Origin: Paraburkholderia aromaticivorans
Lineage (GTDB): Bacteria > Pseudomonadota > Gammaproteobacteria > Burkholderiales > Burkholderiaceae
Assembly (NCBI RefSeq): GCF_002278075.1
Contig: NZ_CP022990.1
Location: 62,001 to 126,000 of the forward strand
Direction of reading: 5' to 3'
Length of the DNA stretch: 64,000 nucleotides
The translations under genes and the position numbers were made by a program. This document shows, in pieces, positions 1 through 64,000 of this stretch; within the stretch, counting starts at the first letter, position 1, and the number at the start of each line of letters is the position of its first letter. The notes under the pieces are model-generated. The model was not told the origin of the DNA and searched no databases. It saw only the letters and a program-made list of their open reading frames with translations.

Positions 1-579
1 CCGGCGTCGCAATTCGCATCGGGGTGGCTGCTCAGCCGGCAATGGAGCAACCCGTTTTTCGTGGCGGCGCCGTTTCGTGTGCTGGGCTTGAATCAGGCGG
101 ATCCGTTGGTCAGGCAGGCCATCGAAATTTGCGGTGTTGGTTTGCCGCCTGCCACGGCCACTTCGGAGGATGCTTATGCAATGGCGTGCGAACACTACGC
201 GCGCTCGGCCGAAGGCAATAACGCGTATCGCGCGTTCGTGGCGTTGTGGATTCTCTGCGCGTTGCGCATGGCGGACGGTGTCGATCTGTTGATCGACATC
301 GACCGGCTCGGAGCCTCGCGCGACTACGCGGCGGGTTTGAGCGCCGGGTTCGCGACGCAGAGCGGTTTGTCGCCCGACTTCAGCAGCGCCCGCGATCTGG
401 TCGACGAGACGCGTCGCGGCGCCGCACGCATGAGCGGAATCGACGGACGGGCAATGCGCGCGGTGCATTCCGCCGCGCTCAAATTTCTCAAGGCGCAAGC
501 TGGCAGCCATGCCGCCTTTGTGGAAGTGATCCGCGAGAAGATGGTGCTGGCCAACGAATTGACCGACGCCTGGCGCTGA
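1..579 (+). CDS. Hypothetical protein, C-terminal part (5' end outside window)
   Basis: The frame is open from the first base to the stop at 577-579, giving 192 visible residues; a GTG at 61 is an internal codon or, less likely, the start. The product is soluble, rich in Ala, Arg and Asp, and looks all-helical, with no signal peptide or membrane segment in the visible part. I do not recognise the family. It converges on the dehydroquinase gene, 56 bases away, so it is not part of that operon. Codon use matches its neighbours, which supports a real gene. Function unknown. Confidence 0.6.
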   Translation, partial: PASQFASGWLLSRQWSNPFFVAAPFRVLGLNQADPLVRQAIEICGVGLPPATATSEDAYAMACEHYARSAEGNNAYRAFVALWILCALRMADGVDLLIDIDRLGASRDYAAGLSAGFATQSGLSPDFSSARDLVDETRRGAARMSGIDGRAMRAVHSAALKFLKAQAGSHAAFVEVIREKMVLANELTDAWR

Positions 580-635
580 GCCCGCGCCGCGCGCGGCAAA
601 CGGCCCCGGGCGCGGCGCGGCGGACTCGTCGCAGC

Positions 636-1073
636 TCAGGCGGCGGCCGCGACGGCCGCGCGCAAGCCGAGCAGATAGCTGTCCGCCCCAAAGCCGCAAA
701 TCTGTCCTTTGACGATTTCCGCGAAGACGGATTGATGCCGGAACGCTTCGCGCGCATGGATGTTCGACATGTGGACTTCCACCACCGGCACCGTCAGGAT
801 CGCCAGCGCATCGCGAATGCCGTAGCTGTAGTGAGTCCATGCTCCGGCGTTGATCATGACGCCATCGGCATTGTCCGTGAAAGCCTGGTGGATGCGCTCG
901 CACATGGCGGCTTCGCTATTGGTCTGGAAGCTCTCCACCTGGACACCCAGTTCCTTGCCCAATGCCTGCAGGCTGCTATCGATTTCGGCCAGCGTCACGG
1001 TGCCGTATTGCACGGGGTCGCGCTTGCCGAACATGTTGTGATTGATGCCATGAAGCATCACGAAGGTTTTCAT
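636..1073 (-). CDS. aroQ: Type II 3-dehydroquinate dehydratase
   Basis: Interconverts 3-dehydroquinate and 3-dehydroshikimate. The 145 residues match the short dodecameric type II family. Visible family blocks are the N-terminal GINHNMFGKRDP with the active-site loop Arg and Tyr (RDPVQYGT), INAGAWTH (catalytic Asn), EVHMSNIHARE (catalytic His) and FRHQS (substrate Arg). Several positions differ from housekeeping enzymes: GPNLNLLG is GINHNMFG, QSNHEG is QTNSEA, and THTSVAIRDAL is THYSYGIRDAL. It is the last gene of a minus-strand set with a Gfo/Idh/MocA oxidoreductase and an MHS permease, beside a LysR regulator. That context suggests a catabolic paralogue acting on quinate or shikimate rather than the biosynthetic AroQ. 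The assignment to the fold is firm; the catabolic role is inferred. Confidence 0.88.
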   Translation of the reverse strand: MKTFVMLHGINHNMFGKRDPVQYGTVTLAEIDSSLQALGKELGVQVESFQTNSEAAMCERIHQAFTDNADGVMINAGAWTHYSYGIRDALAILTVPVVEVHMSNIHAREAFRHQSVFAEIVKGQICGFGADSYLLGLRAAVAAAA

Positions 1074-1119
1074 GGAGCTTGCCTTGAATGACGGAGTCGG
1101 TGGTGCAGTCGGCGCGACC

Positions 1120-2187
1120 TCAATGGGCCGCCGCGACGGCGCGTGTCGTATCGATCACCGAGCCGGTGTTGGCGGCTTCGGCGATCGCCTCGGTAATGCG
1201 TAGATTCTGCAGGCCGTCGCTGGCGCTCACCAGCGGTTCGGCTTCCTGGCGGATGACACGCTCGAAATGGTCGAGTTGAAGCTTGAGCGGATCGTCGCGC
1301 GTCATATCCGCGACACTCGTTTCAAAGGGCTTCCACCACGAACGGTCCTCAGCTTTTCGATAGGTTTTCAGCCGCATGGTGGGCACGGCGAGCGAACCGA
1401 AGGTGCCCGCGATCACATAGCAGTCTTCATCCGGATAGGTCGGGTAAGCCTTGTTTTCCTGCGAGGTCTGCTCCCAACTGCGAGCGCTGGCCGCCGTGTC
1501 CGACAGCATGAAGCTGCCGAGCGCGCCGTTCGCGAAGCGCAGGTTGATCGCCACCGTGTCTTCGACCGGAAAACCACGCGCGGCATGTGAGGAAAACGCC
1601 TGCACGGCCACGATATCGCCGCATAGCATGCGCAGGTTGTGCATCTCGTGAATCATGTTCAGCAGAATCGGACCACCGCCCGGCTCGCGCCGCCAGGGCG
1701 CGTCGGAGAAGTACGCATCCGGCTTGAAAAAGACCGCGCTGCCCATTACCGCGACCAGTTTGCCGAGCCGCCCTTCGTCGATCAGTTGCCTTGCGCGGGC
1801 CATAATCGGACTGTGCGCGCGATGATGCCCGATCAGCAACGGCACGCCGCAGCGCTCGACTTCGCGGACCAGCGCTTCGGCGGCGTCGACGGTGGGAGCG
1901 ATCGGCTTTTCGAGCAGCGTGGGCACGCCGGCCGCGAGACAGATCAACGCGTGCTCCACGTGCAACTGGTTCGGCGTGGCGAGGATCACGCCGTCAGGGC
2001 GGTTCCGTTCGAGCAGTTCGTCGAGCGTGCGGTAAAGCGGGACGCCGGCCTCGTCGGCGAGCGCCTGGGCCGCCGGCGACGGATCGACGATCGCCGACAA
2101 CGTGCATGTGCCGCTCTGCTGCGCGACAGCCATGTGAGCGCGGCCGATGTAACCCGCGCCCGCCACGGCGATCCGGATCCGGTTCAT
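1120..2187 (-). CDS. Gfo/Idh/MocA family NAD(P)-dependent oxidoreductase
   Basis: Predicted soluble dehydrogenase of 355 residues. The N-terminal Rossmann motif VAGAGYIGRAH lies at residues 8-18. It is followed by ILATPNQLHVEHA and the family signature LLEKPIAPT with the conserved Lys, then a GHHRAHSP segment and the C-terminal alpha/beta substrate domain. Family members oxidise or reduce cyclic polyols and sugars such as inositol, glucose derivatives or quinate-like acids; the substrate here cannot be read from sequence. It sits 46 bases upstream of aroQ and 33 bases downstream of the permease gene on the same strand, so all three are probably cotranscribed. A quinate/shikimate or related cyclohexane-carboxylate dehydrogenase is the best contextual guess. 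Confidence 0.85.
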   Translation of the reverse strand: MNRIRIAVAGAGYIGRAHMAVAQQSGTCTLSAIVDPSPAAQALADEAGVPLYRTLDELLERNRPDGVILATPNQLHVEHALICLAAGVPTLLEKPIAPTVDAAEALVREVERCGVPLLIGHHRAHSPIMARARQLIDEGRLGKLVAVMGSAVFFKPDAYFSDAPWRREPGGGPILLNMIHEMHNLRMLCGDIVAVQAFSSHAARGFPVEDTVAINLRFANGALGSFMLSDTAASARSWEQTSQENKAYPTYPDEDCYVIAGTFGSLAVPTMRLKTYRKAEDRSWWKPFETSVADMTRDDPLKLQLDHFERVIRQEAEPLVSASDGLQNLRITEAIAEAANTGSVIDTTRAVAAAH

Positions 2188-2220
2188 GGCTCGATTCCTC
2201 CGAAGCTCGGGCGGGACGGC

Positions 2221-3627
2221 TTACGCGAGCGCTTTCCTCGTTTCCGCCATGGTCTCGGCGCGGATCCGCTCGTAGCTGGGCTTGTCCATCGGCACGGCGT
2301 TGGGTTCGCCCAGATCGCTCAGCCTGACGCGGTAGTTCTCGCGTGCGCTCCATGCGGTCACCGCTGCGATGATGGTGATGCCGAAGGTGATCGAGCCGAT
2401 GATGAGCGGAACATTATGCGATCCGGGCGGCGCGACGTAGGCGAACAGCGCGGGCAGCAGTGCGGTGATCGTCGTGCCGATGTTCTGGCCGATCGCCATG
2501 GCGGACACGCGCGAGCGGGTCGGGAACAGTTCCGGATAGAAGCTCGGGAAGATGGCGTTGTACCCTTGATAGATGATGCCCCACATGAGGATCGACATCA
2601 CCATGGCGAGCGGGACGTTGCGGATGCTGATCGCGTAGAGGTAGCCGAACGAGAGCAGACCCGCGCCGAGCGCGCCCACGACGATGGGCAGGCGCCGGCC
2701 GATCCGGTCGGACAGATTGCCCACATAGGGAATCACCAGCACGGCGACGATATTGCCGATCACCGGAATCCACAGATAGACGCTCTTGGAAAAACCGATG
2801 CCGTACGAAGCCTGCACCGCGTAGGCCGCGCCGAAGATGGTCGCGACAACGGGTATCACGTTCATCAGCGAGCAGCCGACCACCCGCAGCATATCGCCCC
2901 AGTTGTAGCGGAAGGCCTCGACAATCGGCGATTTGGGTACGCTGCCGGCCGCGTCTTCCTTGGCGAAGGCGGGCGTTTCGTCGACCTCGCGGCGAATGAT
3001 GTAGCCGGCAATCAGCACCACCGCGCTCAACAGGAAAGGAATCCGCCAGCCCCACGAGTTGAACGAGCTCTCCTCCATGAAATACGCGAGCGGCAGGAAT
3101 ACCGCGGCGGCGAGAATCTGGCCGGCCTGCACGCCTTGCAGGGTGAAACTCGCGTAATAACCGCGTCGCCCGAATGGCGCGTGCTCGAGAATCATCGAGC
3201 TCGCGCCCGAGATTTCACCGGCCACCGCGAAGCCCTGGATCAGGCGAAACACCACCAGCAAGGCGGGCGCGAGCAGCCCCACCTGATGATAGGTGGGCAG
3301 GAAGCCGACCGCCATCGTGGAGAAGCCCATCAGGAACATGCAGACGAGCAGGACGTTCTTGCGGCCGTGGGTGTCGCCCCAATGCCCGAGCACCAGTGCG
3401 CCGATGGGCCGCGCGACGTAGCCGACGCCATACGTGGCGAGCGAGGCCACGATCGCGATCTTTGGGTTGCCCGATGGAAAGAACAACTGCGGAAAGATAA
3501 GCGCGGCGGCCTGAGCGTAGATGAAGAAATCGTAGTACTCCAGTGCCGATCCGATCCAGCCGCTGGCGGTCGCCTTGCGGGCCTGCGAGCGGTGTTCGTG
3601 GCCGCCTGCCGATGTATTGGTTTCCAT
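2221..3627 (-). CDS. MFS permease, metabolite:H+ symporter (MHS) family
   Basis: Inner-membrane proton symporter of 468 residues with about 12 membrane segments. Typical MHS traits are the N-terminal SALEYYDFFIYA block, the loop 2-3 motif GHWGDTHGRKN and the long LIQGFAVAGEISGA segment in helix 4. MHS members carry shikimate (ShiA), citrate, alpha-ketoglutarate or aromatic acids. As the first gene of the operon with a dehydrogenase and a type II dehydroquinase, it probably imports quinate, shikimate or a related hydroaromatic acid. The start ATG at 3627 follows a GGAGAC ribosome-binding site. Transcription diverges from the LysR gene at 3893, a common arrangement for substrate-responsive control. 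Confidence 0.85.
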   Translation of the reverse strand: METNTSAGGHEHRSQARKATASGWIGSALEYYDFFIYAQAAALIFPQLFFPSGNPKIAIVASLATYGVGYVARPIGALVLGHWGDTHGRKNVLLVCMFLMGFSTMAVGFLPTYHQVGLLAPALLVVFRLIQGFAVAGEISGASSMILEHAPFGRRGYYASFTLQGVQAGQILAAAVFLPLAYFMEESSFNSWGWRIPFLLSAVVLIAGYIIRREVDETPAFAKEDAAGSVPKSPIVEAFRYNWGDMLRVVGCSLMNVIPVVATIFGAAYAVQASYGIGFSKSVYLWIPVIGNIVAVLVIPYVGNLSDRIGRRLPIVVGALGAGLLSFGYLYAISIRNVPLAMVMSILMWGIIYQGYNAIFPSFYPELFPTRSRVSAMAIGQNIGTTITALLPALFAYVAPPGSHNVPLIIGSITFGITIIAAVTAWSARENYRVRLSDLGEPNAVPMDKPSYERIRAETMAETRKALA

Positions 3628-3892
3628 GTTGTCTCCTGAAACAGAAATGTTTTGATCAGCTTCTACGGCTGACTCATTTGCGCCCTGAAAGTGAAACTAT
3701 GCAACCCAGGATTTACCGGGGCGCGGCCTGCTCGTGGATACTCGAATGCTGCTATGCAGCGAATGAATCGACGGTGGAGACAGGGTTTACGAGTGCCTGG
3801 TTGTCCGGAGTATCTGGCGGACCGGCCCGGCTTGCCCGATCGATCCGTTAAGGCTAGGGTAATGTGCTTCTGCACCGACACAATGCGGCCAA
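3628..3892. promoter_or_regulatory. Divergent LysR/permease intergenic control region
   Basis: This 265-base gap separates the divergent permease operon and lysR, the usual place for the LysR-type operator and both promoters. It contains an imperfect dyad at 3748-3760 (GCTGC, 3-base spacer, GCAGC). I cannot assign -35/-10 boxes with confidence. Confidence 0.4.
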
Positions 3893-4849
3893 ATGGAAAA
3901 TCAGAATGCGCTCACAGCCAGCAATGAGTCTTTTCTGCGCGACCTCCAGTTGTTCTGCAACATCGCGCGCCGGAGCAGTTTCGTGGCGGCATCGACGGAA
4001 ATGGGCCTGTCGCCTTCTCATGTCAGCAAGCGCCTTGCCATGCTGGAAGCGAGTCTTGGCGTGAAGCTCTTTCAGCGCACCACGCGCCGCGTCAGCGTGA
4101 CCAGCGACGGCGAAGCCGCTTTGCAGTGGGCGCAGAAAATCCTCGACGACGTGCAGGGCATGGCCGACGCGTTCGCCGATCGCCGCACCGAGCTGCGTGG
4201 CTTGTTGCGCATCAGCACGAGCTTGAGGCTCGGGCGCAAACACGTTTCGCCGATTCTGGCCATGCTGCGCAAGCGTCATCCGAACCTCGAGATCTGGCTG
4301 GAATTGCTGGACCGGCGCGCCGATCTCGTCGGCGAGAACTTCGATATCGACATTCGCGTGGGCGCGGTGCAGGAGCCGCATCTGATCGCGCACAAGATCG
4401 TGGAGAGCGCTCGAATACTCTGCGCGTCGCCGGACTATCTGGAACGCCGCGGCATGCCGGTCGAACTTGCCGAGCTGGCTCAGCACGACTGCCTGCTGTT
4501 TCGCGGGCGCGACGACCGCTTCGGCGTCTGGCGCCTGAGCGGGCCGGACGGCGAAAAGAGCGTGAAGGTGACGGGCACCGTTGCGTCCAATCTCAGCGAT
4601 ATCGTGGTGCAGTGGGCGAGGGACGGCTTCGGCGTGGTGATGGTGTCGATCTGGGATGTGGCCGAGAGCCTGCGCGCCGGCGAACTGGTGCGTGTGTTGC
4701 CCGACTATATGCAGTCGGCCGACGTATGGGCGGTGACCGCGGAGCGGTCGTCGTCGTCGGCGAAGGTCCAGGTGTGCATCGAGTTTCTCAGGGAGCAGTT
4801 GACGAGCGGCCCGTATGCGCTGGTGACGCGCGGCGTGGGCGGCTTTTGA
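3893..4849 (+). CDS. LysR-family transcriptional regulator
   Basis: DNA-binding regulator of 318 residues. The N-terminal winged helix-turn-helix (about residues 15-75) contains FCNIARRSSFVAAS and the recognition stretch MGLSPSHVSKRLAMLE, followed by GVKLFQRTTRRVSVT. The C-terminal two-lobed effector domain begins near residue 100. The ending (DFREQLT-like arm) fits the CrgA/DsdC-type subgroup of LysR proteins. It is divergent from the permease-oxidoreductase-aroQ operon and is the likely sensor of that operon's substrate, probably with autoregulation. The start at 3893 gives a normal-length N-terminal arm before the HTH. The substrate is inferred only from the neighbours. Confidence 0.88.
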   Translation: MENQNALTASNESFLRDLQLFCNIARRSSFVAASTEMGLSPSHVSKRLAMLEASLGVKLFQRTTRRVSVTSDGEAALQWAQKILDDVQGMADAFADRRTELRGLLRISTSLRLGRKHVSPILAMLRKRHPNLEIWLELLDRRADLVGENFDIDIRVGAVQEPHLIAHKIVESARILCASPDYLERRGMPVELAELAQHDCLLFRGRDDRFGVWRLSGPDGEKSVKVTGTVASNLSDIVVQWARDGFGVVMVSIWDVAESLRAGELVRVLPDYMQSADVWAVTAERSSSSAKVQVCIEFLREQLTSGPYALVTRGVGGF

Positions 4850-4898
4850 CGGGGCCGCGGTCGTCACGCTGCTGGAGCCTGGCCGAGATTGCCGTGCC

Positions 4899-4986
4899 AA
4901 TACAGTTGCCACGCAAAAAACAATACAGTGAGGCGCGGTTTTATTTGGCTGTATCGGGAGTATGACCGGCGCCGTCGATACAGTTG
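4899..4986. promoter_or_regulatory. Cluster of four ATACAG motifs upstream of mmsA
   Basis: Four copies of the hexamer ATACAG lie in the lysR-mmsA gap: 4900-4905, 4923-4928, 4949-4954 (reverse orientation, read as CTGTAT) and 4978-4983. Two are part of the longer ATACAGTTG. Start-to-start steps are 23, 26 and 29 bases. Such repeated sites suggest a dimeric regulator binding; ACTGTAT-like repeats resemble sites of MocR/GntR-type regulators, but no such regulator gene is in the window. The link to mmsA control is inferred from position. Confidence 0.4.
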
Positions 4987-5108
4987 GCAAGTCTCAATGG
5001 AGCCTGCCGACGAGCGGATGGCCGCCCGGCGCGTGCGACGTAGCCTGATTTTTTGCCTATGACCCGGTGGCGATATGCCGCGGTTGATCCCGAATACGAG
5101 GTAAGGAC

Positions 5109-6632
5109 ATGAACGTAGTGAACGAACAAGCGAAGCTGTCGGTGCGGCAGTTGGGCCATTACATCAGCGGCGCCCCGGCCGAGCCGACCAGCGGCCGCTT
5201 CAAGGACGTGTTCAATCCCGCCACGGGCAAGGTGACCGGCTCGGTCGCCCTCGCGTCGGTCGAGGAAGTCGATGTGGCGGTCCAGGCCGCCAAGGCTGCC
5301 TTCCCCGCCTGGAGCGAAACCGCGCCGCTCAAGCGCGCCCGCATTCTGTTCAAGTTCAAGGAACTGCTGAACACGCATCACGACGAACTGGCGATGCTGA
5401 TCACACGCGAACACGGCAAGGTGTTCACGGACGCGCAAGGCGAAGTGGTGCGCGGCATCGAAGTGGTCGAGTTCGCGTGCGGTATTCCGAACCTGCTCAA
5501 GACCGACTTCACCGACCAGATCGGCGGCGGCATCGACAACTGGAATCTGCGTCAGCCGCTGGGTGTGGTCGCCGGCATCACGCCGTTCAATTTCCCGGTC
5601 ATGGTGCCGATGTGGATGTTCCCGGTCGCGCTCGCCTGCGGCAATACGTTCGTGCTGAAACCGTCGGAGCGTGATCCGTCGGCGTCGCTGCGGATTGCCG
5701 AGCTGCTGAAGGAAGCCGGTTTGCCCGACGGTGTGTTCAACGTCGTCAACGGCGACAAGGTGGCCGTGGATGCGCTGATCGATCATCCGGATGTGGCGGC
5801 GCTCTCGTTCGTCGGCTCGACGCCGATCGCCGAATACATTCATACGGAAGCGTCGAAGCGCGGCAAGCGCGTGCAGGCGCTCGGCGGCGCGAAGAACCAT
5901 CTGGTGGTGATGCCCGACGCCGATCTCGACCAGGCGGTCGACGCCTTGATCGGCGCGGCCTACGGTTCGGCGGGCGAGCGCTGCATGGCGATCTCGGTCG
6001 CGGTGGCGGTCGGCAACGTGGCCGACACACTGATCGAGAAGCTGGTGCCGCGCGTCAAATCGCTCGTCATCAAGAACGGCGAGAATCTCGACGCCGAAAT
6101 GGGTCCGCTGGTTACCGCCGAACATAAGGCCAAGGTGGCCGGTTATATCGCGTCGGGCGAGGCGGAAGGCGCGAAGCTGGTCGTGGACGGCCGCGCGCAT
6201 CCGGTGGCGGCCGAAGACGGCTTCTTTGTCGGCGGCACGCTGTTCGACCATGTCGGCACGGAAATGAAGATCTACAAGGAAGAGATCTTCGGCCCGGTGC
6301 TGGCGGTGGTGCGTGTGCCGGACTTTGCGAGCGCCGTCGAATTGATCAACGCGCACGAGTTCGGCAACGGCGTCTCGCTCTTCACGTCGGATGGCGGTGT
6401 GGCGCGTGCGTTCGGCCGGCAGATTCAGGTGGGCATGGTCGGTATCAACGTGCCGATTCCGGTGCCGATGGCATGGCATTCGTTCGGCGGCTGGAAGCGC
6501 TCGCTGTTCGGCGACCATCATGCCTACGGCGAAGAGGGCGTGCGCTTCTATACGCGCTACAAGAGCATCATGCAGCGCTGGCCGGACAGCATCGCCAAGG
6601 GTGCTGAATTCACGATGCCGGTGGCGAAGTAA
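5109..6632 (+). CDS. mmsA: CoA-acylating methylmalonate-semialdehyde dehydrogenase
   Basis: Converts methylmalonate semialdehyde or malonate semialdehyde plus CoA and NAD+ to propionyl-CoA or acetyl-CoA, in valine, beta-alanine and inositol catabolism. The 507 residues have the ALDH fold with TPFNFP (Asn161), FVLKPSE (Lys184), [11 protein letters not shown], and the nucleophile Cys292 in GSAGERCMA. The usual ELGGK general-base motif is ALGGAKN here, which is the hallmark of the CoA-dependent MMSDH subfamily. The ATG at 5109 follows a GAGGTAAGGAC ribosome-binding site. It appears monocistronic, with the ATACAG repeats upstream and a strong bidirectional terminator downstream. No mmsB or valine-pathway genes are adjacent. 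Confidence 0.92.
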
Positions 6633-6653
6633 GTTATCGGGCAAGTCCGCTCC

Positions 6654-6696
6654 CATGAAAAAAGCCGCGCCCGATTCAGGCGCGGCTTTTTTCATG
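6654..6696. terminator. Bidirectional rho-independent terminator
   Basis: A perfect inverted repeat with 18-base arms (6654-6671 and 6679-6696) and a 7-base loop. The GC core GCCGCGCC/GGCGCGGC is flanked by A6 on one side and T6 on the other, so it can end transcription from both directions. It sits between the convergent mmsA and MFS exporter genes. Confidence 0.93.
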
Positions 6697-6715
6697 AAGC
6701 TGTGTCAACGGGCCG

Positions 6716-8056
6716 TTAAACGCCCGACGACGAATCTTCCTCCACTTCGCTCAGTACAGCGTTCTGCACCGCGGCCGCCGGGCTCACGTAAGCCGGCGCC
6801 TGGCGCGGGTCGTCGACGCTGTAGCGCAGGCGTCCCGCCTCGAGATAGACACGCAGCTGGCGATACTTCACCAGATAGAGCAGGCCGACCAGCGCCGCCG
6901 CGAAACCCGACGCCGCGCCCACGCCGAGCGCCCAGCGCGGGCCGAACCGGTTCGCGACCCAACCGACGACCGGCGCGCCGAGCGGCGTGCCGCCCAGCGC
7001 GATGGCCAGCAGAATGGCGATCACCCGACCGCGCATGGCCGGCTCGGTGGAAAGCTGCACCAGGCTGTTGGTGGAGGTCGTGAAGGTTTGCGTCGACACG
7101 CCGATCACGATCAGCGCAAGGCCGAACAGCACAGAGTTGGGCATCAACGAGGCCACCGTGCAGCCCACGCCGAACACGGCCGCCGCGCCGAGCAGCAGCG
7201 CCATGCGCGGTTTCGCCCGGCGCGCGGCAAGCAGCGCGCCGGTGACGGAGCCGAGCGCCATGGTCGAACTCAACACGCCGTATTCGCCGGCGCCCGCATG
7301 AAACGCGGTGACCGACATCGTCGAGATGAAGATCGGGAAATTCAGGCCGAAGGTGCCGATCAGGAACAGCATCAGCAAGGCGGCCTTCAGGTCGGGCCGC
7401 TTCCACACGTACTTGAAGCCTTCCACGAAACTGCCGTGCGAGCGCACGGCGCGAGGCTTCAGATGCAGTTCGCTCACGCGCAGCATGCGCAGCGAACCGA
7501 GCACCGCAATGAAAGATAGCGCGTTGATCAGAAACACCCAGCCGGTGCCTACCGAGGCGATCAGCAGCCCGGCGACCGCGGGGCCGATCATGCGGGCCGC
7601 GTTGAACGAGGTGGAATTCAGCGCGACCGCGTTCGACAGATCGTGCTCGCCGACCAGGTCCGACACGAACGTCTGGCGTGCCGGCGAATCGAACGCGGTG
7701 ACGCAGCCGAGCAGTCCCGCGAATACATACACGTGCCACAGCTGCACGAGGCCGGTGACGGTGAGGATGCCGAGGCCCAACGCGAGAGAACCCATGGCCG
7801 CCTGGGTCGCGAACAGCAGCTTGCGACGGTCGAAGTGATCGGCGGCGTAACCGGTCAGCGGCAACAGCAGCATTTGCGGGCCGAACTGCAGCGACATGAC
7901 GATACCCACGGCGGTCGCGTTGTGTTGCGTGAGTTCCGTCAGTACGAGCCAATCCTGCGCCGTGCGTTGCATCCACGTGCCGACATTGGAGACGATCGCG
8001 CCGCTCGCCCAGACCCGGTAGTTGAAATTGCCCAGCGAACGGAAAGTGCCATTCAC
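6716..8056 (-). CDS. MFS exporter (MFS_3/EntS-like family)
   Basis: Inner-membrane major facilitator of 446 residues with about 12 membrane segments. The N-terminal LGNFNYRVWASGAIVSNVGTWM block and the DHFDRRKLL loop are typical of the EntS/macrolide-type MFS_3 exporters. The open frame runs upstream to 8236 and into the hydrolase gene, but the family's N-terminus begins at the GTG at 8056 (VNGTFRSL). A GAGA stretch about 9 bases upstream and the absence of homology before it support this start. It follows the hydrolase gene by 76 bases and the MarR gene on the same strand, so the three probably form one regulon. The exported compound is unknown. Confidence 0.82.
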   Translation of the reverse strand: MNGTFRSLGNFNYRVWASGAIVSNVGTWMQRTAQDWLVLTELTQHNATAVGIVMSLQFGPQMLLLPLTGYAADHFDRRKLLFATQAAMGSLALGLGILTVTGLVQLWHVYVFAGLLGCVTAFDSPARQTFVSDLVGEHDLSNAVALNSTSFNAARMIGPAVAGLLIASVGTGWVFLINALSFIAVLGSLRMLRVSELHLKPRAVRSHGSFVEGFKYVWKRPDLKAALLMLFLIGTFGLNFPIFISTMSVTAFHAGAGEYGVLSSTMALGSVTGALLAARRAKPRMALLLGAAAVFGVGCTVASLMPNSVLFGLALIVIGVSTQTFTTSTNSLVQLSTEPAMRGRVIAILLAIALGGTPLGAPVVGWVANRFGPRWALGVGAASGFAAALVGLLYLVKYRQLRVYLEAGRLRYSVDDPRQAPAYVSPAAAVQNAVLSEVEEDSSSGV

Positions 8057-8132
8057 CGGACTGTTCTCGCGGGAATGCTCACAGGGATAGCTCGCGCGGC
8101 GCGCGAACTGCGAGGCGGGTTCTGGCCCGAGG

Positions 8133-8696
8133 TCATGCGCGCGAGTGTTCGAGCAGAGCGAGCACTTCCTGCGTCGTGCCCGTTTCGCCGAGGCGCGGGA
8201 AGATGCGCGTGAGGCTGTTGGCGTGAGCGTCCGCATGGAGATCGGTCATGGCGTCGACGGCGAACGTGACGTTCAGGCCGAGTTCGTGTGCGTAGCGCGC
8301 GGTGGATTCGACGCCGATGCTGGTCGCCACGCCCACGAGCACCACTTGCGTGACGACTTGCTCGCGCAGGTACGCTTCGAGATCGGTGTTCGTAAACGCC
8401 CCCCAGGTGCGCTTGGTGACCCGGTGATCGGACGGCTGCGCGTTCAGCTCGGGCACCAGATCCGTGAAGCCGGCGGGGAAGTCGCCGGTGTTGCGCGCCT
8501 GTTCCGCGCGGCCCGGCGCGCCGCCGGCCACGTTGACGAGCACCACGGGCAGGCCGTGGCGGCGAAAGGCCTGCGCAAGGGCGGCCGCGCGCTCGACGAC
8601 TTCGCCGGTGGGATGCGCGGTGGGCAGCGCGACGATGCCGCGCTGCAAATCGATGACGATCAGTGCGGTCTTTGCATCGAGCGTGGTGAGTGCCAT
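8133..8696 (-). CDS. Isochorismatase-like cysteine-hydrolase family protein
   Basis: Soluble Rossmann-like hydrolase of 187 residues. Asp16 (IVIDLQRG) and Lys95 (VTKRTWGAF) of the family's catalytic set are present. The position of the nucleophilic Cys is Gly128, in VGVATSIGVESTAR. In this superfamily nicotinamidases and carbamoyl hydrolases need the Cys, while isochorismatases such as EntB and PhzD carry Gly and hydrolyse a vinyl ether. The protein is therefore more likely isochorismatase-like than an amidase. It lies between marR (16 bases upstream) and an MFS exporter, which suggests modification and export of a small aromatic or toxic compound. Substrate unknown. Confidence 0.85.
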   Translation of the reverse strand: MALTTLDAKTALIVIDLQRGIVALPTAHPTGEVVERAAALAQAFRRHGLPVVLVNVAGGAPGRAEQARNTGDFPAGFTDLVPELNAQPSDHRVTKRTWGAFTNTDLEAYLREQVVTQVVLVGVATSIGVESTARYAHELGLNVTFAVDAMTDLHADAHANSLTRIFPRLGETGTTQEVLALLEHSRA

Positions 8697-8712
8697 GAAG
8701 TGCTCCTGGGAG

Positions 8713-9165
8713 TTACGAGTCGATGAGGCGTTTGAGCAAGTCGACGCCGGCAGCGAGTTGTCGTTGCTCGGCCGCCGAGAAGCGCGTCTGGATAGTGCGG
8801 AACAGCCAGTCTTCGCGCGCCGCGCGGCTTGCCTTGATCTTCTTGCGGAAAGCGGGGGTGAGGGAAAGAACCGTTTGCCGGCCGTCGTTCGGATCGGGCG
8901 CGCCGCTGACCAGCCCGGCGGCTTTCAGAACCGACAGCGTCTCGCCCATGGATTGCGGGCGCATGCCATGGGCGCGCGCCAGCGCGGTGACCGTGGCCGG
9001 ACCTTCGCGCTCCAGCAAGCCGAGTACCTGCACCTGCGAAGGCGTGAAATCGCCGACGTGCGACTCTTCGCGCAGGCGGCGGCGCAGTTTGCCGACCAGC
9101 ACGCGCAAGTCTTCCGCCACGATGTGCAGGGCGTCGGGATCGATCGGGGAGTCTTGCTTGGTCAT
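8713..9165 (-). CDS. MarR-family transcriptional regulator
   Basis: Winged-helix repressor of 150 residues. The HTH lies at about residues 55-90 (ATVTALARAHGMRPQSMGETLSVL), followed by the wing SGAPDPNDGRQTVLSLT, whose DPNDGR is the family signature (DxRxxx). Helices at both ends form the dimer interface. It is the first gene of a minus-strand set with an isochorismatase-like hydrolase and an MFS exporter, a layout usual for phenolic-responsive MarR regulons. A perfect palindrome at 9190-9208 lies just upstream and is the likely autoregulatory operator. Confidence 0.9.
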   Translation of the reverse strand: MTKQDSPIDPDALHIVAEDLRVLVGKLRRRLREESHVGDFTPSQVQVLGLLEREGPATVTALARAHGMRPQSMGETLSVLKAAGLVSGAPDPNDGRQTVLSLTPAFRKKIKASRAAREDWLFRTIQTRFSAAEQRQLAAGVDLLKRLIDS

Positions 9166-9189
9166 GTTGCGATAAATATGAAGGCTACC

Positions 9190-9208
9190 TACGAAGGTTA
9201 CCTTCGTA
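9190..9208. promoter_or_regulatory. Palindromic operator upstream of marR
   Basis: TACGAAGGTTACCTTCGTA is a perfect dyad with 9-base arms and one central base, 24 bases before the marR start. Size and symmetry match MarR-family operators. AT-rich TATAC and CATATT segments next to it could be the -10 of the minus-strand promoter, so binding would block transcription. Confidence 0.7.
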
Positions 9209-9426
9209 TATGCCTGAAGTCAAGTTGGGGATGGGCGAGGTGGAGAATGGGCGCAGGCTCTGCCGGCCTCGCTGCGAAGCGCGGTGCGGGCGTGGGCGCC
9301 GAGCGCTCGCGTGCTCAGGTGTTCGGTACCAAGAAGACTCGCGCGCTTGTCTTTTTGTCTACGGCGATGTCAATATCTGGGCATGTCGCCGAGAATGACG
9401 ACCCACACAAAACGACGAAACGTCCC

Positions 9427-9960
9427 ATGCAACACGGTCCCGCCATCACTTTCCGGTTTGCCGGCCAGTCCGACGCGAACGCGATCCGCACGATCGAATC
9501 CGAAGCAGGGCAGCGCTTTTTCAGCGTCGACATGGCGGGGATCGCGGACGCGCCGCCTATGGATCTGGAACTCGTCGTTCGCAAGATCGCGGCACGGGAG
9601 ATCATCGTCGCCGTCGATGCCGATGCCGATGCAACGTGCGCCGGTTTCGTGATGTTCGAGCAGCAGCCCACGCGCATCTACGTGCAGGAACTCGATGTGC
9701 TTACCGCGTATGCCGGACAGCGTATCGGCGCGGCGCTCATCGAGCAGGTCGCGCAACACGCGCGTGCGCGACGGCTCTCGCAACTCATCCTGTCGACGTT
9801 TCGCGAGGTGCCGTGGAATGCGCCGTACTACCGGCGGCTCGGGTTTCGCGATATTGAAGAAGCCGAGCTGGACGCCGCGCTGATCGAACGGCGCAATGCG
9901 CATATTGCGCGAGGACTCGATGAATCAAAGCGCGTTTTCATGCGGCGCGACCTGGCGTGA
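9427..9960 (+). CDS. GNAT-family N-acetyltransferase
   Basis: Acetyl-CoA-dependent acetyltransferase of 177 residues. The open frame extends far upstream, but the fold begins at ITFRFAGQSDANAIRTIES right after the ATG at 9427. Motif B is IYVQELDVLTAYAG, motif A is the acetyl-CoA loop GQRIGAALIEQV (near residue 98), and the C-terminal NAPYYRRLGFRDI matches the usual YxxxGF element. The substrate is unknown. It stands alone between the marR promoter region and a terminator shared with the convergent Old Yellow Enzyme gene. Confidence 0.85.
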   Translation: MQHGPAITFRFAGQSDANAIRTIESEAGQRFFSVDMAGIADAPPMDLELVVRKIAAREIIVAVDADADATCAGFVMFEQQPTRIYVQELDVLTAYAGQRIGAALIEQVAQHARARRLSQLILSTFREVPWNAPYYRRLGFRDIEEAELDAALIERRNAHIARGLDESKRVFMRRDLA

Positions 9961-9992
9961 CCGGAGCTACGCCCGCGCTGTGCACGGGCATG

Positions 9993-10053
9993 AAAAAGCG
10001 CGGCAGATGTGACCGGAACAGTTCGTTCCTGCCGCGCCTGCCGCGCCTTTTTT
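9993..10053. terminator. Probable bidirectional terminator
   Basis: A5 followed by GCGCGGCAG (9998-10006) can pair with either of two tandem CTGCCGCGC copies (10029-10037 or 10038-10046); the second is followed by CTTTTTT (10047-10053). The loop is long (22-31 bases). It lies between the convergent GNAT and Old Yellow Enzyme genes. Confidence 0.65.
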
Positions 10054-10147
10054 CAGCGTACTGCCAATGCATTGGCTGCTCTAACCCGGCAGCCTAACCT
10101 CCGCCGGCTCCGCCCATAGCTTCGCCTTTCCCGGTTTGTTTCCGTGG

Positions 10148-11209
10148 TTACTCCACGGTTTCCAGCGTCGGGTAATCCACATAGCCGGTTTCGCCGCGTG
10201 CGTAGTAGGTCGCCGGATTCGGTTGGTTCAACGGCGCATTCGTGGCGAAGCGACGCACCAGGTCCGGATTTGCAATGAACAGCTGACCCCATGCGACCGC
10301 GTCCGCCTCACCCGCCTCGAGCACCTGCTGTGCGGTTTCCCGGGTGAACTTTTCGTTCGCGATATACGGGCCGCCGAATGCTTTCTTCAATTGCGGGCCG
10401 AGACGGTCGTCGCCGAGCGCTTCACGTGCGGCGATGAACGCGATCTTGCGCTTGCCGAGTTCACGGGCGACATAACCGAAGGTGGCGGCCGGATCCGAAT
10501 CGCCCATGGTGTGTGCGTCGCGGCGCGGCGCGAGATGCACGCCGACGCGGTTCGCGCCCCACACGCCGATGCAGGCGTCGGTGATTTCGAGCAGCAGGCG
10601 GGCGCGGTTTTCGATCGGGCCGCCGTACGCGTCGGTACGCTTGTTGGTGCTGTCCTGCAGGAACTGGTCGAGCAGATAGCCGTTCGCGCCGTGTACTTCG
10701 ACGCCGTCGAAGCCGGCTGCCTTGGCGTTCTCCGCGCCTTTGCGGAATGCTTCGACCACGCCGGCGATTTCGTCGAGCGCCAGGGCGCGCGGCGTCACAT
10801 AGGCGCGCTCCGGACGCACCAGGCTCACGTGGCCTTGTGCGGCGATCGCGCTCGGCGCGACCGGCAGTTCGCCGTTCAGGAACAGCGGATCGGAAATGCG
10901 GCCCACGTGCCACAGTTGCAGAAAGATCTTGCCGCCGGCGGCATGCACGGCGCTCGTAACGAGCTTCCAGCCTTCAACCTGTTCCTGCGACCAGATGCCC
11001 GGCGTTTCGGCATAGCCCACGCCTTGCGGCGTGACCGAAGTCGCTTCGCTGATGATCAGGCCGGCGGTTGCGCGTTCAGCGTAGTACTTCGCCATCAGCG
11101 CGTTCGGCACGCGGATTTCTCCGGCGCGTTGGCGTGTAAGCGGCGCCATGATGATGCGGTTCGGCAGCGTGATGTCGCCAATTTGCAGCGGATCGAAAAG
11201 AGTCGGCAT
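10148..11209 (-). CDS. nemA: Old Yellow Enzyme family alkene reductase
   Basis: FMN-dependent NAD(P)H oxidoreductase of 353 residues that reduces activated C=C bonds, and often nitro compounds and N-ethylmaleimide. The TIM barrel shows PLQIGDITLPNRIIMAPLTR at the N-terminus, the FMN/quinone-binding QLWHVGR (about residues 98-104), the substrate-anion pair His173/Asn176 in VEVHGANGYL, and DQFLQDSTNKRTDAYGG. This His-Asn pair is as in yeast OYE1. It follows an ArsR-type regulator gene (87 bases upstream, same strand), so it is probably induced by reactive electrophiles. The symbol is by family; the physiological substrate is not known. Confidence 0.9.
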   Translation of the reverse strand: MPTLFDPLQIGDITLPNRIIMAPLTRQRAGEIRVPNALMAKYYAERATAGLIISEATSVTPQGVGYAETPGIWSQEQVEGWKLVTSAVHAAGGKIFLQLWHVGRISDPLFLNGELPVAPSAIAAQGHVSLVRPERAYVTPRALALDEIAGVVEAFRKGAENAKAAGFDGVEVHGANGYLLDQFLQDSTNKRTDAYGGPIENRARLLLEITDACIGVWGANRVGVHLAPRRDAHTMGDSDPAATFGYVARELGKRKIAFIAAREALGDDRLGPQLKKAFGGPYIANEKFTRETAQQVLEAGEADAVAWGQLFIANPDLVRRFATNAPLNQPNPATYYARGETGYVDYPTLETVE

Positions 11210-11296
11210 ATGAGTTCACCTTTGACGGCGGGCGCGTGGCCCGAGCGTGACAAAAAACTGCGTGATGAAAGGAGTGCGGCGATGCGGATCAAGCGC

Positions 11297-11599
11297 CTAG
11301 AGCTGGCTGTTCATGTGCTCGAGAAACGCCTGGATGACCGGCTCGTTGCGTTTGAAAAACACCCATTGACCGACCCGCTTCGACGTGACGAGACCCGCGC
11401 GCTGCAAGGCCGCAAGGTGTGCCGATACGGTGGACTGCGACAGGCCGCAGGCCGCGTCGATCTTGCCGGCGCACACGCCGTGATCGAGCGGCAATTCCTG
11501 GTCGGCGAAATGCGCGTACGGCTCGCGCAGCCAGCCGAGAATCTCCCGGCGAACCGGGTTGGCCAGTGCTTTGTGAATCGCGTCGATGTCGAGCGTCAT
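11297..11599 (-). CDS. ArsR/SmtB-family regulator
   Basis: Small winged-helix regulator of 100 residues. LANPVRREILGWL opens the fold, the recognition helix is GLSQSTVSAHLAALQRAGLV (about 52-71), and the wing is VTSKRVGQWVFFKRN. It has no ArsR metal site in helix 3 (no CxC). Two cysteines, Cys43 (GVCAGK) and Cys51 (AACGLS), precede the recognition helix and could act as a thiol sensor. It lies upstream of the Old Yellow Enzyme gene and behind a clear palindrome, so it probably represses both genes and responds to electrophiles or a related stress. The effector is inferred. Confidence 0.87.
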   Translation of the reverse strand: MTLDIDAIHKALANPVRREILGWLREPYAHFADQELPLDHGVCAGKIDAACGLSQSTVSAHLAALQRAGLVTSKRVGQWVFFKRNEPVIQAFLEHMNSQL

Positions 11600-11681
11600 T
11601 GGGTTGGTTTCAAGGTTTTCGACAACAGGCAGGCGTGGCGCTGATTGGTGCGCGCGCCTGCATCGTTACAAGGCGAATTAT

Positions 11682-11701
11682 ATATCGTATTTTTACGATA
11701 T
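11682..11701. promoter_or_regulatory. Palindromic operator upstream of arsR
   Basis: ATATCGTA at 11682-11689 and TACGATAT at 11694-11701 form a perfect dyad around TTTT, in an AT-rich stretch about 83 bases before the arsR start. Its form matches ArsR-family 8-4-8 operators and it may overlap the promoter of the arsR-nemA unit. Confidence 0.65.
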
Positions 11702-11818
11702 GCACGAAAGCACTACGGGCAGTGGGGCGATAGATGTCACCCAAGGCATTGTCATCAGCGCATCCGGTGATCCGCCGGCCCGACGTCTCGGGCTTCGCCG
11801 GCTCCCGACTCCTCTCGC

Positions 11819-13261
11819 CTACATGCTTTCAGTTTGCTCCCAACCTCCGCCCAACACCTTGTACAGCGTCACGAGATTGGCTTGCCGGGACAGCGTATCG
11901 GTCGCGAGTTGCTGTTGCGCGGTGTAGAGCGTGCGCTGCGCATCGAGGAGGGTCAGAAAGCTGTCCGTGCCCGCCTTGTAACGTGCTTCGGCCAGTGCGT
12001 AGTAACGCTGCGAAGACGTTACGTATTCGCGATCCGCGTGCACCTGATCGATGTAGGTGGCGCGTGCCGTCAGCGCATTCGATACTTCCTTGAACGCCGT
12101 CTGGATCGTGCTTTCATAGTCGGCGACCTCGATCTGCTTCTCGATCTTCGCAACATCGAGCGATGCCTTGTTGCTACCGTAATCGAAGATCGGCATCGAC
12201 ACGCTCGGCGCAAATGCCCATGCTCCCGTGCCGGCCTTGAACAGACTCGAGAGCGTCGAACTCGACGTGCCGGCCGTCGCCGTCAACTCGATCTTCGGGA
12301 AGAACGCCGCGCGCGCGGCGCCGATGTTGGCGTTCGCCGCTTTCAGCGCATGTTCGGCCTGCACGACGTCGGGACGCCGGGTGAGCAACAGCGACGGCAC
12401 GCCGGCACCGATGTCGGCGAACATGGACTCGTCGTCGAATGAGCGGGCAGGCGGCAGGTCATCGGGAATCGGCGCGCCGAGCACGGCGACCAGATTGTTG
12501 CGGTCTTGCGCGACGGCACGACGATAAGACGCGAGGCTGGCCCTCGCGCTCGCCAGAGAATTCTCGGCTTGTTGCACGTCCAGTAGAGAAGAGTTGCCCA
12601 ACTCCTGCACGCGCTTCGTGACCTCGTAGGTCGACTGATCCGCCTTGACCGTGTCTTCGGTCAACTGCAGCAGTCGCTCATCGGACAGCAAGGTCAGATA
12701 GTCGCTCGCCACGGTCGCGATCAAACTGATCTGCGTGCTTTGGCGCGATGCATCCGTGGCGAGATAGTTCTCCAGCGCCTGACGCTTGAGGCTGCGCAAG
12801 CGCCCAAAGAAATCGATTTCCCACGACGTCGTGCCGACATTGAGATCGCTGACGCTGCTCGTCACGCCTTGGGTCCGCTCGCGAGTCAGACTGCCGCTCG
12901 CGCTGATCGACGGCGCAAGCGCGGCGCGCGTAATCCGGTATTGCGCTTCGTATTCGGCAACGTTCAACGCTGCCACGCGCATGTCGCGATTGTTCGCCAG
13001 CGCGATCCCGATCAACCGCTGCAGACGTTCATCGCGAAAGAAGCTTCGCCACGCGGTATCGACGGCGAGCGGTGCTGCCGCGGCCGTGCCGCTCGCGCTC
13101 ATTGACGCTGCCGCCGCGCTCGTGCTTTCGTAGCCGTCGCCTTGCGGATACGCCACAGCAACCGGCGCGACGGGCCGTTCATAGTGTGGATCGAGCGTGC
13201 AGCCCGCGAGCAGGGCGAGCGCGAACGCTACTGCGCAGGCACCGAGTTTGAGTTTCATCAT
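11819..13261 (-). CDS. RND efflux outer-membrane lipoprotein (NodT/OprM family)
   Basis: TolC-like outer-membrane channel of 480 residues. A signal peptide with a lipobox LLAGC gives a lipidated Cys near residue 21. Two repeats of the outer-membrane efflux domain follow, with typical GSLTRER, SWEIDFFGRL, LLTRRPDVVQAEHAL and LDAQRTLYTAQQQL segments. It is the last gene of a three-gene pump operon and overlaps the permease gene by four bases (ATGA), indicating translational coupling. It would complete a tripartite pump with the permease at 13258-16461 and adaptor at 16474-17703. Confidence 0.92.
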   Translation of the reverse strand: MMKLKLGACAVAFALALLAGCTLDPHYERPVAPVAVAYPQGDGYESTSAAAASMSASGTAAAAPLAVDTAWRSFFRDERLQRLIGIALANNRDMRVAALNVAEYEAQYRITRAALAPSISASGSLTRERTQGVTSSVSDLNVGTTSWEIDFFGRLRSLKRQALENYLATDASRQSTQISLIATVASDYLTLLSDERLLQLTEDTVKADQSTYEVTKRVQELGNSSLLDVQQAENSLASARASLASYRRAVAQDRNNLVAVLGAPIPDDLPPARSFDDESMFADIGAGVPSLLLTRRPDVVQAEHALKAANANIGAARAAFFPKIELTATAGTSSSTLSSLFKAGTGAWAFAPSVSMPIFDYGSNKASLDVAKIEKQIEVADYESTIQTAFKEVSNALTARATYIDQVHADREYVTSSQRYYALAEARYKAGTDSFLTLLDAQRTLYTAQQQLATDTLSRQANLVTLYKVLGGGWEQTESM

Positions 13262-16200
13262 TTCACCCCTTGCTGTTGGCTGGTGTCGCCGTGCTCGCCG
13301 AACAGCCGTCGCACGACGACGAAGAACACCGGCACGAAAAAGATCGCGAGGAACGTGGCGGCGATCATCCCGCCCATCACGCCGGTACCGATCGCATGAC
13401 GGCTCGCCGAACCGGCGCCTGTGCTGATCACGAGCGGCAGGACGCCGAATACGAAGGCGAGCGACGTCATCAGGATCGGCCGCAGCCGTAGCCGCGCGGC
13501 TTCGATGGTGGCCTCGATCAGCCCGCGCCCCTGCGCCTGCAGGTCCTTGGCGAATTCGACGATCAGGATTGCGTTCTTGGTGGACAGGCCAATGGTCGCG
13601 AGCAGGCCGACCTTGAAATAGATGTCGTCGGAGAGCCCGCGGATATGCGCGCCCAGCACCGCCCCGAGCACGCCGAGCGGCACCACCAGAATCACCGCGA
13701 TCGGAATGGACCAGCTTTCATACAGGCCGGCCAGGCAGAGGAACACCACGATCAGCGAAATCGCGTACAGATAGATCGCTTGCGAGCCGGCAATGCGCTC
13801 CTGGTACGATTGCCCGGTCCAGTCGATGCCGTAGCCCGCGGGCAGTCTCTTGACGAGCGCATCGACGGCGTCCATCGCCTGGCCGGTGCTGGTGTTCGCG
13901 CCGGTTTGCGCGGTCATTTCCATCGCCAGCGTGCGGTTAAAGCGCTCGATCTGCGGCGGCCCGAAGGTCCATTTGCCGGTGGCGAAGGCGGAAAAGGGCA
14001 CCATCTCGCCGTCGTAGCCGCTCGTGGTTGAACTGCTGGTCGAGCCGCTGCTCGTCGAAGTGGTGCTGCTCGAACTGCTCGAACTGCTTGTGGTGCTCGA
14101 ACGCACATACCATCGGCCGATGTCCGACGGCATCATCCGGTACGGCGCGTCGGCCTGGACGTAGACCTTTTGAATACGCCCCGTATCGACATAGTTGTTC
14201 ACATACGAAGAGCCGAACGCCGTCTGCAACGTATCGTTCACATCGGCAATGGAGAGCCCAAGGGCGCTCGCCTTCTCACGGTCGATGTCGACATGGAACT
14301 GCGGCGTGTCGTCGAGACCGCCGGGACGCATGCCGGACAAGGCACGGTCTTTGGCCGCGAGCGCGAGCAGTTGCTGGCGCGCTGTCATCAGCTTGTCGTG
14401 GCCTTGGCCCGCGCGGTCTTCGAGTTCGAAGTCGAGGCCGCTTTGTGTGCCGAGCTCCTGAATGGCCGGCGGGTTGAGCGCGAAAATCTGCGCGTCGCGC
14501 GTGGCGGCGAAGTGCATGTTGGCGCGCTGGATGAGCGCCGCCGCCGAGCCGTCCTTGCCGCGCCGGGCGCTCCAGTCCTTGAGCTGTACGAAGGTCAACG
14601 CGTTGTTCTGTCCGGAACCGTTAAAGCTGAACCCGGTCAGTGCGATGATCTTGTCGACCTGCGCAAGCCCGAGATAGTAGGCTTCGACCTTCTTCACGGT
14701 TTCCAGCGTCTGCGCGGCGGGCGTGCCGACCGGCGCGGAAATCGAGGTGATGATGATCCCCTGATCCTCGTCGGGGAGGTACGACGAGGGCAGCTTCATG
14801 AAGAGCAGCGCCACGACGCCCGCGATCAACACGTAGATCACCATGTAGCGCATCGGATTGCCGACCACGCGCGAGACCGCCGAGTCGTAGCGATCCGTGC
14901 CGCGCGCAAGCACGCGGTTGAACCAGCCTAACACGCCGCGTTTCGCGTGATGCTCGACGTCGGTACGCCGCAGCAAGGTCGCGCACAGCGCCGGCGTGAG
15001 CGTCAGCGCGAGGAACACCGAAAGCAGCATCGCCGCGACGATCGTGACGGAGAACTGCCGGTAAATCGCGCCCGTCGAGCCCGAGAAGAACGCCATCGGA
15101 ATGAACACGGCGATCAGGACGGTCGTGATGCCGACCAGTGCGCCCGTGATCTGCTTCATCGCCTTGCGTGTGGCTTCGACCGGAGACAGTCCTTCTTCGG
15201 CGATCAGCCGCTCGACGTTTTCGACAACCACGATGGCGTCGTCCACCAGCAGGCCGATTGCCAGCACCAGCCCGAACATCGACAACACGTTGATCGAAAA
15301 TCCGACCGCCGACATTACCGCGAACGTGCCGAGCAAGGCGACCGGCACGACAATGGTCGGAATCAGCGTCGCGCGCAGATTCTGCAGGAACACGTACATC
15401 ACGACGAAAACCAGCATGACCGCTTCGATCAGCGTCTTCACCACTTCTTCGATCGAGATCTTCACGAACGGCGTGGTGTCGTACGGATAGTCGACTACCA
15501 CGTTGTGCGGCAATTGCCCGCTCAGTTCGTCGAGCTTGGCGCGCACGGCCTTCGCGACGCTCATCGCGTTCGCGCCGCTCGCGAGCTTGACCGCGAGCGA
15601 GGCCGCCGGCTTGCCGTTCAGGCGCGAGTCCGTACTGTAGTCGTCGCCGCCCACCTCGACGCGCGCGACGTCCTTGAGCATGACCTTCGAGCCGTCGCTG
15701 TTCACGCGCAGCAGGATCGCGCCGAACTGCGCGGGCGTGGTGAGCAGGCTCGACGCGGAAATGGTCGCGTTGATGGCCTGCGTTTTCGTGGACGGCGAGC
15801 CGCCAATCTGGCCCACCGAGAGTTGCACGTTCTGATTCGTGATAGCGGTGGTGACGTCGGCGGTGGTGAGCCCAACCGCCTGCAGCTTCACCGGGTCAAG
15901 CCAGATGCGCATGGCGTGTTGCGCGCCGAACAGCATAACGTCGCCCACGCCGTCGATCTGCGTGAGCGGGTCCTCGATCTGCGTCGCGATGATATTGCCC
16001 AGATCGATGGAATTCATGCTGCCGTCGGTCGACGACAGCGACACGATCATCAGGAACGCGTTGGCCGCTTTCGCGACCTGCACGCCTTGCTCCTGAACCG
16101 TCTGCGGCAGCGACGAACTGGCCTGCTCGACCTTGTTCTGCACTTGCACCTGCGCGATATCCGCGTTGGTGCCCTGCTGGAACGTGAGCGTGATGCGCGC

Positions 16201-16461
16201 CTGCCCGGACGAACTGCTGGTGGACGACATATAGAGCAGATGGTCGATGCCGCTCAGCTTCTGTTCGATCACCTGGGTGACGGTGGTCGCGATGGTTTCG
16301 GCCGAGGCTCCTGGATACGTTGCCGTGACCTGCACGGAAACCGGCGCCACGCTCGGATACTGTTCGATAGGAAGCGTCCCAATGGAAGCGCCGCCGATCA
16401 TCATGATGACGATGGCGATGACCCACGCGAGGATCGGTCGGTTGATAAAAAATCCTGCCAT
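13258..16461 (-). CDS. RND multidrug efflux permease (AcrB/HAE1 type)
   Basis: Inner-membrane proton antiporter of 1067 residues, the pump of a tripartite system. It starts MAGFFINRPILAWVIAIVIMM, as in AcrB/MexB. Proton-relay residues are seen in GLLVDDAIVVVENVER (TM4 Asp pair) and GLSTKNAILIVEFAKD (TM10 Lys). Two large periplasmic loops are present. An unusual Ser/Thr-only tract of about 28 residues (roughly 787-814; 14019-14102 on the plus strand) is inserted between WYVRS and GEMVPFSAF, where AcrB has a short loop. It lies between the adaptor gene (12 bases upstream) and the outer-membrane gene. Divergent two-component genes at 18076-20047 probably control it. Confidence 0.93.
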   Translation of the reverse strand: MAGFFINRPILAWVIAIVIMMIGGASIGTLPIEQYPSVAPVSVQVTATYPGASAETIATTVTQVIEQKLSGIDHLLYMSSTSSSSGQARITLTFQQGTNADIAQVQVQNKVEQASSSLPQTVQEQGVQVAKAANAFLMIVSLSSTDGSMNSIDLGNIIATQIEDPLTQIDGVGDVMLFGAQHAMRIWLDPVKLQAVGLTTADVTTAITNQNVQLSVGQIGGSPSTKTQAINATISASSLLTTPAQFGAILLRVNSDGSKVMLKDVARVEVGGDDYSTDSRLNGKPAASLAVKLASGANAMSVAKAVRAKLDELSGQLPHNVVVDYPYDTTPFVKISIEEVVKTLIEAVMLVFVVMYVFLQNLRATLIPTIVVPVALLGTFAVMSAVGFSINVLSMFGLVLAIGLLVDDAIVVVENVERLIAEEGLSPVEATRKAMKQITGALVGITTVLIAVFIPMAFFSGSTGAIYRQFSVTIVAAMLLSVFLALTLTPALCATLLRRTDVEHHAKRGVLGWFNRVLARGTDRYDSAVSRVVGNPMRYMVIYVLIAGVVALLFMKLPSSYLPDEDQGIIITSISAPVGTPAAQTLETVKKVEAYYLGLAQVDKIIALTGFSFNGSGQNNALTFVQLKDWSARRGKDGSAAALIQRANMHFAATRDAQIFALNPPAIQELGTQSGLDFELEDRAGQGHDKLMTARQQLLALAAKDRALSGMRPGGLDDTPQFHVDIDREKASALGLSIADVNDTLQTAFGSSYVNNYVDTGRIQKVYVQADAPYRMMPSDIGRWYVRSSTTSSSSSSSSTTSTSSGSTSSSTTSGYDGEMVPFSAFATGKWTFGPPQIERFNRTLAMEMTAQTGANTSTGQAMDAVDALVKRLPAGYGIDWTGQSYQERIAGSQAIYLYAISLIVVFLCLAGLYESWSIPIAVILVVPLGVLGAVLGAHIRGLSDDIYFKVGLLATIGLSTKNAILIVEFAKDLQAQGRGLIEATIEAARLRLRPILMTSLAFVFGVLPLVISTGAGSASRHAIGTGVMGGMIAATFLAIFFVPVFFVVVRRLFGEHGDTSQQQGVK

Positions 16462-16473
16462 GAGATTCTCGCT

Positions 16474-17703
16474 CTAACTATGGGCTGCCGACGGGTTGTC
16501 CGCGGTGGCGGGCGCGGCCGTTATGCCGGACGTGCCGGGACTTTCGACGGGCTTGACCACCGCACCGGCACGCGCTTTCTGCGAGCCCGCGACGATCACG
16601 CGATCGCCCGCCTTGAGGCCGCTCGTGACGAGCCAGTCGCTGCCTGATGCGGTGTCGGCCGTCACGGCTGTTTGCACGACCTTGTTGCCGGCACCGACGG
16701 TGAGCACGCTGGCAGAGCCGTCCGACGCACGGGAAACCGCGAGTTGCGGCACCGTGATCGCCTGCTGGTTCACGCCTTCTTCGAGCCGCGCGCGCACGAA
16801 CATGCCGGGCAGCAACACGCCGTCAGGATTCGGGAACACGCAGCGCAAGGTCACCGAACCGGTGGTGGTGTCGACGGTGATATCGGAGAACAGCAGCTTG
16901 CCGGCTTGCGCATAGGTGCTGCCGTCTTCCATCACCAGATGAACCACGGCGCCGTCCGTGCCGGACTGCTGCAATTGACCGCTCGCGAATTCCTTCTGCA
17001 GACGCAGCCAATCCGCGGAGGAGCGCGTGACGTCGAGATACATCTCGCTCGTCGCCTGCACCGTCGCGAGCGCGGTGGTCTGCTCAGCGGTCACGAGCGC
17101 GCCTTCGGTCACGCTCGATTTGCCGATGCGGCCCGCAATCGGCGCCACCACCCTGGTGTAGCCGAGATTGATCGCGGCGGTCTTCAGCGCGGCGCGGTCG
17201 GCGACGACGTCGGCTTTCGCCTCGTCCAGCGCGGCGACGGCGTCGTCGTAGTCCTGGCGGCTCACGCCCTGGATCTTTGAGAGTTCGGCGTAGCGCGTGG
17301 CCTTGGTCTGCGCGGCGCTCGCCGTCGCCACCGCTTTGGCCAGCGTGCCGATCGCCTGGTCGTAGGCGGCCTGATAACTGGACGCGTCGATCTGATAGAG
17401 CACGGCGCCGGCCGCGACCTGCGAGCCCTCGGTAAACAGGCGTTGTCTGACGATGCCTTCGACCTGCGGCCTGACTTCGGCGACGCGAATCGCCGAGAGC
17501 CGCCCGGACAATTCGGTGCTCGACACGACGGTATGCGGGGTGATGGTCTGGACGCTGACTTCGGGCACCGACTGCACGGGCCCATGCGACGCCTCGTCGC
17601 CACAACCGGACAACATGAACGTGGCGGCGGCAATGGCCGACGCAAGCAGCGTGAACGCCGGCGCGCGCCGTAACGGTTCAACCACGATGGTGAGAGTGGG
17701 CAT
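16474..17703 (-). CDS. RND efflux periplasmic adaptor lipoprotein (AcrA/MexA type)
   Basis: Membrane-fusion protein of 409 residues. A lipoprotein signal with lipobox MLSGC lipidates a Cys near residue 34. The order of domains is as in AcrA: lipoyl half (VRPQVEGIVRQRLFTEGSQVAAGAVLYQID), alpha-hairpin with many Ala/Lys (about 105-180), second lipoyl half (NLGYTRVVAPIAGRIGKSSV), beta-barrel, and the membrane-proximal domain ending in GLKAGDRVIVAGSQKARAG. First gene of the pump operon; the promoter region is shared with the divergent response-regulator gene. Confidence 0.92.
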   Translation of the reverse strand: MPTLTIVVEPLRRAPAFTLLASAIAAATFMLSGCGDEASHGPVQSVPEVSVQTITPHTVVSSTELSGRLSAIRVAEVRPQVEGIVRQRLFTEGSQVAAGAVLYQIDASSYQAAYDQAIGTLAKAVATASAAQTKATRYAELSKIQGVSRQDYDDAVAALDEAKADVVADRAALKTAAINLGYTRVVAPIAGRIGKSSVTEGALVTAEQTTALATVQATSEMYLDVTRSSADWLRLQKEFASGQLQQSGTDGAVVHLVMEDGSTYAQAGKLLFSDITVDTTTGSVTLRCVFPNPDGVLLPGMFVRARLEEGVNQQAITVPQLAVSRASDGSASVLTVGAGNKVVQTAVTADTASGSDWLVTSGLKAGDRVIVAGSQKARAGAVVKPVESPGTSGITAAPATADNPSAAHS

Positions 17704-18075
17704 GCTGTGAGCATCCTTCGACTGGATTCGAACAAGGTCCGTCTGGCATGCGCCGTTCGCTCGCGAAAGAGCCCACGCGGCGCTGCGCCAGCGGCTGGAT
17801 GGGACCCAGCATAGAGACCAACGTCTTACGGTGGCTTAGACAGGGATTACGACTTGTAACGGAGCGCGGCTCGTGGCGTGAGGGCGAGGTGAGCGGATGT
17901 AGTGGGAACGTGATGCCGTGCGCAAGACGCTCGAGCTGGCAGCGCCGCCGTAATAAACTGTAAGCGTGGCTAAGAACCCGCAACCGCTCGCGTCGCGCAA
18001 TTCGTTATATTTCGACAAGTGGCCGGCGCGCGGAACTGCCGTGCGTCAACTCTCCTCATCGATCGGGGCCTAGCC
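17704..18075. other. Divergent region between RND operon and two-component genes
   Basis: A 372-base non-coding gap that must hold promoters for the pump operon (minus) and the response regulator (plus). A run TAATAAACTGTAAG at about 17951-17964 is the most AT-rich part. I see no clear direct repeat of the kind OmpR-type regulators bind. Confidence 0.4.
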
Positions 18076-18816
18076 ATGCCAGACACGCCCATCCAGGTTT
18101 TGCTGGTCGACGACGACGCCGACCTTCGTGACCTGCTTCGAACCTTCTTCCAGCAACGTGGCATCGAGATGTCCGTGCTGCACGACGCCAATCATTTGAG
18201 CCGCCGGCTCGAACGCGAGCGGCCCTCGATCATCGTGCTCGATCTGATGATGCCGGGCATCGACGGACTCAGCGCGCTCAAGCAATTGCGCGCGAATGGC
18301 GACGCGATCCCCGTGATCATGCTGACGGCACGCGCCGAGGGTGTGGATCGCGTGGTCGGTCTCGAACTCGGCGCCGACGACTATCTCGGCAAGCCGTTCA
18401 TGCCGCAGGAACTGCTCGCGCGTATTCATGCGGTGCTGCGCCGGCACGCGCAACCGGCGCCTGCGGCAGGGTCGCCGGTCGAGAAGCGCGAAACACTACG
18501 CTTCGGCCGCTTCAGGCTCGATTTCGCCAGCCGCACACTATTTCGCGAGGACGAGCCGCTCAAGCTGACCGGCGGCGAATACGCCTTGCTCGAGGTGCTC
18601 GCCCAGCATCCGATGGAAACGCTGTCGCGCTCGAAGCTCGTCGACCTGCTGCACGGTCCGTATTCGGAAGTGACCGAGCGGGGTATCGACGTGCCGGTGT
18701 GGCGCCTGCGCCGCCTGCTCGAAGACGATCCCGCCAATCCGCGTCTGATCCAGACGATACGTGGCACCGGCTACATGTTCGTGCCTCGCGGCAGTGACGA
18801 TGACCAATCCCTTTAA
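18076..18816 (+). CDS. OmpR/PhoB-family response regulator
   Basis: Two-domain regulator of 246 residues. The receiver has the acidic pair Asp12/Asp13, phospho-acceptor Asp56 (IVLDLMMPG), Thr84 (MLTAR) and Lys106 (DDYLGKPF). The C-terminal winged helix (about 145-240) contains LTGGEYALLEVLAQHP and ends with the wing TIRGTGYMFV. The ATG at 18076 has GGGG about ten bases upstream and begins the receiver directly; an in-frame ATG at 18019 is less likely. The gene overlaps the sensor kinase gene by 17 bases. Divergence from the RND operon suggests it controls the pump. Confidence 0.92.
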   Translation: MPDTPIQVLLVDDDADLRDLLRTFFQQRGIEMSVLHDANHLSRRLERERPSIIVLDLMMPGIDGLSALKQLRANGDAIPVIMLTARAEGVDRVVGLELGADDYLGKPFMPQELLARIHAVLRRHAQPAPAAGSPVEKRETLRFGRFRLDFASRTLFREDEPLKLTGGEYALLEVLAQHPMETLSRSKLVDLLHGPYSEVTERGIDVPVWRLRRLLEDDPANPRLIQTIRGTGYMFVPRGSDDDQSL

Positions 18817-20047
18817 CACGCTGTTCGGCCGGCTCTCGTTGATGACCGTGAGCCTGATCGTGCTGGTTCACATTACCGCCCTGGTGCTCGTGGACCGTGA
18901 GCGCGGCCAGATCGACACGGCTCATGCGCAGCGCGCGCTGCTTCTCGCGGTTCAGGCCGAACATGATGGCGCGTTGGCCGCTTCGCATGTATCGGCGATA
19001 CTCGGCATGTCGTATGTGAAAGCGGGCGACGCGATCGCGTCAGGCTGTCCGGCGCCGTGTGAGAACACCTCGGGTCCGTTCGAACGCGACTTGCGTGCGA
19101 AGTTGCCGCCCGGCAGTCAGGTGGTGGTCGACGCCGACGACGGCACGGTGTGGGTGCACTACGCGGGCAACCCGGATTGGCTCAAGCTGCAGAATTCGAT
19201 GCTGCCGGCGCGGCGTTTTCTCGGTGCGTCGGCGACCATGCTGGTCTTCGCGGTGATCATCGCGTTGTTCGGCGCGTGGCATTTACAGCGCCCGTTGCAT
19301 CGGTTGGCGCTCGCGGCGCGCGAGTTCCGCGTGGGCCATCGCGCGCCGGTTGTCGAGGCGAGCGGTCCGCGCGAGTTGAAGGAGTTGATCGGCGACTTCA
19401 ACCAGATGGTGCACGAACTCGCACAGGCCGAGCAGGATCGCGCGGTGATGCTGGCCGGCGTGGCGCACGATCTGCGCGCACCGATTACGCGCATGCAGGT
19501 GCGCGCGGATCTGCTGCCCGACGAAGCGAACCGTCGCGGCTTCCTGCGCGATGCGGAGTCGCTGTCGCGGATCGTCACGCAGTTTCTGGACTTTGCGCGT
19601 GAGACTGCGGACACCTCACCGCGCACCCATGTCGATGCGCATTGCCGCCGCCACTACGGCGACAGTCTCGCTGACGACACACTCGTGCGTCTGAATCTGC
19701 GCGCCGGTGACGGCTTCGAGTTGCCGCTCGTCGACCTCGACCGGATTCTGACGAACCTGATCGAGAACGCGCTCACCTACGGCGAACCGCCGGTGGAAAT
19801 CTCGACGTCCCGGCATAACGGCCGCTTCACGCTCGAGGTGCGCGATCATGGCGGCGGCATACCGGGCAACCAGCTCGACCGCGCGCTGCAACCCTTTGGG
19901 CGACTCGACGAAGCGCGCGGCGGCGATGCGCATTGCGGTTTAGGCCTCGCGATCGTGCGGCGTCTGGTGCGGTATAACGGCGGCGATTTTCATGCGGATA
20001 ACGCGTCTGATGGTGGGTTCGTGGTGTCGATGACGTTTCCGGTGTAG
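18800..20047 (+). CDS. EnvZ-like sensor histidine kinase
   Basis: Membrane sensor of 415 residues and partner of the preceding regulator. Two membrane segments (about 12-30 and 144-160) flank a periplasmic domain of about 110 residues that holds a pair of cysteines, Cys83 and Cys87 (SGCPAPCE). HAMP follows, then HisKA with phospho-acceptor His223 in AGVAHDLRAPITRM. The ATPase has N-box NLIENALTYGE, G1 DHGGGIPG, the F-box PFGRLDE and G2 HCGLGLAIV. The ATG at 18800 overlaps the regulator's end. The signal is unknown; link to the divergent efflux operon is by position. Confidence 0.92.
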   Translation: MTNPFNTLFGRLSLMTVSLIVLVHITALVLVDRERGQIDTAHAQRALLLAVQAEHDGALAASHVSAILGMSYVKAGDAIASGCPAPCENTSGPFERDLRAKLPPGSQVVVDADDGTVWVHYAGNPDWLKLQNSMLPARRFLGASATMLVFAVIIALFGAWHLQRPLHRLALAAREFRVGHRAPVVEASGPRELKELIGDFNQMVHELAQAEQDRAVMLAGVAHDLRAPITRMQVRADLLPDEANRRGFLRDAESLSRIVTQFLDFARETADTSPRTHVDAHCRRHYGDSLADDTLVRLNLRAGDGFELPLVDLDRILTNLIENALTYGEPPVEISTSRHNGRFTLEVRDHGGGIPGNQLDRALQPFGRLDEARGGDAHCGLGLAIVRRLVRYNGGDFHADNASDGGFVVSMTFPV

Positions 20048-20077
20048 TGGCATCACTGCGGCGGCCGGCGTGACGAA

Positions 20078-20320
20078 TTGTTGGAGAAGCAACCCAAGCG
20101 GGAGCGGGCGTGGGTCCCTGACGGATTCCTCGACGCCGGCAATGTCTGGGGCAACGAAGGCAACAGCACCGGCGCCAACGGTTTGCGCCACAGCTACGGC
20201 GCGGGTCTCGAATGGATTTCACCTATTGGCCCGCTCAAGCTTTCGCTTGGCTTGCCGATCGTCAAACACGCGACCGGCAAATATCGGAAGTTCCAGTTTC
20301 AGATCGGCACGTCCTTCTGA
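20078..20320 (+). pseudogene. BamA (Omp85) C-terminal barrel fragment
   Basis: About 72 residues from roughly 20108 match the last strands of the BamA/Omp85 outer-membrane barrel: DGFLDAGNVWG, GAGLEWISPIGPLKLSLGLP and the terminal beta-signal KFQFQIGTSF with C-terminal Phe. BamA is about 770 residues, so POTRA domains and most of the barrel are missing. No good start codon or ribosome-binding site precedes it (TTG only), and it begins 30 bases after the kinase stop. I read it as a remnant of a duplicated or recombined bamA. A short expressed peptide cannot be excluded. Confidence 0.72.
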
Positions 20321-20471
20321 GCGAGCGCACTGACTGGAAAGCTTTGGTAAGCGCTTCGCCCTAAGGGTATCTAATCGCGTTTTATAAGCCGGGAGCAGGT
20401 CGGTAACATAGGTGATGAAGCTGCATCGTCAATTTTCAAACCACCCATGGAACTAGAAAGGAAGCCAGAAC

Positions 20472-20687
20472 ATGACTGGTCGCGTATGCAGAGTCCTCCT
20501 GTCCGGAGCGAATGTGCGGCGGCTTTTTTTGACCACCATGCTGGCGGGAATCGGCGGATTGCAAGGTTGTTCGACTACGCTGGAAACCCTTGGACTAGGG
20601 GTTGGGTTAGGCATCGGCGTAGGTGCGATCGGCGCGGTTGGTACGATCGCGTGTGCGATCGGCTGCGAGCGTGATCGCGGATTTTGA
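20472..20687 (+). CDS. Small glycine-rich lipoprotein
   Basis: Predicted 71-residue lipoprotein. A basic N-terminus and hydrophobic stretch (RRLFLTTMLAGIGG) end in the lipobox LQGC, so the mature protein starts at about Cys33. The rest is a Gly/Val/Ala/Ile run (LGLGVGLGIGVGAIGAVG) that could form a second membrane segment, then a short charged tail with two more Cys. An AAAGGA element precedes the ATG. It resembles small entericidin-like or osmotic-type lipoproteins in design only; function unknown. Confidence 0.6.
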   Translation: MTGRVCRVLLSGANVRRLFLTTMLAGIGGLQGCSTTLETLGLGVGLGIGVGAIGAVGTIACAIGCERDRGF

Positions 20688-21173
20688 GGGGGGCTCGCGA
20701 GGATCGCGGCGAGCGTTCGTAGCGGATCTCTACCGATGACACGACGGACATAATCGGCGCTCGAATGCCGTTTAGCGTTTGACTCCCGTAACGATTGCGC
20801 GACAACCCAAACCTTTTCGACTGAATGTGCGAGGTCCATGCTGGGCCAGGCAGCTCGCGCGCGTGATCGTCGGCAAGGGCGTGAGTCTTTGTCCACGTGG
20901 CGGGCCACCCGCTGCAACATGATTGTAGAGACCTCGCACGCCGAGTACCTTGCGTTGGACATCAACGCCACAAGCCTCCAACGGGATCCGGCGTGTCCTG
21001 GGCGTATCGACGCCGAAACGGGCGCTCGTTAACTGCTCGTCGGTGCCCGGCCCATTTCACAGCATTTTTACGCGGCCCATTGAAATCGTTTCGCGGTCTT
21101 TACGAGGTCCTCCGTATAGTGGGCGGCTGGTGGTTCGACAAAGAACACAATCGCGAGATTTGCAGGGGCTCAT
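20688..21173. other. 486-base stretch without a recognisable gene
   Basis: Open frames here are short, lack ribosome-binding sites and show no family features. Near the right end AGGGGCTCAT forms the ribosome-binding region of the next gene. I see no hairpin with a T-run and no RNA gene. Confidence 0.4.
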
Positions 21174-21389
21174 ATGGCGTTCAAACAAACCAGGGGCGGT
21201 GTGACCGTCGAGGCTTGCGTGTTTCCCGCTCCGGGTCACATGTTCAAAGGTGCATTGCGCGTGACGACCGTGCGGCACGACCAACCGGTCCAGCGGATCA
21301 CCGGGCGCCGTTGCGGAAGGCCTGTGGCTAGCTCCGGGCAAGCGCTGGAACTGGCCGAACTCGAAGCACGCCGCATGCTCGGCGTCTGA
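21174..21389 (+). CDS. Small hypothetical protein
   Basis: Soluble, basic protein of 71 residues, MAFKQTRGG to RRMLGV, with no signal peptide. A good ribosome-binding site (CAGGGGCTCAT) precedes the ATG, and codon use fits the genome. The alternation of short hydrophobic and polar stretches suggests a small beta-rich fold followed by a C-terminal helix (GQALELAELEARRML). I do not recognise the family. The next small gene starts six bases after its stop. Confidence 0.5.
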   Translation: MAFKQTRGGVTVEACVFPAPGHMFKGALRVTTVRHDQPVQRITGRRCGRPVASSGQALELAELEARRMLGV

Positions 21390-21395
21390 TATGCC

Positions 21396-21740
21396 ATGAC
21401 ACCGTCAAGACCCGCCATGAGGTTCAGGGGGCTGTGCAAGCTCATCGCCATTGTGTTCGTCACCAATCAGGTTCTCACGACACTCTTCAACTACGCCGCC
21501 CAGCAACTCGATCCCGCGCTGCCGCCTGAATCGCTGTGGATTTTCAGCTGCTTGACCTGCGGGCTCGTGACGCTGTGGTTGCAGGCCGATGCGCGGCGCG
21601 CGTTCGGCCTCGCGCGCGAGAAGGGCTTTGTGAAGAACGGCGGCGACGGCAAGCAGGACTTGCAGATCGCCGAGGACTGCCCGAAGCGATGGCTCGTGAT
21701 CTTGCATGTCGAACTGAATCCGGCGGCGATGCAGGCCTAG
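21396..21740 (+). CDS. Small hypothetical membrane protein
   Basis: A 114-residue frame with two hydrophobic stretches, about 15-34 (KLIAIVFVTNQVLTTLF) and 46-62 (SLWIFSCLTCGLVTLWL), then a polar C-terminal tail. No clear ribosome-binding site precedes the ATG at 21396 or the alternative at 21417. It follows the preceding gene by six bases and may be coupled to it. Family unknown; it may be a genuine small inner-membrane protein or a chance frame. Confidence 0.42.
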   Translation: MTPSRPAMRFRGLCKLIAIVFVTNQVLTTLFNYAAQQLDPALPPESLWIFSCLTCGLVTLWLQADARRAFGLAREKGFVKNGGDGKQDLQIAEDCPKRWLVILHVELNPAAMQA

Positions 21741-21860
21741 CGGCGGCGCGCCGGCCGGCCGTATCCGCTTGTTCGAGCGAACGGCTAATACTTTTACACG
21801 GCGTTAACGCGGCTTTAGCTAACCTCGAGTTACACACCGTTCGACACCCAGGATTTCTCG

Positions 21861-22277
21861 ATGATACGAATGCTGATTCCCGTCCTCGATCATGGTGGCG
21901 CCGTCCAGGCCGCGCGCTACGCGGCGTTCATGTTTCTCGAGCGCGGTGTAACGGAAGTCGAACTACTGGAGGTCCTCGAACCGGTCGGGGAAGGGCGCGC
22001 GGCGGCCTTCCACTCCCGTAGCTTCCTGTTGCGCCATGAGAAGCAGGCCATGCTGAAGGCGTTGATCGACGCCCGTACGATTCTCGAAGAAGCCGGCGTG
22101 CCTTACCGCTGGAAACGGGTCTTCGGGCATCGCACGAAAGCGGTCGCGGACTACGCGGCGACGACTCGCCCGGACGTCATGGTGATCGACGCGAGCCATA
22201 TGGGCTTCTTTCGCCGGCTCGCCATGCTTGCCTCGCTGGCGAGGCGAACGGTCACGCCGGTGACGATGGTTCACTGA
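21861..22277 (+). CDS. Universal stress protein (UspA family)
   Basis: A 138-residue single-domain Usp. The N-terminus MLIPVLDHGGAVQAARYA fits the family's first strand and helix (normally VxxDxS). The C-terminal part VADYAATTRPDVMVIDASHMG, with a small tail toward VTPVTMVH, replaces the ATP-loop GxxGxxxxxxGS by HMGFFRRLAMLASLAR, so ATP binding is doubtful. Usp proteins of this type act in survival under starvation or low oxygen. The ATG follows AGGATTTCTCG. It ends before a small hairpin and converges on the second efflux operon. Confidence 0.8.
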   Translation: MIRMLIPVLDHGGAVQAARYAAFMFLERGVTEVELLEVLEPVGEGRAAAFHSRSFLLRHEKQAMLKALIDARTILEEAGVPYRWKRVFGHRTKAVADYAATTRPDVMVIDASHMGFFRRLAMLASLARRTVTPVTMVH

Positions 22278-22286
22278 ATCGAATCA

Positions 22287-22303
22287 TCCGGGCAACGCCC
22301 GGA
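22287..22303. terminator. Short hairpin between convergent genes
   Basis: TCCGGGC-AAC-GCCCGGA forms a 7-base-pair stem with a 3-base loop just after the usp stop. There is no T-run, so it is at best a weak or rho-assisted terminator. Confidence 0.35.
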
Positions 22304-22399
22304 ATCAGACCATGCCGCCGGGCTTCCCACCCGCGCGGATTGCCGGTATGCACTGCAATTTCGACAGCGACAACGGTCTGGCGACGAGGCCGCTCCGAC

Positions 22400-23893
22400 C
22401 TACGGCGACACTTGCCGCTGGACCGCTTTCCGAGGATCGGCAAGCTCGCTGTCGGACCATCCGCCCCCCAGATCGCCGATCAGCGACGCCGCATCGAGCA
22501 GCCGCGTTTGCTGCACGTTCAATGCGGTCTGCTGAAGACTCAACTGCGTGGCCTGCGCGGTCGCGACGGTCGTAAAGTCCACGGTGCCCGCCTCGTATTC
22601 ATTGCGCGCGATCTCGGTGCCGCGCGTCGCGTCGCGTACCGCGCGCTCCAGCACCTCGGCTTGCTGCGCGAGGATACGCAAGCCGGCAAGGTCGTTCTCC
22701 ACACCCTGGAATGCCGTCAAAACGGTGCCGCGATAGTTGGCGAGGGCCGCGTCGTAAGACGCTTTTGCCGCATCGACCTGGGCGCTGCGTTGCCCGCCGT
22801 CGAAAAGCGTCTCGCTCGCCTGGCCGCCCAACGACCAGACATAATTGGCGATATGCAGCAGCCCGTTCAACGGCGACTGCGTGAAGCCGTCCAGTGCCGA
22901 CAGCGAGATCGTCGGGTAATACGCCGCGACGGCCACTCCGATCGCGGCGTTCTGCGCGGCCATCTGCCGCTCGGCGGCGGCAATATCGGGCCGGCGCTCC
23001 AGAAGCGTGGACGGTACGCTAAGCGGTATGGACGGCAGCGTCGGCAGCGTGGTGTTGGTGGGCACGTCCAGTTCTTCTGGATTCCTGCCGACTAGCACGG
23101 CGATCGCATGAACGTATTGAGCTCGCGCCACACCCAGCGCAATCAGGTTCGACTGGGCCGACTCCAGTTGCGTGCGGGCGCTCACCAGATCGGAAGGCGG
23201 CACGGTGCCGGCCTTGTCCTGCTCGGCGACCACGCGCAACGATTGCTCGAACGCAGCCACGGTGTGTTTGAGCAAGTCGATATTGGCATCCGTCACGCGC
23301 AGGTCGATCACCGCATTCGCCAGCGCGATCTGTTCGGAGAGGGTGGCGTTGGCGAGCGTCGCCTGGCTCGCCTGCGCGGTGGCGGCGCTTTCTTCGATGT
23401 TGCGGCGCACGAGGCCCCACAGATCGGGCGCCCAACTCGCGTTGGCTTCGAGCGAGCCGGCGTTGTTGATGCGCTGGAAGCTGCTCGCGCCCGAGCGGCC
23501 CACCAGACTGCTGCTCAGATTGCCGGTCGACGAACGTTCGCGGGTCGCCGATCCGGTTATGCCGATCGTGGGGAACAGGGCGCTGCGCGCGAGCCGCACT
23601 TCGGCCAGCGCTTGCTGGTAATTCGCATAGTTCTGACGCACGGTCTGGTTGGATACCGAGACGAGCGGCTCGAGTTCGTCGATGAGCGGGTCGTTGAAGG
23701 CCGTCCACCAGTCGCCCTTGGGACGTTCGGCGGCGGGCTGCGCCTCGGTCCAGCCGGGCAGTTCTTTCCACGTGGCGGGCGTGGCGACGGGCGGCCGGTG
23801 ATAATCGGGGCCGACCATGCAGCCGCCCGTCAACACAGTCGATAGTGCCGCCACTATGCCGGCCAGTCGGGTGAGGGAGATCGTCTTCATCAT
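22400..23893 (-). CDS. RND efflux outer-membrane lipoprotein (NodT family)
   Basis: TolC-like channel of 497 residues and last gene of the MdtABC-type operon. The start is the ATG at 23893, which overlaps the permease stop (ATGATGA); the longer frame upstream lies inside the permease gene. The signal peptide ends in the lipobox LTGGC. Efflux-domain repeats follow with SWAPDLWGLVRRNIEESAA, LLERRPDIAAAERQMAAQN and AGTVDFTTVATAQ. E. coli mdtABC lacks its own outer-membrane gene and uses TolC; here the dedicated channel is encoded with the pump. Confidence 0.92.
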   Translation of the reverse strand: MMKTISLTRLAGIVAALSTVLTGGCMVGPDYHRPPVATPATWKELPGWTEAQPAAERPKGDWWTAFNDPLIDELEPLVSVSNQTVRQNYANYQQALAEVRLARSALFPTIGITGSATRERSSTGNLSSSLVGRSGASSFQRINNAGSLEANASWAPDLWGLVRRNIEESAATAQASQATLANATLSEQIALANAVIDLRVTDANIDLLKHTVAAFEQSLRVVAEQDKAGTVPPSDLVSARTQLESAQSNLIALGVARAQYVHAIAVLVGRNPEELDVPTNTTLPTLPSIPLSVPSTLLERRPDIAAAERQMAAQNAAIGVAVAAYYPTISLSALDGFTQSPLNGLLHIANYVWSLGGQASETLFDGGQRSAQVDAAKASYDAALANYRGTVLTAFQGVENDLAGLRILAQQAEVLERAVRDATRGTEIARNEYEAGTVDFTTVATAQATQLSLQQTALNVQQTRLLDAASLIGDLGGGWSDSELADPRKAVQRQVSP

Positions 23894-26800
23894 GCGCTCG
23901 TATCCGATGCTGCGTCGCGGCGATTCCATGGCAGGCGCGCCGACCATCTCGCGAGTCGCGCGCGCAGCCGGTCGAGATACAGGTAGATCACCGGTGTCGT
24001 GTACAACGTAAAAAGTTGGCTCACGAGCAGGCCGCCCATGACCGTCACGCCGAGCGGCTGGCGCAGCGACGCGCCCTGGCCGATGCCGATCGCAAGCGGC
24101 ACCGCGCCCAGCACGGCGGCCGCGGTCGTCATCATGATCGGGCGCAGCCGCACCACCGCCGCCTCGTGAATCGCATCGCGCGCATTCATGCCCTCATGGC
24201 GTTGCAACTGGATCGCGACGTCGACCATCATGATGCCGTTTTTCTTGACGATGCCGATCAGCAGAATGATGCCGATCATCGCGATCACCGAGAAGGGCGT
24301 GCCGAAGATGAGCAACGCGAGTGTCGCGCCGATGCCCGCCGACGGCAGCGTCGACAGGATCGTGAGCGGGTGCACTGTGTTCTCGTAGAGCACGCCGAGC
24401 ACGAGGTAGACCACCACCAGCGCGGCGAGAATCAGCAGCGGCACGGCGCCCATCGACTGCCCGTAGGCCTGTGCGGCGCCGGCGAACGCGCCGTGCACCG
24501 ACGCGGGCATGCCGATCTCGCGCTCGGCCTGCGCAATCAGCCGGCCGGCCTCGCTCAGCGATCCGCCGGCCGGCAGATTGAACGAAATGGTGCCGGCCAC
24601 GAGGCCGCTCTGGTGGTTCACCTGGGTTGCGGTGCGGCTGTTCGAGAAGGTCATCATCGCGGCAAGCGGGACCATGGTTTCGGCCGCGGTGCTGTCCGCG
24701 CTGCCGCTGGAATTGCCGCCCTTGCTGTTCGAGATGCTGTTGGTCTGCTGGTTCGCTTCGGCGTCGGCGTTCAGCGAGTTCGTGTTCGCCCCGGTGCTCG
24801 ACGCGCTGCTGACGGCCGCCGCCTGCGGCACGGCTTTGACGGTGGCGCGGGACATCTGCGTCTGCTGCGTGCCGCTCGCGTTGCCGGCGGCCGTGCTCAG
24901 GAAGATCTGGTTGAGCGCCTGCGGATATTGCCAGTAGGCCGGCGCGACTTCCATCACGACGAAGTACTGATTGAGCGGGTTGTAGATGGTGGACACGGTG
25001 CGCTGGCCGAAGGCGTCGTACAGCACGTTGTCGATCTGGTTCGGCTGGAGGCCGTAGCGCGCCGCGGTCGCGCGGTTCAAGCGCACGTAGGTCTGCAAAC
25101 CGTTCTGCTGCAGGTCCGAGTTCACGTCTTCCAGTTTTCCGCGGTATTTGCCGAGCTCGGTGACGAGTTTCGGCACCCACGTGAAGAGCGCGTTGGCGTC
25201 GTCGCTGGTGAGCGTGTACTGGTATTCGGCCGCGGCCTGGCGCCCGCCGATCTGCAGATCCTGCTGCGCCTGCAGAAAGAGCCGCGCGCCCGAGACGGCA
25301 TTGAGCCGGGGACGCAGCCGGTTGACCACCTCCGTTGCCGAGAGATGGCGTTGCGCGAGCGGTTTGAGTTCGATGAACACGTTGGCCGTGTTCAATGCGC
25401 GCCCGCCGGTGAACCCCGCCACCGACGCCACCGCCGGGTCTTCCTTCACGATCGCCTGCAATTGCGCGAGCTTCTTTTCCATGGCGTTGAAGGAGACGCT
25501 CTGATCGGCGATGATCTGGCCGATCAGAATGCCGGTGTCCTGCTCCGGAAAGAACGTGGCGGACAGTAGCGGGAACAGGAACACGTTGAGCACGAGCAGG
25601 GCGATCAACAACAGGACCACCGCGAGCGCATGATCGAGCGCCGCCGCGAGCGAGCGGGAATACGCCTGCTTGAAGCGCTCGAACTGCGCCTCGGCCCGGC
25701 GCGCCCAGCGCGACTGCACGTGCGTCGTGCGCTCGCGGCTGAGCAGGTAGGCGCACATGACCGGCGTGATCGTCAGCGAGATGAGCAGCGATATCAGGAT
25801 CGCAATCGAGAGCGTGACGGCGAACTCGTGAAACAGCAGCCCGACGATGCCCGGCATCAGCAGGATCGGCAGAAACACGGCGATCAGCGAGAGGCTCATC
25901 GAAACCACCGTGAAGCCGACTTCGGCGCTGCCGCGCAGCGCGGCTTCCTTCGGATCGAGGCCGGCTTCGAGATGACGCACGATGTTCTCCAGCACCACCA
26001 CGGCATCGTCGACCACGAAGCCGGTGCCGATCGTCAGCGCCATCAGCGAGAGATTGTCGATGCTATAGCCGAGCAGATACATCGGTCCGAACGAGCCGAC
26101 GATCGACAGCGGCAGCGCGACCGCCGGAATCAGCGTGGCGCGCGGCGACAGCAGGAACACGAACACCACGCCCACCACCAGCAGCACCGCGATGAACAGC
26201 GTGCGCTCCGTGTCGGCCACCGAGGCGCGCACCGACTCCGAACGGTCGATCGCGACGTTCACGTGGATCGCGCTCGGCAACGCGGCTTCGATGATCGGCA
26301 GGCGCGACTGGATCTGCTGGACCGTCTGCACCACGTTGCTGCCCGGGGTCGGATAGACGATCACGAGCACCGCCGATTTGCCGTTGTAGAGCCCGGCGTT
26401 GCGAATGTTCTCGTTCGAGTCGCGCACCTGGGCCACATCGCGCAGCAGGACGGGGGCGCCGTCGCGATACGCGATCACCACGTCGCGATATGGCGCGGCC
26501 TTGCTGATCTGATCGTTCGAGGTGACCACATAGCGCTGCTCGCCCTGGTCGATGTGGCCTTTCGCGCTATTCGCATTCGCCGCGCCGATCGCCGCGCGCA
26601 CGTCTTCCAGGCCGATGCCGTAGCTATTCAGCTTGCCCGGCTCCAGCTCGACGCGCACCGAAGGCAAGGCGCCGCCGCCGAGCGTGATCTGCCCGACGCC
26701 GTCCACCTGCGACAACTGCTGCTGGATCACCGAATCGGCGGAGTCGTAGAGCTGCGCTTTCGTCAGCGTGTCCGAGGTCAGCGCGAGCACCATGATCGGT

Positions 26801-27210
26801 GCGCCGGCCGGGTTGTACTGGCGGTATGTCGGGTTGCTGCGCAGCGTGGTCGGCAGATCGGCGCGCGCGGCCTGGATGGCGGCCTGCACGTCGCGCGCCG
26901 CGCCGTTGATATCGCGGTTCAGACCGAACACGACGATGATCATCGACGAGCCCACGTAACTGATCGAGGTGAGCTGGTTCACGTCGGCGATGGTGGCAAG
27001 GCGCCGCTCCAGCGGCTGGGCGACCGTGGCGGCCATGATTTCCGGGCTCGCGCCCGCCATGTTCGCCTGCAGCGCGATCACCGGAAAGGCGACGTTCGGC
27101 AGCGGCGCGACCGGCAGCCGGAAATACGCGAGCACGCCGGACAGCAGGATCGCGACCGCCAGCAGCGCGGTCGCCACAGGGCGCCGGATGAAGAGCGCCG
27201 AGAGGTTCAC
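23890..27210 (-). CDS. mdtC: RND efflux permease, MdtC-like
   Basis: Inner-membrane RND transporter of 1106 residues. It starts MNLSALFIRRPVATALLAVAI. The TM4 proton-relay pair is in GFVVDDAVVVLENIVRH and the TM10 Lys in GIVKKNGIMMVDVAIQ, both as in the MdtB/MdtC branch. About 70 residues rich in Ser, Ala, Asn and Gln (roughly 774-843; about 24680-24890 on the plus strand) are inserted before TMVPLAAMM, making it longer than usual for the family (about 1025-1040). Overlaps both neighbours by four bases. MdtB and MdtC act as a heteromultimer in E. coli; the two permeases here may do the same. Confidence 0.9.
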   Translation of the reverse strand: MNLSALFIRRPVATALLAVAILLSGVLAYFRLPVAPLPNVAFPVIALQANMAGASPEIMAATVAQPLERRLATIADVNQLTSISYVGSSMIIVVFGLNRDINGAARDVQAAIQAARADLPTTLRSNPTYRQYNPAGAPIMVLALTSDTLTKAQLYDSADSVIQQQLSQVDGVGQITLGGGALPSVRVELEPGKLNSYGIGLEDVRAAIGAANANSAKGHIDQGEQRYVVTSNDQISKAAPYRDVVIAYRDGAPVLLRDVAQVRDSNENIRNAGLYNGKSAVLVIVYPTPGSNVVQTVQQIQSRLPIIEAALPSAIHVNVAIDRSESVRASVADTERTLFIAVLLVVGVVFVFLLSPRATLIPAVALPLSIVGSFGPMYLLGYSIDNLSLMALTIGTGFVVDDAVVVLENIVRHLEAGLDPKEAALRGSAEVGFTVVSMSLSLIAVFLPILLMPGIVGLLFHEFAVTLSIAILISLLISLTITPVMCAYLLSRERTTHVQSRWARRAEAQFERFKQAYSRSLAAALDHALAVVLLLIALLVLNVFLFPLLSATFFPEQDTGILIGQIIADQSVSFNAMEKKLAQLQAIVKEDPAVASVAGFTGGRALNTANVFIELKPLAQRHLSATEVVNRLRPRLNAVSGARLFLQAQQDLQIGGRQAAAEYQYTLTSDDANALFTWVPKLVTELGKYRGKLEDVNSDLQQNGLQTYVRLNRATAARYGLQPNQIDNVLYDAFGQRTVSTIYNPLNQYFVVMEVAPAYWQYPQALNQIFLSTAAGNASGTQQTQMSRATVKAVPQAAAVSSASSTGANTNSLNADAEANQQTNSISNSKGGNSSGSADSTAAETMVPLAAMMTFSNSRTATQVNHQSGLVAGTISFNLPAGGSLSEAGRLIAQAEREIGMPASVHGAFAGAAQAYGQSMGAVPLLILAALVVVYLVLGVLYENTVHPLTILSTLPSAGIGATLALLIFGTPFSVIAMIGIILLIGIVKKNGIMMVDVAIQLQRHEGMNARDAIHEAAVVRLRPIMMTTAAAVLGAVPLAIGIGQGASLRQPLGVTVMGGLLVSQLFTLYTTPVIYLYLDRLRARLARWSARLPWNRRDAASDTSA

Positions 27211-30200
27211 GGCGCGCTCTCCGGCGGCGCGGCGGCGCCCTCGCTCGCGGCGCGGCGCCGCTCCTTCACGCGCTGCGCAAGGCGGTCGAAGAACAGATAG
27301 ATCACCGGCGTGGTGAACAGCGTCAGCACCTGGCTGAGCGTAAGGCCGCCGATGATCGCGAGCCCGAGCGGGCGGCGCAATTCGGAGCCGGTGCCGGTGC
27401 CGAGCAGCATGGGCAGCGCGCCGAGCATGGCCGCGAGCGTGGTCATCAGGATCGGCCGCAAGCGCAGCAGCGACGCTTCGAAGATCGCCTCGCGCGCCGG
27501 CTTGCCGTGCACGCGCTCTGCCTCGAGCGCGAAGTCCACCATCATGATCGCGTTCTTCTTGACGATGCCGATCAGCAGCACGATGCCGATAATGCCGATC
27601 ACGTCGAGGTCGCTGCCCGCGATCATCAGCGCGAGCAGCGCGCCGATGCCGGCCGACGGCAGCGTCGAGAGGATCGTCACCGGGTGAATGTAGCTCTCGT
27701 ACAGCACGCCGAGCACGATATAGACGGCGACCAGCGCGGCGATCAGCAGATACACCTCGCTCGTGAGCGAGTCTTCGAATGCCTGCGCCGCGCCCTGAAA
27801 CGACGACGTGATCGACGGCGGCAGGGCGACTGCGCGCTCGGCGTCGCGGATCTGGGCGACGGCCGCGCTGAGCGAGGCGTCCTGCGCGAGGTTGAACGAG
27901 ATCGTCACCGACGGGAACTGGGCGAGATGGCTGATCATCAGCGGCGATTGCGTGATGCTGATCTTCGCGATGCCCGACAGCGGCACCTGGCCGCTGCTGC
28001 TGGTCTGGCTCGGCAGATACAGATTGCCGATCGACTGCACGGTGGGCAGCGTTTCGGGCTTCGCCACGAGAATCACGCGGTACTGGTCGGACTGCTGGAA
28101 GATGGTCGAGACGATGCGCTGGCCGAGCGCGTCGTACAGCGCGTTGTCGATCGTGGCCGCGGTGATGCCGTACCGCGCGGCGAGCTGGCGGTTGACTTCG
28201 ACGTTCACGCTCAGGCCGTTGGTGTTCAGGTCGCTCGTGACGTCCGTGATCGAGGCAATCTGCTTCATGCGCGCGATCAGCGCCGGCACATACTGGTTGA
28301 AGGCCTGCTGGTTCGGCCCGCGCAGCACGAAGTTGTACTGGTTGCGCGAGATCGCGGTGTCGAGCGTCAGGTCCTGCTCGGGTTGCAGATACAGACGGAT
28401 GCCGGGCACGTCGGCGACTTCCTGCTGCAGCCGGCGGCCGATTTCTGCGGCGCTCGCCGAGCGGTCGTCGCGCGGGCGCAAATTGATCAGAAAGCGCCCG
28501 TTGTTGAGCGTCGGATTGGTCCCGTCGATGCCGACATACGAGGTCAGCGACACCACGTCGGGGTCCTTCAGAATCGCGTCGGCGAGCGCGCTCTGACGCC
28601 GGACCATGGCCGGGTACGAGACCGAATTGTCGGCCACGCTGATGCCCTGGATTACGCCGACGTCCTGCACAGGGAACAGCCCCTTCGGAATCACGATGTA
28701 CAGAATCGCGGTGAGCGCCACCGTGATGAGCGCGACCACCAGCGTCAGCGTCTGGTGATCGAGCACCCAGCGCAGGCCGCGTTCATACGCCGCGAGCGTC
28801 CTGTCGAACACGCCTTCGCTGAACCGCTCGAAGCGGCTCGGATGGCGTTGCGCCTGCGCGCGCAGGAGGCGCGCGCACAGCATCGGCACGACGGTCAGCG
28901 AGACCACCGCCGAAATCACGATCGTCACCGCGAGCGTGATCGCGAATTCGCTGAAGAGCCGGCCGATCACGCCGCCCATGAACAGCAGCGGGATCAGCAC
29001 CGCGATCAGCGAGACCGTCAGCGAGAGGATCGTGAAGCCGATCTGGCCGGCGCCTTCGAGCGCGGCTTCGAGCGGCGTCCTGCCTTCCTCCAGATAGCGC
29101 ACGATGTTCTCGATCATCACGATCGAGTCGTCGACGACGAAGCCCGTGGCGATGATCAACGCCATCAGCGAGAGGTTGTCGATCGAGTAGTTGAGCTGGT
29201 ACATCACGGCGAGCGTGCCGATCAACGACACCGGCACCGAGATGCTCGGAATGATGGTGGCGGGCACATTGCGCAGGAACACGAAAATCACCAGCACGAC
29301 CAGCACGACGGCGAGCACCAGTTCGAACGCGGCGTCCGAGACCGACGACCGGATCACGCCCGTGGTGTTCGCCACCACCGTCACCTGCATGCCGGCGGGC
29401 AGCGTGGATTCGAGCGCGGGCAACTGCTTCATGATCTGGTTCACGGTGGCGATCACGTTCGCGCCCGGCTGACGCTGCACGTTCAGCACGATGGCCGGCG
29501 TGCGGTTGTACCACGCGCCGCGCTCGACGTCCTGCGCGGCCTGGCTCACGCGCGCGACATCGCGCAGATACACCGGCGCGCCGTTCTGATAGGCGATCAC
29601 GGAGTCCAGGTAGTCCTGCGGGTCCACGATCTGATCGTTCGCGTTGATCGTGTAGTCGAGTTCGGGACCGTCGAAATTGCCTTTCGGCTGGCTGACGTTG
29701 ACGTTGGCGAGCAGGGTGCGCAGATCGTCGAGATTCAGGCCGTAGGCGGCGAGCTTTTGCGGATCCGCTTCGACGCGTATGGCCGGCACGTTGCCGCCGG
29801 CAGTCGTCACGAGACCGACGCCCGGCACTTCCGAGATCTTGGTGGCGAGACGATTGTTGGCGGCGTCCTGCAACTGCGTGAGCGACATGGACTTCGAGGT
29901 GACCGCGAGCGTGAGGATCGGCTGGTCGGCGGGGTTGACCTTGGCGTAGGTCGGCGGCGCGGGCAGACCCGCGGGCAGAAAGCTGTTGGCGGCGTTGATC
30001 GCCTGCTGCACGTTCTGCTCGGCAATGTCGAGATTGAGCGAGAGATCGAATTGCAGGGTGATGACGGACGCGCCTTCCGAGCTGTACGAGACCATCTGCT
30101 GCAAGCCCGGAATTTCGCCGAGCTGGACTTCGAGCGGGGCGGTGACGGTGGTTGCCATCACGTTCGGGCTGGCGCCCGGGTAGAAGGTCTGCACCTGGAT

Positions 30201-30332
30201 GGTCGGATAGTCGACGGCGGGCAGCGACGAGACCGGCAGAAAGCGCACAGCGACCAGCCCGACGAGCACGAGCGCGACCATCAGCAGCGACGTCGCCACG
30301 GGCCGGAGGATGAACAGGCGGGAGAAGTTCAT
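27207..30332 (-). CDS. mdtB: RND efflux permease, MdtB-like
   Basis: Inner-membrane RND transporter of 1041 residues, the normal family length. It starts MNFSRLFILRPVATSLLMVAL. TM4 Asp pair in GFVVDDSIVMIENIVRYLEEG and TM10 Lys in GIVKKNAIMMVDFALEAE. The loop before the PLSG motif is short, unlike its partner. First of the two permeases, 12 bases after the adaptor gene and overlapping the next permease by four bases. Substrates in the family include bile salts and novobiocin; here they are unknown. Confidence 0.9.
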   Translation of the reverse strand: MNFSRLFILRPVATSLLMVALVLVGLVAVRFLPVSSLPAVDYPTIQVQTFYPGASPNVMATTVTAPLEVQLGEIPGLQQMVSYSSEGASVITLQFDLSLNLDIAEQNVQQAINAANSFLPAGLPAPPTYAKVNPADQPILTLAVTSKSMSLTQLQDAANNRLATKISEVPGVGLVTTAGGNVPAIRVEADPQKLAAYGLNLDDLRTLLANVNVSQPKGNFDGPELDYTINANDQIVDPQDYLDSVIAYQNGAPVYLRDVARVSQAAQDVERGAWYNRTPAIVLNVQRQPGANVIATVNQIMKQLPALESTLPAGMQVTVVANTTGVIRSSVSDAAFELVLAVVLVVLVIFVFLRNVPATIIPSISVPVSLIGTLAVMYQLNYSIDNLSLMALIIATGFVVDDSIVMIENIVRYLEEGRTPLEAALEGAGQIGFTILSLTVSLIAVLIPLLFMGGVIGRLFSEFAITLAVTIVISAVVSLTVVPMLCARLLRAQAQRHPSRFERFSEGVFDRTLAAYERGLRWVLDHQTLTLVVALITVALTAILYIVIPKGLFPVQDVGVIQGISVADNSVSYPAMVRRQSALADAILKDPDVVSLTSYVGIDGTNPTLNNGRFLINLRPRDDRSASAAEIGRRLQQEVADVPGIRLYLQPEQDLTLDTAISRNQYNFVLRGPNQQAFNQYVPALIARMKQIASITDVTSDLNTNGLSVNVEVNRQLAARYGITAATIDNALYDALGQRIVSTIFQQSDQYRVILVAKPETLPTVQSIGNLYLPSQTSSSGQVPLSGIAKISITQSPLMISHLAQFPSVTISFNLAQDASLSAAVAQIRDAERAVALPPSITSSFQGAAQAFEDSLTSEVYLLIAALVAVYIVLGVLYESYIHPVTILSTLPSAGIGALLALMIAGSDLDVIGIIGIVLLIGIVKKNAIMMVDFALEAERVHGKPAREAIFEASLLRLRPILMTTLAAMLGALPMLLGTGTGSELRRPLGLAIIGGLTLSQVLTLFTTPVIYLFFDRLAQRVKERRRAASEGAAAPPESAP

Positions 30333-30344
30333 CGACGGGGCGGC

Positions 30345-31625
30345 CTACGAAGCCCCGGAGGCCGCGTCGGGCAGGGACGCTGCACGCGCGCGGCTGGCGG
30401 CGGACGGCGGTGCGGGCGCCTGCGCCGGCGTGGCAGCCGAAGCCCCCGAAGCCCCCGAAGCCCCCGAAGCCCCCGAAGCAGGCCGGGGCGTGGACGCCTT
30501 GATCTTCGCGCCGTCGCTCAACCGGTCCATGCCGTCGGTGACGACCACGTTGCCGGCGGCGAGCCCCGACGTGATCACCGTATGCTGGCCGTCGCCCGGT
30601 CCGAGCGTGACCTTGCGCACCGATACCGTATTGTCCGCGTTGACCAGATACACATAGTCGCCGGGCGCGCCGCTCTGCACCGCGGGAGTCGGCACCAGCA
30701 CCGCGTTTTGCAGCGTATCGACCAGCAGCCTGACGTTGACGAACTCGTTGGGAAAGAGCGCCTCGTCGTCATTGGCGAACATGGCGCGCAGCGTGACCGT
30801 GCCGGTCGCGGTCGCCATCTGGTTGTTGACCGCGTACAGCGTGCCGGTCGCGAGTTGCCGGGAATTGTCGCTGCTGAATATCGTGACCGGCAGCTGGGCG
30901 CCGGCGTTGGTGCGCCGCAGCACCTTGTCGAGCGCGGTCTGCGGCACGGTGAATTGGACGGTGGTCGGCTTCATCGTCGTAATGACCGCAATGCCGGGTT
31001 GACTCGACGCGGTGACGTAGTTGCCCGGATCGACGAGGCGTAGCCCGACCCGGCCCGACACCGGCGCGGTGATGTGACAGTAGATCAGGTCGAGGGCGAA
31101 TTGCGCGATATTGGCTTCGTCGGCCTTGATCGCCGCTTCGTCCTGCTGGACGAGAAATTTCTGGTCCGCATAGGTCTGCTCGGCGATCGACTTGCGCTCG
31201 TTGAGCTGCGTATAGCGCGCGAGATCGGCGCGGGCCTGGGCTAACGCCGCCTTGTCCTTGGCGAGTTGCGCCTCGGCCTGGCGCTTGCTGATTTCATACT
31301 GGCGCGGGTCGATTTGCGCGAGGAACTGCCCTTTCTGCACGTCCTGCCCTTCGCGGTAGCCGACGGCGGTCAGGTAGCCGCTCAGTTGCGGCAGCACGGT
31401 CACGGTGGCGACCGGGGTCACCGTGCCCAGTTCGTTCAACGTTTCCGGCATCGGTCCGGTGGTCGCGGCCGCGACCGTGACGACCTGGGGCGCGACGCCG
31501 GGCGCGGGCGCCTTCGAGCGCAACAGATGAAACGCCACCAGCGCGACCAGCGCCAGCGCCACGATCGCCAGCACGAGGCGGCCTCGCCGCGGACGCTTCG
31601 CCCCGATTGACGGCGCTTCGCTCAT
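30345..31625 (-). CDS. mdtA: RND efflux periplasmic adaptor, MdtA-like
   Basis: Membrane-fusion protein of 426 residues. The ATG at 31625 has GGAGG eight bases upstream; the upstream frame is not used. One N-terminal anchor (about 17-35, LVLAIVALALVALVAFHLL) holds it in the inner membrane. Lipoyl halves VTVLPQLSGYLTAVGYREGQDVQKG and DLIYCHITAPVSGRVGLR flank the alpha-hairpin; the barrel and proximal domain end near VVTDGMDRLSDGAKIK. The C-terminal tail of about 45 residues is Ala/Ser/Pro-rich and contains an in-frame 9-base tandem repeat. First gene of the operon, divergent from the receiver-kinase gene at 32091. Confidence 0.9.
   Translation of the reverse strand: MSEAPSIGAKRPRRGRLVLAIVALALVALVAFHLLRSKAPAPGVAPQVVTVAAATTGPMPETLNELGTVTPVATVTVLPQLSGYLTAVGYREGQDVQKGQFLAQIDPRQYEISKRQAEAQLAKDKAALAQARADLARYTQLNERKSIAEQTYADQKFLVQQDEAAIKADEANIAQFALDLIYCHITAPVSGRVGLRLVDPGNYVTASSQPGIAVITTMKPTTVQFTVPQTALDKVLRRTNAGAQLPVTIFSSDNSRQLATGTLYAVNNQMATATGTVTLRAMFANDDEALFPNEFVNVRLLVDTLQNAVLVPTPAVQSGAPGDYVYLVNADNTVSVRKVTLGPGDGQHTVITSGLAAGNVVVTDGMDRLSDGAKIKASTPRPASGASGASGASGASAATPAQAPAPPSAASRARAASLPDAASGAS
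30439..30479. repeat. 9-base tandem repeat in the mdtA tail
   Basis: GAAGCCCCC is repeated 4.6 times without mismatch, coding repeated Gly-Ala-Ser units on the minus strand near the adaptor's C-terminus. Because the unit is a multiple of three, copy-number change would keep the frame. Confidence 0.9.
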
Positions 31626-32090
31626 GACGGCCTCCGGCGGGACCCGTGGCACCCGGCGAACACTGTCCCTGAACGGCCAGGCCAATTGCGGTCGAAGAGC
31701 GTCATACGAACTCCGGGGATGGGTATCGCCGATGCCGGCGACAGGAATCCAGACAATCAGTAGCAGAGTCTATCCGACTGTGGCGCCAATTCTCGCGACA
31801 TCGCCTGGAAGGAGTTTTCGGTTTGTTACGGCCAGCGGGCCGGGCCGCCGCGGCGGGCGCAGGTGTAACGGCGTAATTCGACGCAACAGGATCGCCGCTG
31901 CGCCGTCGGTGCGAATGCATGTTGGATATGCCGATGACGCCGCGCGGTGTTCCACAGGTGTTTCACCTTTTCGCGCAGCGCGATACCCTATACTTTCAAC
32001 TCGAATCGTCCCGGCGCTCGCCTCCGGAAAACCTGTCTGGCTAGCCGCTGCGAAGTGGGCTTCAATCAATTTCGACTCGCCAGGAATGCG
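31626..32090. other. Divergent region between mdtA and the receiver-kinase gene
   Basis: A 465-base gap with both promoters. The GGAGG for mdtA and AGGA (32082-32085) for the plus-strand gene mark its ends. CCTATACTTTCAACTC near 31986-32001 contains a TATACT that could be a plus-strand -10. I see no small gene or regulatory RNA. Confidence 0.4.
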
Positions 32091-33257
32091 ATGAGTGACA
32101 CCATGCAGCCGCCGTTTTCCATTCTCTTCGTCGACGACGATGAGATGTCGCGCAACCACTTCGCGCGCGCGATGAGCGCCGACTACAACGTGCACGTCGC
32201 CCGTGACGCCGATGAGGCGATGACCGTGCTCAGCCGGTACGGCGCCGAGATTGCCGTGCTGGTGACCGACTTCCGCATGCCGGGCCGCGATGGCGACGAC
32301 CTGCTGCGCGAGGTGGCGCAGGCGTATCCGCAGATCGTGCGCATTCTCGTGACCGCCTATGCCGACAAGGACATGCTGCTGCAGACGGTCAATACCGGCG
32401 ACGTGTTCCGCATCCTCGAAAAGCCGCTGCGAACGGACATGGTGCGCGAGGTCCTGCAACTGGCGACCGCGCGCTACACGGAACGGGAAACGCGTCAGCA
32501 GCGGCTCCTCGCGATGGACGAGACACTCGCTTTCCTCGCCCACGAACTGAATACACCGCTGGCGACGATCTCGCTGTGCGCGCGCTCGGTCGAGAACGAC
32601 GTGGCCGCGCAATACGATCCGCAGCGCCAGCGGGAGATCGGCCTCGCGGCCACTTCAATGCTGAACAACGCGCAGTATTGCCTGACCTTGATCTCGTCGT
32701 TCTGGGCGACCGTGCACAAGAGCGGCGGCCAGCAGTCCGCGTCGGGCGGCGCCACGCGCGCGGTCAGAGCAACCCGTTTGATTGCCGCATTGCTCGACAC
32801 TTATCCATTTGTCGCGTCGCAGCGCGATTGGGTCAAGGTCGACGTGGAGGGGGATTTCGTCGTGCACGCCATGCCCAATTGCGTGGCGCTCGTCTTGTCT
32901 TCGTTGTTGTCCAATGCACTGCGCGCGCTCGACGGCAGAAGCGCGCCGTCGCTGCGTGTGGAGGTCGTGGCCTTTCCCGAGCCCGAGATCCGTATTCGCG
33001 ACAACGGGCCGGGGATCGCGCCCGAGATAAAAGCGCGTCTGCTGCAAGATCCGGTCACCACTCACTCCGGAGCCGGCGGCCACGGCATGGGCATGATCTT
33101 TTGCAACCGCATCATGCAATCGTTTGGCGGCTGCCTGCGGATCGAATCCACGTTGGGCGCGGGGACCACGGTGACCATGGGCTTTCCCGGTTCCAACGGC
33201 CGCCTGCACGCCACGGGCGACGAGGAACCGTCGGACACTCAGTTGGCCTCGCGATGA
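32091..33257 (+). CDS. Response receiver with C-terminal histidine kinase domain (PhcQ-like)
   Basis: Cytoplasmic protein of 388 residues. The N-terminal receiver has the VDDDE acidic cluster (14-18), phospho-acceptor Asp60 (LVTDFRMPGRDG), Thr88 (LVTAYADKD) and Lys111 (LEKPL). A kinase half follows: HisKA with His151 in AFLAHELNTPLATI, then an ATPase with N-box SLLSNALRAL, G1 DNGPGIAPE and G2 GGHGMGMIFCNRI. The VRILVTAYADKD...VFRILEKPL layout resembles PhcQ-type regulators of the Ralstonia Phc quorum system. No DNA-binding domain. It converges with the CqsS-like kinase gene (13-base gap), and its preferred partner is probably that kinase. The start follows CAGGAATGCG. Confidence 0.82.
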   Translation: MSDTMQPPFSILFVDDDEMSRNHFARAMSADYNVHVARDADEAMTVLSRYGAEIAVLVTDFRMPGRDGDDLLREVAQAYPQIVRILVTAYADKDMLLQTVNTGDVFRILEKPLRTDMVREVLQLATARYTERETRQQRLLAMDETLAFLAHELNTPLATISLCARSVENDVAAQYDPQRQREIGLAATSMLNNAQYCLTLISSFWATVHKSGGQQSASGGATRAVRATRLIAALLDTYPFVASQRDWVKVDVEGDFVVHAMPNCVALVLSSLLSNALRALDGRSAPSLRVEVVAFPEPEIRIRDNGPGIAPEIKARLLQDPVTTHSGAGGHGMGMIFCNRIMQSFGGCLRIESTLGAGTTVTMGFPGSNGRLHATGDEEPSDTQLASR

Positions 33258-33270
33258 GACCGAACGGCTT

Positions 33271-35829
33271 TCATGGCCATTCGTCGCGTAAGAGATCGCG
33301 GTGTTCGCGGCGTGCGTTGGCTGAAGCGAAATAGGCCTGCAGCGCGTGGGTCGAACGCTCGCTCAACGTGTCGATGCGCGCGAGCCAATCCGCTTGCGCC
33401 GGCCATCCGCCTTCCACCAGCCGCGCGTAAATCTGCCTGACGAATTGATGCAGCGCCCTTGCGCCAATGTTGCCGCTGACGCCGAGCAGAAGGTGCAGCG
33501 CGCCCTGTGTCGATTCGAGGTCCACGGCTGCGACACTGACCGCAAGCCGCGCCACGAGCAGGCGAATCTGCTCGATGCCTTTGAGGAACGAGTCGTCGAG
33601 CAGCTCGAGCGACGCCAATTCTTCGAGGTGCTTTTCGTCGAGCAGTTCGCCTTCCGTCATCATGGCAGGCGTGCCGGCCGGCGTGGGCGCCGGCGTTGCC
33701 GGCGCACCGGCTGGGGTGGGAACGGGCTCGCCGCGTTGGTGTGCGAACTGCCGCGCAAGGCACGCGTAGAGCGAGCCGCTTTGCAGCGGCTTTATCATGA
33801 CTTCGTTCATGCCCGCGGCCAGACACGCCTGCACCGCCTTGATGTCCGCCTGGCCGGTCAGGGCAATGATCGGCACGGCGGCATACGCGTCGGCGCGGGC
33901 ACGAATCAACTCGGTCGTTTCCACGCCGCCCATGCCCGGCATATTCATATCCATGACGATGGCGTCGATCACACCGTCCCGCTGCAGATGGTCGAGAACC
34001 GCCTGCCCATGGTCGGCCTCGACGACGCTCGCGCCGCATCGCTCCAGATAGCCTTTGGCCACCAGCCGGCTGTAGGTGTCGTCGTCCGCCACCAGGATCG
34101 ACTTGCCGGTGAACGCGTCGGATTTCTGGTTCAGATGGTGCCGGTTGCCGTTTTCGAACAGCGCCTGAAGCGCCGTAATCAATTCGAGCACGCTGCAGGA
34201 CTTGCTGATGATCTCGTCCATGCCGGCTCGCCGTGCGAGCACGCGCACCACCGTGCCGGGCTCCGCGGTGTACGCGGCGATCAGGACATTCCAGCTCGGA
34301 TCGCCGTGGCCGGCGCGAATGGTCTCGGTGGTCCGGTAGCCGTCCAGAACCGGCATGTTGATATCCATCAACACGAGGTCGTAGGGAATGGACTCCCGCA
34401 GCACGGTCAATGCGATCGCGCCGTTTTCGGCCTCGCTCACGTGGGCGCCTACCTTCGATAACGCCCGCGAGGCCCTTGCGCGCTGACCCGCGTCGTCGTC
34501 CACGATGAGAATACGCTTGCCCTTGAAGAACGGCGTGGCGTGTTCGAGAATCCGCCGCTCGTGCTCCGCGACTTCGCTCTTCGGGACGACCGGAAATTGC
34601 AGCGTGAATTCCGTGAACTTGCCGAGTTCCGAGCGGCACGCAATGCTGCCGCCGAAGGCTTGCATCGCGCGCTGGCAGTAGGCGAGTCCCAGTCCTGTCC
34701 CGCCCGAGTTTCCCGCCGTGCGAAACGGCTCGAACAGATGCGCCAGCATCTCGGGCGCGATGCCCGGGCCGGTGTCGCGAACCACGACCGACTGTTGTTC
34801 GACCGTCAGCGTGAGCGTGGCCGCCGGCTGCGCGGCGATGTGCTGCAGCGCGTTCTTGATCAGATTGAACACCGTGAACAGATAGACGGTTTCGTCGACC
34901 TTGAAGGTGAAATCTTCCCGCACGACCAGCCTGACCTTGTCGCGTTCTGTTTCGTCGCCGAAGCCGTATTCCTCCAGCGCCTTACGCGTGGTGCCCGCCG
35001 CGCTCAGATAGGTCAGGCAATCCGGGCGAATGGGCTTGGCGCTGACTTCGTCCAGCGTCATGGCGATGATGCGCAGGCCGCGCTCGATCGACAACTGGCC
35101 ATGCGCGAGATGGCGATACAACTCGCCGGCGTTCTCGCGCGGCAGCGCCGGCGAAGGGTTGGTTCTGGCCGTCGAAGGCAGGGCTTCTTCCACGCGATCC
35201 AGCACATAGCGCAGCTGGCTGAGCGGATTGCGCATTTCATGGGCGATCGAACCCGCGAGGGCCTGCAACGCGCGGTTCTTTTCGACGAAGATGCGCCCTT
35301 TGCTGATGGCATGACTGAAGGCCATGCTGCACAGGACGACCACCGGCAGCACCGCGAGATTCGACTGATCGGCCGCGCTCACCACGATCGGCACCGGGGA
35401 ACTGAGCACCGCGGCCAGCGCGCCGGAAAACACGCCAATGCCGATGCAGCCCATCAGCAAAAGCGGATTGTCGATGCATAGCGCCAGAATGAAGATCATC
35501 ATGACCTCGGTCATCATCCACATGGTGGAGAATGAGTTTCTGATCGCGAGGAAGGTGCAAACGAAGGGCAATACGTAGATCAGGCAGCAATGCCAGTAAA
35601 TCAGCAGGTAATGATTGAACCGTTTTGGCCAATGCGCCTGGAAAATCAAGGGAATGCAGACGAGCGCCGCACTCAGCCGCAGGGGGAGGTTGTCGTAAGG
35701 CTGGGGCAGGACATAGGTCCAGACTACGTAGTAGATGGGGTGGCACAGGAGGCCCAGTGCGCCGCCCCATCGTATTGCAAACCGGCTTCTTTCCAGCACG
35801 TCCCGCATGCTCTCGCGCGGTATGACCAT
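33271..35829 (-). CDS. CqsS/LqsS/PhcS-family hybrid histidine kinase with two receivers and an Hpt-like tail
   Basis: Predicted quorum-signal receptor of 852 residues. The first 180 residues hold about six membrane segments; GLLCHPIYYVVWTYVLPQ then PYDNLPLRLSAAL and FSTMWMMTEVMM closely follow the sensory domain of Vibrio CqsS. The Trp that helps CqsS read its ligand is kept (TMWMMT). HisKA has His197 (SIAHEMRNPLSQ); the ATPase has NLIKNALQH, DTGPGIAPE and GGTGLGLAYC. Receiver 1 has Asp489 but SKS rather than a KP motif; receiver 2 has Asp627 and Lys680. After a Pro/Thr/Ala linker, an Hpt-like domain carries His779 in LHLLLGVSGNIGA, with Leu in place of the usual Lys. The ATG at 35829 follows GGAGG. 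The AAR-like gene ends 17 bases upstream. Confidence 0.87.
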   Translation of the reverse strand: MVIPRESMRDVLERSRFAIRWGGALGLLCHPIYYVVWTYVLPQPYDNLPLRLSAALVCIPLIFQAHWPKRFNHYLLIYWHCCLIYVLPFVCTFLAIRNSFSTMWMMTEVMMIFILALCIDNPLLLMGCIGIGVFSGALAAVLSSPVPIVVSAADQSNLAVLPVVVLCSMAFSHAISKGRIFVEKNRALQALAGSIAHEMRNPLSQLRYVLDRVEEALPSTARTNPSPALPRENAGELYRHLAHGQLSIERGLRIIAMTLDEVSAKPIRPDCLTYLSAAGTTRKALEEYGFGDETERDKVRLVVREDFTFKVDETVYLFTVFNLIKNALQHIAAQPAATLTLTVEQQSVVVRDTGPGIAPEMLAHLFEPFRTAGNSGGTGLGLAYCQRAMQAFGGSIACRSELGKFTEFTLQFPVVPKSEVAEHERRILEHATPFFKGKRILIVDDDAGQRARASRALSKVGAHVSEAENGAIALTVLRESIPYDLVLMDINMPVLDGYRTTETIRAGHGDPSWNVLIAAYTAEPGTVVRVLARRAGMDEIISKSCSVLELITALQALFENGNRHHLNQKSDAFTGKSILVADDDTYSRLVAKGYLERCGASVVEADHGQAVLDHLQRDGVIDAIVMDMNMPGMGGVETTELIRARADAYAAVPIIALTGQADIKAVQACLAAGMNEVMIKPLQSGSLYACLARQFAHQRGEPVPTPAGAPATPAPTPAGTPAMMTEGELLDEKHLEELASLELLDDSFLKGIEQIRLLVARLAVSVAAVDLESTQGALHLLLGVSGNIGARALHQFVRQIYARLVEGGWPAQADWLARIDTLSERSTHALQAYFASANARREHRDLLRDEWP

Positions 35830-35846
35830 CAGGCCTCCAGTGACGT

Positions 35847-37073
35847 CTACGAACCCATCAATTCATGCTTGCCGCGAAGTTGTGCATCCAGCGTGATCGG
35901 CGAACCGTTTTTCCCATGAAACGGCCCGACCGCGAAACCGTACTTCTTCAGCAGACTGTGCGTGTAGGAGACGGACCACACGGGCGGGCTGCCGATAATG
36001 AAGTCGGACGCAATGCCTTCCTGCCAGGCGGAATAACCTTCGGCGAAACAGGTATAGCAATCGCGCGTGGTGGGCAGCCGGAACGGGAAGGTGGTATTGA
36101 GTCCGGCAGGGCCACGAGCGAAACACTCAATATATAGCGTATGGCTGCGTGACGCGAGTTCAGCCTCGACGCTCGCCGCCCGGGGATGGGAGTCGTCGAT
36201 CCAGAACTGCGCGCGCTTGAGGTCGTCGGCGGTGAGGTAGGGCACGCTGGTGCTGCTCGCCAGAATGGCGCCGTCGAACTCCGGCAACGGCGTGTTCGGA
36301 CTGAAGGTGTGCACCGAAACGCGGGTCCTGCCGAGCAGGTCCGAGGCCATCAACTCTTTGGCTTGCTCGGTGAGCAGGTTCACCTTGTCCGGCAGGTCGA
36401 TCAAAACGAGTTCGCGCGGTGCATCTTTATAGAGCGCGTATTTGGCTACCGTCGTGCCGAGCCGGCCCGCGGCGCCGAATAGCGCCAGCTTCGTCTTGCC
36501 GAATTCGAGGTCGAGTTCATTGCAGCAGTGCATCGCCCAGTCTTTCAGCATCGCCGCGGTGGCGGCGTGGCCGGTGGTGATATGCGGCGGTCTGGTATCG
36601 CGCGGCAGTGCGCCGTAGTTGCAGGCATAAGGCGTGGAAGCGCCCATCGCCACCATGTTCAAGCCCGCTTGCCTTGCCAGTTCCAGTGCCGGGAAAAATT
36701 GCGTCTCGCGGAATCGCTTGATGCCGCGCGGGCTTCCCAGCCACATCTCGAGAGGAACCGGACAGGCAATATTGGCCCCGATGATCTGAGATCCTGAATA
36801 GATCGGCGATGCAATGAAAGGCCTGGTTTGCCAGAGTTCTTCTTCAAAAGACGCGTTTCTGGTCTTGACGTTATGAAATGAAAACGAAAGCGTATCCCAG
36901 TCGGTAGCGTGAAATAGAAACCCCACTCCGCCTTGACCCGCAGGCAGGTTATCGCGGATCTCTTCCGGGGTGATGGTGTGTTTGAGTGCCAGGGGGGCGC
37001 TATTTTGAAGGTGACGAATGCCGGTTGGCTCGTCGGGATTGGTTATTACTTTGTGGTGAACAGAGGTTCTCAT
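35847..37073 (-). CDS. AAR-like (fatty acyl-ACP reductase-like) Rossmann oxidoreductase, candidate signal synthase
   Basis: Cytoplasmic protein of 408 residues. A Rossmann nucleotide loop is seen in LALFGAAGRLGTTVAKY (about 196-212). Several blocks parallel cyanobacterial AAR, which reduces acyl-ACP to aldehyde: ITTGHAATA before the loop, LPEFDGAILASSTS after it, and TCFAEGYSAWQEG at 341-353, where the Cys matches AAR's acyl-accepting Cys (Cys342 here). About 100 extra N-terminal residues are not explained. The ATG at 37073 with AAGGGA upstream is preferred to the frame start at 37133. Followed after 17 bases by the CqsS-like receptor gene, so it may make that receptor's ligand. The AAR link is by eye and the reaction is inferred; a plain dehydrogenase role is possible. 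Confidence 0.62.
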   Translation of the reverse strand: MRTSVHHKVITNPDEPTGIRHLQNSAPLALKHTITPEEIRDNLPAGQGGVGFLFHATDWDTLSFSFHNVKTRNASFEEELWQTRPFIASPIYSGSQIIGANIACPVPLEMWLGSPRGIKRFRETQFFPALELARQAGLNMVAMGASTPYACNYGALPRDTRPPHITTGHAATAAMLKDWAMHCCNELDLEFGKTKLALFGAAGRLGTTVAKYALYKDAPRELVLIDLPDKVNLLTEQAKELMASDLLGRTRVSVHTFSPNTPLPEFDGAILASSTSVPYLTADDLKRAQFWIDDSHPRAASVEAELASRSHTLYIECFARGPAGLNTTFPFRLPTTRDCYTCFAEGYSAWQEGIASDFIIGSPPVWSVSYTHSLLKKYGFAVGPFHGKNGSPITLDAQLRGKHELMGS

Positions 37074-37348
37074 TTGATTTTCCCTTTGATTGAACTCACG
37101 CCGGAGAATCAGCGCGACAGTCGACCGACACAATTGATGGTCAACCCTTCAACTCTAGAGAAAACTAATACAGCGTGCCCGTCTGTTGGTTCGCATTGCG
37201 CAGAATGGGCGTCGAGGCCGAATTCCGGATGCCCGCCTCGAGCAAAAGTTACCCACAGAAAATGTTCATATCCTTGTGGACAAGTCCTGGCCAGTCGGGC
37301 TAACTGATTGAGCGCAGGGCAATTTCTCCGTCATGACAGCGAATGTGC

Positions 37349-39355
37349 TCACTCCACCGGCGAGGCGAGCAGCGACACCGGCACGCCATGACAACTCACC
37401 TTGCCGACGATCGCCGCGCCGAGATTCCCGCCGGAGCGGGCGTGCGCGTCGAACGAGGTCGTCGCCCTGTCGACCCGCAGAATGTTGATGGGCCACGACG
37501 GCCGGGACAGCCGTTCGTGCGCAAAAGCGCCGACCCACAACGGTGTGGTGGACGTGCCGTTCTCCACGGCATAACCGCTGGGCCAGAAGCGCAGCACGTC
37601 GCGTTCGTCGCGCGTGTCGCCCGGACGCATGAAGACGAGCGAAGACGGCACGCCGTTGTTCAGCTTCGGCAAGACCGGCAGCGACACCGCCGCCACGTTG
37701 GGCGAAGCGAGCGAGAGCAGGCTGTGCGCCGACACGTCCGTGCCCTCCACCCACCCTTGGGCGCGCAACTGGCCGCGGATCGAATCGAGGCTCGAGGCCC
37801 ACTGCAGCGTGAGCGGCTCCTTGCGGTCGCCGCCCATATCCGAGCGATAACACGGCAGGCGCTGCCACACCGACAGCGTCCACTGCGCCTGCGTGACCAG
37901 CACGGGCGGCGGGCGCAGCGCGCTGTCCGGCGGCGCTGCGGGCATGGCGAGCCCGAGTTGCACGCCCACGCTGACCAGCATGACCAGCAGCACCACCACG
38001 GGCATGAACGCGCGCTCGGGCGGCGTCTCCGGGTGCCGCCACATGGCTGTCAATGCAACGATCGCCACCCAGACGTACGCGAGCGCGGCGCCGCCGATCG
38101 CGTCGGAAACCCAGTATCTGCCGAAGTAGAGTCCCGCGAGCGCGACCACGATCACGACGATCGTGCTTGCGGCCGCCACCAGCACGCCCTCGAGCATGCC
38201 GACCCGGCGCGCCAGCAGGAAGGCGAGAAAGCCGTACACGATAACGGTCGCGGCGACGTGATTGCTCGGAAACACATAGGCGCCGACCATCAGTTCATTG
38301 GGCGGCGCGCGGTGCATCGCGAATTGCAGCGCGAAGATCAGCAACTGCGAGAACAGCACCGCCGCGAGCCAGTAGCCGATGGTGCGCCAGCGCTGTTCCA
38401 GCAGCATCCAGATCACGACCGTCACGGTCAGTACCGCGAGCGTGATGCTGCTGCCGAGCGTCGAGAGACCCGCGAGAACGGTATCGCTCCAGGGTGTGCG
38501 TACCGATTGCAGAAAGTGATAGACGGAAAGGTCCACACGCGTCAGCGGATCGCCGCTGAGCACGTCTTCGAGCACGCCGAAAAAGAGCGCGCCGGATCCG
38601 AGTACGATCAGCGACGCCAGCAGGATGCTGCTGGCGTCCGGTGTCTCGGGGTCGAGCATTTTCCGCGCGAAACGGCCGAACAGCCCAGGGTGCCGGCAGG
38701 CCCAGCTTCCCACATGGCGGCCGGCCGCGCTCGACCACGCGTTGGCATGCGAAAGCAGAACGCGCGCGCCGCGAAAGCTCAGCCAGATGATGCCCACCAG
38801 CAGCGCGATGATGACGACGAGCCGGAACGACACCGCGCCGGCCAGCAGCACCGAGGCGCCGAATATCATGCCCGGCAGGATATGCGCGGGCGCCCAGACC
38901 AGCGCCGACAGCACGTTCATCGCGTAGAAACGCAGCGGCGGCATGCGCAGCATGCCCGCCACCACCGGCACGATGGCCCGCAACGGGCCGATGAAGCGCG
39001 CCAGCACGACGCTCTTTGCGCCATGTTTGCGAAAGAAACGGTGGCCGGCCTCGAGCACTTCGGGGTGTTTGCAGAACGGCCAGAACTGGACGATCCGGTC
39101 TTTATAGCGGCTGCCGAGCCAGAAGCTCATGCCGTCGCCGGCAATCGCGCCTACGATTGCCCACACGAACACCCAGCCGAGACTGAGCGAGCCGGTGCCG
39201 GCCAGCGCTCCGGCGAGAAACATGGCGGTACTGCCCGGAATGAAGGTGCCGATAACGGCGACGGCCTCCAGAAAGGCCGCGAGGAAAACGACCGTGAGTG
39301 TCCAGCCCGGATGGCCGGCCAGCAGATGCAGGAGTTGAACGTAGGCGTGCTCCAT
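37349..39355 (-). CDS. DedA-PAP2-LssY_C fusion membrane protein
   Basis: Inner-membrane protein of 668 residues with three modules. Residues 1-180 are a DedA/SNARE-associated domain (FIPGSTAMFLAGAL, GDGMSFWLGSRYKD, ARFIGPLRAIVPVVAG). Residues 245-430 are a PAP2-like phosphatase domain with HRAPPNE (348-354) and FPSNH (362-366). The remaining part is the soluble LssY C-terminal domain. The third PAP2 motif, normally SRxxxxxHxxxD with the nucleophilic His, reads AGLYFGRYWVSD: both SR and His are lost (Tyr414 at the His position), so phosphatase activity is doubtful. The family is linked to lipid handling and polymyxin or membrane-potential tolerance. It stands alone on the minus strand. Confidence 0.88.
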   Translation of the reverse strand: MEHAYVQLLHLLAGHPGWTLTVVFLAAFLEAVAVIGTFIPGSTAMFLAGALAGTGSLSLGWVFVWAIVGAIAGDGMSFWLGSRYKDRIVQFWPFCKHPEVLEAGHRFFRKHGAKSVVLARFIGPLRAIVPVVAGMLRMPPLRFYAMNVLSALVWAPAHILPGMIFGASVLLAGAVSFRLVVIIALLVGIIWLSFRGARVLLSHANAWSSAAGRHVGSWACRHPGLFGRFARKMLDPETPDASSILLASLIVLGSGALFFGVLEDVLSGDPLTRVDLSVYHFLQSVRTPWSDTVLAGLSTLGSSITLAVLTVTVVIWMLLEQRWRTIGYWLAAVLFSQLLIFALQFAMHRAPPNELMVGAYVFPSNHVAATVIVYGFLAFLLARRVGMLEGVLVAAASTIVVIVVALAGLYFGRYWVSDAIGGAALAYVWVAIVALTAMWRHPETPPERAFMPVVVLLVMLVSVGVQLGLAMPAAPPDSALRPPPVLVTQAQWTLSVWQRLPCYRSDMGGDRKEPLTLQWASSLDSIRGQLRAQGWVEGTDVSAHSLLSLASPNVAAVSLPVLPKLNNGVPSSLVFMRPGDTRDERDVLRFWPSGYAVENGTSTTPLWVGAFAHERLSRPSWPINILRVDRATTSFDAHARSGGNLGAAIVGKVSCHGVPVSLLASPVE

Positions 39356-39568
39356 CGTGTGTGATCAGCCGTATCTGGCATAACGATTGATCATAACGCG
39401 CACGGCGGCCGTCTTATTCCTTTTTGGAAGCCGGCAGCCGATGAATCCTGCCACGGGTTCGCGAAGCGCGCAGTGAATCGCCGGATGTGCCGTCTCAATG
39501 CGGTCGCAAACGTGCATGCGTCCGGCGATCCGCGCGCCCGGTTGCGTCTGGGAGGCGGCGTTGGACGC

Positions 39569-40249
39569 TCAGATCTCGTCGCTGAATTCGTCGAGGAAAC
39601 GCTGCAGACGGGCGTGACGGATGCCGGCCAGACGCGCGCCCGCCGCCGTCTGAAACCCGGCGGACAGCTTCAGCAACTTGGTGTGGAAATGGTCGACCGT
39701 AAAGCGCGTGTCATCGAGCGGACGCTGCGCCGCGTGCGGATCGGCCGGGTCGTACAACGCGCGGCCCATCCGCCCGGCGACGTAGAAGCAGCGCGCCACA
39801 CCCAGCATGCCGATCGCGTCGAGCCGGTCGGCGTCCTGCAGCGTTTTCGCTTCAACGGTGGCCGGCGTGACGCCGGCTGAAAAACTGTGCGCTTCGATTG
39901 CGTGCGCCGTCGCCCGAACTTTCGCCTCGGGCCAGCCGAGCGACGCCAGCACGCGCGCCGCTTTTTCCGCCGAGAGTCTCGATGCCTGCGCGCGCAGCGG
40001 CGAATTCTTTTCGACCGCTACGCAGTCGTGCAGCAGCGTCGCCGCGAACAGGACCTGCGCGTCGCCGCCTTCTGCCGCGTGGATCGACGCGGCGTTTTTC
40101 CAGACGCGTTGCAGATGCGAGGTGTCGTGCGCGGCATCGCCGTTGTCGTCGCACGCGTACGGCAGGAGGGTTTGGGCGAGCTCCTGAAAGGGGGCGAAGG
40201 GTGCAAAGGGGGCGAACGGGGCGTGGGTTGTCGAAGGCACCGAAGTCAT
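39569..40249 (-). CDS. HD-domain metal-dependent phosphohydrolase (YedJ-like)
   Basis: Predicted soluble hydrolase of 226 residues from the ATG at 40249 (an alternative ATG at 40288 adds 13 residues). The HD motif is complete: HDTSHLQRVW (His45 region), LLHDCVAVE (His74-Asp75), AHAIEAHSF and LQDADRLDAIGMLG. This pattern is that of the YedJ/YpgQ family, which acts on nucleotides or related phosphates. The N-terminus carries four tandem Ala-Pro-Phe units coded by a 9-base repeat. Substrate unknown; the gene is not in an obvious operon. Confidence 0.85.
   Translation of the reverse strand: MTSVPSTTHAPFAPFAPFAPFQELAQTLLPYACDDNGDAAHDTSHLQRVWKNAASIHAAEGGDAQVLFAATLLHDCVAVEKNSPLRAQASRLSAEKAARVLASLGWPEAKVRATAHAIEAHSFSAGVTPATVEAKTLQDADRLDAIGMLGVARCFYVAGRMGRALYDPADPHAAQRPLDDTRFTVDHFHTKLLKLSAGFQTAAGARLAGIRHARLQRFLDEFSDEI
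40187..40222. repeat. Degenerate 9-base tandem repeat in the HD-protein N-terminus
   Basis: Four 9-base units code (Ala-Pro-Phe)x4 on the minus strand. Codons differ between units, so it is an older or selected repeat rather than a fresh duplication. Confidence 0.75.
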
Positions 40250-40407
40250 CCAGGCGGTCTGGGAAGAAAGCCGTCGATTATCGCGCATCCGTTCGTCGGG
40301 CCCCGATTTTCAGTTCTGAACGAAGCGGGCGCGGCGTCGTCATATGGGTGAGCGGTCCGCACTGCTGAAGTCGCGGCCGCGCAATTCGACGATGTGACGG
40401 AGTGGCT

Positions 40408-40722
40408 ATGAAGACAGTAAAGGGCAGTACTGCCGTGTGGGCATTGATGATCGGCTTCGCTGCAGCGGCGTGCGCGCAGCCGGCCAATGCAGGCACAGGC
40501 GTGATCGGCATGCAGTCGAACGGAAGCAACGCCACGGGCGGTGCGCCGGGAACGGGGCTGGGGACGGGCGCCGGCACGAGTGCGCCACCGGCCGTGGGAA
40601 GGACGGGCGCTGCGGGGGGCGGCCCCGCACTCAGCAACATGCGCGCAAACGGCACGAGCCTGAACGAGAACCCGGACCCGCGTGCGCCGCATCTCGCCGG
40701 CAGGCCGTTGCCGCCGAATTAG
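40408..40722 (+). CDS. Secreted Gly/Ala/Thr-rich hypothetical protein
   Basis: A 104-residue protein with a clear Sec signal: MKTVKGSTAVWALMIGFAAA then CAQPANA, cleaved about residue 25. The mature part is low-complexity, rich in Gly, Thr, Ala, Pro and Asn (TGGAPGTGLGTGAGTSAPP) and ends GRPLPPN, so it is probably disordered. GGAG lies eight bases before the ATG at 40408; the in-frame GTG at 40402 is less likely. No family recognised. It may be periplasmic or cell-surface. Confidence 0.6.
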   Translation: MKTVKGSTAVWALMIGFAAAACAQPANAGTGVIGMQSNGSNATGGAPGTGLGTGAGTSAPPAVGRTGAAGGGPALSNMRANGTSLNENPDPRAPHLAGRPLPPN

Positions 40723-40813
40723 TCAGCAAGCGGCGCGCGTTCGTCGCGTGATAGCCGCGTATAAAATGCTCGCCTTAGCAACCGGAGCGGATTCAAAACA
40801 CAAGGAGGTTGGC

Positions 40814-41290
40814 ATGGCGTACGGCGAGCACACATACAAGGTATCGGTGCAATGGACCGGCAATCGCGGCAGCGGCACTTCGGGATACCGCGATTACGGA
40901 CGCGATCATGTGATCGCCGCGGGCAACAAACCCGAGCTTCCCGGGTCGTCGGACCCGGCTTTTCTCGGCAACGCCAAACGCTGGAATCCGGAAGATCTGC
41001 TGGTTGGTTCGGCCAGCGCCTGTCATCAACTCTGGTATCTGCATCTGTGCTCGGATGCCGGCATTGTTGTGACCGCTTATCGCGACGACGCCGAAGGCAC
41101 CATGCTCGACGATCCGAAGCAGGGTCGCTTTTCACGTATCGTGCTGCGCCCGCGGGTCGTGATTCGGGCGGGCGGCGACGTCGAACTCGCCGCGCATCTG
41201 CATCACGTCGCGCACGAGAAGTGCTATATCGCGAACTCGGTCAACTTTCCGATTCTCTGCGAACCGGTCATTGAAGTGGAAGGGCCGTAA
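40814..41290 (+). CDS. OsmC-family peroxide/hydroperoxide reductase
   Basis: A 158-residue thiol peroxidase that reduces organic hydroperoxides. AAGGAGG five bases before the ATG at 40814 fixes the start. The two active cysteines are Cys70 (VGSASACHQLWYL) and Cys137 (HEKCYIANSVNFP), each in the family's typical context, and NPEDLLVGSAS gives the substrate-pocket strand. It belongs to the OsmC subgroup rather than Ohr. Single gene; regulation not visible. Confidence 0.9.
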   Translation: MAYGEHTYKVSVQWTGNRGSGTSGYRDYGRDHVIAAGNKPELPGSSDPAFLGNAKRWNPEDLLVGSASACHQLWYLHLCSDAGIVVTAYRDDAEGTMLDDPKQGRFSRIVLRPRVVIRAGGDVELAAHLHHVAHEKCYIANSVNFPILCEPVIEVEGP

Positions 41291-41312
41291 GCGAGCCGCG
41301 CCCGGCTGCGCT

Positions 41313-41546
41313 TTAACGATTGCCGTCGAGCAGGTCGCCGAGCAATTCGTCGAACGCGGCTTGCGCGTCTTCGAGTTCCTGCAGCGCGGCGTCGAAGGTT
41401 TGCAGCGCGAATTGCGAAGGCTTGCCGCCGCCAGCCGGCGGGAATTGCGACTGCAGCGACGCGAACGCCGACTGCACCCGCTGCGTCGCGGTCAATACAC
41501 GCGCCATCGCGGCGGTTTCTTCGGCTCGCGCCTGTTCGTGATCCAT
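41313..41546 (-). CDS. Small hypothetical helical protein
   Basis: A 77-residue acidic protein, MDHEQARAEET to LLGDLLDGNR. It is almost fully helical, with one Pro/Gly hinge (FPPAGGGKPSQ) between two amphipathic helices, and could form a helical hairpin or dimer. A GGGAG element nine bases before the ATG supports translation. It converges on osmC, 22 bases away, and is preceded by nothing on its strand. No family recognised. Confidence 0.6.
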   Translation of the reverse strand: MDHEQARAEETAAMARVLTATQRVQSAFASLQSQFPPAGGGKPSQFALQTFDAALQELEDAQAAFDELLGDLLDGNR

Positions 41547-41611
41547 GAAAACTCCCGTTTAATCCAGTCGGCTCGCGCCGTTTCAAAGGCGTGACTATGC
41601 CACGTTCGCGT

Positions 41612-42079
41612 TCAGGACAGCGGCAAGCCGCCGTCGGCCTTTATCTCTCGCAACGATAGCGCCGATTCCACCGATGTCACGCCAGGCAGGCTGCGCATCT
41701 CGTCGCGCATGAACGTGCCGTAGTCGTCGAGGTCGCGCGCCACTACCTGCAGGATGTAATCGGCGCTGCCCGACACGTTGTGACACGCCAGAATCCGCGG
41801 GATGGCCTGCACCTCGCGCTCGAAGCGCGTCGCGACCGCCCGGTCGTGCACGGCAAAGCGCACATAGACGAAAGCCACCACGCCGAAGCCGAGCGCGGAG
41901 CGCGACAGCATGGCGCGGTACTGGTCGATATAGCCGTCGTTTTCGAGGCGCTTGAGACGCCGCGCGCACGGCGTTTCGCTCAGGCCGACCGTTTCGGCCA
42001 GCCGCGCATTCGACATGCGGCCATCTTTCTGCAGCGCGGCGAGGATCGCGCGGTCGGTCTTGTCGAGGTCGGTTGTCAT
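41612..42079 (-). CDS. Lrp/AsnC-family transcriptional regulator
   Basis: A 155-residue feast/famine regulator. The HTH at about 5-55 reads LDKTDRAILAALQKDGRM then ARLAETVGLSETPCARRLKRLE; the C-terminal RAM domain (about 65-145) has VRFAVHD, CHNVSGSADYILQVVARDLDDY and LPGVTSVESALSLREIK. The SGSADY block is the amino-acid binding site region. It is divergent from a LysE/RhtB exporter gene, the classic pairing for amino-acid-induced export, so it probably activates that gene. Confidence 0.92.
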   Translation of the reverse strand: MTTDLDKTDRAILAALQKDGRMSNARLAETVGLSETPCARRLKRLENDGYIDQYRAMLSRSALGFGVVAFVYVRFAVHDRAVATRFEREVQAIPRILACHNVSGSADYILQVVARDLDDYGTFMRDEMRSLPGVTSVESALSLREIKADGGLPLS

Positions 42080-42234
42080 GGCTCGGTGATGCTGATCGAG
42101 GATTGGGGGAAAGCGTGAGCTTAAAGCACAATGTTAGCGTATTCCGCCAAATACGAAGTCACCCGGCCGGTAATTCGCCAACAAACCCTCCGCCGGCAAT
42201 AGCAAGATAGAGCCGTGAAAAACAGGAGGTTTTG

Positions 42235-42876
42235 ATGATTTCCGTACACCTGCTGGCCGTCTATATCGCAGCGCTTTTCGTCGTCTATGCCGTGCCCGGC
42301 CCGGACATGGCGCTGGTGCTGCAAACCAGTATCGGCCGCGGCACGCGCAGCGGTTTCGCCGCCGCCGGCGGGCTGGGGCTCGCGCGCGCCACGCACGTCA
42401 CGCTCTCGGCGTGCGGCGTGGCCGCGCTGATGCGCAGCGCGCCCTGGCTATACGACGTGGTGCGCTATGGCGGCGCGGTTTATCTCGCGTGGGTGGGCAT
42501 CCAGATTTTTCGCTCGCCGGTGTTCGCGCTGCCCGATGGCGACAGCGCGGGCGTTTGCGCACGCGGCGAGTCGCGCCCGTTGCGGACCGCGTTCGTCAAA
42601 GGTCTGCTGACTAACTTGCTGAACCCGAAAGCGCTGTTGTTCTGTTCGGTGCTGCTGCCGCAGTTCGTGCGCCCGGAGGCGGGGCCGGTGGCCGTGCAGA
42701 TGGTCGAGCTCGGGCTGGTACTGCTCGCCGTCGGCGCGTGTTTCGACGTGATGTATGCGATCGGCGCCGCCCGGATCGCCAACTGGATGCGGGCCCATCC
42801 GCTCGCGCAAACGCTGCAGCGCTGGACCTTTTCGGCCGCGTTGATCGGCTTTGCGTTGCGGCTTTCCCTGGACTGA
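42235..42876 (+). CDS. LysE/RhtB-family amino-acid exporter
   Basis: Inner-membrane exporter of 213 residues with about six membrane segments. The N-terminal VVYAVPGPDMALVLQTSIGRGTRSG is the LysE-family signature (PGPD...GxRxG), and KGLLTNLLNPKALLF is the second family motif. The ATG at 42235 follows AGGAGGTTTTG; a TTG three bases earlier is possible. The divergent Lrp-type regulator suggests induction by the exported amino acid, whose identity is not readable. Confidence 0.9.
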   Translation: MISVHLLAVYIAALFVVYAVPGPDMALVLQTSIGRGTRSGFAAAGGLGLARATHVTLSACGVAALMRSAPWLYDVVRYGGAVYLAWVGIQIFRSPVFALPDGDSAGVCARGESRPLRTAFVKGLLTNLLNPKALLFCSVLLPQFVRPEAGPVAVQMVELGLVLLAVGACFDVMYAIGAARIANWMRAHPLAQTLQRWTFSAALIGFALRLSLD

Positions 42877-42935
42877 CGCGGCGGCATGACGAGGATCGCC
42901 GCGCGTCGCGCGGCTCCACGGGTTGGCGGCGCGGC

Positions 42936-43109
42936 TTACTTGCTTAGCTTATGCTCGCGCCGCGAGCGGTCCTCGATGATTTTCCTGCGTTGCTTGTCTT
43001 TCATTTTCTTCCAGCTTTTGCATTCGTCGCGGGTGCGCAGACAGCCGATGCAGAAACCGGTTTTGCTGTCGAACTTGCAGATGTCGATGCAGGGTGACGC
43101 GATGCTCAT
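42936..43109 (-). CDS. DUF1289-family small zinc-ribbon-like protein
   Basis: A 57-residue protein starting at ATG 43109 (the frame also opens at a TTG at 43121). It shows the family pattern [22 protein letters not shown] then DECKSW: four conserved cysteines and a basic Lys/Arg-rich tail. The role of DUF1289 proteins is not known; the cysteines suggest metal binding. No strong ribosome-binding site is visible. Confidence 0.8.
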
Positions 43110-43244
43110 GGCGAAGGGCAATTAAAAGAAGGATCTGAAAACTCTCGCACGCGCCGTGCCCACGCGCAAAGTGATTGTGTTAATAAAGCCGATAGAGCGC
43201 CGCCCACTGTCAGTGGCATCACAATCCCTTGCTCGCCTCTATCG

Positions 43245-43565
43245 ATGAAGACTTTTCTGCTTTATGCCGTGACCGCCGTTGCTGAAATTCTCGGCTGCTA
43301 TTTGCCGTGGCGGTGGCTGAAAGAGGGCGGTTCGATCTGGCTGCTCGTGCCGGGTGCGCTCAGCCTCGCGTTGTTCGCGTGGCTCCTGACCCTGCACGGG
43401 ACCGCCGCGGGCCGCGTCTACGCGGCTTACGGCGGTGTGTACGTGGCCGTGGCGATTGCCTGGCTGTGGTGCGTCGACAAGGTGCGGCCCACGCTGTGGG
43501 ACGCGGCAGGCGTCGCCTTCACGCTGGCCGGCATGGCGATCATCGCGTTCCAGCCGCGCGTTTGA
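43245..43565 (+). CDS. ynfA: YnfA family (UPF0060) membrane protein
   Basis: A 106-residue inner-membrane protein with four membrane segments, close to the usual 108. Family blocks include [54 protein letters not shown] and [10 protein letters not shown]. The fold resembles small multidrug resistance (SMR) proteins, and some homologues have been linked to dye or biocide efflux. Single gene. Confidence 0.92.
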
Positions 43566-43670
43566 GCAGGCGGGAGGCGAGGCTCGTGCGCCATTGCCTC
43601 GTCCCCAAACGTCTTTCATCGACGTTCAAGCCGCGTTCGCACAGGCCGCGAGGTCATGCGGCCGCGCGCT

Positions 43671-44180
43671 TTACTTGATGCCTCCGAGATAGTCGAGCTT
43701 GCCGAGTTCGACGCCATTGTGACGCAGAATGTCGTAGGCCGTGGTGACGTGAAAATAGAAGTTCGGCAGCACGAAACCGAGCAGATACGACAGGCCCGTA
43801 AACTCGATCGGGCCCGTGCGCATTTTCAGCGTGATCTCGCGTTCTTCCGAGCCGTCGATCTGTGCCGGCTTGAACTCCTTCAGATAATCGATCGTCTTTT
43901 GAAGGCGGCCATGCAGTTCTTCAAAGGTCTGTTCGACGTCGTCGTACTTCGGCGCTTCGACGCCGGCCAGACGCGCGGCGCAGCCCTTCGCGGTGTCGCT
44001 CGCGATATAGACCTGGCGCACCAGCGGCAGCATGTCCGGGGCGAGCCGGGCGGTCGTGAACACCGAAGGCTCGATCTGCTTCTCGGCGGCGTGCGCTTCG
44101 GCCTTGCCCAGAATGACCTGCAGGTTTGTCAGGCCGCGGATCAACACGGGCAGTGATGCTTGATACATCGAAATTGACAT
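43671..44180 (-). CDS. DUF1993 family protein
   Basis: A 169-residue soluble protein. The ATG at 44180 has AGGAAG about six to ten bases upstream; the frame upstream to 44408 has no homology. The start MSISMYQASLPVLIRGLTNL and internal blocks AEKQIEPSVFTTARLAPDMLP and FVLPNFYFHVTTAYDILRHNGVELGK are typical of DUF1993, a helical DinB-like fold. His and Asp/Glu residues at DinB-type metal positions may exist but the function is unknown. Confidence 0.85.
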   Translation of the reverse strand: MSISMYQASLPVLIRGLTNLQVILGKAEAHAAEKQIEPSVFTTARLAPDMLPLVRQVYIASDTAKGCAARLAGVEAPKYDDVEQTFEELHGRLQKTIDYLKEFKPAQIDGSEEREITLKMRTGPIEFTGLSYLLGFVLPNFYFHVTTAYDILRHNGVELGKLDYLGGIK

Positions 44181-44484
44181 GGGGCTTCCTCTGATTCTTT
44201 GATCGTGCGCGCGGACGGCGCGCGAGGCAACGTAACGGCTGGATTGCCGCTGCAGCATCATAGCGCGAGCGGCCGGGTGTGCGCATCGATGCAGCGCGGC
44301 GTTAGCCATTCGGACAACTGCCGCGCGCGCCGGAACTGTGTTGCAATGGATTGGTCGGACGGTTTGACGAAGTCCCTGAATCAGTAACTTGCCGCCGGCT
44401 TCAGGCAATGAGGTTGTGCAGGCGCGTGGCGTGCTGGGCCCACTGCGTGGAATGCGCCGTCACGCTAACTGGAGAGTCGACACC
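44181..44484. other. Divergent gap between DUF1993 and sedolisin genes
   Basis: A 304-base gap. It holds the ribosome-binding sites for both divergent genes (AGGAAG and GGAG) and presumably their promoters. I see no palindrome or small gene. Confidence 0.4.
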
Positions 44485-46044
44485 ATGGTCAACAAGCATC
44501 CGCTGCCAGGCAGTGAACGAACAGTGGAACAGGGTTCGAAAGTCGTGGGGCAATGCGATCCGGCGGAGCGGATCGAGGTGTTCGTCATGTTGCGCCGTCA
44601 GCAACAGGCGCAATTCGACGCGCTGATGAGCAAGATCGAAGCCGGCGACCCGAATGTCAAGCCGCTCTCGCGTGAGGCGCTCGCAAAAGACTACGGCGCC
44701 GCGCCGGAGGACATCGCCAAGGTCAAGGCTTTCGCAACCCAGCACGGTTTGACGGTGGTGCGCGAAGATCCGGCCGCGCGCTCGGTCGTGCTGGGCGGCA
44801 CGATTGCCCAGTTTCAGACCGCGTTCGCCGTCCACCTGGAACATTACGAGCATCATACGGCCGGCCAGTTCCGCGGCCGCACCGGCACGATCAGCGTGCC
44901 CGACGACCTGCGCGACGTGGTGCAAGCCGTGATGGGCCTCGACAATCGCCCGCAGGCGCGGCCGCACTTTCGCATCCGGCCGCCATTCCAGCCGGCCCGT
45001 GGCCCGCAGGTTTCCTTTACGCCGCCGCAGCTCGCCTCGCTCTATCATTTTCCGCAGGGCGACGGCGGTGGCCAGTGCGTCGGCATCATCGAGCTGGGCG
45101 GCGGCTATAACACCGCCGATCTGAAGTCTTATTTCGCGAGCCTCGGTGTTGCATCGCCCACGGTGAAGTCGGTCGGCGTCGATCAGGGCAGCAATCAGCC
45201 GAGCGGCGATCCGAACGGGCCGGACGGCGAGGTCACGCTCGATATCGAGATCGTCGGCGCCATCGTGCCCGGCGCGAAGATTGCGGTGTATTTCACGCAG
45301 AACAGCGACGCCGGCTTCATCGACGCGGTCAGTCGCGCGGTGCACGACGCGACCAACAAACCGTCGGTGATTTCGATCAGCTGGGGCGGCCCGGAGGCGA
45401 ACTGGACCAGCCAGTCGCTGCAGGCTTTCAACAGCGTGCTGCAGACAGCGGCGGCGCTTGGCGTCACAGTGTGCGCGGCGTCGGGCGACAGCGGTTCGAG
45501 CGACGGCGCGGGCGGTGGCGACCAGGTCGACTTCCCTGCGTCGAGTCCGTATGTGTTGGCCTGCGGTGGGACGAACCTCACCGCGTCGGGCACGTCGATC
45601 TCGCACGAGGTGGTGTGGAACGACGGCGCCCAGGGGGGCGCGAGCGGCGGCGGCGTGAGCCAGGCCTTTACCGCGCCGGTGTGGCAGAACGGCTTGTCCG
45701 CCACGTCGTCGAGCGGCGGCAAGAAGGCGCTTGGCGGGCGCGGCGTGCCGGACGTGGCCGGCGACGCTTCTCCTTTGACCGGCTACAGCGTATTGATCGA
45801 CGGCACGCAGACCGTGGTGGGCGGCACCAGCGCGGTCGCGCCGCTGTGGGCGGCGCTGATCGCGCGAATCAATGCGGCCAAGGGGCAGCCGGCCGGTTTC
45901 ATCAATCCCAGGCTGTACAAGACGCCGGGCGTGTGCAACGACATTACGCAAGGCAACAACGGCAGCTTCGTGGCGTCGGCGGGCTGGGATGCCTGCACGG
46001 GCCTCGGCAGTCCCAATGGCCAGAAGGTGGCCGCCGCACTATAG
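44485..46044 (+). CDS. Sedolisin (S53) family serine-carboxyl endopeptidase
   Basis: An acid-active proteinase of 519 residues, made as a proenzyme. Residues 1-160 match the activation domain (VFVMLRRQQQ, AFATQHGLTVV, FQTAFAVHLEHYE). The catalytic domain has the triad Glu249/Asp253 (GEVTLDIEI) and Ser449 (GGTSAVAP), plus the oxyanion Asp335 in AASGDSGSSD; the C-terminal calcium site is suggested by VCNDITQGNNG. There is no standard signal peptide, as in several kumamolisins, so the export route is unclear. It is followed by a carboxypeptidase gene that is also of an acid-active family. Confidence 0.92.
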   Translation: MVNKHPLPGSERTVEQGSKVVGQCDPAERIEVFVMLRRQQQAQFDALMSKIEAGDPNVKPLSREALAKDYGAAPEDIAKVKAFATQHGLTVVREDPAARSVVLGGTIAQFQTAFAVHLEHYEHHTAGQFRGRTGTISVPDDLRDVVQAVMGLDNRPQARPHFRIRPPFQPARGPQVSFTPPQLASLYHFPQGDGGGQCVGIIELGGGYNTADLKSYFASLGVASPTVKSVGVDQGSNQPSGDPNGPDGEVTLDIEIVGAIVPGAKIAVYFTQNSDAGFIDAVSRAVHDATNKPSVISISWGGPEANWTSQSLQAFNSVLQTAAALGVTVCAASGDSGSSDGAGGGDQVDFPASSPYVLACGGTNLTASGTSISHEVVWNDGAQGGASGGGVSQAFTAPVWQNGLSATSSSGGKKALGGRGVPDVAGDASPLTGYSVLIDGTQTVVGGTSAVAPLWAALIARINAAKGQPAGFINPRLYKTPGVCNDITQGNNGSFVASAGWDACTGLGSPNGQKVAAAL

Positions 46045-46116
46045 TCAGCAACACACGCCTCGCAGCAGATCCGCTCGGGGCCATGTGCAGGACGTGAACG
46101 AACCCATGGAGCGATC

Positions 46117-47769
46117 ATGACGAACACCGAGTCTGCTTCCGTTAGTCCGCAGTCGTCGAGCAACTCCCCTTCGGCTGCACCGGCGGCGGCCAGCACGCCG
46201 CACAAAGCCGGAGATCATCCGTTCTTCGATCCGGTCGCATACGGCAACGGGCCGGACGATTCCGTCACCGACATCACCGAGACGGCCGCGATCACGCATC
46301 ATTCCATCACCATCGGCGGCAGCAAGATCAACTACACGGCGACCGCGGGACACCTCGTGATCGTCGACCCGAGCAGTTCACAGCCGGAAGCCAGGATGTT
46401 CTACGTGGCGTTCACGCAGGACAACCAGAAGGAAGAAGCCCGTCCGGTGACCTTCTTCTACAACGGCGGGCCAGGGTCGTCGTCGGTGTTCGTGCTGCTG
46501 GGCTCGTTCGCGCCGCGCCGCATCAAGACCTCGATGCCGAGCTTCACGCCGCCCGCGCCGTATTCGATGGAAGACAACCCGGACAGCCTGCTCGACAAGA
46601 GCGACCTCGTCTTCATCAACCCGGTCGGCACCGGTTACTCGGCGGCCATCGCACCGAAGAAGAACCGCGACTTCTGGGGTGTCGACCAGGATGCCGACTC
46701 GATCAAGCAGTTCATCAAGCGCTTTCTGACGAAAAACAACCGCTGGAATTCGCCGAAGTACCTGTTCGGCGAATCGTACGGCACGGCGAGAAGTTGCGTG
46801 CTGGCGTACCGGTTGCACGAAGACGGCGTCGATCTGAACGGCATTACGCTGCAATCGTCGATTCTCGACTACACGCAATCCGGCAACCCGGTCGGAGTGC
46901 TGCCCACGGCGGCCGCGGACGCCTGGTATCACAAGAAGCTCGGCATCGCGCCGCGGCCGACCGATCTCGGCACGTTCGCCGAGGAAGTAGCGCAATTCGC
47001 GCGCACCGACTACCTGGCCGCGCTGCGTAAATTTCCAGCCACCGATTCGGCAACGGTCGAAAAGCTCAGCGAATACACCGGCATCGATAAGACCACCTTG
47101 ATCGCCTGGAGTCTGGATATCGCGTCGTACGACAGCCGGGGCAATTCGCTCTTCCTCACTACGCTGCTCAAGTCCAAGGGGCTCGCGCTCGGCGAGTACG
47201 ACGGCCGGGTGACGGCGATCGGCACGGGCATTGCCGGCAAGATCGATCCGAATTCCGGCGGCAACGACCCGACCATGACGGCGGTTACCGGCGTCTACAC
47301 GACGATGTGGAACGTGTATCTGAACGAGCAGTTGAAGTACACGTCGAATTCGTCGTTCACCGACCTGAACGATCAGGCTTTCCAGTACTGGGACTTCAGT
47401 CACATCGATCCGACCGGCGCGCAGAAGGGGGTGGACGCGAAGGGCAACATCATCCTCTACACCGCCGGCGACCTCGCCGCCGTGATGGCGCTCAATCCCG
47501 ATCTGAAGGTGCTGTCGGCCAATGGCTTCTTCGACTACGTGACGCCGTTTTATCAGACCGTGCTCGATCTGCAGCAAATGCCGCTGCTCAGCCAGCAGGT
47601 CCGGCAGAACCTGTCGGCGCGCTTTTATCCGTCGGGGCATATGGTCTATCTCGACGGTGGATCGCGCACCGCGCTGAAGGCCGACCTCGCGAAGATGTAC
47701 GAGGCGACGGTGGCCGATACGCAGGCGGTGAGCCGTATTCGCGCTCTGCAGGCGCGGGTGCAGAAGTAG
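46117..47769 (+). CDS. Serine carboxypeptidase-like (S10) protein
   Basis: An alpha/beta-hydrolase peptidase of 550 residues. Catalytic Ser220 lies in FGESYGTAR, Asp473 in ANGFFDYVTPF and His508 in YPSGHMVY. The S10 hallmark NGGPGSSS (oxyanion region, 117-123) is intact. The first 30 residues are Ser/Ala/Pro-rich without a hydrophobic signal core. S10 enzymes cleave C-terminal residues at acidic pH and fit with the sedolisin gene 72 bases upstream: endopeptidase and exopeptidase could act in sequence. Bacterial S10 proteins are less common than fungal or plant ones. Confidence 0.92.
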   Translation: MTNTESASVSPQSSSNSPSAAPAAASTPHKAGDHPFFDPVAYGNGPDDSVTDITETAAITHHSITIGGSKINYTATAGHLVIVDPSSSQPEARMFYVAFTQDNQKEEARPVTFFYNGGPGSSSVFVLLGSFAPRRIKTSMPSFTPPAPYSMEDNPDSLLDKSDLVFINPVGTGYSAAIAPKKNRDFWGVDQDADSIKQFIKRFLTKNNRWNSPKYLFGESYGTARSCVLAYRLHEDGVDLNGITLQSSILDYTQSGNPVGVLPTAAADAWYHKKLGIAPRPTDLGTFAEEVAQFARTDYLAALRKFPATDSATVEKLSEYTGIDKTTLIAWSLDIASYDSRGNSLFLTTLLKSKGLALGEYDGRVTAIGTGIAGKIDPNSGGNDPTMTAVTGVYTTMWNVYLNEQLKYTSNSSFTDLNDQAFQYWDFSHIDPTGAQKGVDAKGNIILYTAGDLAAVMALNPDLKVLSANGFFDYVTPFYQTVLDLQQMPLLSQQVRQNLSARFYPSGHMVYLDGGSRTALKADLAKMYEATVADTQAVSRIRALQARVQK

Positions 47770-48108
47770 CGGCGCATTGACGCGGGGCGTCTCAGACGCG
47801 TCGCGCGCGCAATGCCGGGTGTCGCGCGCGGCGAGTAGAGCGGGCCTTGTGAGGTAGGGCATGGGCAGCGCGCGCGAGTAGCGCCGCCGCGGCTTCCGGC
47901 GGACTGTGAAATCCGCCACATGCGGCTTGTGCGCGCAGCGCGCCTAGACAGGCTTTTTTACTTAAGCATATTGGATGTGTTTTAATTAGTCTGCGAATTG
48001 AACTATTGCGTGCCGCTCCCGGTGCGCCGACGAATGAACGCAGGCATCGCACACAGGCGTCGCACTCACCACTTCGGCGACCCCAGCGGCAGTACGTACG
48101 AAACGGCT
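47770..48108. other. Gap between S10 and secreted-protein genes
   Basis: A 339-base gap. The right part turns AT-rich (47955-48005, with TTTTTTACTTAAGC and GTTTTAATTAG) and probably contains the promoter of the next gene. The left part is GC-rich with no clear T-run terminator. Confidence 0.4.
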
Positions 48109-48687
48109 ATGCCGGCGCTTGCGCGCCAACGGCGCGCTGCACGCCCTCGGCGCGGCGCGCGCATGGCGCTCGCAGTGGGCCTCGCGGCGCTCTTCACGCT
48201 GTGCATGGGGGAAGCCCGCGCACAGGGCGCCGGCATGCTGGACGAACGCGTTACCCAGCGATCGGTGGGCGAGACGATTTGCCGACCCGGTTACGCCGAC
48301 GCGGTCGCTCCGCCGTTCGACGAACTGATGGCGCACAAAGACCGCTTGCTCGCCGCGCGCGGCATCGATGCGGACAATGGCGCCGCGTTTGCGCTCGACC
48401 GGCGCGTGCCCATCGTGCTCGGCGGCTCGCCGGACGCGCCTTCCAATCTCGATCTCCTGCCGTGGGCGGGGCAACAGGGCGAGCGCCGCAAGGCCCGTGC
48501 GGCGGTCATGCTCAAGCACTGCGTCTGCGAAGGCAAATTGAGCCTCGCCGAAGCGCAGGCCGCGATTCTCGGCAACTGGTCGGCGGTTTATTCGGGCTTC
48601 AGCCAGACGTCTTGCGACGTGAGCCGGCTCGATGTCGCCGCCGGCGGTGAAACGGGCCGCGGCGCCGGACACGATAACCCGCCGTGA
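48109..48687 (+). CDS. Secreted protein of HNH-nuclease-like family, degenerate motif
   Basis: A 192-residue protein. After an Arg-rich start, ALAVGLAALFTLCMGEARAQG is an export signal cleaved near residue 39. The mature part resembles secreted HNH-like proteins with the pattern RPGY...YELDHxxPLxLGG...NL...: here it reads ICRPGYAD, FALDRRVPIVLGGSPDAPSNL, and CEGKLSLAEAQAAILGNW. The His of the LDH motif is replaced (Asp97-Arg98), so nuclease activity is unlikely. An in-frame ATG at 48163 would drop the basic N-region. Family assignment is by eye. Confidence 0.6.
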   Translation: MPALARQRRAARPRRGARMALAVGLAALFTLCMGEARAQGAGMLDERVTQRSVGETICRPGYADAVAPPFDELMAHKDRLLAARGIDADNGAAFALDRRVPIVLGGSPDAPSNLDLLPWAGQQGERRKARAAVMLKHCVCEGKLSLAEAQAAILGNWSAVYSGFSQTSCDVSRLDVAAGGETGRGAGHDNPP

Positions 48688-48778
48688 AGGCGGTCCCTTC
48701 GCCTGCGTCACCATTTCGTTCATGCGCACGGCTTGCAGTTCGCAGGCCTGCCCCCATCTTTCTTTCTGGAGAATCATC

Positions 48779-49129
48779 ATGATCCGTTCGCGTCTTGCCG
48801 TCATGGCGCTTTCTTTTAGCTGCCTGTTCGGCAGCGCCGCCGCCTCCGCTGCGGAGCCGGTGCGCTGCGGGCGGGCCGACACGCTGCAGATTCGCGGCGA
48901 TGTGCCCGCGGCGATCAGCTTCGACGTGTACCGTCAGTTGCGGCCGTTGAGCGCGCAACGTATTGCGCTGTTCCAGTCGGCGGGCGAGGTGAAGCGCCTG
49001 CCTGACGGTCTCGCGGTATGCGAAGTTGCCGACGACGGCGTCGACGATCCGTCCGCGGTGCTGGTTCAGTTGCCGCAGGGCAAGAACGCGTGGTGGGTGA
49101 GCGCGGCCAATGTGCAAGCGGCGGACTGA
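48779..49129 (+). CDS. Secreted hypothetical protein
   Basis: A 116-residue protein with a signal peptide, MIRSRLAVMALSFSCLFG then SAAASAAEP, cleaved at about residue 24. The mature part has two Cys that may form a disulfide (VRCGRAD and AVCEVADD) and a compact mixed fold. The ATG at 48779 is preceded by CTGGAGAATCATC. It follows the HNH-like gene by 91 bases on the same strand. No family recognised. Confidence 0.65.
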   Translation: MIRSRLAVMALSFSCLFGSAAASAAEPVRCGRADTLQIRGDVPAAISFDVYRQLRPLSAQRIALFQSAGEVKRLPDGLAVCEVADDGVDDPSAVLVQLPQGKNAWWVSAANVQAAD

Positions 49130-49406
49130 TCGCGACGATCAGCCCGCCTTTTGCGCACGTCCCCCGCAGGATGCCGTGGCGATGCGTGGGTAGCGGCCGG
49201 GTTTAGCGCCCACGGCCCACGTTTGACGCGTTTGCCGGGTCTGTACCGGGAAATGAAGCGCTGTTTTGCTGTTTTTGACGCCGCTTATTCAGGTACAGTG
49301 CATTAACGGAGGTTTCAGGTCCGTTTTGACGTCGCTGTGTCACATCGCTTTTGCTGTGATTTGTGGCTATCCTGAACACAGGACGAAATTCGCAGGGGAG
49401 AATTAA

Positions 49407-49553
49407 ATGCTTGCCTTTTATCTGTCATTGGCCGCTTTGGGTGCCGCTGGCGCCGCGTTACTCCACCAAGTCGCTGCTGCACAGGCGAAACAGCGTGCCG
49501 CTTTGCGCCCCGTGCGCGTCCAGGGCACGGAGCGCAACGCGCGCCGAGGGTAG
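49407..49553 (+). CDS. Small membrane or exported peptide of 48 residues
   Basis: A short frame with an excellent ribosome-binding site (CAGGGGAGAATTAA before ATG). It starts MLAFYLSLAALGAAGAALLHQ, a single hydrophobic helix, and continues with a basic tail (QAKQRAALRPVRVQ...RNARRG). This looks like a one-pass small membrane protein with a cytoplasmic basic tail. The RRM-like gene begins five bases after its stop, so the two are cotranscribed. Confidence 0.6.
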   Translation: MLAFYLSLAALGAAGAALLHQVAAAQAKQRAALRPVRVQGTERNARRG

Positions 49554-49558
49554 GCCGC

Positions 49559-49825
49559 ATGAACCTGATCGTTCGCAACATCGCGGAGTCGTGCAGCGAG
49601 CAGGAAGTGCGGGAATTCCTCAAGCACGAACTCGGGCATTACGCGAAGAACATCGAGGTGGTCGACGCCGGCAAGCCGGGCGCGTACGCCACGGTCGAAC
49701 TGGACGCCGAAGTGCCGTATGTGGGCGAAGTCATCGCGCGTCAGATACAAGGCAAGCAGTTAGGCGGGCTGGCGCTGGAGGCCAGCGCCGATCTGTTCAC
49801 CGACGAACCGCCCGCAGCCGGGTGA
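49559..49825 (+). CDS. Small RRM-like protein
   Basis: An 88-residue protein whose order of secondary structure fits an RNA-recognition motif. The first strand is MNLIVRNIAES (RNP2-like), helix 1 SEQEVREFLKHEL, then KNIEVVDAG and GAYATVELD (RNP1-like position), helix 2 VGEVIARQIQG and a last strand. The aromatic residues typical of RNP1 are only partly kept. It starts five bases after the small membrane peptide gene. Such single-RRM proteins are seen in proteobacteria, but RNA binding here is inferred. Confidence 0.6.
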   Translation: MNLIVRNIAESCSEQEVREFLKHELGHYAKNIEVVDAGKPGAYATVELDAEVPYVGEVIARQIQGKQLGGLALEASADLFTDEPPAAG

Positions 49826-49959
49826 CCTGGCGCGTCCGGACACGCACACGATCGTGCAAGCCTGAGTGTGGCGAGCGAAACAGGCGCGCTTCGGCTCGCG
49901 CATGGCCGATACACCCACTTCGCTGCATTCGGCGTAACACCTGCACACCCATCACTTTC

Positions 49960-50820
49960 TCAATCTTCGCTGGCCTCCCCCGGCCAATCGAACGGCGTGT
50001 AGGGCAGCGCCCGCTTGTGACGGGTGGCGTCGTAATAGCGCAAGACGGTGGCGCGCGCCGTATCGCTGACCGGTTTGCCTTCCAGAAAATCGTCGATAGC
50101 GTCATACGGGATGCCGTACGCGTCTTCATCGGGCCGTTGCGGACGCAACATTTCGAGGTCGGCCGTCGGCACCTTGTGCGCCAACGCTTCCGGTGCGCCT
50201 AGCGCCTTGGCCACCGCGCGCACTCGACGCTTGTTGAGCCCCGCGAGCGGCAGCACATCGGCGCCGCCATCGCCGAACTTCGTAAAAAAGCCCATCACCG
50301 ACTCGGCTGCGTGATCCGTGCCGATCACCACGCCGGCTCGCGCACCGGCCACCGCGTATTGCGCGATCATGCGCTGGCGCGCCTTGGTGTTGCCGTGCAC
50401 GAAATCCCGTTGCGATTCGTCTTTGAACCGCACGCCGCTGTGATCCAGCGCAGCGAGCATGGCATCGGCCGCGGGTTTGATATCGATGGCGAGATTCCGG
50501 TCCGCGCGAATGAAGCGCAATGCTTGTTGCGCATCGGCTTCGTCTTTCTGTTCGCCGTAAGGCAGACGTATTGCGACGAAGTGCGCGTCGTAATGTTCGG
50601 CGCGCAACCGTTCGACCGCGAGTTGCGCGAGCCGGCCGGCGGTCGTCGAATCCACGCCGCCACTAATCCCGAGCACGTATGTTTTCAGGCCGCTGCTGCG
50701 CAGATAACCCGCGAGAAAAGCCACCCGGCGCTCGATTTCATATTGGGCGTCGAACTCGGCGCCGATATGCATTTCTTTCGAAATATCGCGCTGCCGTGCG
50801 ACTGGATCGTATTGCGTCAT
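49960..50820 (-). CDS. nadE: Ammonia-dependent NAD+ synthetase
   Basis: Converts nicotinic acid adenine dinucleotide to NAD+ with ATP and ammonia. The 286 residues match the short NadE form with no glutaminase domain. The ATP-pyrophosphatase P-loop is SGGVDST (53-59); other family blocks are RLPYGEQKDEADAQ, GNTKARQRMIAQYAVA, GTDHAAESVMGFFTKFGDGGAD and LRPQRPDEDAYGIPYDAID. The ATG at 50820 starts the known N-terminus; the frame upstream is not used. It is divergent from the L,D-transpeptidase-like gene. Confidence 0.95.
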   Translation of the reverse strand: MTQYDPVARQRDISKEMHIGAEFDAQYEIERRVAFLAGYLRSSGLKTYVLGISGGVDSTTAGRLAQLAVERLRAEHYDAHFVAIRLPYGEQKDEADAQQALRFIRADRNLAIDIKPAADAMLAALDHSGVRFKDESQRDFVHGNTKARQRMIAQYAVAGARAGVVIGTDHAAESVMGFFTKFGDGGADVLPLAGLNKRRVRAVAKALGAPEALAHKVPTADLEMLRPQRPDEDAYGIPYDAIDDFLEGKPVSDTARATVLRYYDATRHKRALPYTPFDWPGEASED

Positions 50821-51165
50821 GATTCTCTTTGCTCCTCGCGTCCGCGTATGGGTCGAACGATCAACGTTGCGCGCGCAACAACCGTCAAGACGAAGCAGCG
50901 CGCCGGTATGACGGGCAGCTTTCGGTTCATCCGCTGCGACGCATTTGCTTTCTGGCGGTTTGCCGCCGCTGACCGGCTTCGATTCACCTTCCCGCTGCAT
51001 TCAATCTGCCGCGTCGAACAGCAAATGTGTCCGACTATTACGGCTATTCATCTGAATCGTCGAATCATTATCGACAGATCGCTATGTGCTTAGTAACATC
51101 CTCGTCCGAGAGCGCCACATAAGCTGGCGGGCAGTCAATAATAATCAGGTTTGCTCCATTACGCG
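50821..51165. other. Divergent gap between nadE and L,D-transpeptidase-like gene
   Basis: A 345-base gap. It is AT-richer at 51030-51150 (TCTGAATCGTCGAATCATTATCGACAG region, not a clean palindrome) and likely holds the promoter of the right-hand gene. No gene or RNA recognised. Confidence 0.4.
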
Positions 51166-52239
51166 ATGAACCACTCCGATCGGCCTGGCCAGCCTGTACT
51201 GGACCGTCTGACCTTCGCGTCGGTAGCTCGTGCGCGCGATGTGCTGTTTCATTCGTGTCAACTTTCTTCCGCGCGGAGCAATGCGCGGCGCTTGCCTTCT
51301 TTCCGCCGTCTGACGCATATGCTGGGCACCGCCTTCTGCGCGCTGTCCTGCGGCGCGGCGATCGCCGCTTCGGCGGCCGCTGCGGGATCGGCGCCGAGAG
51401 TGCCGACTCGTCCGCCGGCGCCCGTCAATATGTCCGCTATCGCCGCGCCCGATGCTGCCGGCGTGGTCGATCCGCGTCGCGCGTTCATGCTGCGGGACGT
51501 GTTCGCGCAAAGCGTCACACGCAAGCTGAAGGTGCCGCAGGCGGATCAGCAGGCCTATGCGCAGCGGCTGCAAGCCGCGCTGCGCGAGAACACGCTGGGC
51601 AATCTATCGGGCGAGTATGTCGTGCTGGTCGATCGCAACGCCAATGTGCAGGCCGTCTTCATCTATTTTCGCGCCACGCCGGCGGACGTCTGGCAGATGA
51701 TCGGCGCGTCGCCGGTTTCGACGGGGCAGCCGGGCGAGTATGACCACTTCATCACGCCGCTCGGCGTGTTCGAACACACGCCCGCCAACATGGATTTCCG
51801 CTCGGAAGGCACGCAAAACGAGAACCATATTCGTGGTTACGGCAAACGTGACATGCGGATCTTCGACCTCGGCTGGGCACAGGGCGAGCGCGGCTGGGGC
51901 AAAGGCGGCATGTCGCAGATGCGCTTCCAGATGCACGCCACCGACCCCGACCGGCTCGAATCGCTGCTCGGCATTCGTCATTCGAAGGGCTGCGTGCGGA
52001 TTCCCGCCTCGCTCAATACGTTTCTCGATCACTACGGCATTCTCGATGCCGAGTACGCGGCGCTCGTCGAGTCGGGCAGATCGCTGTGGGTGCTGAAAAG
52101 CGATCGCCACTTGACGCCGTGGGCGGGGCGTTACCTCGTCGTGGTGGATTCGGCGAGCAAGAGCCGCCCGGCATGGGCGCCCGCGCCCGGCGGGCAGACG
52201 CGAGCTAAGGTGCCGGCCGGCGCGGATACGGCGGATTGA
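51166..52239 (+). CDS. L,D-transpeptidase-like (YkuD-type) periplasmic protein
   Basis: A 357-residue protein. From the ATG at 51166 there is a long Arg-rich N-region before the signal core LGTAFCALSCGAAIAASAAAAG; an in-frame ATG at 51319 would give a conventional short signal, and neither has a good ribosome-binding site. The catalytic block MHATDPDRLESLLG with RHSKGCVRIPASLN has the active Cys276 and His residues of the HxxxSHGCVRM pattern, with SKG for SHG. FITPLGVFEH is the usual strand. Likely acts on peptidoglycan cross-links; the unusual motif leaves the activity to be shown. Confidence 0.75.
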   Translation: MNHSDRPGQPVLDRLTFASVARARDVLFHSCQLSSARSNARRLPSFRRLTHMLGTAFCALSCGAAIAASAAAAGSAPRVPTRPPAPVNMSAIAAPDAAGVVDPRRAFMLRDVFAQSVTRKLKVPQADQQAYAQRLQAALRENTLGNLSGEYVVLVDRNANVQAVFIYFRATPADVWQMIGASPVSTGQPGEYDHFITPLGVFEHTPANMDFRSEGTQNENHIRGYGKRDMRIFDLGWAQGERGWGKGGMSQMRFQMHATDPDRLESLLGIRHSKGCVRIPASLNTFLDHYGILDAEYAALVESGRSLWVLKSDRHLTPWAGRYLVVVDSASKSRPAWAPAPGGQTRAKVPAGADTAD

Positions 52240-52255
52240 TTCGGGGGGGCGCGCC

Positions 52256-52423
52256 GCTCAGCGCGACGCCCACGAGCGCGACGGCGAACCCGGCGATCCG
52301 CGCCGGCAGCAACGCCTCGCCGAAGCCCGCTTCCGCTCAGCGTGAGCGCGTCAGCACGACACCCACGAGCGCGACGGCGAACCCGGCGATCTGCACCGGC
52401 AGCAGTGTCTCGCCGAAGCCCGC
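52256..52423. repeat. 93-base-offset direct repeat at the eamA 3' end
   Basis: Segments 52256-52330 and 52349-52423 are near copies (offset 93 bases). The right copy codes the last residues of the EamA transporter; the left copy lies past its stop and would code AGFGEALLPARIAGFAVALV, against AGFGETLLPVQIAGFAVALV in the gene. It is a remnant tail of a paralogue. Confidence 0.85.
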
Positions 52424-53212
52424 ATAACCTTCGAACGCGGCAAGCGGCGGGGCGAGAAACATCAGCGCGGTGGCGCGCGCCGCGTCGCCGCGCCGGACCA
52501 TCCACACGAGCAACGTGACGCTGATGCCGGAGAGCATCACGATGCCCCATGCGAGCGACGCCCACAGCGCCGGCGACGCGATCCAGCGATGCTCGCCGAG
52601 CGCCACCACGAGCACGCCCGCGACGAGCGCCGCGCCGAAGTTCTGCACCGCGCTCGCGCTGCGAATGTCGGCCCTCGCAAGCGAAGTCTTCTGAAACAGC
52701 GTTCCCGCCGTAATCGCGCCGATCGCGGCGATCGAGATCGACACGACCAGCCATGCCGGCGCGCTGCCGCGCGGTGTCGAGGCCGCGGCCGCCCCCAGCT
52801 TCGGTTCAAGCACCAGCACGACGCCGGCGAGGCCGAGCGCCATGCCGGTCCAGCCACGCCGCGACAGCCGCTCGCCGAACAGCGGCGCCGCGACGGCGGC
52901 CGTCGCAAGCGGTTGGAGCGCGCCGAGCAAGGCCATCACGCCGGCGCTCAAGCCTTGCGCAACGGCCCAGTAACCGGCGCCGAGATACACCCCTTGCAGC
53001 AATGCGCCCGCCACCAGATGTTTGCCGAAGTCGCGGCCGCCCGGCCATGCGGCGCGTGCCGCCAGCGCGGCCAGCGCGAAGACCAGCGCCGTGCCGCCGA
53101 AGCGCGCGAGCAGGAAAAGATTGGGATCGGCGTACGGCGTGATCGCGCGGGCGACCACGAACCCGGTCGACCACAACACGACGAAGACGGCGGCGATCAA
53201 GGAAGCGAGCAT
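52337..53212 (-). CDS. EamA/DMT-family transporter
   Basis: Inner-membrane drug/metabolite transporter of 291 residues with about ten membrane segments in two EamA repeats. Typical blocks are VLWSTGFVVARAITPYADP, LGALQPLATAAVAAPLFGE and FLAPPLAAFEGYAGFGE. The ATG at 53212 begins the first segment; the upstream frame opens only at a TTG (53281). The 3' end is partly duplicated just after the stop. Substrate unknown. Confidence 0.85.
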   Translation of the reverse strand: MLASLIAAVFVVLWSTGFVVARAITPYADPNLFLLARFGGTALVFALAALAARAAWPGGRDFGKHLVAGALLQGVYLGAGYWAVAQGLSAGVMALLGALQPLATAAVAAPLFGERLSRRGWTGMALGLAGVVLVLEPKLGAAAASTPRGSAPAWLVVSISIAAIGAITAGTLFQKTSLARADIRSASAVQNFGAALVAGVLVVALGEHRWIASPALWASLAWGIVMLSGISVTLLVWMVRRGDAARATALMFLAPPLAAFEGYAGFGETLLPVQIAGFAVALVGVVLTRSR

Positions 53213-53353
53213 TGGATAGTGTGATGCGAAAAGCCGCCATCTTCTCGGGCCAGACGACGCGTGTCTTGTTCGAAGCTGCAATCGGTGAAACGAGGCAAGG
53301 CAGGGTAGCCACGCCCGTCCGCGCAGCGCCGCCTGAACGGCGCAGCGCCGCCA

Positions 53354-54952
53354 TCACCACATCAGCAGCACAGTCCCCGCGCCGAGCACGCCGCCACACA
53401 CGGCGCACGCCCACAGCAGCGCGCGCGTGCGCCGGTATTCGCGGCCGATCTCCGCGATCAGTTGCGCATTCTGCTGCGGCTTGCGCGCGCGGTCGTGCTC
53501 GTGCTGCAGATACCGTACCGCCAGTTGCGGCACGCGCGGCAACATATGCGCGAGGTGCGGCAACTCGCGGGAAATCCGCTTGATCCAGCCACGGTGATCG
53601 ATGTCGCGCCGCGCGATATCCGCCAGCACGCCGCGTGTGATACGCCACGTGTCGAGCCCGGGATGCAGCGCGCGCGCCAGCATTTCCGCTTGATGAAACG
53701 AGCGCTGTGCGGTCGCGAGCCGCGCGGGCACCGCGCCTTCGAACGGCTGCACCGCATGCAGCAGATGATGAAACAGCGAACCCGCCGAGCGGTCTTCCGG
53801 CGCGGCCGCGAAATGCGCTTCGGCGCGCGTGCGCAACTCGGCTTCGAGCATCTCGGCGCGCGTGTCGTGCGGCACGTGCCCGGCATCGCGATGCATCTCG
53901 GCGAGCCGCGCATAGTCCTGATCGAAGAGCGCAGTCGCGCCGTGCACGAAGAACTCGCGCTCGCCGGTCGAGAGGCTCGACATGATCGAAAATTCCGCCA
54001 GCACGAGACGTCCCAGCGTGTCCGGTTCGATGCTCACGCGCACGCGGCGCGCGTCGAGGGTGGCGTGGAAGAAGCCGTGCTCGAACGCCTGCTCGGTCAC
54101 CACTTCGACGATATGCGCAGCCAACGGCGCGAGCTTGACGTGATGCGCATGCAGGCCGGGCAGGTCGTTCGCCGGCAAGGTGCTGACGCGTCGCATCGTC
54201 AGCGTGTACGGGGTGCAGAGGTCCCAGATCACGTCCGGCACGACGATGCGCGCGTCGCCGTCGAAATGATGGCCGGTCTGGCTCAGATTGGCCGCTTCGG
54301 CGCGCAGATCGAAGCGGCGCAGGATGTCGTCCGCGAAGCTCTGCGCGAGCGCGCGCAGTTGCAGGCGGCGCGCGGTGCCGGAGAGCTTCTCCAGCCAGCG
54401 CGCGACCCAGCGCAGCAGCGCGAGTTCGTCGCCGATCTGCTGCAACTGGTCGGCGCGCACCAGTTTGATCGCCACTTCGTAATGGCCGTTCACCGGCACC
54501 AGCAACCGTGCGAGATGCGTCTGTTCGGCGAAGCCGCCGCGCACCGGCACCCCATCCACGGCGCTGAACAGCGTGGCGAGCGGCTTGCCGAACGCGCGCG
54601 CGAGCGCCTGTTCCGACTCGTGCGGCGGCAGCGGAGCCTCCATGTGATCGATCGCGTCGATCGCGTCGTGCAAGGTGCCGCTCGCGAGTTCTGGCCGCTC
54701 GGCCAGCGTTTGCGCGAAGCGGCCCGCAAGCGGCCCGAGTACCGGCAGCACGCCGTTCAGGCTTTGACCGCCGCGTCCCGCCGCCTGCAAGCGGCCGACC
54801 AGCTCGATCATCCAGTGCAGCTTGTGATCTGCCGGCGCGGCAAGCCAGATCAGGCGCGCGCCGTAACGCAGCGCGTGGAACAGCAGCAGGAGACGGCGAA
54901 ACAGTGGCGGCATCGGCAGTTCGTTTGATGAGCCACGCGGCGTCCACGTCAT
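53354..54952 (-). CDS. UbiB/ABC1-like protein with lost kinase motifs (pseudokinase)
   Basis: A 532-residue relative of the UbiB/ABC1 atypical kinases, with one C-terminal membrane segment (RALLWACAVCGGVLGAGTVLLMW). The ATP-binding Lys163 (VAIKLVRAD) and the RFDLRAEAAN element (Glu219) are kept. The catalytic loop HADPHPGN reads HATLDARR at 296-303, and DFG reads EFS at 320-322, so the catalytic Asp, the metal Asn and the DFG Asp are gone. The KxGQ region is also degraded (PLAGRFAQTLAERPEL). It probably lacks normal kinase or ATPase activity. UbiB proteins support ubiquinone synthesis; this paralogue's role is unknown. Divergent from the DeoR gene. Confidence 0.78.
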   Translation of the reverse strand: MTWTPRGSSNELPMPPLFRRLLLLFHALRYGARLIWLAAPADHKLHWMIELVGRLQAAGRGGQSLNGVLPVLGPLAGRFAQTLAERPELASGTLHDAIDAIDHMEAPLPPHESEQALARAFGKPLATLFSAVDGVPVRGGFAEQTHLARLLVPVNGHYEVAIKLVRADQLQQIGDELALLRWVARWLEKLSGTARRLQLRALAQSFADDILRRFDLRAEAANLSQTGHHFDGDARIVVPDVIWDLCTPYTLTMRRVSTLPANDLPGLHAHHVKLAPLAAHIVEVVTEQAFEHGFFHATLDARRVRVSIEPDTLGRLVLAEFSIMSSLSTGEREFFVHGATALFDQDYARLAEMHRDAGHVPHDTRAEMLEAELRTRAEAHFAAAPEDRSAGSLFHHLLHAVQPFEGAVPARLATAQRSFHQAEMLARALHPGLDTWRITRGVLADIARRDIDHRGWIKRISRELPHLAHMLPRVPQLAVRYLQHEHDRARKPQQNAQLIAEIGREYRRTRALLWACAVCGGVLGAGTVLLMW

Positions 54953-55098
54953 TCGAGGGATGCGCGCGCGCGGCCAGGGGGTTCAGGTTAGCAGGTCGGC
55001 GCGCCGGGAGGAGCATCGCCGCGCGCCGCGTAATACAATACGCCGGCCTTCTCCAACCGTGGCGAAACCCCAGCGTGCCGGCTTCCGGCCTTTCATCG

Positions 55099-55854
55099 AT
55101 GCTCGCAGAACAACGTCACCAATACATCCTGGCGCAAGTCGCTAAAACGGGCGCGCTTTCGGTCGCGGAACTGGTGCGCGAACTGAACGTGTCGCGCGAG
55201 ACCATTCGCCGTGACCTGAACGCGCTGGCCGGGCGCGGCCTGCTGGTCACGACGCACGGCGGCGCGCTGTCGAGCGACCGGCGCGAGCCCGACCTCGATA
55301 CCCGCGAAGCCGCGAATGCCGGCGCGAAGCGCGCCATCGGCGAACGCGCGGCGGAGTTCGTGCCGGACGGGGCATCGCTGATCATCGACTCGGGCAGCAC
55401 CACGCAGGCAGTGGCGCGGGCGTTGCTCGACCGGCATCGCCTGTCGGTGTACACGAACGACTGGCGGATCGCGCTGCTGCTCGGCCGCCGCAACGACAAC
55501 CGCGTCACGCTGCTCGGCGGCGAGCTGTCCGATATCGAAGACGCCACCTTCGGGCTCGACACCGTTCATCAACTGACGCAGTACCACGCGGACTTTGCCT
55601 TCATCGGCGCGGGCGGGATTTCGCCGGACGGCTATCTGACCGACTACAGCCGCATGGCCGCCGAGGTGCGCAGCCGCATGATCGCCGCCGCCGACATGGT
55701 GGTGGTCGTCGCCGACCATTCGAAGTTCGGCCGCGTGACGCCGGTGCGCATCAACGGGATCGAGTCGGCGCGTTATCTCGTGACCGAATTGGCCCCGGAG
55801 CGCGCTCTCGGCAAGGCGATCACGGCGCATGGCCCGGAAATCCTGATCGCCTGA
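55099..55854 (+). CDS. DeoR-family transcriptional regulator
   Basis: A 251-residue sugar-phosphate-type regulator. The HTH (about 5-58) reads MLAEQRHQYILAQVAK, then LVRELNVSRETIRRDLNAL, the family signature. The C-terminal sensor domain has IIDSGSTTQAVARAL, VTLLGGELSDIEDATFG, FAFIGAGGISPDGYLTDYS and VVVADHSKFGRV, all typical. The ATG at 55099 starts at the canonical N-terminus. It precedes the phosphonate operon by about 670 bases; control of that operon is possible but it has its own GntR regulator. Confidence 0.9.
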   Translation: MLAEQRHQYILAQVAKTGALSVAELVRELNVSRETIRRDLNALAGRGLLVTTHGGALSSDRREPDLDTREAANAGAKRAIGERAAEFVPDGASLIIDSGSTTQAVARALLDRHRLSVYTNDWRIALLLGRRNDNRVTLLGGELSDIEDATFGLDTVHQLTQYHADFAFIGAGGISPDGYLTDYSRMAAEVRSRMIAAADMVVVVADHSKFGRVTPVRINGIESARYLVTELAPERALGKAITAHGPEILIA

Positions 55855-56523
55855 GGGCGTCGCGGCTGTCCTGCCTGCTTCACCGGATGCGGCGCGGCTC
55901 GAACGTGGCCGCCGCTTCGACCGCGGAGGTTGCGCTGCCGCGAAACGGCACGCATCCCCGGTCATTTTCGCCATGTACGATCGTCACGGGATCGGCGCAT
56001 ACGCTGTGGGTCGTGCGGTTGAACGCGTGCTCCCACGAACCCGATCGAATCCGATCGCGCGGCATCGCTTCGCGCTCCCGCGACGAAGCGATGCCGCGGT
56101 AAGCGGTAAGCGGGCTAGGCAACAGGACCGGGTCATTTCCAGAGGTCACACAAACCTGCGTCATCATCCGAAAACGGGCGTCTCCCGGACCGGATGGCGA
56201 AAAGATTGGCTTGGATATTATTGGCGAATTGTGTCATTTTTTGGAATTGAGCAGAATCGTCATGGCGCTGTCATGCAAACCTGTGATCCTTGCCGTGCCC
56301 GTTCAGGCATGGCTGGCAGCGCGAGCGTCGTAGGTGGGCTGTAAGTCGGGCTGGAAAAGAGACAACATGGGGCAGCAAAGTTGTTGGCAATCTGCAATCC
56401 GCATGAATCCGCACACGGCTTGATGCGGGCAACACGCAAGCGGCGCGGCGCTACCGCCGTTCAATCACAACAGGTATCGGGATATCCCGACCGTCTGGTT
56501 TTTTGCCTTTCGGAGAAAACGAC
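55855..56523. other. 669-base region upstream of the phosphonate operon
   Basis: Contains no gene I can support. It turns AT-rich at 56205-56260 (ATTGTGTCATTTTTTGGAATTG and similar), the best candidate for the phnS promoter. A 14-base palindrome lies at 56478-56491 and CTTTCGGAGAAAACGAC is the phnS ribosome-binding region. Confidence 0.45.
56478..56491. promoter_or_regulatory. Palindrome upstream of phnS
   Basis: TCGGGATATCCCGA is a perfect 14-base dyad, 32 bases before the phnS start. Its place in the leader fits an operator, possibly for the GntR-type regulator encoded in the same cluster. Confidence 0.45.
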
Positions 56524-57615
56524 ATGACAAAGACGAATTCCCTTCACGCCACGACCGGCCTCGTACGCAAACTGTTGCCGGCGCTGGTCGCCGCGGCGGC
56601 ATTCGGCGCGACGGCCATGCAGGCTCACGCGGCCGACGCCGTGGTGCTGTACACCGCGGACGGCCTCGAGAACCTCTATAAGGACGTGCTGCCGGCCTTC
56701 GAAAAGAAGGAAGGCGTGAAGGTCAACATCGTCACGGCGGGTAGCGGCGAAGTGGTGAACCGCGCCACCATCGAAAAGGATCAGCCGAAGGCGGACGTGC
56801 TCGTCACGCTGCCGCCGTTCATCCAGCAAGCCGACCAGAGCGGCCTGCTGCAGGCTTATGAGAGCGCCAATTACAAGAACGTGCCGGCGATCGCCAAGGC
56901 GTCGAACGGGGCGTGGGCGACCTTCGTGAACAACTACTTCTCGTTCGCGATCAACCCGGAAGTCACCAAGACCGCGCCGAAGACCTTCGCCGACCTGCTG
57001 CACCCGGACTTCAGCGGCAAGGTGGCCTACTCGAACCCGGCTACGGCGGGCGACGGCATGGCGGTGATCATCCTGACGACGTCGCTGATGGGCGAAGACA
57101 AGGCGTTCGACTATCTGAAGAAGCTCGAAAACAGCGCCAAGTTCCACACCAAGGGCACGGGCTACCTCGACGTGCTGCTCTCGCGTAACGAAATCGCTTT
57201 CGCCAACGGCGACCTGCAAATGGACCTGGACGACGCGGCCAATGGCGGCCTGTCGCTCAAGCCGATCTTCCTCGCTGCCGCGCCCGGCGGCCAGCCGACC
57301 ACGTTCCAGTTGCCGTACGCGATCGGCCTGATCAAGAACGGTCCGAACCAGGCAGAAGGCAAGAAGCTGATCGACTATCTGATGTCGACGCAAGTGCAGG
57401 CCAAGGTGCCGGACATCTTCGGTATTCCCGGCCGTAGCGACGTGCCGCTCGCCGGCAAGAACGGCGAAGCCGTGAAGCAGGCCATCGCCGGCGTGAAGCT
57501 GATTCCGGTGGACTGGACGCAGGTCATGGCGAAGAAGGCCGACTGGACCGCGCGCTGGAAGAACGAGGTGATCGGTTCGTCGGGCAAGCAGATCGAAGTG
57601 GTCAAGCCGAAGTAA
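56524..57615 (+). CDS. phnS: 2-aminoethylphosphonate ABC transporter, periplasmic binding protein
   Basis: A 363-residue periplasmic solute receptor. The Sec signal ends AMQAHA at residue 36. The mature part VVLYTADGLENLYKDVLPAFEKK is that of the iron/2-AEP-type receptors, with TAGSGEVVNRA, ADVLVTLPPFIQQ and YFSFAINPEV. The ATG at 56524 follows CGGAGAAAACGAC; the frame upstream (56503) is not needed. First gene of a cluster with an ATPase, two permeases, a GntR regulator, phosphonoacetate hydrolase and phosphonoacetaldehyde dehydrogenase, which fixes the substrate as 2-AEP or a related phosphonate. A hairpin follows the stop. Confidence 0.9.
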   Translation: MTKTNSLHATTGLVRKLLPALVAAAAFGATAMQAHAADAVVLYTADGLENLYKDVLPAFEKKEGVKVNIVTAGSGEVVNRATIEKDQPKADVLVTLPPFIQQADQSGLLQAYESANYKNVPAIAKASNGAWATFVNNYFSFAINPEVTKTAPKTFADLLHPDFSGKVAYSNPATAGDGMAVIILTTSLMGEDKAFDYLKKLENSAKFHTKGTGYLDVLLSRNEIAFANGDLQMDLDDAANGGLSLKPIFLAAAPGGQPTTFQLPYAIGLIKNGPNQAEGKKLIDYLMSTQVQAKVPDIFGIPGRSDVPLAGKNGEAVKQAIAGVKLIPVDWTQVMAKKADWTARWKNEVIGSSGKQIEVVKPK

Positions 57616-57640
57616 GCCGTCGTTCGTGGCGTAATCGACG

Positions 57641-57663
57641 TCGCCCGGAACTCGACCGGGCGA
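57641..57663 (+). other. Intercistronic hairpin between phnS and phnT
   Basis: TCGCCCGG-AACTCGA-CCGGGCGA forms an 8-base-pair stem with a 7-base loop and no T-run. Such hairpins after binding-protein genes often protect the upstream mRNA or reduce read-through, raising receptor over pump components. Confidence 0.55.
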
Positions 57664-57740
57664 GGTCGCAGAATCAGGCGGCGCCAGTGGGACTTTCCGA
57701 GGCGCCGCATCAGCATCAATCCAGTTGGAGGATGAACCCG

Positions 57741-58841
57741 GTGAATACGGCCAGTCTTGCTCACCCAGGCGCGCTCGGCGCCTCACCGGACGCGCTCGAT
57801 GCCGCGCGTTCGAATACGCCGGGCGGCGTGCAGATCGACCATCTGACGGTGCGCTTCGGTTCGCGCACGGTGCTCGACGATCTGACGCTGACCATTCAGC
57901 GCGGCGAGTTGCTGACCGTGCTCGGCCGCAGCGGTTGCGGCAAGACCACCTTGTTGCGCTTCATCGCCGGGTTTATCGAGGCAGACGGCTTGTCCGGCAC
58001 GCTGACCGTGGCCGGTCACGATCTCACCCACGTGCCGCCGCACAAGCGCAATCTCGGGCTGCTGTTCCAGAGCTACGCGCTGTTTCCGCATCTGTCGGTG
58101 TTCGAGAACGTCGCCTTTGGTTTGCGCGCGCGCCGCACGCCGGCCAAAGATGTCGCACGGCGCGTCGCCGATGCGCTGAAGCTCGTGCAACTCGGCGACG
58201 CCGGTCACGTGATGCCCGCGCAACTCTCGGGCGGCATGCAGCAGCGCGTGGCGCTCGCGCGCGCGCTGGTGATCGAGCCCGACGTTCTGCTGCTCGACGA
58301 ACCGCTTTCCGCGCTCGACGCCAATCTGCGCGCGTCGGTGCGTTCCGAACTGAAGGCGCTGCATGAGCGCCTGCCGAATCTGACGATCGTCTGCGTGACG
58401 CACGATCAGGACGACGCGCTGGTGTTGTCAGACCGCACGCTGCTGATGCGCGACGGCCGTATCGCGCAACTCGGCACGCCGCAACAGCTGTACGACACGC
58501 CGGCCGACGGTTTTGTCGCGCGCTATCTGGGTGCCGCCAATCTGCTGCCGCCGCAGGTGGCGTTCAGCATGAGCGACGCGCGCTACAGCGAGCGCGAGCG
58601 CGTGGCCTGTCTGCGTCCCGAGGCGCTGCGTATCGTGCCGCTCGGCGAAGGGCATTTGCATGGCGCGATCGCCTCGGTCGAATGGTATGGCGCGGTGTTG
58701 TCGGTGTCCGTCGCATTGGACGCGATGCCCAACGAGCCGGTGCTCGTCACCATGCAGCGCGCTCACGGCATGATGCCGGAGAAGGGCGCGCGTGTTTCCT
58801 TGCGTTACGAGGCTGACGATGTCGTCCTTATCAACCCCTGA
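57741..58841 (+). CDS. phnT: 2-aminoethylphosphonate ABC transporter, ATP-binding protein
   Basis: ABC ATPase of 366 residues. Walker A GRSGCGKTT (62-70), Q-loop LLFQSYALFPHLSV, signature LSGGMQQR (163-170), Walker B LLLDEPLSALD and a switch His in CVTHDQDDA are intact. A C-terminal TOBE-like domain follows (GAIASVEWYGAVLSV). GGAGG at 57727-57731 directly abuts an ATG at 57732, which is too close; the GTG at 57741 has 9 bases of spacing and is preferred. It overlaps the first permease gene by 23 bases. Confidence 0.9.
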   Translation: MNTASLAHPGALGASPDALDAARSNTPGGVQIDHLTVRFGSRTVLDDLTLTIQRGELLTVLGRSGCGKTTLLRFIAGFIEADGLSGTLTVAGHDLTHVPPHKRNLGLLFQSYALFPHLSVFENVAFGLRARRTPAKDVARRVADALKLVQLGDAGHVMPAQLSGGMQQRVALARALVIEPDVLLLDEPLSALDANLRASVRSELKALHERLPNLTIVCVTHDQDDALVLSDRTLLMRDGRIAQLGTPQQLYDTPADGFVARYLGAANLLPPQVAFSMSDARYSERERVACLRPEALRIVPLGEGHLHGAIASVEWYGAVLSVSVALDAMPNEPVLVTMQRAHGMMPEKGARVSLRYEADDVVLINP

Positions 58842-59763
58842 TACGCCGAACCCGCTCGGCACGCCCGCCGCCGACGTCCGCCGCAGCGCCAGCGCCGCCT
58901 CGCATGCCGCCGCGGTGAAGCGCCGCGAACGCGCCGCGCAATGGCATTTGCTGTTCATCGCCGTGGTGGTGCTCGGGCCGCTCGTCATCTATCCGCTCGT
59001 GCGCCTCGTGTTGCTGAGTCTGACCGGGCCGCACGGCTTGAGCCTGCACGCTTATTCGGCGTTCTTCGGCAATCCCGAAACGAGCGGCGTGATCGGCACC
59101 ACGCTGTGGATTCTGTTCGCGAGCGCCGGGCTCGCGTCGCTGCTCGGCGTTGCGCTCGCGTCGCTCCTGTTTTTCAAGCCGTTCCCCGGCGCGCGAATGA
59201 TCACGCGCTTTCTTGAGCTGTTCGTCGCGTTCCCGTCGTTTCTGGTCGCGTTCACGCTGATCTTTCTATACGGCTCGCAAGGCTCCGTCAGTATCGGCTT
59301 GCAGCGGCTCTTTCATCTGCAGGCGCCGCCGCTCGATTTCCTGTTCGGCGTGGGCGGCGTGATTCTCGCGGAAGTCGTGTTCTACGCGCCGTTCGTCGTG
59401 CGTCCCACGCTGGCTTCGTTCGCCACGCTCGACATACGGTTGATCGAAGCGGCCCGCAGTCTCGGCGCGAGCGGCTGGATGGTCGCGTTCAAGGTGATCC
59501 TGCCGCTCGCGTGGCCGGGTATCGCCGCGGGCACCATCTTGTGCTTTCTGCTGACGCTCAACGAGTTCGGCATTCTGCTCGTGCTCGGCAGCGCGCATCT
59601 GATCACGCTGCCGGTGGCGATCTACAGTTCCGCCACCGTCGATCTGGATCTGCCGACCGCCGCCGCCGGCGCGGTCGTGATGCTGATCATGTCGTTGTCG
59701 CTGTACGCGTTGTACCGCCAGGTCAACCGTCGCAAGGTGAAGGGAGCGGGCTATGGCCGTTGA
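58819..59763 (+). CDS. phnU: 2-aminoethylphosphonate ABC transporter, permease
   Basis: Inner-membrane permease of 314 residues with about six membrane segments after a polar N-terminus of 45 residues. The EAA loop is seen in LIEAARSLGASGWMVAFKVILP. The ATG at 58819 lies inside the end of phnT, with GAGG about 11 bases upstream. It pairs with PhnV to form the channel of the importer and overlaps phnV by 11 bases. Confidence 0.88.
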   Translation: MSSLSTPDTPNPLGTPAADVRRSASAASHAAAVKRRERAAQWHLLFIAVVVLGPLVIYPLVRLVLLSLTGPHGLSLHAYSAFFGNPETSGVIGTTLWILFASAGLASLLGVALASLLFFKPFPGARMITRFLELFVAFPSFLVAFTLIFLYGSQGSVSIGLQRLFHLQAPPLDFLFGVGGVILAEVVFYAPFVVRPTLASFATLDIRLIEAARSLGASGWMVAFKVILPLAWPGIAAGTILCFLLTLNEFGILLVLGSAHLITLPVAIYSSATVDLDLPTAAAGAVVMLIMSLSLYALYRQVNRRKVKGAGYGR

Positions 59764-60616
59764 ACTCGACCCGACCGTTTTGCCGGTCATGCATAAGAAA
59801 GCGCGGCCGGTGCGCCGCAGCCTGGCGGTGCGCATGCTGGGCGGCCTGTTTCTCGGTTTTGCCGCGTTGCTGTGCTTCTGGCTGTTCGTGCTGCCGGTGC
59901 TGGTGGTTGCGCTTTCGAGCGTGGCCGCGCACTGGTCCGGCACGATCCTGCCCGACGGCTTCAGCCTGCGCTGGTTCGAGCGTCTCGGTTCGAGCGACTT
60001 CGACGCGCTCACCACCAGCCTCGAAATCGGCATGGGCGTCGCGGTGCTCGGCACGATTCTCGGTCTGTGGCTCGCACTGGCGCTGGAAGGGCGCGACCGC
60101 CGCGGCCTCGGCGCCTTCGTCGACACGGTCGCGATGATGCCCAACGGCGTGCCGAGCGTGGTGCTCGGCCTCGCGGTGCTGATCGCGTATCACAAGCGGC
60201 CGTTCGATCTGTCGAGTTCCGCCGCGATCGTCGTGTTCGTGCAGCTCGCGCTGGTGCTGCCGTTCTGCTACCGGTGCGCGGCCGCCGCGTTGCGCCCGGA
60301 ACTGACGATTCTGCGTGAAGCGGCGGCGAGTCTCGGTGCGCCGCCTTCGATGGTGTTGCGCCGGGTCGTGCTGCCGCAACTGGTGCCGGCGATCCGCGCG
60401 AGTCTCGCGCTGGGGTTCGCGCTCTCGCTCGGCGAACTCGGCGCCACGCTGACCGTGTATCCGCCGGGATTCGCGACGGTGCCGATCGTGGTCGTCGGTC
60501 AGGTGGAGCGCGGCTATTACCTGCCGGCCTCCGCGCTGTCGCTGATTCTGCTGCTGGTTTCGCTGGCTGCGCTGTTGCTGATCGCGGCGCGTGTGCCACG
60601 CCGTCGGGCGGACTGA
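59753..60616 (+). CDS. phnV: 2-aminoethylphosphonate ABC transporter, permease
   Basis: Second permease, 287 residues with about six membrane segments. The EAA loop is in LREAAASLGAPPSMVLRRVVLP, and AMMPNGVPSVVLGLAVL is the conserved segment before it. Starts within the end of phnU, which implies coupled translation. Complex partner of PhnU and PhnT. Confidence 0.88.
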   Translation: MAVELDPTVLPVMHKKARPVRRSLAVRMLGGLFLGFAALLCFWLFVLPVLVVALSSVAAHWSGTILPDGFSLRWFERLGSSDFDALTTSLEIGMGVAVLGTILGLWLALALEGRDRRGLGAFVDTVAMMPNGVPSVVLGLAVLIAYHKRPFDLSSSAAIVVFVQLALVLPFCYRCAAAALRPELTILREAAASLGAPPSMVLRRVVLPQLVPAIRASLALGFALSLGELGATLTVYPPGFATVPIVVVGQVERGYYLPASALSLILLLVSLAALLLIAARVPRRRAD

Positions 60617-60692
60617 CGGGCAACTTCTGACGCGTGCGCGGGCGTGCCGTCACGGCGCGCCTGCACACATCGATGTGGCAAAAAATGTCAAA

Positions 60693-61427
60693 ATGACCGA
60701 ATATATGCAAGCTGCTTCTGTCGATCCGATCGAGGTTGTGCGCAGGCATTCGCTGACCACACTGGTTCGCGACGAAATCGAACGGCACATCATCGAGGGG
60801 GCGCTCGCGCCCGGCGACAAGCTCAACGAAGCCGATTGGGCCACGCGTCTGCAGGTGTCGCGCGGTCCGGTGCGCGAGGCGTTCCGCGCGCTGGAGCAGG
60901 CCGGCCTCGTGCGTACCGAGAAGAACCGCGGCGTGTTCGTGCGGACGGTGTCGCTGGCGGAAGCCGACGAGATTTACGCGGTGCGCGCGGTGCTCGAAGA
61001 GGCGGCGTGCCGGATGCTGGCGGCGAGTATCGATGCCCGCAAGCTGGCGCTGTTGCGCGACTGGCTCGACGCCATGCGCGCGGCGCTCGACGCGCGGGAT
61101 CCCGATGCCTACGCGCGCGCCAACGTGGCGTTTCACGACGCGCTGGTGGCGGCGTCGGGCAACCTGAAGCTGTATGAGACGTACCGAAGGCTGGTGTGTG
61201 AGTTGAGCCTGTTCCGGCGTGCCGCTCTGGTGGTGCATGCCGATGCGATGGAGCGTTCGCTGGCCGAGCATCGCGCGATCCTGACGGCGCTGGCTTCGCG
61301 CGACGCCGGGCAAGCCGCCGCGCTGATGCAGGCGCACGTGAATGGCGGCTTGCGGCGCGCCCATGCGGCGTGCGAACCGGAAGGACCGTTGGGTGTGGCG
61401 CGGATACCGCCGGCATCGAACGAATGA
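60693..61427 (+). CDS. phnR: GntR-family (FCD) regulator of the phosphonate cluster
   Basis: A 244-residue regulator. The winged helix (about 20-85) reads LVRDEIERHIIEGALAPGDKLNE, then RLQVSRGPVREAFRALEQAGLV, the GntR signature. The FCD effector domain (about 95-225) has AVRAVLEEAACRML, FHDALVAASGN and EHRAILTALASRDAGQAAALMQAH with the metal-binding His residues. It lies between the transport and catabolic genes on the same strand and probably responds to a phosphonate or its breakdown product. The start is uncertain: an ATG follows at 60705 and no clear ribosome-binding site is seen. Confidence 0.85.
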   Translation: MTEYMQAASVDPIEVVRRHSLTTLVRDEIERHIIEGALAPGDKLNEADWATRLQVSRGPVREAFRALEQAGLVRTEKNRGVFVRTVSLAEADEIYAVRAVLEEAACRMLAASIDARKLALLRDWLDAMRAALDARDPDAYARANVAFHDALVAASGNLKLYETYRRLVCELSLFRRAALVVHADAMERSLAEHRAILTALASRDAGQAAALMQAHVNGGLRRAHAACEPEGPLGVARIPPASNE

Positions 61428-61432
61428 GGTAG

Positions 61433-64000
<2,568 letters not shown>

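Follow-up and report, generated by a model that had tools for sequence, protein, structure and literature searches.

The window analysed here, a 64,000-nucleotide stretch of contig C2 in the 8.9 Mb genome of Paraburkholderia aromaticivorans (G000), contains a gene for a CqsS-type receptor and a gene for an enzyme of the acyl-ACP reductase (AAR) superfamily, a pair that is, judged from sequence, a strong candidate for a new kind of signalling system. It is likely that the two genes constitute a synthase-receptor operon for CqsS-type quorum sensing, in which an AAR-superfamily thioester reductase replaces CqsA. A preliminary description of this DNA had placed an AAR-like enzyme in the synthase position, a reading supported by the fold of the enzyme, its conserved active-site residues, the type of receptor, the linkage of the two genes and the exchange of the enzyme beside related receptors. 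To our knowledge, a small number of synthase types account for the acyl signals of Gram-negative bacteria. A reductase serving as synthase would, if true, add a new chemical class, and one receptor scaffold would have been re-paired with different enzymes. No title or abstract describing the pairing of a CqsS-type receptor with an AAR-like enzyme was found in the literature searched, which was mostly open access and is not proof of absence, and a word search of a 2026 review for aldehyde, acyl-ACP reductase, PhcS and Paraburkholderia found none of them (PMC13220807).

The candidate autoinducer synthase (408 aa) is encoded on the minus strand at 35847..37073, with its ATG at 37073 and its stop at 35847, and 17 bases separate it from the start of the hybrid sensor kinase (33271..35829, minus strand, 852 aa), with which it is probably cotranscribed. 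Convergent with the kinase lies a gene for a PhcR-like REC-HisKA-HATPase protein with D60 and H151 (32091..33257, plus strand, 388 aa). These three reading frames lie where the preliminary description had put them, and the kinase motifs that it quoted, PIYYVVWTYVLPQ, PYDNLPLRLSAAL and TMWMMT, are all found. In the mechanism that we propose, the acyl group of an acyl-CoA or acyl-ACP would be transferred to Cys342 of the enzyme and the resulting thioester reduced with NAD(P)H to an aldehyde, and either this aldehyde or a compound that other enzymes derive from it would exit the cell. Because free fatty aldehydes are reactive, the pathway may require an additional enzyme. Through its membrane domain the hybrid kinase would sense the exported signal, upon which it would alter phosphoryl flow via H197, D489/D627 and H779 and pass the phosphoryl group on, probably to the convergent PhcR-like protein.

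The enzyme has the AAR fold across its full length, as judged on the second structural model, the earlier one being poor around the active site. Its sequence contains TTGHA at residue 166, DDSHP at 293, the dinucleotide loop GAAGRLG at residues 200-206 (36456..36476, minus strand), which fits the pattern GX(1-3)GX(1-2)G and corresponds to GATGDIG in AAR, and TCFAEG, which contains Cys342 (codon 36048..36050, minus strand). This cysteine is invariant in the alignments A1 (20 rows), A2 (17 rows) and A4 (19 rows), and profile A2 aligns it with the cysteine of the AAR motif ACFAEA, C294, which is reported to be catalytic (PMC7089970, also for the AAR loop). Profile A2 matches the TAD very strongly, a result that is partly built in because A2 contains relatives beside NRPS-sized genes; the match of profile A1 is cleaner and weaker, and its alignment ends before Cys342. 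The AAR relation proposed in the preliminary description, with its Rossmann loop and CFAE-type Cys, holds for the superfamily fold and the active-site residues, but does not extend to the long-chain acyl-ACP reductase equivalog TIGR04058, for which the enzyme scores 19.8 bits against a cut-off of 449.7. A plain AAR equivalog is thereby ruled out, and with a score so far below the cut-off, substrate and product are not transferable from the cyanobacterial AAR (6jzq/6jzu), to which the enzyme is 20% identical. The PigE reductase domain and the carmabin TAD (9e4s, 9e50, 9e56) belong to natural-product pathways, whereas the reductase in the window is free-standing beside a receptor kinase.

The sensor of the kinase (residues 1-180; 35290..35829, minus strand) aligns at 23% identity with that of Vibrio campbellii CqsS and retains W104, in agreement with the CqsS-type domain assigned to it before. 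Ten residues are invariant in an 8-row alignment that includes this CqsS (Y33, W37, Q43, P44, L48, R51, Y78, S101, W104, and G132); the numbering of W104 relative to V. cholerae follows from the V. campbellii alignment and the published offset C170/F175. In V. cholerae CqsS, W104 and S107 are reported to set the head-group preference, while the last membrane helix of Vibrio CqsS sets tail length and head-group size, and LqsS has a serine at the W104 position (PMC3376566). The window receptor has T107 in place of S107, and its last membrane helix has diverged. Where a CqsS-type receptor is expected to have six membrane helices, hydropathy shows merged segments between 24 and 177. The domain layout is sensor-HisKA-HATPase-REC-REC-Hpt, with HisKA and Hpt under the Pfam cut-offs and the relay residues H197, D489, D627, and H779 in place. 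Vibrio CqsA/CqsS and Legionella LqsA/LqsS/LqsR share with the window the type of sensor with its invariant residues (including W104, save for the serine of LqsS), a synthase gene adjoining the receptor gene, and a kinase with a receiver domain. They differ in that CqsA is PLP-dependent, where the window has an AAR-superfamily reductase, and in that the window kinase carries two REC domains and an Hpt domain.

Linkage was studied in relatives obtained from genome searches only. In a family sample of 398 genomes, an even sample of a larger group, 27 gave enzyme matches, comprising 20 near full-length enzymes (the window's own and one with an internal deletion, in G242, included), one remnant, and six remote relatives. 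The receptor gene lies directly downstream of the enzyme gene in 20 of the 20 near full-length loci, and 16 of these, the window among them, also have a PhcR-like gene. The six remote superfamily relatives (25-31% identity) had no receptor in the fetched stretch, which speaks against the synthase reading. Across 300 genomes of the order, matches came from two members of the genus (the source genome among them) plus one weak remote hit, so few that the breadth of the pairing rests on a scan of named contigs with two peptide patterns, which can miss relatives; a plasmid collection contained no enzyme relative at E 1e-5. The named contig scan yielded 52 loci, 45 of them labelled Paraburkholderia or Burkholderia, with the closest enzyme relative (94%) in Paraburkholderia xenovorans LB400. 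The seven others, at 56-69% identity, stem from an Oxalobacteraceae MAG, a SAR92 MAG, a Porticoccaceae MAG, two Candidatus Thiosymbion, a Proteobacteria MAG, and a MAG labelled Rickettsia typhi. A CqsS-type kinase gene stands beside the enzyme gene in all 52 loci (45/45 and 7/7), by which chance neighbourhood is ruled out; these counts are not independent, as loci L112-L163 and L028-L046 have strains in common and some species occur twice. Both genes are on the same strand in 50 of the 52 loci, with a four-base overlap in L157 and L163; the receptor on the other strand in L158 and L161 counts against a synthase.

A PhcR-like gene adjoins the pair in 35 of the 45 Paraburkholderia/Burkholderia loci, and its lack in the other ten is a further point against the synthase reading, as is the finding that no other third gene adjoins the pair in over 18 of the 45 loci. 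With 35 loci for the PhcR-like gene and 18 for the next most common neighbour family, in a plain count of families, the unit is the pair, often joined by the PhcR-like gene as a third member. An aldo/keto reductase gene that is convergent with the pair in the SAR92 MAG (L157:10345-11238) could turn an aldehyde into an alcohol. A gene for a weakly matching PP-loop ATPase-like protein, which may act on the aldehyde or a precursor, adjoins the AAR-like gene in the remote loci L158 (9143-10198) and L161 (7501-8553), and another adjoins a more remote enzyme relative (L051:7054-8262). In the Thiosymbion locus L160, an ORF lies between the two genes, the receptor gene is interrupted, and there is a second partial enzyme-receptor copy.

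The exchange of enzymes beside related receptors was followed in 61 inspected receptor loci, the window included; receptor matches occurred in 95 of the 398 family genomes. Receptors of the window class (at least 60% sensor identity) have the AAR-like gene in 20 of 23 loci. The enzyme is a remnant in L047 (G225) and absent in L087 (G335) and L088 (G004), whose receptors are possibly listeners without a signal of their own. Retention of the receptor without the enzyme, and never the reverse in the subfamily, is expected if the receptor can hear neighbours. All 19 loci of a class of ~860-940 aa receptors were inspected, and 16 have a KAS III (FabH)-like gene directly upstream on the same strand (L089:5077-6171, L090, L091, L092, L094, L177-L182, L185-L189). 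Its product is, from its sequence and position, a second candidate synthase, and the Cys, His, and Asn motifs of the L089 enzyme appear intact. A PhcR-like gene occurs in eight of these 19 loci. One receptor of the 61, that of L183, has no partner enzyme.

For the ~450 aa CqsA-type receptors, 18 of those found were inspected and 16 have CqsA, which scores 606 and 565 bits in L101 and L105 against a cut-off of 428. CqsA is directly upstream on the same strand in six of the 16, the same placement as that of the AAR-like gene in the window. In the other ten it is convergent with one gene between, not in the upstream place, which weakens the synthase reading; this is the arrangement of L095:3869-7514, where an LqsR-like receiver gene lies between CqsA and an LqsS-like receptor, and of the similar loci L096-L100, L102-L104, and L195. 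This CqsA/LqsS/LqsR-like module is separate from the window pair and is present elsewhere in the genus and family. None of the fetched loci mixes enzyme types. On a receptor tree of 71 rows, with some long branches and with near-copies that favour clustering, the enzyme label needs eight changes against a shuffled mean of 36.2, and none of 200 shuffles was as low. The AAR-linked receptors do not form one clade, since the KAS-linked clade nests inside them with weak support, and this also speaks against the synthase reading.

The convergent protein had been described as PhcQ-like. According to PMC8578825, the gene order is phcB-phcS-phcR-phcQ, PhcR is a REC-HisKA-HATPase protein, and PhcQ consists of a receiver only. 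The PhcQ-like identity is ruled out by the REC-HisKA-HATPase layout of the window protein, which is that of PhcR, and by its 62% identity over 374 aa to the third gene product of a phcBSRQ-like operon encoded elsewhere in the genome. The PhcR-like assignment rests on REC and HisKA/HATPase domains without a DNA-binding domain, compared with this L210 protein rather than with Ralstonia PhcR. The operon lies outside the window (L210:3342-8342, equivalent to G000:C2:2522341-2527341), is followed by a probable insertion element in two inverted copies, and encodes a methyltransferase, a 444-aa membrane kinase, a REC-kinase (at C2:2525219), and a REC protein. Its membrane kinase matches the window kinase in the kinase core only (28% over 249 aa), which makes the operon a separate channel, though parts further downstream may be shared. 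Like PhcBSRQ of Ralstonia, the window has a PhcR-like gene (REC plus histidine kinase); it lacks the methyltransferase that stands in the synthase place there, and the methyltransferase that was found sits in L210 with another kinase. A rule of one PhcR-like gene per genome fails: at E 1e-60, 16 of 19 chosen genomes have one, G000 has two, and two have none. The PhcR-like matches of 58-61% in G020, G065, and G320 may stem from phc-like operons.

A cqsA or phcB partner elsewhere that pairs with the receptor had been named as refuting evidence. No protein in the source genome exceeds the CqsA cut-off, the best scoring 194.4 bits with NF005526 (cut-off 428), and no second CqsS-type receptor was found at a good E-value, the three weak matches having E 0.1-0.24. 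Co-occurrence of the pair in the absence of cqsA and phcB, which the preliminary description had proposed to survey, holds for CqsA in the source genome but not generally: CqsA is over the cut-off in 13 of 49 enzyme-bearing genomes searched (in one with an internal stop), so cross-talk is possible, which also weighs against the synthase reading. LB400 is one of the 13, and this can explain why an lqsA/lqsS cluster has been reported for B. xenovorans (PMC3285556, PMC3376566).

A conserved block, AACAGACGGGCA, 12 bases, TTTCTCTAGAGTTGA, is located at 37149..37187 (minus strand), ~75-115 bases upstream of the enzyme start, and is possibly a promoter or regulator site of the enzyme-kinase operon. 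Besides the window, 18 of 19 family loci retain its 15-base core with one change or none; the core is absent at up to two mismatches from the KAS-type loci and from the seven loci outside Paraburkholderia. The full block has one exact site in the genome and, this one included, 17 sites at up to three mismatches against 14 for a reversed control, a near-equality that rules it out as a regulon mark.

Genes of two-component systems often adjoin the genes under their control, and the enzyme could be an output or housekeeping target, with a kinase that responds to a different lipid or aldehyde cue and regulates the adjacent fatty-aldehyde-forming enzyme for membrane or storage metabolism. The conserved upstream block, which suggests regulation, would fit. 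We nevertheless regard this as unlikely: the sensor is CqsS-type, with the known autoinducer synthase CqsA directly upstream in six related loci, according to Pfam neither the kinase nor the PhcR-like protein has a DNA-binding domain, the block is without a second close site in the genome, and neighbours besides the PhcR-like gene recur in at most 18/45 loci. An enzyme that quenches, removing or modifying an acyl-derived signal or precursor that comes from elsewhere as a step of adaptation, appears very improbable. Thioester reduction could drain a precursor pool, and three receptor orthologues persist without the enzyme, but exchange with CqsA or a KAS III-like condensing enzyme is unexpected for a signal-destroying partner, and the source genome offers neither CqsA over the cut-off nor a second convincing CqsS-type receptor.

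A special case overlapping with the synthase reading is that the aldehyde is a precursor, to which a thiamine enzyme encoded elsewhere adds an acetyl unit to give an alpha-hydroxyketone like CAI-1 or LAI-1. For PigD, direct addition of an acetyl unit to the aldehyde carbon of 2-octenal has been reported (PMC8341465), and the head-group residue W104 is kept in the receptor; with T107 for S107 and a diverged last membrane helix set against this, such a route is doubtful, though not far-fetched. For the AAR-like enzyme as synthase, we lean slightly towards a wider interpretation in which CqsS-type receptors are a modular platform that has swapped its partner enzyme between no fewer than three unrelated types (CqsA, KAS III-like, and AAR-like), each with a distinct acyl-derived signal as its product. 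The branch with the AAR-like enzyme would then represent a new autoinducer class, a fatty aldehyde, alcohol or derivative formed by reductive release of an acyl thioester, in Paraburkholderia and scattered gammaproteobacteria including SAR92 and Candidatus Thiosymbion. Since three enzyme types and one receptor family occur naturally within one bacterial family, the joint change of receptor and synthase specificity is directly testable. In the MAG of an uncultured Paraburkholderia symbiont (5.2 Mb; L046 / L150), part of the enzyme is deleted internally and the reading frames of the kinase and the PhcR-like protein are disrupted, as if the system were decaying in a host-bound lineage.
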